The notes under the pieces: generated by a model
Databases searched by the model: none
Told to the model about the DNA's origin: nothing
The model's input: only the letters and a program-made list of their open reading frames with translations
Part shown: positions 1 through 47,304 of the stretch, piece after piece
Layout of the letters: the number at the start of each line of letters is the position of its first letter
Numbering within the stretch: position 1 is the stretch's first letter
Position numbers and translations under genes: made by a program
Source: Mariprofundaceae bacterium
GTDB lineage: Bacteria > Pseudomonadota > Zetaproteobacteria > Mariprofundales > Mariprofundaceae
NCBI GenBank assembly: GCA_027018935.1
Contig: JALUXZ010000174.1
Coordinates: 1 to 47,304, forward strand
Direction: 5' to 3'
Length of the DNA stretch: 47,304 bases

Positions 1-481
1 AGTAAATGCTGCTTCCATCAATATCTATAGAATTGCCTAAAAATTCTAAAATAAAGTGTGTGCCTTTGAAATAAAGGGCTTTCGGACTTTCTCTTCCTTG
101 CAGGTGTCGCTCGCTGATAAATGTTTCCAGACTTTTGCAAATATAATTTGAATCATTATGTAAATCATTTTGAAGGTATTCGACCAGTGGTTGATAATTG
201 TCCTGAAATCTCTCCATAGCCCATAAGGATGCCTTTTGATTAATCAGATTTGTTAATATCACACCCAGAACAATTGACAGGATGACAACAAAGGATTTTT
301 TCCATGTCCCTTCCATCACCTTCTTTTGCCATACAAAGTAAAAAAGATGAAATGCCCTATCAATGAAGGCTGGAACGATGCATAAATATACCAACAACCA
401 CCAACTTCCCACCCTAGGCCATTGGATTATTTTCCAAAAAACCAAGACTGCACAAACCACACAGAAAGCCAGTTCAGTCAT
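1..481 (-). CDS. hypothetical membrane protein, 3' end outside the window
   Basis: Own minus-strand translation from the ATG at 481 is open to the window edge (MTELAFCVVCAVLVFWKIIQWPRVGSWWLLVYLCIVPAFIDRAFHLFYFVW...), with hydrophobic N-terminal segments; absent from the ORF track because it is partial. Confidence 0.6.
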   Translation of the reverse strand, partial: MTELAFCVVCAVLVFWKIIQWPRVGSWWLLVYLCIVPAFIDRAFHLFYFVWQKKVMEGTWKKSFVVILSIVLGVILTNLINQKASLWAMERFQDNYQPLVEYLQNDLHNDSNYICKSLETFISERHLQGRESPKALYFKGTHFILEFLGNSIDIDGSSIY

Positions 482-562
482 ATAAAAAAACAACTCGGTT
501 TTATTTTGTTTCAACACCTTGCCTGCTCCCCTACAGTTTCTTTTATCATCTCGTATAGGTAG

Positions 563-1057
563 CTAAAATCTGCTCCAAAGTCGTCCATTCCATTGATTCT
601 TGCCGATAATCACCTTTGCACCCGAATGAATAGGCACACCACCAGGTTGAAGATTCAGGCAAACAATAAAATCACCCGATGTTGAACGATGCATGGAAAA
701 TCCGTTGACTCCTGGGCTATAGGGATGCGGCGCACCAATAATCAGCATGGCATCTGATGGTAGCACATAGAAATAATCGGGCATTTCTAGGGCATGATAA
801 ACTCCGCCCTGCTGTTCCACACCCTTAGTACTCAACTTGAGGGTTGTTCTCACAAAATGCACGACCTTACCTTGGTACTTCAGGTTTTTAACAAGGGATT
901 TACTCCACCTTTTATCCGCTGGAGTCATTTCATACGCATGGAATTTTTTGGATAAATCAACCTCGAAAGGCGTGGAACCACTGGCATCATCCCCTGCATG
1001 TGCTGAAATAGTGCAATAGCATATTGCAACCACCAGCAACAAAAACTGATTTTTCAT
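563..1057 (-). CDS. hypothetical secreted protein (signal peptide)
   Basis: 164-aa ORF with N-terminal signal peptide MKNQFLLLVVAICYCTISAHAG; contiguous with neighbouring minus-strand genes. Confidence 0.65.
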   Translation of the reverse strand: MKNQFLLLVVAICYCTISAHAGDDASGSTPFEVDLSKKFHAYEMTPADKRWSKSLVKNLKYQGKVVHFVRTTLKLSTKGVEQQGGVYHALEMPDYFYVLPSDAMLIIGAPHPYSPGVNGFSMHRSTSGDFIVCLNLQPGGVPIHSGAKVIIGKNQWNGRLWSRF

Positions 1058-1473
1058 TGAATCGCTCCTCGCTTTCTTTTTATCCTCTCAGCATTATAGA
1101 ATGGCTTCTTCTCCATCGGTCTATACTGATTGTGTATATACATATCCAATAGCCACATAGAAGAATCATGATGCCCCATATTGGCAAGTATGAAAAACTC
1201 TGCATAAGCAATCTTATAATCCCCTCGCTGATATGCTGCTTTGCCATGCTTGTATCTAGCAAGCAGTTCTGTGGATAACGCAGCAATCGCCTCTTCGCTC
1301 ATATTATCTTTTACTTTAATTTCACCAAGATCAGGAATATGAATGCGTTTGTAATGCGTAGCCTCCGATGCCATGCCTGAATAAGCAGGGTAAGTATGCT
1401 CTGCACAATCTACATTTACCGTGGTAAAAAATATCAACGATATTGCCAGCACAACCATACTAAGAAGGTTCAT
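1054..1473 (-). CDS. hypothetical secreted protein, Sel1/TPR-like helical segment
   Basis: ORF 1054-1566 with more likely start at Met32 (MNLLSMVVLAISLIFFTTVNVDCA signal peptide); segment AAYQRGDYKIAYAEFFILANMGHHDSSMWLLDMY is Sel1-like. Confidence 0.6.
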   Translation of the reverse strand: MNLLSMVVLAISLIFFTTVNVDCAEHTYPAYSGMASEATHYKRIHIPDLGEIKVKDNMSEEAIAALSTELLARYKHGKAAYQRGDYKIAYAEFFILANMGHHDSSMWLLDMYIHNQYRPMEKKPFYNAERIKRKRGAIQ

Positions 1474-1484
1474 AATCTCTCCAA

Positions 1485-1778
1485 CTATTCGCACACCCGC
1501 GAAATGACATTGCAATTGGAATCTCGATAATAAGTGCATCCACCCGATTGATAGACAGCACTGCACCCTCCTTCTATAGAGAAATCCTGCCCTATGTCAT
1601 CGGTGACAATATTCCATGCCCACCAAAGCATAAATACAGTAACCACCCAACGCATTGGAGTAGAAAAATGCTCACCTTTCCACATGCAATACAAGCCAAC
1701 AGGAAGCACGAAAATCAGCAGGAAAATCACAGCAACGCGATTACTCATGCACTTTGCCCACAAATCCTTGCTATTCAA
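1485..1778 (-). CDS. small hypothetical membrane protein
   Basis: 97-aa ORF with two hydrophobic segments, same strand and tight spacing with neighbours; start uncertain (Met11 possible). Confidence 0.5.
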   Translation of the reverse strand: MNSKDLWAKCMSNRVAVIFLLIFVLPVGLYCMWKGEHFSTPMRWVVTVFMLWWAWNIVTDDIGQDFSIEGGCSAVYQSGGCTYYRDSNCNVISRVCE

Positions 1779-1790
1779 TTCACAACCCCA

Positions 1791-2771
1791 CTAATCAATT
1801 TTCCTATAGCGAACAACGCTTCCATCTGGAAAAGTCAGTGCTAGATATGGCGAACCATCATAATGAAACCTTTCGAAAGTCACTGCTCCTTTCGTTCCAT
1901 CATCCCAGTGAAAGAACAGTTTATTGCCCTTGCTGCTCCAATGTCCGTAGTCTGGTGGGTTGTCATCATTGCCATTATGAATCGCAACACTGGCATCGCC
2001 AGCAAGCGCGGCATTGGAACCATAGGAAAGTGTACCATCCGCTCCAAAAGCCCAATTCGTATGATTCTCAACATACATGCCGCTATAGGAGTGATTCGAT
2101 CTGTGCATCCATACCCCAACTGCTTCTGGGGCATGATTCCCTGCTGCATTGCGTTTCGCCCTGACTGCTGGTTTTACTGCTCGGGAACGAGTTGCCTGCC
2201 CAGACTGTTTCCCACCCCAAGATATGTTCACACTCTTTGCAATATCAAACATAGCTTTCTTATAGGCTGGCATCGTCTCCGCTGGAGCTACCGCAGTCAT
2301 CATCAAACCACTCCCGTTCTTGGCAATGAGTGCCATGACAAAAGCCTTCAATTCATCTTCATATTGTATCTTGAAATCATTATATGCCGCCCCGACTTCC
2401 AATACAGTTGCCTTACCTATAGGAATCGCGTTAAGACCGCCATCAATCACTAAGTTGCGATTCATCTCTGCGACAATAGTCTTAAAATCTCCTCCTCCCG
2501 CCCGAATAGTGAGCGAACCACCTTGATTATTAGTTCCGACATAGGGTCGAACACCAACTCTCATTACATAATCTGGATGTTCCTTGGATGCATAACCTTC
2601 CACCGTCTTCGGCAAAACATAGGTAATGCCTCTATTTGGATATTCAATCTTGCTACCGCCCTGAAACGTCTCCCCAGATTTTGGCGTTTCTGCATTAGCG
2701 GCAGAAGAAAACAAAACCATGGAGAGCAGACAAACAAAGCCAAAAGCACTAAAATCACCTTTTATTTTCAT
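1791..2771 (-). CDS. hypothetical secreted protein
   Basis: 326-aa ORF, signal peptide MKIKGDFSAFGFVCLLSMVLFSSAANA. Confidence 0.75.
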   Translation of the reverse strand: MKIKGDFSAFGFVCLLSMVLFSSAANAETPKSGETFQGGSKIEYPNRGITYVLPKTVEGYASKEHPDYVMRVGVRPYVGTNNQGGSLTIRAGGGDFKTIVAEMNRNLVIDGGLNAIPIGKATVLEVGAAYNDFKIQYEDELKAFVMALIAKNGSGLMMTAVAPAETMPAYKKAMFDIAKSVNISWGGKQSGQATRSRAVKPAVRAKRNAAGNHAPEAVGVWMHRSNHSYSGMYVENHTNWAFGADGTLSYGSNAALAGDASVAIHNGNDDNPPDYGHWSSKGNKLFFHWDDGTKGAVTFERFHYDGSPYLALTFPDGSVVRYRKID

Positions 2772-2813
2772 TCTGACTCCTCCTTTATCTTACAAATCAT
2801 AGCTATACCTGCG

Positions 2814-2847
2814 AAGAGAGAGCCTGACTCATATCAGGCTCTCTCTT
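2814..2847. terminator. strong hairpin: 14-bp perfect stem AAGAGAGAGCCTGA / TCAGGCTCTCTCTT with 6-nt loop
   Basis: Perfect inverted repeat just downstream of the 2864-4648 CDS (minus); no strong external T-run, so terminator or RNA 3'-end stabiliser. Confidence 0.6.
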
Positions 2848-2863
2848 ACAACAGATGATACAA

Positions 2864-4648
2864 TCAATTGCAGTGCATGCCGCCATCCACCCATTGATCC
2901 ACCATGGTATTCCATTGGCTAATATTTCCTGGAGGTGCTTTTCCTAAAGAGTCCGCCACATTTCCTGAAGCTGAATTGATCGCCCAAACTATGCGCGGAT
3001 CCTGCTTCAAATGTTGCTTCACCGCTGCACCTGAACCCAATGCCTTGGTCAATTGGCATAACTGAGCATTGGTTTTGTTCGTGAACGAATGTGAAGCCAT
3101 GGGCACCATCCAGTTATTGTTTCCGACCTGTGCGCTGTGGCATGCATTACAAGCTGCTCCCGGACTCGTCGGATTAACTGATGAACCGAAACGACCTGCA
3201 CTGCCATGTTTCCCCAATGTGCCATTAGCCGATGAAATAGCAGTATTCATAAAGTTATGACACGTCATGCAACGCGAATGCTTGAATGTTGGGGCAAGTG
3301 TCGAAAAGCTCACTGGAAGATTACTACTGCTACCACCACCCGAATTGCTACTGAGCTGAACATAACGTGTTTGTCCACCCAGACTACAACGTCTGCCCTT
3401 GCTAGGAAAATTAGCACAACTATACACATGCCATTGTATTTTATTCCCCATACTTGCAGGAATAGCCACTGTTTTACTCGTCGTCCCAGCAGGTATCTGT
3501 AGGCTCAGATTAGGTGAAATATTGGCAGTTGGGTGATAATAATCATATCTTCCTCCACTTAATGGAACTTTATTAATCACCAGTTGATACCCAGCCGTTG
3601 CTGAAGATTTCGCTTGCCAGCTAAATGCTATATTGCGCGATGGACTCATCGCATTATTTGCAGGGCTAGTCATATTTGCAAATGATGGAACCACTGTAAA
3701 CTTCTCATGTGTTGACCAATTTCCACAATGCGTATTATCACTGCATGATCGCGCCATCCATTCAACAATCTTACCTTCCTGAGTAGAATGAATCGTAACA
3801 GGAATATTCATTATTCCCCCACCTGGTGTGGCATTCTTTTTCTCACGGTAGAAACAGTTCGCTGTGCCAGCTCTGCGCATACAAATATCATATTTGGCAA
3901 CGCCCGGAACTTTCTGTAAACTTAATTGCCAACCTGGCGTAGCTCCATAGCCATTCTGACCACCTGATCCCCCATTCCACCTAGGGAAAGTCAATGTCGG
4001 CGGAGTTAGCGTTGCTTGTCTTGAAATTATCCTGACAGGAAGCATGGGTCTTACAATCCTTGGTCCAGCTCTACAACCGAACCTAATTTGGTTCACGTAC
4101 CAGTTTCTTTTCCCGTTCATTGTATAAGCAAACTCGTGGTTTGGACAAAGCTTCCAACCACTGCCTGTGCCACCCACCGAGGCAGTGATGGTTTTTGCCT
4201 CAGCCGCCCCTACGGCTTTACCTGCGCTACTTGCCGAATAACAAGCCACACTAATTTGTTTCAGTGCATTCACACCTCTATAATTAGCTGTTTTGCCATA
4301 AATACCACCTACAAACTTATCCTGCGAACACAAGGCTGTTTGCGTTTGGTGTGCCTGCAAAGTACCTGGTACACCAGTATTGGTATAAGTAATCCAGCTA
4401 GGCGTACCATTCCACTTACCTGCTGATGATATTTTCGTACAGCGAATTCTTATTCGCTCAATCACAGTATCTTTTTTAACAGCAATACCTGTAATACGCA
4501 TACCTGTAGGGCAGGTTTTACTAAAATTATGATTCCCTCCCGTCCCATTTCCAACATACGCAGTATTGCCCGCATATGCAGGCATCACTTCGATTTGCAC
4601 AGCAAATAAAACTGCTATAATCATCATCAATAATCTTATATTAAACAT
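2864..4648 (-). CDS. large secreted protein with two C-terminal CxxCH (c-type haem) motifs
   Basis: ORF 2864-4684; Met13 (MFNIRLLMMIIAVLFAVQ...) is preceded by GGAGG and begins a signal peptide; contains HSRCMTCHNFM and AACNACHSAQ motifs. Confidence 0.75.
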   Translation of the reverse strand: MFNIRLLMMIIAVLFAVQIEVMPAYAGNTAYVGNGTGGNHNFSKTCPTGMRITGIAVKKDTVIERIRIRCTKISSAGKWNGTPSWITYTNTGVPGTLQAHQTQTALCSQDKFVGGIYGKTANYRGVNALKQISVACYSASSAGKAVGAAEAKTITASVGGTGSGWKLCPNHEFAYTMNGKRNWYVNQIRFGCRAGPRIVRPMLPVRIISRQATLTPPTLTFPRWNGGSGGQNGYGATPGWQLSLQKVPGVAKYDICMRRAGTANCFYREKKNATPGGGIMNIPVTIHSTQEGKIVEWMARSCSDNTHCGNWSTHEKFTVVPSFANMTSPANNAMSPSRNIAFSWQAKSSATAGYQLVINKVPLSGGRYDYYHPTANISPNLSLQIPAGTTSKTVAIPASMGNKIQWHVYSCANFPSKGRRCSLGGQTRYVQLSSNSGGGSSSNLPVSFSTLAPTFKHSRCMTCHNFMNTAISSANGTLGKHGSAGRFGSSVNPTSPGAACNACHSAQVGNNNWMVPMASHSFTNKTNAQLCQLTKALGSGAAVKQHLKQDPRIVWAINSASGNVADSLGKAPPGNISQWNTMVDQWVDGGMHCN

Positions 4649-4742
4649 ATAGCCTCCCTCGACTTTCCTTCTGTAGTGCTTCAATTATCAACTAAAATCA
4701 TACCAACTTGCCGTACTCTGGCGAACGATGATAACTTACCCA

Positions 4743-4758
4743 TCCCCAGAATTGGGTA
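4743..4758. promoter_or_regulatory. candidate NarL-family response-regulator site (7-2-7 inverted heptamers) TCCCCAG-AA-TTGGGTA
   Basis: Near-palindrome upstream of the minus-strand gene 2864-4648; nearly identical to 5493-5508. Confidence 0.45.
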
Positions 4759-4791
4759 TGTAGTGACACGCTGACTTCACAAATATTCATG

Positions 4792-5457
4792 TTACTGATG
4801 CCGAATGCGTTGCGAGCATACGCCTTCGATACGGCGCTGAAAGATATTTACACGGTATGCAAGCTTGCCTGTGGGTTCATTATACCAGCGCACCCGTATA
4901 TTCCCGCATCGACTACAACCTTTTTTGGGTAACGACACAAACTGTGCATCAGCAAACCTTTTTTTATCAAATTTAATCTCCGCATGATCGAACAACGTTC
5001 CCTGTTTGCCGCATAAAGCGGGTGAATTGGATATTTTAAAAACATCCTCGCCTTTATCTCCCACGCTCAAAGCATGAGCTTTTCGAATACTTCCCTGTTG
5101 CTGGGGTTTGATGTCGGGCTTGATAATGATAGAAACAGCTTTGCTGCTTTGATGAGCAGAGCGAACTCGCAGCTTGATATGCAAATGCCGACCTAAATCC
5201 GGAACCTTGACCCTGATCCGCTTATCACTCCAGAATGTATGTTTGAGAACATAAAATAAACCACTGCCATAATCGGCAACTACTTCCGACATACCTGGCA
5301 CTGCGCCAAAGCCGCTACCATTCAGACTAAGCTCCGAACCAGCTACCACATGGGACGGTTCGGTGGACACAACATTCACTACTGCCCAAGCTAAACCTGG
5401 CAGCAGCAAGAACACGCACCCAAACCATGACAGCACAATATAAAGCAGACTTCTCAT
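4792..5457 (-). CDS. secreted IPT/TIG-like domain protein
   Basis: 221-aa ORF, signal peptide; segment VVSTEPSHVVAGSELSLNGSGFGAVPGMSEVVADYG resembles an IPT/TIG fold N-terminus. Confidence 0.6.
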   Translation of the reverse strand: MRSLLYIVLSWFGCVFLLLPGLAWAVVNVVSTEPSHVVAGSELSLNGSGFGAVPGMSEVVADYGSGLFYVLKHTFWSDKRIRVKVPDLGRHLHIKLRVRSAHQSSKAVSIIIKPDIKPQQQGSIRKAHALSVGDKGEDVFKISNSPALCGKQGTLFDHAEIKFDKKRFADAQFVSLPKKGCSRCGNIRVRWYNEPTGKLAYRVNIFQRRIEGVCSQRIRHQ

Positions 5458-5488
5458 GCCAGAAGCATATGAGCCTCTTTGGCAAACC

Positions 5489-5512
5489 CATATACCCAGA
5501 ATTGGGTATATG
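5489..5512. promoter_or_regulatory. 24-bp palindrome CATATACCCA-GAAT-TGGGTATATG; candidate NarL-type 7-2-7 operator (TACCCAG-AA-TTGGGTA)
   Basis: 10-bp perfect arms; 32 bp upstream of the start of the 4792-5457 CDS; adjacent to a NarL/LuxR-type two-component system. Confidence 0.5.
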
Positions 5513-5527
5513 GTGCCAGTATCTGAT

Positions 5528-7393
5528 TTATATCTTAGCTGTATGAGTTTCCGAGTTCAGCCATATTCTAACACAAGCACCACCTTGCTGTTGATTGAAA
5601 AACTCAATATCCAGACCAATATCAGCAGTTCGGCGGCGCATATTACCCAAGCCACGCCCCTGTTTTTGCTGTGCTGAAGAAAATCCGATGCCATTATCAC
5701 AGATACAAATCGCTGCTCTGTTTTCTTCACCCGAATACCCAACTACTACATGAATCTGATTGGCTTCGGCATGTTTGAGAATATTGGTAAAGGCCTCCTG
5801 AATCACACGTAACAACTGCAAGCTTTGCTGGGGAGAGAACTCACCTAGAATCGGCAATTCTTCCTGCTTCCAATACAATAAAATATTTTGGGCTTTCAGT
5901 TTAGGCTCATAACGATACTTAAACATGGTCAGTAATTCGGGTAATCCATCCTCTTCAGGAGCCAATGAATCAATAATTAGGCGTAAATCATCCAATGCAA
6001 AGGTCAGTGTATCTGCCAAACTTTTATCAGATCCATGATGCTCCATCATGGCTAGAGCCGACACAAGTTGTCCTCCCACACCATCATGAATATCCCGCAT
6101 GATACGCTCTCGTTCAGTTTTCAAGATTTTCTGTCTTTCCAGTACGTGGATGGTTTCAAAAGCCTCCTTGAGTTCAGTTTCTCGTTTACTAACCCTCGTT
6201 TCCAATTCCAAGTTCAATACTTCAGCCTCACGAATCGCTGTCGTAAAACGTCGAATCAATACCCAACCAATCAAAAGAAAAATAAATGGTGCAGAATAGT
6301 GCAGTAGATAGGGGTATTGCAAATGAAAGGCAAGGTTTATCCAATCAAAAGAACCCAGTGTGACAATTGGAATGATTGAAAGAAAAACAATCCCCTTGTC
6401 GAAACTTGCCTGCTTTGTTTTCCAATGTTTGAAAAATAATAGCATCATCCAGCTCCACAGAGCAAATAATGGCAAATAGGCAAAAACAAGAGCATCCAGC
6501 AGCATCTGCTGTGGAAGATTCCACAAGACTATGGTGGTCACTGCGCAATATGTCAGAATAATATATTTAGTAATCCTAAGCTTTAAACCGATATACGTAC
6601 CGACAAATATCCACATGCATCCAATCATCCAAACGCCACTGCTATTGGTCAGTGCTATCCAGTGAGACAATGGCAATGGCATGGAGCGAACAAAAAACCA
6701 TGTCGTATAAAATGCCCAAAATATCGAACCTAACGCAAACCAGCCATATAGAGCCTCTCGACGAATCACCCAAATAAGCCCAACGCAAAGACCCATGGTC
6801 AATGCAAAAGCACAGATTAACTGACTCAATGTAACCCGAAAAAAGTAGTTGTGTTCATATGTTGGTCTGAGAAGTTCATCTGCCCCCATATAAAAAGGCA
6901 GCAAACGCCCACGGCTGTGCACAGCCGATTCCAGGCGAATATAGAGCAGATTCTCACCCGATGTTAACAGTCCATTGGGAATCGTAAAATACAGCGGATG
7001 ATTCCATGAGTTGGATTGCTTATTCTCAATCGGAGCGTCGATACCAATCAATACACCATTGAGAAATACAGCCGCATCCCGGTTAATGCGGGGCAGATAA
7101 ATACCCCATAAGCGATTAGGGGGGACATTGAGCTTAATTTTTAGACGGTACCAGCCAAAGCCGCCAGCATCAGGGTGCGTGAAGTCCCACAAATCGGGAA
7201 GCTTCACCTTTTGCCATGCAAGGTTGTCACCCTTAGGCGGTTTTGCCTGATTCTTTAACAAAAAATCGGCATCTTTAAATAATAAGGATGATTGATTGCT
7301 ATGGCTTGTAAAAGAGCACCCAGCAAAGAAAATGCACAACAGCGCAAAGATAATATTCTGAATCAAATGTGCTGCATTCACCTGTCTATTCAC
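5528..7393 (-). CDS. sensor histidine kinase, NarX/UhpB type (HisKA_3 + HATPase) with multi-TM (7TMR-DISM-like) region and periplasmic jelly-roll-like domain
   Basis: RERIMRDIHDGVGGQLVSALAMM (HisKA_3 H-box), CICDNGIGF and GRGLGNMRRRTADIG (HATPase N/G boxes); multiple TM helices. Confidence 0.9.
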   Translation of the reverse strand: MNRQVNAAHLIQNIIFALLCIFFAGCSFTSHSNQSSLLFKDADFLLKNQAKPPKGDNLAWQKVKLPDLWDFTHPDAGGFGWYRLKIKLNVPPNRLWGIYLPRINRDAAVFLNGVLIGIDAPIENKQSNSWNHPLYFTIPNGLLTSGENLLYIRLESAVHSRGRLLPFYMGADELLRPTYEHNYFFRVTLSQLICAFALTMGLCVGLIWVIRREALYGWFALGSIFWAFYTTWFFVRSMPLPLSHWIALTNSSGVWMIGCMWIFVGTYIGLKLRITKYIILTYCAVTTIVLWNLPQQMLLDALVFAYLPLFALWSWMMLLFFKHWKTKQASFDKGIVFLSIIPIVTLGSFDWINLAFHLQYPYLLHYSAPFIFLLIGWVLIRRFTTAIREAEVLNLELETRVSKRETELKEAFETIHVLERQKILKTERERIMRDIHDGVGGQLVSALAMMEHHGSDKSLADTLTFALDDLRLIIDSLAPEEDGLPELLTMFKYRYEPKLKAQNILLYWKQEELPILGEFSPQQSLQLLRVIQEAFTNILKHAEANQIHVVVGYSGEENRAAICICDNGIGFSSAQQKQGRGLGNMRRRTADIGLDIEFFNQQQGGACVRIWLNSETHTAKI

Positions 7394-8039
7394 GAATATG
7401 GATCAAGCCCAGTTGTTCTGCCTCATAAACGGCCTCGGAACGTGAAGATACATGCAACTTGCGGTAAACACGCTTAATATGGGTGGAAACCGTGTGGTAA
7501 GAAATATTTAGGGTGCCTGCAATTTCTTGGTAATTCAAACCTTTGGAAATATAAATGAGTACATCCAGTTCTCGTTCGGTGAGATTGGGTAAAGCCCCAT
7601 GCTCTACGGCAGTTATTTTTTTATCATTCCGAAAATGCTGCAACAAATGGCGACTAATGGCGGGGCTGATTGGAGCGCCTCCATTCAACACCTCCATGAT
7701 TGATGCACCGATATCATCTACACCTGTGTTTTTCAGAAGATAGCCTGTTGCTCCAGCCTCAATGGCTCGCATCACATGGGTTTCATCGCCAAACACAGTG
7801 ACAACAATTGATTCAATATCTCCAAGATTCGTTGCCTGATTAATTAATTCAATACCATCTCCATCAGGCAGACCAAGATCAACCAATAACACATTAGGTT
7901 TATGCGCAACAAGTAGTTCCATTCCCTCATCATGAAATCCTGATTCCGCACAAACATTAAGCTCTGGATGTTTCGCAACGGCACATGTCAATCGTTCTCT
8001 TATATGCTGGTCATCTTCAACGATTAATACTGAAGCCAT
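7386..8039 (-). CDS. NarL/LuxR-family response regulator
   Basis: Receiver domain (VLIVEDDQHIRERL...VLLVDLGLPDGDGIEL) and C-terminal HTH (LTERELDVLIYISKGLNYQEIAGTLNISYHTVSTHIKRVYRKL); overlaps the kinase gene. Confidence 0.95.
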   Translation of the reverse strand: MASVLIVEDDQHIRERLTCAVAKHPELNVCAESGFHDEGMELLVAHKPNVLLVDLGLPDGDGIELINQATNLGDIESIVVTVFGDETHVMRAIEAGATGYLLKNTGVDDIGASIMEVLNGGAPISPAISRHLLQHFRNDKKITAVEHGALPNLTERELDVLIYISKGLNYQEIAGTLNISYHTVSTHIKRVYRKLHVSSRSEAVYEAEQLGLIHIRE

Positions 8040-8127
8040 AGCTAAACCCTCTACTCATGAACTTTAAATACATAATAACAATAGTTTCCATTGGTACCTT
8101 AACGCTCTCTCGTGTACGAAAGTAATT

Positions 8128-8183
8128 CGCCACATCGCCACATCGCCACATCGCCACATCGCCACATCGCCACATCGCCATAT
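8128..8183. repeat. 8-bp tandem repeat (CGCCACAT), six perfect copies plus a variant seventh unit (CGCCATAT)
   Basis: Direct read of sequence; lies ~90 bp upstream of the response-regulator start codon. Confidence 0.95.
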
Positions 8184-8282
8184 ATTCATATTTATCAAGC
8201 TTCTCCCACACGCACCTTAACCTGTTTGCAAGTATAGACGATTTACAATAAGGTGAAACTTTTGCAACACTGGGAAGTTAAA

Positions 8283-8766
8283 TATGAGAAATAATGTAGA
8301 AACTCTATCAAGAGAAGGCCTATACAGGCCGTGGCTTTTTTTAGTATATCACGCGCCATGCGTAAGCGTTTGTTCTCTGCTTTTAAACGAGAAAGCTCGG
8401 CTTGTTCCTTGCTCATATGACCTTTGCTAGGGAGGTGCTGATTAACTCAATGCATGGTGTCTATGCGCCCAAAATTACCAACGCCGGCGTTGGCAAACTT
8501 AACAATAGCGGTGCTATTACTTGCGCTTGCCGCCTTGGGGTTGAAAATTCTGAATCGCATATCCACTCATCCAGAGTTAATCAGCACCTCCCAAGGAAAG
8601 GCTTCCTCTCCATGACTCTGACTTTCATTTTTCCAACGACTGAGCATGTTGTAATTAATGCCAAGATTGCGTGAGGCTTCGGCTATCGAATAACCTGCTC
8701 AAGTATCAAACCAACCGCTTCGCGTTTGAATTCTTTGGTGTATGTCGTGCGTTTCCTGTGACTCAT
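8283..8766 (-). pseudogene. IS3-family transposase OrfA remnant, frameshifted and interrupted by a MITE-like insertion
   Basis: Minus-strand translation: MSHRKRTTYTKEFKREAVGLILEQ / (frameshift) YSIAEASRNLGINYNMLSRWKNESQSHGEEAFP / (insertion 8430-8592) / HMSKEQAELSRLKAENKRLRMARDILKKATA; 3' part missing, downstream boundary approximate. Confidence 0.85.
8430..8592. mobile_element. 163-bp MITE-like element, TIR GGGAGGTGCTGATTAACTC ... GAGTTAATCAGCACCTCCC
   Basis: 19-bp perfect terminal inverted repeats, interrupts the IS3 orfA remnant; second copy in opposite orientation at 47156. Confidence 0.85.
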
Positions 8767-8973
8767 AGGGTAATCTCCTAAGTTGAAATTATTACCCTTT
8801 TCTAATCCTACACAATTACTAAACCACTACAATTTCAACCTAGAGCACCCCAACCTACGACCTCTCTTCCCCACATTCCTTGCAAAAGACCTTATACCAA
8901 ATTTTATAAAAGCTAAGAAGCTCACTACTTGAAAAACACTATCACTCGCTCTGGCAATGCTTTTCAACGCCCA

Positions 8974-9849
8974 TTAAGAAAATTCGGGCAGAATACCCGC
9001 ATCAAATACAGGTCCATCAACGCAGACTCTGCGGTATTTTTCTTCACCATCTTCAACCGTTTTTACCACACAACCTGCGCAACCACCAATCGCACAGGCC
9101 ATATGCTCTTCAAGTGATAGCTGGGTTGGAATATTCAATTCACGCCCCAACTTCGCTACTGCATGCAGCATCGGGTGCGGTCCACATGATAAAAGCACGC
9201 AGTTTTCGCGTTCTTTTTCATCCAGTGCCAACAAATAATCACGTGCTAAATTCGGTACATGCCCTTCATAACAACCATACAGACCAGCATTGGAAGCTAG
9301 GCGGCATGGAATACCACGCTCTTCCAATGATGTAATGGTCAATGTTGTATTGCCCGTAATACCAGGCAACATAAATGTTGATGGTTTTAGGGCAAATGGA
9401 AATTCTACTTCAGAACCTGCAAATACCACAGGCTTACCACCGCGCGTTATCAAATCATCGGCAGCAAACACCATCGGCGGAATGCCCACACCACCGCCAA
9501 TCAAAATATAACGCTTGGATATATCTGATAAATCAAACGGCTTGCCAATCGGCCCAAGCATCGCAAGCTCTTCACCGACCTTACGCTCACCCAACTGATG
9601 CGTGCCCTCACCAATCATCTTATAGAGCAAATCAATGGTGCCTTTTTCAGGGTTGGTCAGCATAATCGAAATGGGCCGACGCAATGCTTTGGCTTGTGAA
9701 ACGCGAATATGCACAAATTGCCCAGGCTTGGCATCACGCGCAGTTTTCGGCGCATGCAAACGCATAACACATTGCTCACCTTTATGGTGAATATTTGCCA
9801 ATACTTTGGCTTGTTCTTCAAAAATTATATTTCTATTTGATTCAGTCAT
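8974..9849 (-). CDS. pyrK: dihydroorotate dehydrogenase electron transfer subunit
   Basis: FAD/NAD-binding reductase with C-terminal Cys cluster EEHMACAIGGCAGCVVKTVEDGEEKYRRVCVDGPVF; start at Met12 of the listed ORF, overlapping the pyrC end. Confidence 0.9.
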   Translation of the reverse strand: MTESNRNIIFEEQAKVLANIHHKGEQCVMRLHAPKTARDAKPGQFVHIRVSQAKALRRPISIMLTNPEKGTIDLLYKMIGEGTHQLGERKVGEELAMLGPIGKPFDLSDISKRYILIGGGVGIPPMVFAADDLITRGGKPVVFAGSEVEFPFALKPSTFMLPGITGNTTLTITSLEERGIPCRLASNAGLYGCYEGHVPNLARDYLLALDEKERENCVLLSCGPHPMLHAVAKLGRELNIPTQLSLEEHMACAIGGCAGCVVKTVEDGEEKYRRVCVDGPVFDAGILPEFS

Positions 9850-11128
9850 GGACTTCACCTTTTTCAAACACCACGCGCCCATCTTTTAAGGTGTATTGCA
9901 CTTGTCCTGTCATGCTTCTTCCATGCCAAGGCGTATTGCGACCTTTGGAAAATAATTTTTCTCGATCAAGCACCCACTCTTTTGCAGGATCAAAGATACA
10001 AATATCTGCTGCATTGCCTTCTGATAATGAACCTTCGGGAAGATTTAATAATTTCGCAGGATTTGATGTCATCTTGGCAATCATATCAGACATCGAAAGT
10101 ACGCCTGCACGCTGCAAATCCAATGAAATCGGCAACATAGTTTCCAAGCCTACAATACCAAATGCCGCACATGATAAGCCGCAACGTTTATCATCTTCAT
10201 GGTGCGGAGCATGGTCGGTGGCAATCACCTCAATCGTGCCATCTCTTAAGCCTTCAATCACTGCCAACCTATCTTCTTCTGTACGCAATGGCGGACTCAT
10301 TTTGGCATCGGCATTAAAATTCAATACTTCATCTTCGGTCAATGCAAAATGATGCGGCGCAGCTTCCGTGGTGACATTCAAACCTTCTTTTCGTGCCAAA
10401 CGCACTTGCTCAACCGCCCCCTTAGAAGAAATATGTGCCACGTGGTATCGTGCATCCACACGCCGTGTCAGCATAATATCACGGGCAATCATGCTATCTT
10501 CACCCTCTACAGGCATACCAGCCACACCAAGCTGTGTGGATACCCAGCCTTCATTGATGGCACCACCATCTGTTAGTTGTGTCTCTTCTGCATGCTGAAT
10601 AATTAAATAACCAAAACTCGATGAATACTCCAGTGCCTTACGCATCACACCAGCATGCCAAATAGGCTTACCATCATCTGAGAATGCCACCGCTCCTGAG
10701 CGGGATAACTCACGCATTTCAGTCAGCTCTTTGCCCTTTAAATTACGACTCACCGCACCAATCGGGTGCAAGTTACACAAACCAATCTCTTTGGCTTTGT
10801 TAATAACCTGCAAAACAATACCTGCATGATCAATACATGGCTCTGTGTTCGGCATGGTACAAATACTGGTAATACCGCCAGCAATCGCCGCTCGCGAGCC
10901 AGATTCAATATCTTCTTTCCATTCTTCGCCTGGCTCGCGCAAATGCACATGCATATCAATCAAGCCTGGGCAGACAATCAATCCTGTTGCATCAATCGTT
11001 TGTGTTGCCTTACCTTCGAATATACCAACACCCGCTACTTTTCCATGTTCAATCCATACATCACATATTTTATCTATCTTATTAGCTGGATCGATCACAC
11101 AACCATTTGTAATTAGAATATCAGTCAT
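9842..11128 (-). CDS. pyrC: dihydroorotase
   Basis: GLIDMHVHLREPGEEWKEDIESGSRAAIAGGITSICTMPNT; VIATDHAPHHEDDK. Confidence 0.95.
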   Translation of the reverse strand: MTDILITNGCVIDPANKIDKICDVWIEHGKVAGVGIFEGKATQTIDATGLIVCPGLIDMHVHLREPGEEWKEDIESGSRAAIAGGITSICTMPNTEPCIDHAGIVLQVINKAKEIGLCNLHPIGAVSRNLKGKELTEMRELSRSGAVAFSDDGKPIWHAGVMRKALEYSSSFGYLIIQHAEETQLTDGGAINEGWVSTQLGVAGMPVEGEDSMIARDIMLTRRVDARYHVAHISSKGAVEQVRLARKEGLNVTTEAAPHHFALTEDEVLNFNADAKMSPPLRTEEDRLAVIEGLRDGTIEVIATDHAPHHEDDKRCGLSCAAFGIVGLETMLPISLDLQRAGVLSMSDMIAKMTSNPAKLLNLPEGSLSEGNAADICIFDPAKEWVLDREKLFSKGRNTPWHGRSMTGQVQYTLKDGRVVFEKGEVHD

Positions 11129-11132
11129 AAAT

Positions 11133-12098
11133 TTATCCTTTCTTGCGGTATTTCTGCAGTTTGCTATTGGGTTTATCGGGGTGTGTCATTTCAATCATAC
11201 CAGCTTCCAATGCAGGCTTTAAATAACGCTCCCGAAATGACTTCCTATCCTGAAGCCCTAACATAGATTGTAATTCATCGCGACTCATCACACCCTTCAT
11301 ACCATCCAGTAATAGCTTTACTTGGGGGGTAACTTGAGGGGCTTCTTGGGGGGTAGCCTGTGAGACAGTATCTAAAATTCGCTCTAACATAAACTGAATA
11401 AACGGAGCGGAATCAGAATGCTTCGTACTTTGCTGCAAAGCATAATAATAATCTTCCTGATGTTGGTAAACCAAGCTTTCAATCGGCATATCCGCAAACA
11501 AGGGATTCCACTGTTGTAGCATCAATGATTGCCACAAACGACCCATACGCCCATTTCCATCCGCAAAAGGGTGAATAAACTCAAACTCATAATGAAACAC
11601 AGAACTCATTATCAATGGATGGTATTCAGCACCTTGAACCCACTGCAACAAATCAGCCATCAGCAAAGCAACGCGCCCAGCAGGCGGAGCCATATGCACA
11701 AGCTCTTTGCCCTTCATCACACCAACACCACCTTGGCGGTACACCCCATATTCATCAAGCAGCCCAGCCATAAGCACTTCATGCGCTTGCAATAAGTCAG
11801 ACTCTAAATGCGACTGCCATTGATTCATTTGATCATAAGCAAAAATAGCATTTTTCACTTCCTGAACTTCTCTTGGTGGCGCAATCACAACTTTTCCATC
11901 CAAAATAGCCGTGATTTGTTGCTCGCTTAAAGTATTTCCTTCAATCGCCAGTGAACCTTGAATCGTGCGAATGCGATTAACTCGCCGCAAACGCAAATCA
12001 TAAACTGGTTGCACAGACAAACGACCAAGTTTTTCACTGATTTGTGCGATTAAATCAATGATTTGAGGTGTGATGCTAAAAGGCGGCTGATAACTCAC
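11133..12098 (-). CDS. Fic family protein (class II-like, with N-terminal inhibitory motif)
   Basis: FIHPFADGNGRMGRLWQSL Fic motif; SLAIEGN matches (S/T)xxxE(G/N); C-terminal winged-helix-like region. Confidence 0.93.
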   Translation of the reverse strand: MSYQPPFSITPQIIDLIAQISEKLGRLSVQPVYDLRLRRVNRIRTIQGSLAIEGNTLSEQQITAILDGKVVIAPPREVQEVKNAIFAYDQMNQWQSHLESDLLQAHEVLMAGLLDEYGVYRQGGVGVMKGKELVHMAPPAGRVALLMADLLQWVQGAEYHPLIMSSVFHYEFEFIHPFADGNGRMGRLWQSLMLQQWNPLFADMPIESLVYQHQEDYYYALQQSTKHSDSAPFIQFMLERILDTVSQATPQEAPQVTPQVKLLLDGMKGVMSRDELQSMLGLQDRKSFRERYLKPALEAGMIEMTHPDKPNSKLQKYRKKG

Positions 12099-12211
12099 GA
12101 TCTTTTACCCCCTAACGGTGAAAACATAGCATTTGAAATTTGTTTATTCATAGCCAACTGGTCTTCATATCCTTTCCAAGGTTTTTCCATGCACACTTTA
12201 CAACTCTTCCA

Positions 12212-13291
12212 TTACTTCATAAAACGAATTTGAAGATTTAAATTCATGTACAACTTTCCCTGCTCTTCAAAAACAACACCAAAGCCATGCCGCGAACTAC
12301 TTGCAGTATCTAATTTTGTATTGTTTAACAAATAACTTTCAAACTCATTTCTGTTATAAATATGGTAGCACAGCACGTCTCCATTCTCTTTTACAATGAG
12401 GTAGCCCCCTGTAGCATCATGCAGCCCAGACCAAACCTTGGAAGGCATCATTCCCAGAGCAACATCTGTTAGGAATCGTTTTATTTTATAAGTATAAAAC
12501 TGATGTCCGCTTGCATCATCAAAATTCAAAACATTTCTTTGCTCCAGCACCTTCACCAAATCAATCATTTTTGAATGCGATGAGTGGTAAAACTCAAAAA
12601 CAAGGTGACCCAACAACTGTGGTAGTAAGCTATCAATAAGCACGAGATTATTGGAAAAAACATTTTGTTCCGTTGCAATAAACTGAAACCTACCTCCAAG
12701 CTTGTGAACTGCCTCTATTCTATCTTTTATCTTACTTCTGGAATCAATACTATTTATTCGCACTATACTTTCTTGGCTAAGCTTACCCACAACCTCATAC
12801 TTAAAATTTGTCGTTTTTCCAGCATTGAGGAGCGTGGAAGGATTGCCCAATTGAGACTTAATACTGAAACCAAGTTGAGGCGTTTGATTTGTTCTTTCAT
12901 CATGAATAGTAATGGTTATATCTGTTTTGACTGTAGAGGCTGCCTTTAAGCTTGAGCAATGTATCTTACGCATGAAACTCTCAGCTTCTGGTGCTGAAAA
13001 ACTACCATGGTTATCTTTAACATGCTCAAATAAAGATAAAGCTTGAGCTTGAAACTCTTGAATAGAAACACGGTGCAACACTTGCTTATCAGAGGATATA
13101 ACCACAATATCTTGGTCAACAGTGTATTCGAAATTTCCTTGTAGCTCTGACCTTAATACTTTCACAATGGGATAAACCAAATGCTCTACTTTTTCTAAGC
13201 TTTCGCTTCCTGAATACAGCCTTTTATCACCCAGCACCTTAAAAAGTGTGTAAATTTCACTCCATTCACCTTTATTACCACTAATTGCCAT
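12212..13291 (-). CDS. HpaII family type II restriction endonuclease
   Basis: 359 aa; N-terminus GNKGEWSEIYTLFKVLGDKRLYSG typical of the HpaII endonuclease family; overlaps an M.HpaII-like methyltransferase gene. Confidence 0.85.
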   Translation of the reverse strand: MAISGNKGEWSEIYTLFKVLGDKRLYSGSESLEKVEHLVYPIVKVLRSELQGNFEYTVDQDIVVISSDKQVLHRVSIQEFQAQALSLFEHVKDNHGSFSAPEAESFMRKIHCSSLKAASTVKTDITITIHDERTNQTPQLGFSIKSQLGNPSTLLNAGKTTNFKYEVVGKLSQESIVRINSIDSRSKIKDRIEAVHKLGGRFQFIATEQNVFSNNLVLIDSLLPQLLGHLVFEFYHSSHSKMIDLVKVLEQRNVLNFDDASGHQFYTYKIKRFLTDVALGMMPSKVWSGLHDATGGYLIVKENGDVLCYHIYNRNEFESYLLNNTKLDTASSSRHGFGVVFEEQGKLYMNLNLQIRFMK

Positions 13292-14612
13292 GAGCTATGA
13301 CCTTCTCAACGATTCTCTCTCCCATGGCTTGGATAGCAGGCACGGCAACAGAATTGCCAAACTGCCGATAGGCTTGTGCATCGGCAACCACAATTTTAAA
13401 TGCATCAGGAAAGCCCTGCAGTCTCGCCCACTCTCTTGGGGTCATTTTACGGATACCTTGGCGATTCACTTCACCCTTAATATGCGTCACAGGTGAAAAG
13501 TTAGTGAGCCTATGGTCATAAATAAGATTTCTCTCTCTGCCCATCCCCCCACAAACAACTGCATTGGCAATATGGTCATGGTCAATAATCTCATAGCCAA
13601 AGCCATTGCCCTTACTTGCATGTCTAGCTTTGTGCTTCACTAGGGTATTCAAATATTGATTCGATAAGTAATATTTAACAGAAACTTCGTCTTCTTCAAG
13701 AATATCTTTTATTGCCTTGCGTGATTCACTTCCTCTTGGGTATTCGAATGCCTGTGCATCCGATGCATTGCAAAATCCTGCAATAAAAATCCGCTCTCTA
13801 TTTTGAGGCACACCAAAACGTTTGGCATTCAACACCTGCGGTTCAGGCACGTGATAGCCCAAATCCTCTCGTAATGTATTCAGAATTGTTACTAGTGTTT
13901 TACCTTTATCATGATTCACTAGCCCTTTTACATTCTCTAAGAAAAATGCCTTGGGCTTATGTTTTTGTATGATTTCAGCCACATCAAAAAATAAGGTGCC
14001 TCGCGTATCTTCAAAGCCTCCACGCTTACCTGCAATGGAAAAGGCTTGGCATGGAAATCCTGCACAAAGAATATCAAAGCCTTTAGGAATATATGCCTTT
14101 GTTTCAGGTTTCGTTATATCACCAAAAGGAATTTCACCAAAATTTACCTCATATGTTTTCTGTGAATATTTATCCCACTCACTGGAAAACACACATGCTC
14201 CACCAAGGTTTTGCATGGCAAGGCGAAAACCTCCTATGCCAGCAAATAAATCTATAAATGTGAACGTAGGGTTTTCAGGCTCTGCAAAAGGAACTTCCTT
14301 TTTCAACTCGGGCAAATAATATTGCAGCGCGCTTTCTGCAACCTCTAGAGACACATCTTCTCGCGGAAACTTCGCTGTTAACAAGGCTCGCACATAATCA
14401 ACCGCACCCCTTCTATATGTATCTGAATATGCATGATACAAGTAGTGCGTAAAAGAAGCCTTTATATTATCATTTTCTTCAACCATTCTTGCCCGAAGAG
14501 GCTTACGGTAAAAGTCTTCTTTCGATATTTTATACTCTAGATTCAACGACGGCTTCCAACACTCTGGACACCTAAAATAGTGATTACATTCACTCCTTGG
14601 TCGCCCCACCAC
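13281..14612 (-). CDS. DNA (cytosine-5-)-methyltransferase, M.HpaII-like (predicted CCGG)
   Basis: FTFIDLFAGIGGFRLAMQNLGG, AGFPCQAFSIAGKRGGFEDTRGTLFFDV, ENVKGLVNHDKG, GNGFGYEI, KMTPREWARLQGFPD, QFGNSVAVPAIQAMG; true start uncertain (Met43 at 14486 possible). Confidence 0.92.
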   Translation of the reverse strand: MVGRPRSECNHYFRCPECWKPSLNLEYKISKEDFYRKPLRARMVEENDNIKASFTHYLYHAYSDTYRRGAVDYVRALLTAKFPREDVSLEVAESALQYYLPELKKEVPFAEPENPTFTFIDLFAGIGGFRLAMQNLGGACVFSSEWDKYSQKTYEVNFGEIPFGDITKPETKAYIPKGFDILCAGFPCQAFSIAGKRGGFEDTRGTLFFDVAEIIQKHKPKAFFLENVKGLVNHDKGKTLVTILNTLREDLGYHVPEPQVLNAKRFGVPQNRERIFIAGFCNASDAQAFEYPRGSESRKAIKDILEEDEVSVKYYLSNQYLNTLVKHKARHASKGNGFGYEIIDHDHIANAVVCGGMGRERNLIYDHRLTNFSPVTHIKGEVNRQGIRKMTPREWARLQGFPDAFKIVVADAQAYRQFGNSVAVPAIQAMGERIVEKVIAHGN

Positions 14613-15534
14613 ACAATGCCGTTAATGCTGCCATGCGAACTGCCACACCATGTTCAACCTGCTCTAAAATTAGACTTTTCATCGAATCCGCAACATCCGT
14701 CGCGATTTCAACACCGCGATTCATGGGGCCTGGATGCATGACCATGCAATGATCGCCCGCAGCTTTTAAGCGCTTCATATTTAAGCCATAAGTCTCGTGG
14801 TATTCACGAATCGATGGAAAACAACAGCTGGTGGTCAATCGCTCAGTTTGTACACGCAGCATATAAAGGATGTCTGTTCCCTCTAAAGCAGCATCAAAAT
14901 CATGAAAGACTTCACAGCCATAATTCTCAACATATGCAGGCAATAGCGTTTTCGGTGCGACCAAGCGTACTTTATAACCCATAATTTTTGCAGCCAGCAA
15001 ATGTGATCTCGCCACGCGTGAGTGCGCAATATCTCCGACAATGGTCATGATTTTACCTGTAACATCACCAATATTATGTTTTAAGGTAAGTAAATCGGTT
15101 AAAATTTGTGTCGGATGTTCATGCGAGCCATCACCCGCATTGATAAGTGCTGTGTTATCAAGATACTCAGCTAAAAATTCACATGTCCCCGCCACTGAAT
15201 GACGAATCACCAAAACATGCGGCTGCATAGCAGCTAAGGTCTGCCCTGTATCGAGTAAAGTTTCACCTTTTTTGGTAGCTGATGTTGAGGCTGAAATATT
15301 AATCACATCGGCAGAGAGACGTTTGCCAGCAATTTCAAAACTAGTGCGTGTACGCGTAGAGTTTTCAAAGAAAAGGTTGATGACTGTTCGCCCGCGTAAG
15401 GTCGGCTCTTTTTTCACGCTTCGAGTGTTAATATCAATAAACTCATCACCCAAATTTACCAACGATATGATTTGTTCACGACTTAAATCAGCAATGCCAA
15501 AGATATGTTTGAGTCCAAATAGAGGTTTAGGCAT
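14590..15534 (-). CDS. pyrB: aspartate carbamoyltransferase catalytic subunit
   Basis: FFENSTRTRTSFEIAGKRL, HPTQILTDLLTL, MHPGPMNRGVEI; start at MPKPLFGLKHIFG. Confidence 0.95.
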   Translation of the reverse strand: MPKPLFGLKHIFGIADLSREQIISLVNLGDEFIDINTRSVKKEPTLRGRTVINLFFENSTRTRTSFEIAGKRLSADVINISASTSATKKGETLLDTGQTLAAMQPHVLVIRHSVAGTCEFLAEYLDNTALINAGDGSHEHPTQILTDLLTLKHNIGDVTGKIMTIVGDIAHSRVARSHLLAAKIMGYKVRLVAPKTLLPAYVENYGCEVFHDFDAALEGTDILYMLRVQTERLTTSCCFPSIREYHETYGLNMKRLKAAGDHCMVMHPGPMNRGVEIATDVADSMKSLILEQVEHGVAVRMAALTALCGGATKE

Positions 15535-15994
15535 GTTTTTTCTCCGTGGTATTTGGCATTGCCGCAATAAAATCTTCCAAGAAAACTGCTGCTGCCGTTT
15601 GATCCAATTTAGCGCGCATACGCTTCTCATTCAAACCTTGGGCAAACAAACGCTCTTTGGCAGTCCATGTTGAAAGTCGTTCATCTTGAAAGAAAATCGG
15701 TAGATTGGTAAATTCAGAAAGCTGTTTCGCAGCACTTCGGCAATCTTCTGCTTGCGAGCCTTCAGTACCATCCATATTTTTGGGCAAACCTACAACAATG
15801 CCTTTACTGGCATATTCACGCACAAGTTTGAGCACTTGTTTTGGCCAGCCTTGATCATTGCGAAACAAGCATGTGACACCACGGCAGGAAATACCCAAAC
15901 GATCTGAAACAGCAACACCAATGCGCTTACCACCAACATCTAAAGCGAGTAAAGGCAGGGAAATATCAGAAGTTTTGCAAGATGTGATCGTCAT
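15527..15994 (-). CDS. ruvX: RuvX/YqgF family Holliday junction resolvase
   Basis: LLALDVGGKRIGVAVSD; VVGLPKNMDGTEGSQA; FFQDERLSTWTA. Confidence 0.93.
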   Translation of the reverse strand: MTITSCKTSDISLPLLALDVGGKRIGVAVSDRLGISCRGVTCLFRNDQGWPKQVLKLVREYASKGIVVGLPKNMDGTEGSQAEDCRSAAKQLSEFTNLPIFFQDERLSTWTAKERLFAQGLNEKRMRAKLDQTAAAVFLEDFIAAMPNTTEKKHA

Positions 15995-16661
15995 TAAATC
16001 CGAGATTGTGCAAGGTTTGTGTGCAAGCGTCCACCATCACACTCATTCCAGCCAAACATACAACCGTATTTTCACCACTTGGCGCATCATCTTCCAGCGC
16101 GTGTTGCACATAACCAACAGGGCCAGACCAATCCTCATGGCCTGTTGTTAATGAAATGCTCACATCAATATCATGATCCGACAAATCATCCATTTCATCG
16201 GTAAGAAGACGGTGAACGGTACTTAAAAAGCCTGCATAAATGGAAATTTTACCATAATGTTCACGCTCCTGAATCAAGGCACGCCAAACACTACGCAGCG
16301 GAGCAATACCCGTACCCACGCCCATAAGAATCACATCTTTGCCTTTAAATTTACTTAAATCGAAACCTTTACCCATCGGGCCTTCAATTTCCACTTGGCT
16401 TTCCAAATCAAGTTCCGCAAGTTTCTCTGCCATGCCCGACACACACTTAATCACAAACTCATAAGCATCTTTATCATAAGGTGATGAAGCTACGGCAAAA
16501 TATGCGGGTGCTGGCTCCTTAAGTTTCGGGATACCCATACGTACATATTGCCCTGGAATAAATGTTTGCAGCACTTCACCAGGCAATGGTGAAATGCTTA
16601 CTTTGATAATTTGTTCATCACATGCAACGTCGGTCAAACAAACGCGTTCTTTCAACTGCAT
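15966..16661 (-). CDS. FAD/NAD-binding oxidoreductase (ferredoxin/flavin reductase-like)
   Basis: FIPGQYVRMGIP, GPMGKGFDLSKFKGKDVILMGVGTGIAPLRSVW; start at Met16 of the listed ORF. Confidence 0.85.
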   Translation of the reverse strand: MQLKERVCLTDVACDEQIIKVSISPLPGEVLQTFIPGQYVRMGIPKLKEPAPAYFAVASSPYDKDAYEFVIKCVSGMAEKLAELDLESQVEIEGPMGKGFDLSKFKGKDVILMGVGTGIAPLRSVWRALIQEREHYGKISIYAGFLSTVHRLLTDEMDDLSDHDIDVSISLTTGHEDWSGPVGYVQHALEDDAPSGENTVVCLAGMSVMVDACTQTLHNLGFNDDHILQNF

Positions 16662-16741
16662 GCGATACGTGGAAGACTGCTGCAAAAAACACCTCTCATC
16701 ATTCAATCAAGGTGGCTGATTTTCAAGAAGGAATACACATA

Positions 16742-17596
16742 ATGCAAGCAACAACATGTTTAGAGTTAAGAATCGATGGCTGCGCCGTCAGTGAAGCTGC
16801 ATTTACACAGCTCTCAGAGTCCCAAAATACACTAGGGACATCTATTGAAACGGATTATGATACGCAGGCTGAAACCCATGTTGCGTGGTTTGCGTTAAGT
16901 GATGAATTCTGCCTCGAAGAGCAGCGCGCCCGCCTTGCCGCAGGTGCATTATTGATTGGAGCTAGACCTGAGCAGGTTAAAATCACCTTGTTGGGCGATG
17001 ATTGGGAAACTGCTTGGCAAAAATATTGGAAGGCGATGCCTGTTGGCAAAACATTATGGGTTCGACCCTCGTTTTGTGACGCGCCCACCGATCATCGCAT
17101 TGATATAGTGCTTGATCCTGGCATGGCATTTGGTACGGGCACACACCCCACCACTTATTTATGTTTGGAAGCGATTGAACGTTACTGCTTACAACACAAA
17201 CCCAAAAGTGTGCTTGATATGGGGGCTGGCTCAGGTTTATTGGCGATTGTCGCAGGCAAGCTTGGTGCGGTAGATATTCATGCGATTGATTATGACCCTA
17301 TCTCTGTGGAAGCCAGTCGCGTGAATGCTAAAATCAATCATATCGAACTCACATCCACTCTCGGTGACATACCCCCCACACGCACATTTGAGCTTGTCAT
17401 CGCCAATATCCTTGCTGGCCCCTTACTTGGTATGGCTGAAACACTCAGCAAGTGTGTCGGCGACCGACTTATTCTATCAGGACTATTAGAATCACAAGTT
17501 CCCCTTAATATCCGCACCTATGAAGCGGAAGGTTTATGCCACGCTCAAACCCATATCATGGGTGATTGGGCATGTGTGGAATTCACGTTAGCTTAA
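16742..17596 (+). CDS. prmA: ribosomal protein L11 methyltransferase
   Basis: LDPGMAFGTGTHPTTYLCLEAIE, VLDMGAGSGLLAIVAGKLGA, VIANILAGPLL; start at Met41 of the listed ORF. Confidence 0.95.
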   Translation: MQATTCLELRIDGCAVSEAAFTQLSESQNTLGTSIETDYDTQAETHVAWFALSDEFCLEEQRARLAAGALLIGARPEQVKITLLGDDWETAWQKYWKAMPVGKTLWVRPSFCDAPTDHRIDIVLDPGMAFGTGTHPTTYLCLEAIERYCLQHKPKSVLDMGAGSGLLAIVAGKLGAVDIHAIDYDPISVEASRVNAKINHIELTSTLGDIPPTRTFELVIANILAGPLLGMAETLSKCVGDRLILSGLLESQVPLNIRTYEAEGLCHAQTHIMGDWACVEFTLA

Positions 17597-17690
17597 TCTT
17601 TATACTGGCATCATTACACCATACCCTTGAAAACAACTTGGGAAAGCTGCATATAGAAACTACACACTTATTCTGGAGGAATACAACACA

Positions 17691-18587
17691 ATGAAATCAC
17701 TCAAAGGCATTGGTCTTCTTATTATCACCAATATTTTAATCATGATTACGCTGATGATCAGTGGTACATTAATTGTGAATGTCGTTTTGCCTATGTTCGG
17801 CATCGATGTACGCGATTCCTTTGCTTCCATGAATTTAACATGGTCATTGGTATTTGGTTTTGGTGGTGCATTTATTTCATTGTTTATGTCCAAATGGCTC
17901 GCCAAACGTGGCATGAAGATGCAACAAGTAACCAACCCAAGCACAGCCAAAGAAAAACTGGTATTTGAAACTGTGGAAGCATTAGCACAACGTGAAGGCA
18001 TCAAGATGCCAGAAGTTTGGGTTTATTGGGATGATGTTCCCAATGCTTTTGCCACAGGTCCCACCCGTAACAATGCCATGATTGCCGTATCATCAGGCTT
18101 GGCAATGAACCTTAATGATAAAGAATTAAAAGCCGTACTTGCCCATGAAATGGGGCATGTTGCCAATGGTGATATGCTTGCTACAACCTTGCTGCAAGGA
18201 CTTATGAATACCTTTGTATATTTCATTGCGCGCATGATTTCTGAGCCTGTTCGCCAGCGTAATTTCTGGGCTGGATTTGCCTTGAATATTGCTTTGCAAA
18301 TGATTCTATCGGTATTGGCAATGATTCCAATTTCTTGGTTCTCACGTCGCCGTGAGTTTGGTGCGGATGCTTATGCCGCGAATGCTGTTGGTGCAGGTGC
18401 CATGATTTCAGCTTTGCACAAGATTGAATATCTAAGCAATCAATCCGAGGCATACATCAACGCACCCGAAGAAGATACTGCGTTGGCAACAATGAAAATT
18501 TATGCTGCACATAGTAAATTAACAGGCTTATTTGCAACTCATCCGCCCATTGCAGCACGTGTTGCGGCATTGAAAGCTCGCAAATAA
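17691..18587 (+). CDS. htpX: protease HtpX (M48)
   Basis: LKAVLAHEMGHVANGDMLATTLLQG; FSRRREFGADAYAA. Confidence 0.96.
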   Translation: MKSLKGIGLLIITNILIMITLMISGTLIVNVVLPMFGIDVRDSFASMNLTWSLVFGFGGAFISLFMSKWLAKRGMKMQQVTNPSTAKEKLVFETVEALAQREGIKMPEVWVYWDDVPNAFATGPTRNNAMIAVSSGLAMNLNDKELKAVLAHEMGHVANGDMLATTLLQGLMNTFVYFIARMISEPVRQRNFWAGFALNIALQMILSVLAMIPISWFSRRREFGADAYAANAVGAGAMISALHKIEYLSNQSEAYINAPEEDTALATMKIYAAHSKLTGLFATHPPIAARVAALKARK

Positions 18588-18597
18588 AGTCCGCGCC

Positions 18598-18655
18598 TCA
18601 TCCCAACCTTCTCCCCTCAATGGGAGAAGGGGCTTGGGAGGTGCTGAATAGTTAC
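18598..18655. repeat. partial MITE-like repeat ending CTGAATAGTTAC
   Basis: CATCCCAACCTTCTCCCCTCAATGGGAGAAGGGGCTTgg... shared with 35125-35228 and 37488-37643. Confidence 0.85.
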
Positions 18656-18691
18656 TAAACTTTTAACCTAACACTTGTTTGAGAGGTTTGG

Positions 18692-19702
18692 ATGAAAATC
18701 ACAATTTATAGCTCCCAACCTTATGATAGGAAATATTTCCTTGAGGCTAATAAAAACTTTGGTCATCAACTTATATTTCATGAGGCGCGCCTAGAGCCAA
18801 ATACTGTGGAGCTTGCTCGGGGTTCCGATGCAGTATGCGCCTTTGTAAATGATGATATTGGTGAAATTACCATCGAGGCACTCAAAGCGATTGGTGTGCC
18901 GATGATTGCCATGCGGTGTGCGGGTTATAACAACGTTGATTTGCGTATCGCAGATAAATTAGGCATCCATGTTGTGCGTGTTCCTGCATACTCTCCTTAC
19001 GCCGTTGCTGAACACACCGTTGCACTGATGCTGTCACTTAATCGCAAAATTCATCGCGCTTATTCCCGTGTCCGAGATGGTAATTTTTGTTTGCAAGGCT
19101 TAACTGGCTTTGACATGCATGGCAAAACTGTAGGGATTATTGGAACAGGGCGCATTGGCTCCATTGTGACCGATATTTTGCAAGGTTTTGGCTGTAACGT
19201 GCTTGCCTTTGATACTATCGAAAGTGAAGTTTTAAAAAGTAAGGGGGTGCAATACCTACCTTTGAATGACCTCTTGGCACAGGTGGATATTATTTCATTT
19301 CATTGCCCGCTTACGCCAGAAACCTTTCACCTTATTAATGAAGAATCTTTAGCACTTATGAAAGATGGCGTGATGATTATCAATACAAGTCGCGGTGCCA
19401 TTGTCGATGCCAGTGCTGCAATCAAAGGTTTGAAATCAGGAAAAATAGCACATTTAGGGCTGGATGTTTATGAGCAAGAAGGCGACCTATTCTTCCATGA
19501 TTTATCCGATACCATTATTCGTGATGATGTTTTTGAACGCCTTTTAACATTCCCCAATGTTTTGGTTACAGGGCACCAAGGCTTTTTCACCGAAGAAGCA
19601 CTGGTGAACATTGCAAACACCACATTGGAAAATATCGCCTGTTATGGTGATGATAAACCTTTGCAAAACGTGTTACATTTGGATCAAGCTATTGCGCGTT
19701 AG
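18692..19702 (+). CDS. D-isomer 2-hydroxyacid dehydrogenase (D-lactate dehydrogenase-like)
   Basis: GKTVGIIGTGRIGSIVTDILQGFGCNVLAFD; MIINTSRGAIVDASA; C-terminal GHQGFFTEEAL. Confidence 0.93.
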   Translation: MKITIYSSQPYDRKYFLEANKNFGHQLIFHEARLEPNTVELARGSDAVCAFVNDDIGEITIEALKAIGVPMIAMRCAGYNNVDLRIADKLGIHVVRVPAYSPYAVAEHTVALMLSLNRKIHRAYSRVRDGNFCLQGLTGFDMHGKTVGIIGTGRIGSIVTDILQGFGCNVLAFDTIESEVLKSKGVQYLPLNDLLAQVDIISFHCPLTPETFHLINEESLALMKDGVMIINTSRGAIVDASAAIKGLKSGKIAHLGLDVYEQEGDLFFHDLSDTIIRDDVFERLLTFPNVLVTGHQGFFTEEALVNIANTTLENIACYGDDKPLQNVLHLDQAIAR

Positions 19703-19703
19703 T

Positions 19704-22115
19704 TCATGCTTGATAATCTGCCTGAATGGCTTTTTCTACCTCCAACACGTGCATGGTTGTAGCAAGCAGACAGTCTGGATTTAACGACATGGACTCAATG
19801 CCCTCGCGAACCAAAAACGCTGCCATTTCAGGGTAATCTGAAGGAGCTTGTCCGCAAATACCAATATACTTGCCACGTTTCGTACAAGCTGAAATAGCCA
19901 TCTTCAACATATCCAATACAGGTGATTGTCGCTCATCAAAAATATGTGCTACCAATTCAGAATCTCGATCAACACCCAAGACCAACTGGGTCAAATCATT
20001 CGAACCAATAGAGAATCCGTCAAACACATCAAGAAAAGCATCTGCCGCAATGACATTAGCTGGAATTTCACACATCACATAGACTTCAAGCCCATCTTTA
20101 CCACGTTTAAGCCCGTGTTTCTCCATTTCAGCTAATACTTTTTGCCCTTCATCGGGTGTGCGGGTAAAGGGAATCATCAAACGTACATTTTTTAAACCTT
20201 TTGCTTCACGAACAATACGCATCGCCTGACATTCAAGCGCAAATGCTTCCTTAAAGGCATCAGAGTAATAACGTGATGCCCCCCTAAAACCAATCATGGG
20301 GTTATCTTCAACTGGCTCAAACTGAGCTCCCCCAAGCAGGTTTGCATATTCATTTGATTTAAAATCAGACATGCGGAAAATAACTTTCTTGGGGTAAAAT
20401 GCTGCAGCAATCATAGACACGCCTTCTGCCAACTTTTGCACATAAAAATCTACAGGAGAGTCATATGCCTCTGTTCGGCGAAGAATCTCTTCTTTCACAG
20501 CAGCATCTTTTAATTGATCAAAGTGCAACAAGGCATTGGGGTGAATACCAATGGAGTTATTAATAATAAATTCAAGTCTCGCAAGACCAACCCCATCATT
20601 GGGAATCGCACTAAACCCAAAAGCACTGTCAGGGCTTGCCAAATTCATCATCATCTTGGTCTTTGGTCGCTCAACCTTACCCAACTCTACATGCGTATTG
20701 CTAAAAGGCAGTGCACCTTCATATACATAGCCGACCTCACCCTCTGCACATGACACTGTCACCATCTGTCCACTTTGAATCGATGATGTAGCAGAGCCTG
20801 TACCCACAATAGCCGCTAGCCCAAGTTCGCGCGAAATAATGGCTGCATGACATGTCCTGCCGCCTCTATTGGTTACAATCGCCGATGCAATTTTCATAAT
20901 CGGTTCCCAGTCGGGATCCGTCATATCGGTAATCAGCACTTCACCTGGTTCTAACTCATGAATTTGAGAAGCATCTTTGATAACACGTGCAACACCTGTC
21001 GCAATTTTTCGCCCTACACTTTTCCCTTCAACCAAAATATTACCAGTCTCTTCAAGTTTATAGCTTTCAATACTATTTTTATCCTGCCCAGCATGCACGG
21101 TCTCAGGGCGTGCTTGCACAATAAACAAATCACCTGAATATCCATCTTTTGCCCACTCAATATCCATAGGCTGATTGTGCCCTGCCAATGCTGAATAATG
21201 CTCTTCAATCGTGACGGCATATTGCGCCAATGTGACCAACTCATTCTTTGTTAAGCAGTATTGTTGCTGCTCATCCAAGGGTACAGGCACATTCTTGGTC
21301 GGGTTCTTTAAAGAATCAGAGTACACCATTTTGATGTTTTTATCGCCCAAATGGCGACTAAGTACAGGCTTGTAACCTTCTTTCAATGTAGGTTTGAATA
21401 CATAGGCCTCATCAGGGCTTACCGCACCCTGCACAACATTTTCACCCAATCCATAAGCCCCAGTAATAAATACGACATCCCGAAAGCCTGTTTCAGTATC
21501 AATGGAAAACATCACACCTGCCGAAGCCAAATCACTACGAACCATCTTTTGAATACCAGCTGATAGTGCCACCTTCATATGATCAAAACCTTTATCCACC
21601 CTGTATGAAATAGCACGGTTGGTAAAAAGAGAGGCATACACACGTTTGATGCATTCAATAAGCTGTGCCGCGCCACGAATATTCAGATAGGTATCCTGCT
21701 GACCCGCAAAGGATGCATCGGGCAAATCCTCTGCCGTAGCAGAGCTTCGCACCGCGACAGAAAGGTTTTCTTTGCCATATTCATCAGCCAGCTGGGTGTA
21801 GGCAGCAATCATTTCCTTTTCTAAATCAGGTGGCATGTGAGCATGAGACAAAAGGTCTCGAATCTTTGCACCGCACCTAGCCAATGCTTTTACATCATGG
21901 GTATTCAGACCTTGCAACGTAGAAGCAATTTCATCTTTCAAATGATTATACTCAAGAAAACACCAATAGCCTTCGGCGGTGGTGGCAAAGCCATTGGGCA
22001 CTTTAATGCCTTTGCTACTTAGTTGCTGATACATCTCACCAAGGGATGCATTTTTACCACCCACCATAGGCACATCAGAGAGCTGCAGTTCATTAAAAAA
22101 GCGAATGTATTTCAT
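19704..22115 (-). CDS. ppsA: phosphoenolpyruvate synthase
   Basis: VGGKNASLGEMYQQL, VAVRSSATAEDLPDASFAGQQDTYLN, TNRGGRTCHAAIISRELG; start at Met33 of the listed ORF. Confidence 0.96.
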   Translation of the reverse strand: MKYIRFFNELQLSDVPMVGGKNASLGEMYQQLSSKGIKVPNGFATTAEGYWCFLEYNHLKDEIASTLQGLNTHDVKALARCGAKIRDLLSHAHMPPDLEKEMIAAYTQLADEYGKENLSVAVRSSATAEDLPDASFAGQQDTYLNIRGAAQLIECIKRVYASLFTNRAISYRVDKGFDHMKVALSAGIQKMVRSDLASAGVMFSIDTETGFRDVVFITGAYGLGENVVQGAVSPDEAYVFKPTLKEGYKPVLSRHLGDKNIKMVYSDSLKNPTKNVPVPLDEQQQYCLTKNELVTLAQYAVTIEEHYSALAGHNQPMDIEWAKDGYSGDLFIVQARPETVHAGQDKNSIESYKLEETGNILVEGKSVGRKIATGVARVIKDASQIHELEPGEVLITDMTDPDWEPIMKIASAIVTNRGGRTCHAAIISRELGLAAIVGTGSATSSIQSGQMVTVSCAEGEVGYVYEGALPFSNTHVELGKVERPKTKMMMNLASPDSAFGFSAIPNDGVGLARLEFIINNSIGIHPNALLHFDQLKDAAVKEEILRRTEAYDSPVDFYVQKLAEGVSMIAAAFYPKKVIFRMSDFKSNEYANLLGGAQFEPVEDNPMIGFRGASRYYSDAFKEAFALECQAMRIVREAKGLKNVRLMIPFTRTPDEGQKVLAEMEKHGLKRGKDGLEVYVMCEIPANVIAADAFLDVFDGFSIGSNDLTQLVLGVDRDSELVAHIFDERQSPVLDMLKMAISACTKRGKYIGICGQAPSDYPEMAAFLVREGIESMSLNPDCLLATTMHVLEVEKAIQADYQA

Positions 22116-22397
22116 GCTGAACCCCTTTAGAAAATTTAAAGGTAAACACCACTTATATTGTAGCTTATTTAGAACAAAATCATAGCCATTTGAGAGGCAA
22201 CTCCAAATCAATCCTCTCGACTCATCGACAAATTTGACATATGGAAATCACGAGAGCAATATTTGGTTAAGGTTTTTGATGCAGCCTGTTAGCCGCCCTT
22301 GGCGAAAGTCCCCTCTGACTAGCATATTTTTTTTATGTACCCAACTCTTAACTCAAGAGTCGTTTGGCGGCAGCGATACTTGTAAACAGGAGTTGTT

Positions 22398-23153
22398 ATG
22401 AACACATACACACCAATATTCCCATCTGGTCGTACTATCGAACGATGTAAACAAGATGCTAAAGTCATTGTCAAAAACTCAAAACTATCCAATTCCCCCA
22501 TAGCACTAAATAAGGCACTGGATAGAGTTGCTTCGGATAATGGTATAAATCTGCCTTGGGAACATGCCTTAAAACAATTAAAAGCAAGTGATGTTAAAAA
22601 ACCTAAAATTGCTCAAACGCATCTGCTTGGTCATGCATTAAACCTAGTTATCAAGAAAGGTTTAATTGACATGAGCAGCACTGACGATGCTGACAATAAC
22701 TATTTAGAATGTAACCTGCTTGAAAAGCCCACAGTTATTAACTGGCGTTATATTGGTTTTGGTGAAATTCGCATGTCGGTATGGTGGAATTTTGATAAAA
22801 CCAAACATCCCCAGCACCTCGAAGGTGGATACAAAAATAGAATTATTTTAGATAACCTTTCCGACCATGAAAAAATGAAATATGCGGGTACAAAGAAAGG
22901 TATTTTCTCAAATGAAAACACTATTGAGAAATATCAAACTGATGAACCATTAGCAAAGCCAAGTAAGTACATCGATTTTGTTGGAGTACTTTGCAGCACA
23001 TGGATTGAACGAAAAGACGGGAAATATTTACAGACCGACGACGGAACACGTATACATAGCTCATATATACGTGCCCGCGATAAAAAATTACTATGTTCAA
23101 TCCCTAATTGCAGGCCGTTGGGATTTGAACTATCTGGTCGTTTCCGTATGTAA
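22398..23153 (+). CDS. hypothetical protein, accessory-type
   Basis: 251-aa ORF; N-terminal GRTIERCKQDAKVIVKNSK...ALDRVASDNGI helical motif; own terminator downstream. Confidence 0.7.
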   Translation: MNTYTPIFPSGRTIERCKQDAKVIVKNSKLSNSPIALNKALDRVASDNGINLPWEHALKQLKASDVKKPKIAQTHLLGHALNLVIKKGLIDMSSTDDADNNYLECNLLEKPTVINWRYIGFGEIRMSVWWNFDKTKHPQHLEGGYKNRIILDNLSDHEKMKYAGTKKGIFSNENTIEKYQTDEPLAKPSKYIDFVGVLCSTWIERKDGKYLQTDDGTRIHSSYIRARDKKLLCSIPNCRPLGFELSGRFRM

Positions 23154-23165
23154 CCAAATGAACGA

Positions 23166-23196
23166 AAAAGGGGATACTTTTAGCTTCCCCTTTTTC
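23166..23196 (+). terminator. Rho-independent terminator AAAAAGGGGA...TCCCCTTTTT
   Basis: 10-bp stem followed by a T-rich tract just after the 22398-23153 stop. Confidence 0.8.
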
Positions 23197-23207
23197 CTTT
23201 TGGAAGT

Positions 23208-23243
23208 TAAATATAGCTCAACCAATGTTCATGCTCTGAATCG
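23208..23243 (-). pseudogene. 3'-end fragment of an ilvE-like gene (reads DSEHEHWLSYI*)
   Basis: 18-bp exact direct repeat TTAAATATAGCTCAACCA with the 3' end of the intact ilvE at 24827-24844, with continued partial similarity. Confidence 0.65.
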
Positions 23244-23270
23244 ATATGGTTAGACTCGATTGATTTCAAT

Positions 23271-24674
23271 TTAAAACCAACTCAAGATAATGATACTAAA
23301 TAATCCTGCGAGCAGACCTATGGATGGGATTTGAGCTTTGTATGTATCCACATGAGCTAGTCTAGCCTCACGAACAGCATAAAATATTGCGATACCCACC
23401 AAACCCAACGCAATGGTAGTAACTGTAGGAAAAGCAAGTAGAGGTGCAGGTAAAAGATTTGGATTGGCAGTCATGGCTTGAACAGTTTCTCGCCCTGAAG
23501 GGTCGCGCAACGCGTCAGGAAAAAAGCCACCCCATGATGTGAATTTAGCCAGCCCTTTCGACATGTGTCCCGCAGCAATAATGATAACGATCGAGAAAGC
23601 CATATTTCGCCATGCATCAGTCATGCTACTTGCTCCTTTCATTAGCATGTTGATGCCACCAAGAAGCGACCAGAGCAGCAGCGGAAATATGATTAATGCC
23701 CAAATGCCCTCTAGCCAGCCACCAATTCCTGCTATGCTGATTTGTGACATGAGGGTATCCACTGGCCATAAAAAGATGCTTTTAGCCACAGGCGACTCTG
23801 TGCATAGCTCAAGCGTTACAAATCCCGACAGCAGCATGATAAACAATAGCATAGGCCAAGATGCTTCGGACTCTCGTCCATCCTGACTGCTATAAGGGGC
23901 GCGGAGTTGTAACTGCATATTATTGGGTTGGCATGCCTTGATGCATTGCGTGCAAACAAGGCAATCCCGATTGTTGTCCAATGTCGTTGGTTCCAACAGT
24001 GTCGGGCAGCTACGAGCATCAAGTTTGTGCTTGTATTCATGCTTGATACACCATTTTTCACCGCAATCATGGCACACATCACTTGATTCAGGGCGAACAG
24101 CAACCATGCCGCCTCGTCCATAAGCCTTGAGCAATAACCCTACTGCACAAAAGCCACGGCAATAAGCCCTGTTTTCAAACAGCAGCCCCGTAATAAAAGC
24201 CGTTGCAATCATAAATATTAGAAATATGGATGTGTAAGCAGGAACCCGATGTAGATGCATACCTGCAATGAGCATTTGGATGGTGGCATAGAAAATAAGA
24301 ATGAATACACCCGACACCAGCCATTTGCCAAGCTTGCGTTGGTGTATACCGATGCGGCGACCCAGCCGTTCACTCAGATTGTTAACCAGTTCAAGCGGGC
24401 AGACTGTACACCATATCCGACCAAACAATACCGCCAGCCATACCATCAATGGCCACCATATTCCCCAGACAGTCAAATTAACCAAATGGGTTTTAGCATA
24501 AAGTTTATCATTCACACTTTGGGGAGCGAAATCATTCCAACTTAAAGCAATCAAAGCAATGAATAGTAGTAATAGAAGGGCTTGGAAAATGTAGGGGAAG
24601 CCCGACCACAAAACGAGTGCGCGAATGGGCTTGAGTTCAAGCAGGTTGAAGTGTTGGTGATTTGGAGTTTGCAT
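23271..24674 (-). CDS. polyferredoxin-type 4Fe-4S membrane protein (NapH/NosR/CcoG-like)
   Basis: Multiple TM helices with Cys motifs CTVCPLE, CRGFCAVG, CHDCGEKWC, CLVCTQCIKACQP. Confidence 0.85.
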   Translation of the reverse strand: MQTPNHQHFNLLELKPIRALVLWSGFPYIFQALLLLLFIALIALSWNDFAPQSVNDKLYAKTHLVNLTVWGIWWPLMVWLAVLFGRIWCTVCPLELVNNLSERLGRRIGIHQRKLGKWLVSGVFILIFYATIQMLIAGMHLHRVPAYTSIFLIFMIATAFITGLLFENRAYCRGFCAVGLLLKAYGRGGMVAVRPESSDVCHDCGEKWCIKHEYKHKLDARSCPTLLEPTTLDNNRDCLVCTQCIKACQPNNMQLQLRAPYSSQDGRESEASWPMLLFIMLLSGFVTLELCTESPVAKSIFLWPVDTLMSQISIAGIGGWLEGIWALIIFPLLLWSLLGGINMLMKGASSMTDAWRNMAFSIVIIIAAGHMSKGLAKFTSWGGFFPDALRDPSGRETVQAMTANPNLLPAPLLAFPTVTTIALGLVGIAIFYAVREARLAHVDTYKAQIPSIGLLAGLFSIIILSWF

Positions 24675-24826
24675 ACTTCCTCCTCTTTCAACGGCTACTA
24701 TTGATTATAGATTAAACTTCTCCCAAATGCACCACCAACAGGCTATTTATTTTCAGTCAGCGTCAGTGCTGATTATCATCGGTTCATTCGATAGAAAGCT
24801 CACCCCTCATAGAGAGGTGAACGCAA

Positions 24827-25747
24827 TTAAATATAGCTCAACCAGCTCTCGTGCTCTGGGCTGCGACCATGCACCACATCAAAGTATTTGCTTTGAAGTT
24901 GTTTGGTAATTGGACCGCGTGTGCCAGAACCAATACTGCGTCCATCAAGCTCGCGAATCGGCGTTACTTCTGCCGCAGTGCCTGTAAAAAATGCTTCATC
25001 TGCTGTATAAACTTCATCTCGTGTAATACGTTTTTCTTTCACCGTGAAACCCGCTTCTTCAGCTAATTGAATCACCGTTGCACGCGTAATACCATCCAAG
25101 GCACTGGTCAATTCAGGCGTATAAATCACGCCATCACTTACCATAAAGAAATTCTCACCCGAACCTTCACACACAAAGCCATCCACATCCAAAAACAATG
25201 CTTCATCATAACCATCACGAAGAGCATCGGATAATGCCAACATCGAACTGATATAATTACCATTGGCTTTGGCTTTGCACATGGCAATGTTCACATGATG
25301 ACGGGTAAATGACGTGGTGCGAATGCGAATACCGTTGTTGATGCCATCATCGCCCATATATGCACCCCATTTCCAAGCTGCAACCATGGCATGTGTCTTC
25401 AAATTATCGGCGCGTAACCCCATACCTTCAGAGCCATAAAACACCATCGGACGTAAATAGGCTGAATCCAAATTATTATCTTTTACCGATGCTAACTGTG
25501 CCGCATTAAGCTCATCCTTACTAAAAGGCATAGGCATATTCATAATTTTTGCAGAGCGGAACAAACGATTGGTATGCTCTTCCAAACGAAAAATCGCCGT
25601 GCCTTTTTCAGCATGATACGCACGCACACCCTCAAACACACCCATGCCATAATGCAATGTGTGCGTCAGCACATGCACCTTGGCATCACGCCACGGCACC
25701 ATTTCACCATCAAACCAAATTACACCATCCATATCTGCAAAATTCAT
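24827..25747 (-). CDS. ilvE: branched-chain amino acid aminotransferase
   Basis: DGVIWFDGEMVPWRDAKVHVLTHTLHYGMGVFEGVRAY; EALFLDVDGFVCEGSGENFFMV; FFTGTAAEVTPI. Confidence 0.95.
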   Translation of the reverse strand: MNFADMDGVIWFDGEMVPWRDAKVHVLTHTLHYGMGVFEGVRAYHAEKGTAIFRLEEHTNRLFRSAKIMNMPMPFSKDELNAAQLASVKDNNLDSAYLRPMVFYGSEGMGLRADNLKTHAMVAAWKWGAYMGDDGINNGIRIRTTSFTRHHVNIAMCKAKANGNYISSMLALSDALRDGYDEALFLDVDGFVCEGSGENFFMVSDGVIYTPELTSALDGITRATVIQLAEEAGFTVKEKRITRDEVYTADEAFFTGTAAEVTPIRELDGRSIGSGTRGPITKQLQSKYFDVVHGRSPEHESWLSYI

Positions 25748-25901
25748 CGCTGTATCCTTACTAAACAAAAATAATACGGCATACTGGATAATCTTTAAGC
25801 AATCGACAAGATAGCACTTTTGTTTATTTGTGTGATATAGGCTACATTCATACTTACCAATGACGTGACTATATGTACTTCATTATCATCGGAGGGTTAC
25901 A

Positions 25902-26729
25902 ATGGCGAAACAAAAAGCAACATCTTCAAAGCAAAAGAAGCCGCTTGCTATGGTTCCTCCCACATCAACCGAGGAGATTGAAGAGGCTCTTGAAAATGAT
26001 TTAACCATCGAACTTATCAGCAGTGGAGACTCTTCTATACTGCCTCAACTAGCCGCCACCCGACCAGCCAATCAACTGGATACAACCCCCTTAGATCTGG
26101 ATTCAATTATTGAAAGTGTTGCCCACCTTATTGCCACCACACCCGATCATTACAAATGCATAATGTTTACCGACCTTGTTGGCTCCACCCAATACAAACG
26201 TGAAATGGGGCATACCAAAGGTTTTATGCGCAATCGGATGTTTTGTGATATTTGTGAACAGGCTGTAATCCGAAACAATGGTACGGTGGTCAAACGCCTT
26301 GGTGATGGTGTGATGGCAGTATTTGAAACGGCTATTGATGCCGTACTCGCTGCCATGCTGATGGTGAGCAGCCTCGAAAATGATCGCAAGAAACTCAAGA
26401 AAATTGTTGGTAAAATGGATTGTAGGATTGGCATTACCTGTGGTTATGTGAAAGAAATACCGGGGGTCAGCAAGGATTATATCGGGCACGCAATGGATAA
26501 AGGTGCTCGCATTGAAGGCATCGCAAAAACCAATCAGGTGCTCATTGATGAAATTGTATATGGCTTGATTCATACGAAAATTCGGGATTATTCTGGTGAA
26601 ATTCTTATTGGACCTCCCAAAAATGTTACACTTAAAGGTGTGGGGGTTAGCACACTGTACGAAGTCTCACCCAAAGATCGTGGGCTAGTCCGCAGTGCAG
26701 GTTATAAGCTTCGCCATATATTTAATTAG
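25902..26729 (+). CDS. class III adenylate/guanylate cyclase-domain protein
   Basis: KCIMFTDLVGSTQYKREMG...VVKRLGDGVMAVFETAIDAVLAAM; soluble, with a low-complexity N-terminus. Confidence 0.88.
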   Translation: MAKQKATSSKQKKPLAMVPPTSTEEIEEALENDLTIELISSGDSSILPQLAATRPANQLDTTPLDLDSIIESVAHLIATTPDHYKCIMFTDLVGSTQYKREMGHTKGFMRNRMFCDICEQAVIRNNGTVVKRLGDGVMAVFETAIDAVLAAMLMVSSLENDRKKLKKIVGKMDCRIGITCGYVKEIPGVSKDYIGHAMDKGARIEGIAKTNQVLIDEIVYGLIHTKIRDYSGEILIGPPKNVTLKGVGVSTLYEVSPKDRGLVRSAGYKLRHIFN

Positions 26730-26824
26730 GCACATAAGAGAGCAACGAAACACGCAACGTCAACTCAAAAAACTTTAGAAACATCTGAATCACAGCCTTC
26801 TTTATTCTGGCTTATCCAGTTTTT

Positions 26825-28549
26825 TTATTGCTTCACAAGTAATACAACAATAATCATGGCTAAAATACAAGACACCCCCCGCCAAAATCCTACAGGGTTG
26901 CGCTCAATCAATGGTGGGCGTGTTTTGTCGAGAAATGCTTCATTCGGATGACGCAGGTCAAATACAAAACTAGACATGCGATCATAACGCTTGGCAGGGT
27001 TCGGATGCACAGCTTTTCTAATTGCATCATCAATCCACATAGGGATCTCCCGCTCATCATCAAGCACCGAATTATAAACTAGTTTTTTTTGTGCTGCTTT
27101 GGTTCTGGATTTTGCAACTTGCGTGCCATAAGGCAACCTTCCCGATAACATTTGATAGGCAATCACCCCCAAAGAAAATATATCTGAACGTGTTGAGCCT
27201 GCCTCTCCTAAGAAATACTCTGGTGCAGTAAACTGCATGGTGCCCAATAGATGATAACGCTCAATTGGAGTCTCAATTTCCATCACACCAGCAACTCGGG
27301 TTGAGCCAAAATCAATAATTTTCACCGTGCCTGCACGATCAATCATAATATTATTGGGTCTAATATCTTGGTGTAACATTTCCAATCGATGAAAGGCGCG
27401 CAAACCTTTAACGATTTGTTCAATAATATCCCGTACTGTTTCAATCTCAGGTTTTGGGTTATCAATCATCCACTGAGCCAATGTTTGCCCATCAATAAAT
27501 TCACTTACAATATATAAATAATTACGTTTGCGAAGCTGCTGACAAGGCTTGAGAACATGCGCATTATTTATACGTCTTGCAATCCACTCCTCCATCAAAA
27601 AGCGTTCCAAATACGACGGATCACCCCTAAGATCAACCGATGGAGCTTTGATAATCACTTGATCACCTGTTTCAGTATCTTGTGCCAAATAAACATGGCT
27701 TCGACTGCTAACATGCACTTCTCGAATGATTTCATAGCCATCAAATAACATTCTAGGCTCTAGCTCTGGTGGAAAAGGTTGTTCGGTTAATTGTTGGTAA
27801 ATTTCATCGGTATTTTGGCTTGGCAAACTATCAATACGAACAAGCTGAACAGTGAGATTGTCTTCACTTCCTTGCTCATATGCTTCACCCAAAATATTTT
27901 TTGCAGCATAGTCTAAATCACCGTTACAATCCTGAATCGCATGTATGATAAACTTCTCTGAGCTATGCTCATAAATGCCATCTGTCGCCAATATAAAAAT
28001 ATCACCCTCTTCCACCTGCATCGCTTGATAATCTATTTCAAGCTCTGGATTTACTCCCAGTGCGCGTCGAAGGTAACTTTTATCTTTTGAAATCCAGAGT
28101 CTATGATCTTCCGTTAACTGCTCAAGTGCATGATTATGTAGGCGATATACTCGGGTATCTCCAACATGAAAAATATGTGCTGTGGTCGATTTAATGATTA
28201 TCGCACTAAATGTGCAGACATAGCCCCTGTCTTTATCGTAACTATGTTCGCTTTGTCTTGTTTGTGAATAAAGCCAAGAGTTAATTGACTGCATAACACG
28301 TTGCGCTGATGTTTTTACAGTCCATGCCTCTGAGGTGCAATAATAGTCCTCTAGAAATTCCGTAACCGAAGTTTCACTGGCAATTTGACTCACCGCACTG
28401 CTACTAATTCCATCTGCCAAAGCAATGGCAATACCCTTTGAACTCAGCGAGGGTTCTTCGGGAATGCACGCACCATGGAAATCTTGGTTGACATCTTTGC
28501 GCCCCTTATCAGAACACTGCCCTACCGCGACCTGCAATTGTGTCGACAT
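26825..28549 (-). CDS. fused PP2C-type phosphatase / Ser-Thr protein kinase with C-terminal TM helix
   Basis: PP2C motifs (GIAIALADGISSS, DIFILATDGIYEH, SEDNLTVQLV) then kinase motifs (MLHQDIRPNNIMID, VKIIDFGSTR, APEYFLGEAGSTRSDIFSLGVI). Confidence 0.93.
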   Translation of the reverse strand: MSTQLQVAVGQCSDKGRKDVNQDFHGACIPEEPSLSSKGIAIALADGISSSAVSQIASETSVTEFLEDYYCTSEAWTVKTSAQRVMQSINSWLYSQTRQSEHSYDKDRGYVCTFSAIIIKSTTAHIFHVGDTRVYRLHNHALEQLTEDHRLWISKDKSYLRRALGVNPELEIDYQAMQVEEGDIFILATDGIYEHSSEKFIIHAIQDCNGDLDYAAKNILGEAYEQGSEDNLTVQLVRIDSLPSQNTDEIYQQLTEQPFPPELEPRMLFDGYEIIREVHVSSRSHVYLAQDTETGDQVIIKAPSVDLRGDPSYLERFLMEEWIARRINNAHVLKPCQQLRKRNYLYIVSEFIDGQTLAQWMIDNPKPEIETVRDIIEQIVKGLRAFHRLEMLHQDIRPNNIMIDRAGTVKIIDFGSTRVAGVMEIETPIERYHLLGTMQFTAPEYFLGEAGSTRSDIFSLGVIAYQMLSGRLPYGTQVAKSRTKAAQKKLVYNSVLDDEREIPMWIDDAIRKAVHPNPAKRYDRMSSFVFDLRHPNEAFLDKTRPPLIERNPVGFWRGVSCILAMIIVVLLVKQ

Positions 28550-28599
28550 GTTATAAAGCACCTCTGCTTACAATGAAGCAAAGGTGCATTTGATTATAA

Positions 28600-29412
28600 T
28601 TAATTAAAGCCACGCTTAGGCGAAGTTCTAATATGTGTGCTATATAAAGTTAGCCCTGTAAAAGCCAAGCCTCCAATCAGGTTGCCTAATACTGTTGGAA
28701 TCTCATTCCAAAGCAGGTAATCCATCACTGAGAAGTTGCCACCCATAATCATTGCAGATGGGAACAAGAACATATTCACTACGGAATGCTCAAAGCCCAT
28801 AAAGAAGAAAAGCATAATAGGCATCCACATAGCAATCACTTTACCAATCACTGTTGTTGCAATCATCGCACCAACCACACCCATCGACACCATCCAGTTA
28901 CAGAGCATTCCTCGGATAAAAATCGTTAACCACCCCGCCTCACCGTGCGAAGCATAACCCAATGTGCGAAGCTCTCCGATATGGGCAATTTTTTGACCCA
29001 CGGCACCAGGTTCAACAGTAAATGCATACGTATATACAACCGCCATCAGCACAGCCGTTGTTAATGCACCCGCAAGATTACCAACAAAAACCAGCCCCCA
29101 GTTTCTAAAAACTGAGTGAAGCGTTACGCCAGGCCTTTTATCAAGCAATGCTAAAGGTGTTAAAACAAATACCCCTGTAAGCAAATCGAAACCCATAAGG
29201 TACAACATGCAAAAACCAACAGGAAATAAAACTGCGCCAAGAATTGCTGAACCTGTTGTAACTGCAACCGTAATCGCAAATACCGCTGCAAGAGCCAAAA
29301 TAGCGCCAGCCATGTATGCACGAATTAATGTATCTTTCGTGGACATGAAGATTTTAGATTCTCCCGCATCTACCATCTTTGTTACAAACTCTGAAGGAGC
29401 CAAGTAGCTCAT
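28600..29412 (-). CDS. formate/nitrite transporter (FNT family)
   Basis: 270 aa, multi-TM; FRNWGLVFVGNLAGAL, GFEHSVVNMFLFPSAM. Confidence 0.92.
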   Translation of the reverse strand: MSYLAPSEFVTKMVDAGESKIFMSTKDTLIRAYMAGAILALAAVFAITVAVTTGSAILGAVLFPVGFCMLYLMGFDLLTGVFVLTPLALLDKRPGVTLHSVFRNWGLVFVGNLAGALTTAVLMAVVYTYAFTVEPGAVGQKIAHIGELRTLGYASHGEAGWLTIFIRGMLCNWMVSMGVVGAMIATTVIGKVIAMWMPIMLFFFMGFEHSVVNMFLFPSAMIMGGNFSVMDYLLWNEIPTVLGNLIGGLAFTGLTLYSTHIRTSPKRGFN

Positions 29413-29599
29413 AATATCTTCCTCTCTTTGATTATTCCCTTATATGCACCCATTGATTAGAGACATCCCTTTTTCAATAGTGTCGGAAAGATAAAGCAAT
29501 AAGAAGACCATATGAAAAGTAAGTAAAACAAGCGCAAACATAAAACGCCATGCGTTATTCTGATTAAAAAATATGCATCGCTGTAACAAACCAGCGGTA

Positions 29600-29643
29600 A
29601 CCTGAATAGGTACGAATCAGTTATAACTATGCTGAATAGTTAC
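29600..29643. repeat. truncated copy of the GTAACTATTCAGC-terminus MITE-like family (inverted)
   Basis: AACTATGCTGAATAGTTAC and preceding ~25 bp match the left end of the 46854-47028 and 37678-37829 elements. Confidence 0.75.
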
Positions 29644-29650
29644 ATATCGT

Positions 29651-31027
29651 TTATACAGTCTTGCCTTCCACATTGACTGCCAAAAGAGCTTCTTTTGAGG
29701 GCTTGCATGGCACAGGTATTTTTACTCGATGCCCACTACCTGGAGCCATATCCGTGGCTTCATTTTTACGCGCATCAATCATGCTCGCAATGGTAAAGGT
29801 CTTGTTGCCTTTAGGGTCAATAAGCTCAACCGAATCACCTACACAAAACTTATTTTTCACATCAAATTCTGCCAAGCCTGTTGCCTCATCATAAGCAAGC
29901 AACTCACCCACAAAACGCTGATTAAATAATAACGATGCGCCCTGCTCATAATTTTGATGCGCTGCCGTATGTCTGCGTTGATAAAAACCATCGGTATAAC
30001 CACGGTTTGCTAACGAATCGAGTTTACGCATCAAGCTCCAATCAAAATCTTTGCCTGCCACAGCATCATTGATGGCTTGTTTGTACAATTGCGTGGTACG
30101 ACCAACATAATAATGCGATTTGGTTCGTCCTTCGATTTTAAGTGAGTCCACACCAATTTTCACCAAGCGATCGACATGCTCAATCGCACGCAAATCACGC
30201 GAATTCATGATATATGTGCCATGCTCATCTTCCATCACAGGCATCAAATCACCTTGGCGATTTTCCTCTTCCAGCATATATATCTTATCAGCTTCAGGGT
30301 GACGTTCCAAATCACCACAGCTTGAAAGTGATTGCGAAAAGGGCTGCGGATTCATCACTGTTTCCATGGTTTTGGCATCAAGCACATCACCACTCACATC
30401 TTCTTTGCCTTCCTGCATATCATATTTCCAACGGCAAGCATTGGTACAACTTCCCTGATTCGCATCGCGATGATTAAAGTAGCCTGAGAGCAAGCAGCGA
30501 CCCGAATATGCAATGCAAAGCGCGCCATGCACAAACACTTCCAGCTCCATATCAGGACATTGTTGGCGAATTTCTTCGACCTCGTCCAAAGAGATTTCAC
30601 GTGATAAAATAATCCGTGAAATACCCACAGACTGCCAAAATTTCACTGCGGCATAATTCATGGTATTCGCCTGCACCGACAAATGCACAGGAATTTCAGG
30701 CCAGCGTTCGCGCACCATCATAATCAAACCAGGATCTGCCATAATCAATGCATCTGGCTTCATATCAATCACTGGCTGCATATGCTCCAGATAGCGTTTT
30801 AATTTATTGTTATGCGGCAATAAATTACTAGCCACAAAGAACTTACGCCCCAACGCGTGCGCCTCATCAATGCCCGTTTTTAAGTTTTCCAACTGAAAAT
30901 CATTATTCCTAACTCGCAACGAATAACGCGGTTGACCTGCGTACACCGCATCTGCGCCATAAGCAAAGGCATAACGCATGTTCTTAATCGTTCCAGCAGG
31001 AGCTAGTAATTCAATATTTGTATTCAT
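29651..31027 (-). CDS. yegQ: peptidase U32 family protein, YegQ/TrhP-like (tRNA uridine hydroxylation)
   Basis: LLAPAGTIKNMRYAFAYGADAVYAGQPRYSLRVRNNDF; VFVHGALCIAYSGRCLLSGYFNHRDANQGSCTNACRWKY. Confidence 0.93.
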   Translation of the reverse strand: MNTNIELLAPAGTIKNMRYAFAYGADAVYAGQPRYSLRVRNNDFQLENLKTGIDEAHALGRKFFVASNLLPHNNKLKRYLEHMQPVIDMKPDALIMADPGLIMMVRERWPEIPVHLSVQANTMNYAAVKFWQSVGISRIILSREISLDEVEEIRQQCPDMELEVFVHGALCIAYSGRCLLSGYFNHRDANQGSCTNACRWKYDMQEGKEDVSGDVLDAKTMETVMNPQPFSQSLSSCGDLERHPEADKIYMLEEENRQGDLMPVMEDEHGTYIMNSRDLRAIEHVDRLVKIGVDSLKIEGRTKSHYYVGRTTQLYKQAINDAVAGKDFDWSLMRKLDSLANRGYTDGFYQRRHTAAHQNYEQGASLLFNQRFVGELLAYDEATGLAEFDVKNKFCVGDSVELIDPKGNKTFTIASMIDARKNEATDMAPGSGHRVKIPVPCKPSKEALLAVNVEGKTV

Positions 31028-31039
31028 AAACTCTTATCC

Positions 31040-31200
31040 TTTTGCTCTGTCCTAGCTGCGCCGTAGCATCAGGTATCAAAAGGAAAAAGCGCAGTAACAC
31101 GCGCCCTTTTGAAGCCTGTAAGCGAAGGAAACAAGCAGATAGCCAGAGTGCCCTTCTTTGGTTCTTTCTTGGGCATGCAAGAAAGAACAGGACAACACCA
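31040..31200. repeat. intergenic dispersed repeat with hairpin GTTCTTTCTTG-GGCATG-CAAGAAAGAAC (31161-31188)
   Basis: Perfect 11-bp stem; overall sequence style (…TCTTTGGTTCTTTCTTGGGCATGCAAGAAAGAAC…) recalls a dispersed intergenic element seen in other proteobacteria. Confidence 0.5.
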
Positions 31201-31251
31201 CAATTCAAAACACTGAAATTTTTAGGCTTATAGTCATATTCACTCAATATA

Positions 31252-31692
31252 TCAAAGCTGAACTAACAGGCTAACAACTTCAGACTCAGAAGTCGTTTTA
31301 ACTAATAAAAAGTCATCCATGGATTTCTTATTAAATATCCTACGAAAATCCCTATCAACTTCAAAACTCCATACTTTATGATTATCACGTTCTTTTTTAG
31401 AGAATTCTGTCATCAATACTTTTAACTCGGAAGTTTTAATGAAAATAAAAATATTTGGAACGATACGAATAAAAACTAAAGAAAAATCAACATTCTTATT
31501 TTCACGTATTTTCTTGAGTATAGCTTCTCTAATATCAAACCAATACTTACCTTGTACATTTTGCGAAATCGAGGGTGATAAAATTGCAGTATCTGATTTC
31601 ATAAAAATCTGTGTGTTTTTATAGCGCTTAAAACCACTATCAAATAATAAATCTACTCTATGATTCGTCGTACCCCTGTGGTCTCCACTCAC
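31252..31692 (-). CDS. hypothetical protein
   Basis: 146-aa ORF directly adjoining the lipoprotein gene at 31692. Confidence 0.5.
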   Translation of the reverse strand: MSGDHRGTTNHRVDLLFDSGFKRYKNTQIFMKSDTAILSPSISQNVQGKYWFDIREAILKKIRENKNVDFSLVFIRIVPNIFIFIKTSELKVLMTEFSKKERDNHKVWSFEVDRDFRRIFNKKSMDDFLLVKTTSESEVVSLLVQL

Positions 31693-31979
31693 TATTTATG
31701 TTCCAAACATTTAAAAACAACTTGATTACCTTGAGGAGTCCACATCTGAACACCACTTACCTCTGTTTGTAAAATATGTGCATAAAGCCCCTTCTCTCTA
31801 CAAAAAGCATTTGCTCGCTCAATACTATCTTTTAATAACTCCCCGTTATTATTAAAGCCTCCGCGAGCATTAAGTGATAACATGTACTTATCATCTCCCA
31901 TAGGCACCGGTTTAGTTACTGTTACACAACTAGCTAACATAAAAATTATAATACTACGAGAAACTAAATCTAACACCAT
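31692..31979 (-). CDS. hypothetical lipoprotein
   Basis: 95 aa; signal peptide with lipobox-like IFMLASC; YMLSLNARGGFNNNGELLKDSIERANAFCREKG resembles small enterobacterial-type lipoproteins. Confidence 0.7.
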   Translation of the reverse strand: MVLDLVSRSIIIFMLASCVTVTKPVPMGDDKYMLSLNARGGFNNNGELLKDSIERANAFCREKGLYAHILQTEVSGVQMWTPQGNQVVFKCLEHK

Positions 31980-31980
31980 T

Positions 31981-33225
31981 TTATGCTCCTTTTTTCTCTA
32001 AATGCGCTACACGAACAGGTGCTGGCGGGTGCGAATCATGCCACGCAGAATAGAGCGAATCAGGCGTAAGGGTCGCTGCATTATCATCATACATTTTCAC
32101 CAGTGCCGAAATTAAATCCTCGGCATTGGCATGTTCCTTCGCATAATCATCGGCTTCAAACTCATGTTTGCGTGAATACATACTCATCAAAGGTGATATG
32201 GCAAACGTAAACACTGGCATAGCAAGCATAAACAAAATCAGCAGCATATAATGGGATGCATGGGATACGCCCAAGCCCTCATAGAACCATGCTTGCTCGC
32301 CCAACCAACCCAATATAGCAAAACCCGCCAACGACATAGCAAACATCAAAACCATACGTTTTTTGATATGGTTACGCTTAAAGTGCCCCAATTCATGTGC
32401 CAACACTGCCAAGGTTTCATTGGTGCTTAATTGCTCCAACAAGGTATCAAAAAACACAATGCGCTTGGATTTTCCAAAGCCTGAAAAATAAGCATTACCA
32501 TGACTTGAACGTTTGGAGCCATCCATCTGAAATAAACCATCGCTTTCAAAGCCGCAACGTTGCAATAATCCTTCAATAGAAGTTTTTAATTCGCCATCTT
32601 CCATCGGTTCAAATTTGTTAAACAATGGTGCAATAAAAGTCGGATAAGCCCACATCATCAAGATAGAAAAGCCAGTCCACACACCCCAAGCCCATAACCA
32701 CCACATTTCACCAGCAGACTGCATCAACCATAAAATTACCCAAATCAGTGGCGCACCAATCGCCAGCATCAATGCCATTTGCTTCAATAAATCAGAAATA
32801 TACAAGCCGAAAGTCATCTTATTAAAGCCAAACGCTTGCTCGACCTTAAATGTGGAATACAATGAAAAAGGCAATTCCAACAAGCTTCCTAACATGGAGA
32901 ATACAATTAAAAACACCACGCCTGTTGTCAGTGCTGACCACTGCCAAGCCCGCAACCATTGATCGAGAATGTCTAATCCGCCACCCAATGTCCAAAGCAG
33001 TAAAAGCCCCAAACCATATAACCCACTCCATGTGCCAAGCTTCATTTTTGCCATGGTATAATCAGCTGCCTTTTGATGTGATTCAAGTGAAATTACATCT
33101 GCAAAACGCTCTGGCACAGCATCTCGATGCGTTACAATCGAGCGCATATGTCGTTGGTCTAAATAAAAATCAATGGCTGTAGAAAGCAATAAAGCGGTAA
33201 GAAAAATCCAAGTAAATGTTAACAT
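31981..33225 (-). CDS. M48 family metallopeptidase, Ste24/CAAX prenyl protease-like
   Basis: ETLAVLAHELGHFKRNHIKKRMVL; SRKHEFEADDYAKEHANAEDLISALVKM; start at Met17 of the listed ORF. Confidence 0.94.
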   Translation of the reverse strand: MLTFTWIFLTALLLSTAIDFYLDQRHMRSIVTHRDAVPERFADVISLESHQKAADYTMAKMKLGTWSGLYGLGLLLLWTLGGGLDILDQWLRAWQWSALTTGVVFLIVFSMLGSLLELPFSLYSTFKVEQAFGFNKMTFGLYISDLLKQMALMLAIGAPLIWVILWLMQSAGEMWWLWAWGVWTGFSILMMWAYPTFIAPLFNKFEPMEDGELKTSIEGLLQRCGFESDGLFQMDGSKRSSHGNAYFSGFGKSKRIVFFDTLLEQLSTNETLAVLAHELGHFKRNHIKKRMVLMFAMSLAGFAILGWLGEQAWFYEGLGVSHASHYMLLILFMLAMPVFTFAISPLMSMYSRKHEFEADDYAKEHANAEDLISALVKMYDDNAATLTPDSLYSAWHDSHPPAPVRVAHLEKKGA

Positions 33226-33329
33226 GCCGCGTATAGTGCCATTGCCTACACAGAACTCAAAATAACATGCCAATTCTTCACATTAAAAGTAAATAATTAT
33301 GTATCATGTCCCTCGAACTGCGAACTCCC

Positions 33330-33656
33330 TTACCTCCAAAAAACCAATGCCCAAATTGACAAGCTTGCAAATAAGATCGAAGAGGCAACGCATCCATAGT
33401 ATTTATATGGGGCTTCATTTCTAAGCACTCTACCGTCGCCATACCCAAAACCTTTGTAAACCAGCCCTCTCACTAAAACCCAAATAAAATAAACCGAAAA
33501 TGATGAAAATATGAAATATCCAAGAATCGTATTCTCTTTTTCTCTCTCAAATATTACTAGAATTACAATCACTATAAATATGAATAAATAACCTAAGAAA
33601 TCATAGAGTTTCTTTTCTTTATTTGCTCTTTTACTCTTATTTGAAAGATTAATCAT
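33330..33656 (-). CDS. small hypothetical membrane protein (paralogue of 33822-34169)
   Basis: 108 aa; shares EKENTILGYFIFS / VLVRGLVYKGFGY pattern with the neighbouring ORF. Confidence 0.65.
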   Translation of the reverse strand: MINLSNKSKRANKEKKLYDFLGYLFIFIVIVILVIFEREKENTILGYFIFSSFSVYFIWVLVRGLVYKGFGYGDGRVLRNEAPYKYYGCVASSILFASLSIWALVFWR

Positions 33657-33686
33657 TTAAAGAACCGTATGTTGATGGGTGAATTA

Positions 33687-33774
33687 GGGGGACACAATAT
33701 ATAATTTAACCTATTCATAAGCCTAGAATGGCAACCTTCCAGTACAAAATCAAATAATTATGTATTGCGTCCCC
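33687..33774. repeat. 88-bp MITE/REP-like element, ends GGGGGACACAATATATAATT ... ATAATTATGTATTGCGTCCCC
   Basis: Near-identical to 34616-34703; subterminal inverted repeats. Confidence 0.9.
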
Positions 33775-33821
33775 GAATTCCCTGAACTCGCAATAACTCA
33801 TGCCCCGTTTTGGCTGTTTTT

Positions 33822-34169
33822 TCAATTCCATATCACCACATTTAAAAATGCAACAATCAAAAAAATGGTTACCAGCACATAATAAGTCGCCCAAATATAA
33901 TATTTTGATACTGAGTCTTTCTTGCATATAGGTTTGGGTTTATATGGGAACTCTTCGTATATCATCCCTCTAACAAGAATAAATACGCTATAAGGGATGC
34001 TCAATGAGAAAAAAAGGTATCCCAACATCTTATTTTCTTCATCGCCCTCAAAAAAGCTAATTATTGCAAGCACAGAAACAACAAACAATAAAAACAGATG
34101 CTTTTTGTATTCTCGTCTTCTTCTAAATATAATATTCAGATTATGAATCCACGAAGTATTTCCTTTCAT
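33822..34169 (-). CDS. small hypothetical membrane protein (paralogue of 33330-33656)
   Basis: 115 aa; DEENKMLGYLFFS / ILVRGMIYEEFPY aligns with the neighbour. Confidence 0.65.
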   Translation of the reverse strand: MKGNTSWIHNLNIIFRRRREYKKHLFLLFVVSVLAIISFFEGDEENKMLGYLFFSLSIPYSVFILVRGMIYEEFPYKPKPICKKDSVSKYYIWATYYVLVTIFLIVAFLNVVIWN

Positions 34170-34263
34170 TTGAGGTTCCCGTAGGTAGATGGATCTGGTG
34201 GGTTGCCAATAAACTCACCCATGCCAGTTGCAATACCTATAGCTATAAATAATTCGCGAATTC

Positions 34264-34351
34264 GGGGGACATAATACATAATTTAACCTATTCATTAGCC
34301 CAGAATGGCGACCTTCTGACACAAAATCAAATAATTAAGTATTGCGCCCCC
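34264..34351. repeat. 88-bp MITE/REP-like element, second copy
   Basis: GGGGGACATAATACATAATTTAACC ... AATAATTAAGTATTGCGCCCCC. Confidence 0.9.
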
Positions 34352-34352
34352 T

Positions 34353-34410
34353 CGGAATTGGAAAACACTCTTTTCAACACAAACTTAGATAATTATGTAT
34401 TATGTCCCCC
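34353..34410. repeat. partial (one-ended) copy of the 88-bp element
   Basis: Ends TAGATAATTATGTATTATGTCCCCC; another end fragment lies at 33287-33313 (AATAATTATGTATCATGTCCC). Confidence 0.75.
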
Positions 34411-34468
34411 AAACTGAGGGTCTAATTAAAGGGTAGCGTCGCCTTTTTCTTACAAGTAAAGTATCCGC

Positions 34469-34633
34469 ATGATATTCGAAGTCGTTTACGCAATAATAAC
34501 TGTGATAAGTAGTATTATTTTAACCCACCTATCTATTAAAAAACTGGGTTGCAAAAAAGGCCTTAACGGCATCCTTCCTCTAGGGTATTATCTAATCAGC
34601 CTAACTTTGGAATTCGGGGGACGTAATACATAA
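34469..34633 (+). pseudogene. small ORF apparently truncated by insertion of an 88-bp repeat
   Basis: MIFEVVYAIITVISSIILTHLSIKKLGCKKGLNGILPLGYYLISLTLEFGGRNT*; final codons and stop come from the repeat starting at 34616. Confidence 0.4.
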
Positions 34634-34703
34634 TTCAACCTATTCATAAGCCTAGAATGGCAACCTTCCAGTACAAAATCAAATAATTATGTATTGCGTC
34701 CCC
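34616..34703. repeat. 88-bp MITE/REP-like element, third copy
   Basis: GGGGGACGTAATACATAATTCAACC ... AATAATTATGTATTGCGTCCCC, flanked on both sides by GGAATTC/GAATTCC. Confidence 0.9.
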
Positions 34704-34745
34704 GAATTCCAAAAATACGATGACTTACATCATCGTTGATTGTCT

Positions 34746-35087
34746 TTAGTCGCTGCCAAAAATACTCGCACTTTCTTTTGAAAGTGTGGCTTTAATGCCC
34801 GCTTTTGAACACGACAAAGTGATGACCGTAAAATCCATCGGAAATGACACTTCTTTGCTTAAATCGAGCTTTCCACTTAATGAACTTACGCCATCAGCAA
34901 TGATATTATATGGAACTTCACGGCAATCCCCTGAACCAATAAGCACCAAACGCACCATTTTGCTATCGCTAGTAATCACGCCCGGCGTGCCATGGTCAAT
35001 CATATAAGTATACGTCGAAGCAGAAGCATTGACTCCACCCAAAAACATCAATGGCAACGCTAATATAAATAATTTTCTCAACATCAT
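34746..35087 (-). CDS. small secreted hypothetical protein
   Basis: 113 aa, signal peptide MMLRKLFILALPLMFLGGVNASA. Confidence 0.65.
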   Translation of the reverse strand: MMLRKLFILALPLMFLGGVNASASTYTYMIDHGTPGVITSDSKMVRLVLIGSGDCREVPYNIIADGVSSLSGKLDLSKEVSFPMDFTVITLSCSKAGIKATLSKESASIFGSD

Positions 35088-35124
35088 TATCTCCTTTTTT
35101 ACACATTCTAACGTTCGTTTTTTT

Positions 35125-35228
35125 GTAACTATTCAGCATATTCTTGTTGATGCTTGAGAAAATCACCCCTCATCCCAACCTTCTCCCCTCAATGGGAGAA
35201 GAGGCTTGGAAACATGCTGAATAGTTAG
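35125..35228. mobile_element. MITE-like element, TIR GTAACTATTCAGCAT ... ATGCTGAATAGTTA
   Basis: Shares termini with 37488-37643, 37678-37829 and 46854-47028. Confidence 0.8.
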
Positions 35229-35311
35229 CAACTTTTTGTATCATTTTCTGAAATCAAACACCCCAAGCGATGTAATACAAGACCCCAAAGTATAATTTGT
35301 TAGCATACCCC

Positions 35312-37474
35312 ATGAGTTCTGCACATGTGCCTTTCAACAAGCCTATTTTTTCCTACCCAAAATATTGGGCGGAATGTTTTGGTATTGCTCCACAGTTGCC
35401 CATGAACCGCGCCGAGATGACGGCTCTCGGCTGGGATAGCTGCGATATTATTTTGGTCACAGGCGATGCTTACGTTGATTTACCAAGCTTTGGCATGGCA
35501 GTGATGGGGCGTGTTTTAGAAGCACAGGGTTTTCGCGTTGGTATCATTGCCCAACCTGATTGGAAATCCGCAGATGCATTTCGAGCCCTTGGTAAACCCA
35601 ATTTATTTTGGGGTGTCACCGCTGGCAATATGGATTCCATGGTCAACCGCTATACATCCGAGCGCCGTATTCGCAGCGATGATGCTTATACACCGGGTGA
35701 TATTGGCGGCAAACGCCCAGATAGAGCTGTGACTGTGTATGCCCAACGTTGCCGAGAAGCATTTAAAGGTGTGCCTGTAGTGATTGGTGGCATTGAAGCG
35801 AGCCTACGCCGTATTGCCCATTATGATTATTGGTCGGATAAGGTGCGTCGCTCTGTTTTGATGGATTCCAAGGCTGATATTCTAGTTTATGGCAATGGCG
35901 AACGACAAATTATCGAAATTGCACATCGTTTGGCAGATGGCGAATCCATCAAAGAGATGTTGCATATTCGTGGTACTGCCGTAATGAGCAAAGGTGTCCC
36001 TGCTGGTTGGTTGGAAAAAGACTCGACTGACATTGATGCCCCCGGCGCACTCATTGAGCATAAAGACCCCTATGCCATGACAGGACAAAACAATGATTGT
36101 GATGAAAAGTCATTGGCTCAGAAGGCACATCGCGAACGTGAAGAATCCATCCCTATTTCCATTTTAGATGTGTCAAAAAAACGTGATAAAACAGTCATTC
36201 GCATGCCATCCTATGAAGATGTTGCCAACGATGAGGTGCTTTATGCCCATGCCTCACGCTTATTGCATTTAGAAACCAACCCAGGCAATGCTCGCGCCTT
36301 GATTCAACGCCATGGCACACGTGAGGTATGGATTAATCCCCCGCCGATTCCATTAACTACCGAGGAGTTGGACGCTGTATTTGATTTGCCTTATTCACGC
36401 CTACCTTATATCGGTTATGGCGACATCAAAGCTCCCGAAAGTAAAATTCCTGCTTATGAAATGATTAAGACCTCGGTCAACATTATGCGTGGTTGCTTTG
36501 GCGGCTGCACATTTTGCTCTATTACCGAACATGAAGGACGCATCATTCAAAGCAGATCAAAAAAATCAATTTTACGTGAAGTTGAAGAAATTCGCGAAAA
36601 AACGCCAAGTTTTACAGGCAATATCTCCGATTTGGGCGGGCCAACCGCCAATATGTACCGTTTAAAATGTAAATCGGCAGAGATTGAAGCGGCATGTCGT
36701 AAGCCATCCTGTGTATTTCCAGATATATGCAGCAATTTAAACACCAACCACGACCCTTTGATTGATTTATATCGCTCGGCTCGCAAGCTCAAAGGCATCA
36801 AACGCGTATTTATTGCCTCAGGCCTGCGTTATGACTTGGCGGTTAAATCACCTGCTTACATCAAAGAGCTGGTCACCCATCATGTTGGGGGATATTTAAA
36901 AATTGCCCCTGAACATACCGAAGGCGAGCCACTTGATAAGATGATGAAGCCTGGCATTGGAACCTACGATGCATTCAAAAAACTCTTTGAGAAATTCTCC
37001 AAAGAAGCTGGTAAAAAACAGTATTTAATCCCTTATTTTATTGCTGCTCATCCGGGCACAACAGATAAAGATATGCTCAATCTTGCATTATGGTTGAAAA
37101 AGAATGATTACAAAGCCGATCAAGTACAGGCGTTTTTACCATCGCCCATGTCCACAGCTTCTGCGATGTACCGCTCTGAGCGCAACCCACTGAAGAAAAT
37201 AAGTCGCAAGCAGGCAAAGTATGCTGAAAAAGTGTTTATTCCACGCCGTAAAAAGCAACGCGACTTGCACAAAGCTTTTTTACGCTATCATGATAAAAAC
37301 AACTGGCCTATGCTTAGAGAAGCCTTAAAAAGCATGGGCAGAACTGATTTAATTGGTAGTGGTGAGCATCAGTTAGTTCCTGCATCACACGAACAACATA
37401 CGAACAAATCGCAACGTTCGAACTTTCGCACCCAGCACACACGTAAAAACAAGCGTAAAGGTTCACGTTATTAA
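35312..37474 (+). CDS. ygiQ: YgiQ family radical SAM protein
   Basis: [22 protein letters not shown] radical-SAM motif; N-terminal UPF0313 pattern [26 protein letters not shown]; start at Met6 of the listed ORF. Confidence 0.95.
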
Positions 37475-37487
37475 ACAATTCAGATTC

Positions 37488-37643
37488 GTAACTATTCAGC
37501 ATAGCCCTCCCTCGTTCTTTTAAGGGACAAGGTGAATTGCCCAGCAAGAGAGAGACTCTCGTTGATATTTTAGAAAATCACCCCTCATCCCAACCTTCTC
37601 CCCTCAATGGGAGAAGGGGCTTAGAAGCATGCTGAATAGTTAC
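37488..37643. mobile_element. 156-bp MITE-like element, TIR GTAACTATTCAGCAT ... ATGCTGAATAGTTAC
   Basis: Perfect terminal inverted repeats; internal block shared with 18598-18655 and 35125-35228. Confidence 0.85.
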
Positions 37644-37677
37644 TCAGATTCTAACTTCATAAAGCACAAATAAAAAA

Positions 37678-37829
37678 GTAACTATTCAGCATAGTTATAA
37701 ATAAACTTGTAGCTGTTCAGATTACCGAGTTTTTTTCTGCTAGCAAGGCGAAAAAGCGTAGCTTACTACTGTAAGTGAGCATTTTTCAACGCAGCTAGCG
37801 GGAAAATAAACGGCAAGCTGAATAGTTAC
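37678..37829. mobile_element. 152-bp MITE-like element, TIR GTAACTATTCAGC ... GCTGAATAGTTAC
   Basis: Terminal inverted repeats plus palindromic core GCGTAGCTTACTACTGTAAGTGAGC; homologous to 46854-47028. Confidence 0.85.
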
Positions 37830-37833
37830 ATAA

Positions 37834-37861
37834 AAAAGGCTCGCGAAATCGCGAGCCTTTT
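37834..37861. terminator. bidirectional Rho-independent terminator AAAAGGCTCGCGA-AA-TCGCGAGCCTTTT
   Basis: 13-bp perfect stem with A and T tracts between convergent ygiQ (+) and the OmpA gene (-). Confidence 0.9.
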
Positions 37862-37994
37862 ATCGTGAATCATGAATTGAAGTGCCGCCCCCCCAAATTT
37901 TTTATTGAGATTCCATGATTAAAATATAAGTATCAATGGATACCCGCCTTCGCGGGCATGACGATTAAGTGGCACTCAATTTATCACTATAAGC

Positions 37995-38642
37995 TTACTT
38001 AATACGAAGCTCTACACGACGGTTTTTAGCGCGTCCTGCCACTGTCGCATTATCTGCACGAGCTTGGCTTTCACCATAACCTTTCGATGTTAAGCGATCC
38101 GCACTTACACCATGAGCTACCAAATATGCCATCACACTAGCAGCACGACGATTGGATAAATCAAGGTTATAACTAGCTTTACCACGACTATCCGTATGCG
38201 CTGCAACTTCTACTTTAATCGTAGAACGCTTTTGCAATGCTTTCACAGCACGATCCAATGTTGCCGTTGATGATGCCGTTAATTCAGCACTGTTGGTTTC
38301 AAAAAACACACCTTCCAATGTAATCACTTCAGGAGCGGCTGGTTTTCCACAACCTTTCTTGGCTTTTGCATATGCTCTTTTAGCATTGCTTAATGCTCCT
38401 GATATTAAATCAGAATTCTCAGATACAGGGTTTGCACTACCTTCATCAAGCTCATGCGCAGCATGATACAAGCCAGCCACAGCTTTTGCCTGTAACGCTG
38501 GTGCACATTTTTCAGCACCTGCAGCCTTGGCTTTTTGAATCATCGCACGCACTTCATCCAATTCGCTCACTTGCGTAGATGCAATGTGTCCAGAACATGC
38601 AGTGATTGATGCACATGCAGCTAATAAAAGAATCCGTTTCAT
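37995..38642 (-). CDS. OmpA-family lipoprotein
   Basis: Lipobox ITAC; C-terminal VEVAAHTDSRGKASYNLDLSNRRAASVMAYLVAHGVSADRLTSKGYGES. Confidence 0.93.
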   Translation of the reverse strand: MKRILLLAACASITACSGHIASTQVSELDEVRAMIQKAKAAGAEKCAPALQAKAVAGLYHAAHELDEGSANPVSENSDLISGALSNAKRAYAKAKKGCGKPAAPEVITLEGVFFETNSAELTASSTATLDRAVKALQKRSTIKVEVAAHTDSRGKASYNLDLSNRRAASVMAYLVAHGVSADRLTSKGYGESQARADNATVAGRAKNRRVELRIK

Positions 38643-38899
38643 TTTGAACCCCCAGCTTGTGCAGCATGTTCTTCAGCTTTATTCATAAACGCACGAGCAA
38701 CATCAATATCATGTTGTGATTTTTCTTCCATTGCTACATCGGCAAGCTCACGTGCCAAATGTGCGTGATAACTATTATTGCCTTTCAATTGTGATGTCAA
38801 AGCATCCGCTCTTTCATCTACACTGTCTGTCCACGCCCCTGCTGAAGCTGTGCCTGCACACATCAACATGGCAACAGCCAATAAACTTATTTTTTTCAT
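38639..38899 (-). CDS. small secreted protein, possibly DUF4398-like, co-transcribed with the OmpA gene
   Basis: 86 aa, signal peptide MKKISLLAVAMLMCAGTASA; stop overlaps the start of the OmpA gene. Confidence 0.7.
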   Translation of the reverse strand: MKKISLLAVAMLMCAGTASAGAWTDSVDERADALTSQLKGNNSYHAHLARELADVAMEEKSQHDIDVARAFMNKAEEHAAQAGGSK

Positions 38900-38928
38900 A
38901 CTTTCTCCCTTATTAAATTAGCATTCCA

Positions 38929-39306
38929 CTAATGCAAAACACCTTCTTTTGCCAAGGTAAAAACAGGAATATCCGCATTAAAACGCTTCCCATCCTCACC
39001 CAACATTTGATAACTTCCTTGCATACAACCCAAAGGAGTCTCCAAAACACAAAAACTACTATATGCATGTTCAGCACCAGGTTTAATCATCGGCTGCTCA
39101 CCGATTACCCCATCACCCTGCACCTCTTCTTCCTTGGCATTGGCATCGGTAATCAACCAATGTCGCTGCATCAACCTCGCACTTTTACTGCCAATATTAC
39201 GAATGGTAATATGATAAGCAAACACAAACTGTGAGGATTCAGGCGCTGAATGCTCGCCCATATATTCAGGCAATACCGTCACTTCAAATTGATACGGCAC
39301 TGTCAT
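38929..39306 (-). CDS. apaG: ApaG family protein
   Basis: [51 protein letters not shown]; start at Met14 of the listed ORF. Confidence 0.93.
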
Positions 39307-40487
39307 GCAGTCACTTCCAGTTTCAAAAAACGACGTTTCCCACACTTAATAAGGTACGAACCTAACCCAAGAGAAAAATCTTTATCTGTGACTTTTGTCC
39401 CATCCACCGACACAGCCCCTTGCTTCACCAAACGCATGCCTTCACCGTTGGACTGGGTAAGTCCTGCTTGGCTCAAGGCTTTTACCAGCCACAAACTGCC
39501 ATCTTCAGCAGCAATCGTTGCTTCAGGAATATCATCGGGTACTTCTTTCTTGGCAAATTGTTTTTCAAAGCCATCACGTGCTGCTTTACCTGCATCTTCG
39601 CCATGAAAGCGTGCCACAATGCGTGCGGCTAATTGCTTCTTAGCTTCCATCGGGTGCATGGCTTTAATCTCATCCAAATTCACATCCGTTAGCAACTCAT
39701 AATAACGCAACATCAAATCATCAGATGCCGACATCATCTTGCCAAACTGATCGCTTGGTGCATCTTCAATCGCAATATAATTATTCAACGATTTAGACAT
39801 TTTATTCACGCCGTCCAAACCCTCCAGCAATGGCATGGTCATAATAATCTGCGGAATTTTCTTGTGCGACTCCTGCAACTGCCGACCCATCAATAAGTTA
39901 AACTTTTGATCGTTACCGCCAAGTTCAATATCAGCATCCAAGGCAACTGAATCAAAACCCTGCACCAAAGGGTATAAAAACTCATGAATGGCAATCGATT
40001 GCCCGCCCTTATAACGCTTTTCAAAATCATCACGCTCAAGCATGCGTGCTACCGTCGCTTTGCCAGCTAAGGCAATCATTTCCGCTGCACTCATCTTACC
40101 AAACCATTCTGAATTAAAGCGGACTTCTGTTTTATCCACATCCAGCACCTTAAATACCTGCTGTTTGTAAGTTTCCGCATTGGCAAGCACATCTTCTTTG
40201 GTCAATGGTGGACGTGTTTCATTTTTACCTGTCGGATCACCAATCATGCCTGTAAAATCACCAATCAAAAACACAACCTGATGCCCACATTGTTGGAATT
40301 GGCGTAATTTTTCAAGAAGTACGGTATGTCCCAAATGCAAATCAGGCGCAGTCGGATCAAAACCCGCTTTAATGCGCAAGGGTCGATTTTCTTTCTCTGC
40401 CAATTTTAATTTGGCTTCCAAGCCACCTTTGGGAAGCACTTCTAGCGTGCCACGAGATAATAATGCGAGTTGTTGTTGAATATCCAT
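39303..40487 (-). CDS. tyrS: tyrosyl-tRNA synthetase
   Basis: [67 protein letters not shown]-terminal S4-like region. Confidence 0.96.
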
Positions 40488-40537
40488 GCCCGAAGCTTAT
40501 CAACAAGCGGCAAATGATAGAAGCAATAAGAAAAACC

Positions 40538-41170
40538 TTAGCTCTTTCTAAGCCCCTCTAAATATAAGGATAAATGCTCACCACAAGCTTGCAGCATTTC
40601 CAAACAGCGCGCCAAACTTTGCGTCTGTTTGCCCATACTTATCGCCCCTTCAATCGACGCAATCAGAAACATCGCAGTATTCTCTGCATCGACATCCAAG
40701 CAAACCTCGCCTTGCGATTGCCCATCTAATAAAACCCCTGCAATACCCGACTGCCAGCGATTAAATATGCGATTACAACGGTTGCGCATGCCTTCATCCA
40801 ACGGTGACATTTCCTGTGCAAAATGATTCAACGGGCAGCCTAACAAAAGTCCATTGCGCCCCAATTGATCAGTCATACGCTTTACGGAATTTCGTAGCAT
40901 CATTTGCAGTGCGACAATCGGATCATCACGCGAATCAAGTGGAACCAGCCATATTTCAACAATCATCGGCTCCACGATCTCATCTAAAACGGCATATGCT
41001 AGGGCTAATTTACTGGGGTAGTGATGAAACAATGCCCCCTTTGTCATGCCTGTACGCGCCAGAATTTGTGAAATACTTGCACCCTGAAAGCCATGCTTAT
41101 GCATTTCTTCAAAGGCAGCCTCTAACAAGGCTTGCTTGGTTGCTTTCGGATCGCGCTTACGCTTTTTCAT
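40538..41170 (-). CDS. TetR/AcrR family transcriptional regulator
   Basis: LLEAAFEEMHKHGFQGASISQILARTGMTKGALFHHYPSKLALAYAV. Confidence 0.92.
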   Translation of the reverse strand: MKKRKRDPKATKQALLEAAFEEMHKHGFQGASISQILARTGMTKGALFHHYPSKLALAYAVLDEIVEPMIVEIWLVPLDSRDDPIVALQMMLRNSVKRMTDQLGRNGLLLGCPLNHFAQEMSPLDEGMRNRCNRIFNRWQSGIAGVLLDGQSQGEVCLDVDAENTAMFLIASIEGAISMGKQTQSLARCLEMLQACGEHLSLYLEGLRKS

Positions 41171-41194
41171 ACCGCTTAGTATGTAAGAGCAATG

Positions 41195-42661
41195 CTACCC
41201 GTCAAGCTCCAAGTCATCCCATATATCATCCACCCGCGCTTTAATTTCCTCAGTCATTTTAATCGGTCTGCCCCATTCACGATCTGTTTCCCCAGCCCAT
41301 TTATTGGTTGCATCAATACCGACTTTCGAGCCAAGACCTGCAATCGGTGAAGCAAAATCGAGATAGTCAATGGGTGTATTTTCAGCCATCGTAAAATCAC
41401 GCACTGGATCACAACGTGTCGAAATTGCCCAAATTACTTCTTTCCAATCACGACAATCGACATCGGCATCGACTACGATAATGAATTTTGTGTACATGAA
41501 CTGTCTTAAATACGACCAAATACCAAACATCACGCGTTTAGCATGACCCGCATAACCTTTGTTTATCGACACCACAGCCACACGATATGAACAGCCTTCC
41601 ATCGGTAAATAAAAATCAACAATTTCAGGGAATTGCTTCTTCAAAATCGGTACAAACACTTCATTGAATGCCAGCCCCAAAATGGCAGGTTCATCAGGCG
41701 GTTTACCAGTATGTGTAGAGTGGTACATGGCATCTTCACGCATGGTGATTTTATCCACCGTGAATACAGGGAACATCTCCGTTTCATTGTAATAACCTGT
41801 ATGATCACCATAAGGCCCTTCTTCGGCATATTCATCCAAAGAAACATAACCTTCAAGTACAATTTCAGATGATGCAGGCACTTGTAAGGGAATACTCACG
41901 CAGTCCGTTAGTACTGTTTTTTTACCGCGCAATAAACCAGCAAATTGATATTCGGACAGGGTATCTGGAATCGGGGTTACTGCTGCAAGAATCGTTGCCG
42001 GATCTGCGCCAATCACCACAGCACATGGAAAGCGTGTTGCCCCTGATTTTTTCGCTTCTTGATGATCTTGTGCACCGCCACGATGTTTTAGCCAGCGCAT
42101 AATCAACTTGTTTTTACCAATTTTCTGCTGCCGATAAATCCCCATATTCTGACGGTCTTTATTCGGGCCTTTGGTAACCACCAAGCCCCACGTAAGCAAG
42201 GGAGCTACATCTTCTGGCCAACATGTTTGAATCGGCAATACATCCAAATCTACATCATCACCCGCGATGACAATTTGCTGACAGGCGGCTTTTTTCACAA
42301 GCTTGGGGTTCATATGCATGACTTTTTTCAAGATGGGAAATTTCGCCCAAGCATCTTTCAAACCTTTGGGGGGCTCTGGTTCTTTCAAATACGCTAGCAA
42401 CTCGCCAATTTCACGTAGCTCATTCGCAGACTCTCGTCCCATACCCAAAGCAATACGGTCAGCCGTACCAAACAAGTTGGTCAATACAGGCATATCGTAA
42501 CCTTTTACATTTTCAAACAGCAAAGCAGGACCCGCAGCTCGTAGTACCCGATCAGAGATTTCAGTAATTTCCAACTCTGTACTAATCGGGGTTGAAATTC
42601 GTTTTAATAAGCCTCGTTTTTCAAGGTCTTGCGTAAATTCACGCAAGTCTGCATAACTCAT
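41195..42661 (-). CDS. ubiD: UbiD family decarboxylase
   Basis: [22 protein letters not shown]-like [49 protein letters not shown]. Confidence 0.94.
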
Positions 42662-42984
42662 ACTTTATCCTCGGCAATATCAAAAATGCTGTCCAATTTT
42701 GCCAAAGAAAACACATCCCGCACAGTATCTTGCAAATCATGCAGCACAAAAGAGCCACCTGAATGACGCGACCACTGCAAACCTTCCACCAAGGTTGCAA
42801 TGCCTGATGAGTCCATAAATGGCACACCCGATAGCTGCACATGAATTTCTTTGTTTTGATCAACGAACAATGGCTTTAACGCATCCCGAAGGCGCGGTGA
42901 TGTATGTATATTCACAGTTCCTTGCACAGCAACTTGCACGACACCCACATCACTTTTCTCTACCGTTACATCAAGCTTCATCAT
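42658..42984 (-). CDS. STAS-domain anti-sigma-factor antagonist (RsbV/SpoIIAA-like)
   Basis: VHVQLSG-type [27 protein letters not shown] with the conserved phosphorylatable Ser. Confidence 0.9.
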
Positions 42985-43468
42985 CCTCTCCCTTCAAATC
43001 TTGCTTACATATATAAATAAGCGTCCACTGATTCCCATCAGCCAACGCAACATGTTCCACCACATCCATAATCGAGTGAATCAACTGAACACCCAATCCG
43101 CCAGGGCTAATATTGGCAGCACTACATTCTTCATCATGCCCACAAGCCCAACCAGTAATATCCGCAACTGGGGCATAATCACGAAACATAAAATGCAATT
43201 CCTGCATGCAATCATCATTGACATGTATTTTACTTTCAAACTGCACTCTGCCTGGTGTGTCGCCATAACCATGATCAATAATATTAGCAAACAGCTCATC
43301 CACAGCCAGTGCCACACGGTTGGTTTCCATATCCGTCAGACCTGCACGCAAAGCAATAACCTCCACCATAGAATGCAGTACATGTACACAATCACGCTGA
43401 CAAACAAGTTCAAATTTCAGTTTTCCAATTTGGCTTTTATCCAAATCTCGCATTTCAAAATCAGGCAT
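42971..43468 (-). CDS. anti-sigma regulatory factor-like ATP-binding protein (HATPase_c_2, RsbW-like)
   Basis: VALAVDELFANIIDHGYGDTPG N-box; SPGGLGVQLIHSIMDVVEH G-box. Confidence 0.9.
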   Translation of the reverse strand: MPDFEMRDLDKSQIGKLKFELVCQRDCVHVLHSMVEVIALRAGLTDMETNRVALAVDELFANIIDHGYGDTPGRVQFESKIHVNDDCMQELHFMFRDYAPVADITGWACGHDEECSAANISPGGLGVQLIHSIMDVVEHVALADGNQWTLIYICKQDLKGEDDEA

Positions 43469-44301
43469 TATTTGGCCATTTCTTTTAAAATATTTTGAGC
43501 TTTCAATTCACCCACTTTATCTTGCAAAATAAGGTAAATATCTCTAGCTCGCTCCGCATAATCAAGTCGCTCTTGCTCAGAGACTTCACCCTTCAAGCCA
43601 GCCAACAACAATGAAGCATTTGCCGACAACCTTGGCGCGCCTACCCGCTCACAAAGCTTCAGCACTTTTAATGCCTGTACTTTTGCAGTCTTTTGATCAC
43701 CCTTTTCTCTAGCCAATAAGCTTAAACCCATCAAAGCTTTAGCCTGTAGCGACAGTCCAGAACGGTTGTTCCCTGCTGCTAAAATAGCCTGCATGTAGGC
43801 TTGTTCTGACTGCAATGTTTGGTGTTGTAAATACGCCAACTTAGCTGACATCAAATATATATCGGCAGGCAAATTAGAAGCCAAGCCCTGCATGTTTAGC
43901 ACAACTTTTCCTTGCGCAATACGCAGCAATGCCAACTGCAATTCCGCCCGTTTTTCAAGGGCTAAAAAACCATGATGTTGCGCCAATAACAAGACCTTCT
44001 GCAAAGCCTGCTCTGCCTTACCATCTTGCCCCTCAGCTTTGTAAGCCATGGCTAAATTATACCATGCCGCAGTGATCTTTGCTGGAGCATTGGCTAGCTT
44101 GGAGAGCTGTAATGCACGCTCAAAAGCATGCACTGCCGATGCCCAGCGCTCTTGATGCATCGCCTCCACACCAGCATGCGTAAAATCTTTCATATGTTGC
44201 ACATAAATATTTTCAACAATAGGCACACTTGTTTTATGCTCACCACCACATGCCGATAACAACACACTTAGCGACATCAGTAACAGTAAAATACGTATCA
44301 T
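43468..44301 (-). CDS. TPR-repeat lipoprotein
   Basis: Lipobox LLSACGG; TPR-like AWYNLAMAYKAEGQDGKAEQALQKVLLLAQ. Confidence 0.85.
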   Translation of the reverse strand: MIRILLLLMSLSVLLSACGGEHKTSVPIVENIYVQHMKDFTHAGVEAMHQERWASAVHAFERALQLSKLANAPAKITAAWYNLAMAYKAEGQDGKAEQALQKVLLLAQHHGFLALEKRAELQLALLRIAQGKVVLNMQGLASNLPADIYLMSAKLAYLQHQTLQSEQAYMQAILAAGNNRSGLSLQAKALMGLSLLAREKGDQKTAKVQALKVLKLCERVGAPRLSANASLLLAGLKGEVSEQERLDYAERARDIYLILQDKVGELKAQNILKEMAK

Positions 44302-45311
44302 GGTTTCATATCCAGCACTGGTGGAGCCATTTCAAAACTATCTTGCGGCTGTTTTTCAGGCGCACCTCCACCCAACAGCCATGAATCTTGCATATTTCTC
44401 AGCAATACCTGCATTTCTTTCAATGTTGCACGCGAATCGCGTGCCAAGCCTGGTAATTCAGGAGTCATCTCAGACAAATCTGAAGCAACAAGCTTTAGTG
44501 ACGATGAAAGTTCATCAACATGCACCAGCAGCTCATTGGTTCTTTGTATAGTTTCAGGGGCATGCTCACCAAGGCTTTTGGATAACGGCTTAATATTTTC
44601 CAGAATCTCCGTGGTGGCAGAGAGTGAATCTGCCAATCGCAAAGCAACTTTTTGTTCATCCAAATCTTCCGCCACATTCCCCAACTGCGCCAAAGCTTGG
44701 GTAAACGTCTGTACAGCCAATTGCAGACTTTTTCCATCAACTGAGCTGGTTATCTCACGTAATGATGCCATACCCACCCGTAAATCACTATCTGGATTAT
44801 TCATCCATACCGATAACGATGCCAACTCTCGCAACAAAATATTAGCATTGCCTACTGCAGGCTTTAGCTCTGTTAGCAAGTCTTCCAATGAAGCCTTGGT
44901 TTCATAATTTAAGACCTCACCACTCTCAAGCATCGGCTTGCTAATATCACCACGGGTTAACTCAACAACTTGCTCACCCAACAGCCCTTCTTTAATGAAT
45001 TGGATCACAGCACCTTGATGAATCATATGATGGTAACGTTCAAGCAAACGCAATGAAATACGCACTTGCCCTTCATGTTGCAATTCAATTTGATCAATAT
45101 GACCAATCGCAAAACCTTGAAATTTCACTGACTGTCCTTCATAAAAAGAGCTTGCAGAAGGAGGCTCTACAAACAAATAAAACTTTTTAGAAAACACATT
45201 ACTACGCACACTCACAATCAGCACAACCAAAATTAGCGCGCCAATACCCAGCATCACAAACCAACCAACTTGGCGTTTTATATCCGATACAAAACTTGTA
45301 GAATCTACCAT
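44298..45311 (-). CDS. MlaD/MCE-domain protein
   Basis: N-terminal TM then FYEGQSVKFQGFAIGHIDQIELQHEGQVRISLRLLERYHHMIHQGAVIQFIKEGLLGEQVVELTRG MCE domain; C-terminal coiled region. Confidence 0.93.
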   Translation of the reverse strand: MVDSTSFVSDIKRQVGWFVMLGIGALILVVLIVSVRSNVFSKKFYLFVEPPSASSFYEGQSVKFQGFAIGHIDQIELQHEGQVRISLRLLERYHHMIHQGAVIQFIKEGLLGEQVVELTRGDISKPMLESGEVLNYETKASLEDLLTELKPAVGNANILLRELASLSVWMNNPDSDLRVGMASLREITSSVDGKSLQLAVQTFTQALAQLGNVAEDLDEQKVALRLADSLSATTEILENIKPLSKSLGEHAPETIQRTNELLVHVDELSSSLKLVASDLSEMTPELPGLARDSRATLKEMQVLLRNMQDSWLLGGGAPEKQPQDSFEMAPPVLDMKP

Positions 45312-45997
45312 ATACCACTCACATCAGGCACATTATCGCATTCAATCTCATATGTCTGTGAAAATTCCAAGCCAGAGCCTTCATGTATGGATGATGTCAG
45401 ATATAATACCCCTGCCCCTAACTGCAACATTGCCTCTTGGGCTTTATCACGGAATATTTGCAAACGCTCAGGCGGCATGCCTACATGAACTTCCTGCGCC
45501 ACAATCACATCAGGTCGTTTGAGTAAGCAATGCCCCAAACTAACCAAAGCATGCGTATAAACCGAGCGCTCACCCGCTTGCTCATAAAGCAATGAGCTCA
45601 AACCAAGAAATTCAGCAACCGCTTCTACTTCACTTTCGGCTCTCTTTAAGCATGATGTGTCTTCAGCATACAAAAAAGGCAACAATAAATTTTCGCGCAT
45701 ACTTAAATTTGCCAATAGCCCACGCCGTCGAATCATACTAGCAACACGGGCACAATAAGCAGGTTTACCAGCCACCACACGCTTTTTGCCATAATTCAAC
45801 CACACGTATGGATCATCACCCTCACCCAATACAAATTGAGGAAAGAAACGATCCAAAAACATATATTGCATATTACAGTTCATCACAAAACGAACATGCT
45901 TACCACGACAGATATAATCTTCAGGCAGCTTCCTACCAGCCACCTCCATCGCACGCCAATGCAGCTCATCACTCACAGGTTCCATATTAGCACCCAA
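45305..45997 (-). CDS. degenerate MlaF-like ABC transporter ATPase homologue lacking canonical nucleotide-binding motifs
   Basis: Positioned between MlaE and MlaD genes; ASMIRRRGLLANLSMRENLLLPFLYAE aligns with the MlaF Q-loop region, KRPDVIVAQEV with Walker B (PDLIMFDEP); no GxxxxGK(S/T), no LSGG. Confidence 0.75.
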   Translation of the reverse strand: MGANMEPVSDELHWRAMEVAGRKLPEDYICRGKHVRFVMNCNMQYMFLDRFFPQFVLGEGDDPYVWLNYGKKRVVAGKPAYCARVASMIRRRGLLANLSMRENLLLPFLYAEDTSCLKRAESEVEAVAEFLGLSSLLYEQAGERSVYTHALVSLGHCLLKRPDVIVAQEVHVGMPPERLQIFRDKAQEAMLQLGAGVLYLTSSIHEGSGLEFSQTYEIECDNVPDVSGIW

Positions 45998-46791
45998 ACC
46001 ACATCCAAGAATAACATTAATAACAACGCTCCCAAAACGCCATACGTCGCACGCACAGGAATTTGATTTGGATCATTTCCGACCCTGCTGCCCTGATCCA
46101 AAAGCATCATACATGACAACATCGGGTAAAACATACCCTTTACCATCATCCCAATAAGCCCATTGAGATCCATACCACGCTGCACTTCAAATAAAAACTG
46201 ACTAAAATTCAACGTATATGTCCATGATACAACCAGACCACCGACCCATACAGACACAACGACAAACACAAAGGTTAACACCAAACCACATAAAGAAAAT
46301 GCTAGAATTCGCGGCAAATATAAATATTCATAAGGAGAAACACCAAGGCTGTGCAACAAAGCATCCTCACCGCGCGACTGCATGTGCCCAACTTCCGTCA
46401 CCACTGCAACACCCGAGCGTGCCAATAAAAAAATCGCCACTAAAAATGGTGCCAATTCTTGCACAAGAATTCCATTCATCAAACTACCAATCAATGATAA
46501 GTCTTGAATCCTACGCGCAAAGTCCACAATATTATAAACAGCAAGAACCCCTGTTCCTAAGGCTATCGCAATCACCCAAGGCAGACTTTGAACACCTGTA
46601 AAATAAACTTGGCGCACCACCACATTCATCACTGCTGGTCTAGAGATCCAGCGCATACGAAGGAAAACTTGCAATATTGACCCAAAAAGGCGAAAAAATC
46701 GTTTCATACCCTGCAAAGCTTGCAACGAAAAGATGCCTACTCTGTCTGCGCGTCTATGCCATTGGTCGATATGTGTTTGTAACATGCCCAT
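45973..46791 (-). CDS. MlaE-family ABC permease
   Basis: VYFTGVQSLPWVIAIALGTGVLAVYNIVDFA, ELAPFLVAIFLLARSGVAVVTEVGHMQSRGEDALLHSLGVSPYEYLYLPR; start codon uncertain (ORF extends to 46839). Confidence 0.92.
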   Translation of the reverse strand: MGMLQTHIDQWHRRADRVGIFSLQALQGMKRFFRLFGSILQVFLRMRWISRPAVMNVVVRQVYFTGVQSLPWVIAIALGTGVLAVYNIVDFARRIQDLSLIGSLMNGILVQELAPFLVAIFLLARSGVAVVTEVGHMQSRGEDALLHSLGVSPYEYLYLPRILAFSLCGLVLTFVFVVVSVWVGGLVVSWTYTLNFSQFLFEVQRGMDLNGLIGMMVKGMFYPMLSCMMLLDQGSRVGNDPNQIPVRATYGVLGALLLMLFLDVVWVLIWNL

Positions 46792-46853
46792 AGTCCATTT
46801 ATAAGCCTTTATAAAAGAAACACAAGCGATGCAGATCACAGCATTGTATTTAT

Positions 46854-47028
46854 GTAACTATTCAGCATAGTTATAAATTGGTTCGTATCTGTTCAGATTG
46901 CCGCTGATTTGTTCGAGACCACCAACAGCAGGCGCTTTTAGGCGAGGCAGAAAAGCGCAACTTACTGCTGTAAGTGAGCATTTTCTAACGCAGGTGTCGG
47001 GCGAATCGGTGGTAAGCTGAATAGTTAC
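46854..47028. mobile_element. 175-bp MITE-like element, TIR GTAACTATTCAGC ... GCTGAATAGTTAC
   Basis: Terminal inverted repeats and core GCGCAACTTACTGCTGTAAGTGAGC; homologous to 37678-37829. Confidence 0.85.
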
Positions 47029-47040
47029 GTATTTATTTAC

Positions 47041-47155
47041 TATAGGGCACCTCGAAAAACCTCGCACAAGTTAAACGACGTTGATTTTCGCTCATAGCAA
47101 GGCGCAATAAAATGAGTAATAGCATCGCTATTATCCATTTTGTTCAACGCCGCTA
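47041..47155. repeat. small palindromic element with core AATGAGTAATAGCATCGCTATTATCCATTTT
   Basis: Core palindrome flanked by AGCAAGGCG ... CAACGCCGCT as in the other MITE-like elements; boundaries approximate. Confidence 0.6.
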
Positions 47156-47304
47156 GGGAGGTGCTGATTAACTCTGAATGCGTGGATATGCGATTCAAAA
47201 TTGCCAACACCAAGACGGCAAGCGCAAGTAATAGCAACGCTATTGCTAAGTTTGCCAACGCAGGTGTTGGTGATTTTGGACGCATAGGCACCATTCATTG
47301 AGTT
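47156..47304. mobile_element. second copy (inverted) of the 8430-8592 MITE-like element, cut by the window end
   Basis: Starts GGGAGGTGCTGATTAACTC; reverse complement closely matches the 8430-8592 element. Confidence 0.85.

Follow-up and report, generated by a model that had tools for sequence, protein, structure and literature searches.

Why the gene in the ATPase position of an MlaE/MCE locus should encode a protein devoid of every catalytic motif of an ATPase is the question raised by one end of the window, the 47,304-nucleotide stretch of Mariprofundaceae DNA analysed here. The first-pass annotation had described an uninterrupted 230-codon frame that lies between an intact MlaE-type permease gene and an intact MCE protein gene and overlaps both. 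The frame, designated psiF, could be confirmed: it covers 45305-45997 of the minus strand, shares 25 bases with the permease gene (mlaE') and 7 with the MCE gene (MCE'), and both neighbours are sound members of their families (Pfam MlaE, E = 3e-38; MlaD/MCE, E = 1.3e-9). It occupies the gene position of MlaF, adjoining an MlaE and an MCE/MlaD gene, within a run of overlapping genes:

45973..46839, minus strand: MlaE', deeply diverged MlaE-type permease (Pfam), strictly co-occurring with psiF
45305..45997, minus strand: psiF, ABC pseudo-ATPase in the MlaF position, 230 residues from a TTG start (226 from an ATG at 45985)
44298..45311, minus strand: MCE', membrane-anchored protein with a single MCE domain and a long helical C-terminal region (Pfam, model)
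43468..44301, minus strand: TPR lipoprotein (lipobox LSAC), fourth gene of the block (Pfam, locus comparison)
42971..43468, minus strand: RsbW-like HATPase_c_2 protein, overlapping the block
42658..42984, minus strand: STAS protein of the anti-sigma factor antagonist type
41195..42661, minus strand: end of the run, a gene that we take from general knowledge of the family to encode a UbiD-type decarboxylase

The alternative ATG of psiF is in frame four codons in, and the starts of distant relatives fall near it. The intergenic region upstream of mlaE' (46850-47304), inside which an 84-residue open reading frame falls (47040-47294), is a patchwork of three dispersed repeats, some 178, 120 and 152 bp long, that recur dozens of times across the genome. 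The window contains the 152-bp element once more at 8444-8595, with about 89% identity.

Fold and catalytic motifs of psiF

The window copy of psiF has no Pfam match, ABC_tran included, and a genome-wide ABC_tran search of the source genome did not pick it up, so that Pfam-based annotation would miss it. Its single sequence matches ABC ATPases of the PDB (phmmer, E = 2.9e-4), a family profile of 25 orthologues matches them with a best E of 5e-11, and a profile-profile comparison with intact MlaF gives E = 6.6e-8. The profile-profile comparison and the HMMER alignments to PDB ABC ATPases bear out the alignment with MlaF-like ATPases that had been drawn by eye along the length of the protein. 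An AlphaFold model (pLDDT 84.7, pTM 0.84), whose input alignment consisted only of the window sequence and scan-derived orthologues, has the RecA-like and helical subdomains of an ABC ATPase, and its Foldseek matches in the PDB are ABC ATPases throughout (TM-scores of about 0.6), among them the MlaFEDB structures 7d06, 6xbd and 6xgy and the Mce1 structure 8fed (E about 1e-10). The predicted structure, one of the points on which the first-pass annotation had said that its reading could fail, thus came out in its favour. Judged by profile matches and predicted fold, psiF is a diverged ABC ATPase by descent, and its being a non-ABC protein is ruled out on the same grounds.

The alignment places RGLLANLSMRENLLLPF at the Q-loop region and locates the remnants of the other motifs, with GVLYLTSS falling near the H-loop:

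45854..45898, minus strand: former Walker A region, residues 34-48 (HVRFVMNCNMQYMFL); no P-loop, but a strand and a helix joined by a two-residue turn (DSSP of the model)
45668..45712, minus strand: most conserved segment, residues 96-110 (ANLSMRENLLLPFLY), in the Q-loop/helical subdomain that faces the permease in ABC ATPases
45551..45577, minus strand: former LSGG signature, residues 141-149 (AGERSVYTH), from alignment and orthologues
45491..45511, minus strand: former Walker B, residues 163-169 (DVIVAQE), with Gln at the Asp position in all but one of the 34 orthologues
45380..45412, minus strand: former switch-histidine region, residues 196-206 (GVLYLTSSIHE), from alignment and orthologues

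The loss of Walker A, LSGG, the Walker B Asp and the switch His, first noticed in the window copy, extends to all 34 orthologues. None carries the Walker A pattern GxxxxGK[ST], and in the model a turn of two residues, joining strand 34-38 to helix 41-51, stands where the P-loop would be. LSGG is absent from the signature position throughout the 34, the sole match to the pattern (VWISGGDKN, in orthologue L005) lying elsewhere. The position of the Walker B Asp holds Q in 33 orthologues and E in one. The adjoining position of the catalytic Glu, which the window copy retains (AQE), drifts across the family (E in 22, D in 11, Q in one), so it is not maintained as a catalytic residue. The Q-loop Gln is not kept either (position 90 is R in 21, H in 9, N in 2 and G in one), and no conserved His is found in the H-loop region of the 34 orthologues, where the register is uncertain by one or two residues. 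With about 230 residues against about 268 in MlaF, psiF has no room for the C-terminal handshake extension of MlaF, whose absence is judged by length alone. It is not among the matches to the MlaF equivalog NF008809; the intact MlaFs of the source genome do match this model but likewise score below its cut-off.

Maintenance of psiF and its four-gene block

Is psiF then a gene in decay? Orthologues occur in 24 of 37 Mariprofundaceae genomes and in one genome of a second (sister) family of the order; a weak match in genome G015 is by score an ordinary ABC protein. A scan of 84,980 species, which used one short conserved peptide pattern and could miss remoter relatives, found them in Mariprofundaceae and other Zetaproteobacteria, Mariprofundus species included, with two weak matches outside the class. 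The host Zetaproteobacteria are marine iron-oxidisers. The frame is open in all 34 orthologues, which come from many independent assemblies, and the motif loss is common to every one down to 22% identity, that of the second family included. For close pairs dN/dS is 0.09-0.12 for psiF (0.23 for the more distant G008), 0.05-0.08 for intact MlaF and 0.03-0.17 for MlaE', as computed by Nei-Gojobori on stop-to-stop frames that include the gene overlaps, with dS nearing saturation in wider pairs. A ratio of about 0.1 indicates a maintained function; with the open frames, it sustains the earlier proposal of a maintained pseudo-ATPase rather than decay. Among the orthologues no close relative has intact motifs, the observation that the first-pass annotation had said would point to recent decay or error, and both, assembly error included, are ruled out by the orthologues and the dN/dS. 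On this evidence, evolution has preserved a motif-less psiF for a very long time.

What has been preserved is a different part of the protein from that in MlaF. In the psiF family, positional entropy reaches its minimum at the Q-loop/helical segment (0.80 bits over 24 residues, and 0.34 for residues 101-110, compared with a mean of 1.83 for the family) and at the P-loop position equals the family average (1.80 bits); in canonical MlaF orthologues the P-loop has 0.00 bits and the Q-loop region 0.26, the two sets being different species samples whose figures are to be compared within each set. The conserved core of psiF has moved from the P-loop to the permease-facing segment. In ABC transporters this segment faces the coupling helix of the permease, as in MalK. 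In the Mla system the coupling helix of MlaE binds MlaF (PMC7790496) and is received by the cleft of the nucleotide-binding domain (PMC7367683).

The gene order mlaE'-psiF-MCE'-TPR is constant in the genomes compared. MlaE' (at least 43% identity) occurs in the same genomes as psiF and is absent from the others examined, being partial at contig ends in G003 and G020. Nine psiF-less genomes have none of the four block genes at the ubiD locus. Thus psiF, MlaE', MCE' and the TPR lipoprotein are gained and lost together as a four-gene block. In the model of MCE' only the membrane helix and the MCE domain are reasonably confident, the stem having a pLDDT of 30-47. The case for the STAS and RsbW-like genes as further members of a psiF module is weakened, since both persist beside ubiD where psiF is absent (STAS in all nine of those genomes, RsbW in four). 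The STAS gene of the window bears the DSSG motif typical of phosphorylatable antagonists. In the Mariprofundaceae genome G018 (L162:5376-17015) the psiF block is preceded, at a distance of a few kb, by the canonical mlaFED set, and frames of 204 and 1027 residues separate the two.

Intact MlaF genes and the origin of the block

All 41 genomes searched encode an intact-type canonical MlaF, whether or not they carry psiF. The source genome itself has two, each beside its own MlaE and MCE genes, which answers the question of a catalytically intact copy elsewhere in the genome that the earlier annotation had raised. On contig C186 of genome G000 (L048:2-3089), the start of an intact mlaE-mlaF-mlaD set overlaps the end of the preceding gene, presumably an alanine racemase by resemblance.

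In a tree of MlaE sequences, MlaE' forms a deep, long-branched clade, and the only outside sequence to join it (99/96 support) is that of G041, a member of another class of the phylum whose MlaE is the closest to MlaE' outside the order; both branches are very long, and attraction between them is possible. The four genes recur in G041 in unchanged order (L154), the TPR match being weak (E = 7.8e-6). Unlike psiF, which retains none of these motifs, its F protein (L154:5313-6122) keeps Walker A (GPNGNGKT), Walker B (FIDEP) and the switch His (SSHN); MSEL replaces its LSGG, and its Q-loop Gln is also gone. This protein may represent a halfway stage towards psiF, and if the kinship holds, the signature would have been lost before ATP binding. 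A survey of 45 further MlaE loci of the phylum found no other degenerate F: every adjacent F has Walker A, and the complete genes also have Walker B and LSGG. A general degeneration of MlaE-linked ATPases is ruled out by this survey; only the G041 cluster, inspected beside the 45 loci, had an F without LSGG. Two MlaE genes, G363:C8 (L151) and G041:C8 (L193), have no detectable adjoining MlaF-type gene.

What a dead ATPase may do at a putative lipid transporter

The reading that we favour, with a probability of roughly 0.6, is that psiF is a maintained structural or gating pseudo-ATPase on an MlaE'/MCE' complex that does not power itself. psiF would take the place of MlaF on the cytoplasmic face of this specialised complex, and conservation and gene linkage together suggest that it docks, through its conserved Q-loop/helical segment, on the coupling helix of MlaE'. 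There it would serve as a structural or gating subunit with no canonical ATP binding or hydrolysis. A composite ATP site of an ABC dimer is formed by Walker A of one subunit and LSGG of the other. Since psiF has neither half, no complete site could form in a psiF homodimer or in a psiF-MlaF heterodimer; a mixed dimer with one working site is therefore ruled out on motif logic, and the complex would not be ATP-powered for as long as psiF sits on the permease. At other times MlaE' could be served by other ATPases. The complex would most likely be a passive or otherwise regulated lipid conduit, built from MlaE', hexameric MCE' with its long helical stem, and the TPR lipoprotein, probably in the outer membrane.

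It is possible that MlaE'/MCE' is instead driven by an intact MlaF encoded elsewhere, which would exchange with psiF as an assembly factor, placeholder or inhibitor. This is the leading rival, and we consider it unlikely but deserving of serious attention. Intact MlaF genes are at hand in every genome searched, MlaE' keeps conserved residues in the region of the MlaE coupling helix, and there is a precedent in MceG, one unlinked ATPase that serves several mycobacterial Mce transporters (PMC9947336). However, the intact MlaF genes of the source genome are each accompanied by MlaE and MCE partners of their own, from which MlaE' is very diverged, intact MlaF is equally present where psiF is absent, and a mixed dimer would have no complete site. 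On sequence grounds psiF may act as a regulator, as a scaffold, or as a lodger where another ATPase is borrowed.

Improbable by comparison is a role of psiF mainly as a signalling platform, in which it would engage the STAS protein in the way that MlaF engages MlaB, the phosphorylation state of STAS being set by the RsbW-like kinase. MlaB is indeed a STAS protein bound to the helical subdomain of MlaF (PMC7367683), and the STAS and RsbW-like genes continue the same overlapping gene run. Yet STAS, with or without RsbW, remains beside ubiD where the block is absent, RsbW is missing next to psiF in G011, and psiF, judged by length, has no C-terminal extension of the kind with which MlaF completes its MlaB site. 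We give still less weight to the idea that psiF binds a nucleotide or another phosphate ligand through an unusual site: the polar residues R36, Q44, R144, H149 and Q168 are invariant or near-invariant in the family, but the turn at the modelled P-loop spans only two residues and the known phosphate- and magnesium-binding residues are missing from all members. That psiF is a recently decayed gene, a sequencing error or a non-ABC frame, as its failure to match ABC_tran might suggest, merits almost no credence against 34 open-frame orthologues, the low dN/dS, the ABC fold and the profile matches.

The structural or gating reading of psiF gains definition from known systems. MlaF of MlaFEDB (E. 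coli, Acinetobacter; 6xbd, 6xgy, 7d06) shares with psiF the ABC fold, the gene position and an alignable Q-loop/helical segment, but psiF lacks its Walker A, LSGG, Walker B Asp, Q-loop Gln and switch His. Asymmetric ABC transporters such as CFTR also tolerate the loss of catalytic motifs, with one degenerate ATP site and one complete composite site, whereas psiF dimers would keep none. The mycobacterial Mce1 and Mce4 clusters, like that of psiF, have no working ATPase gene of their own, but their MceG is catalytically intact and shared by transporters (PMC9947336), whereas psiF is a dead homologue in the place of the ATPase gene. The minimal MlaEFD system of Veillonella parvula likewise has a long protein of the MlaD type, which has been proposed to span the envelope without MlaC (PMC10665443); its MlaF closely resembles that of model organisms (PMC10665443), whereas psiF is dead and its block has a TPR lipoprotein gene in addition. 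A more far-reaching scenario, which we regard as tentative and at somewhat less than even odds, is that the whole MlaE'-psiF-MCE'-TPR complex is a nucleotide-independent envelope conduit that has abandoned ATP for good and lost the signature first, as in G041, and ATP binding later, with psiF kept to hold or gate the permease.

A search of open-licence papers for MlaF or ABC pseudo-ATPases returned nothing on point, and psiF appears, within that literature, to be a case not previously described, in which a separate ABC ATPase subunit has lost every catalytic motif and is still under selection. A transporter that contains it would have to be scaffolded, gated or powered in an unusual way. The accepted view of MlaFEDB-type transporters is that ATP drives them; in which direction phospholipids travel, and what powers their traffic, is still debated. 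If our reading is true, an ancient natural MCE system with a dead ATPase would reveal which components can function in the absence of ATP, and would offer a ready-made test of passive lipid movement by MlaE and MCE proteins.
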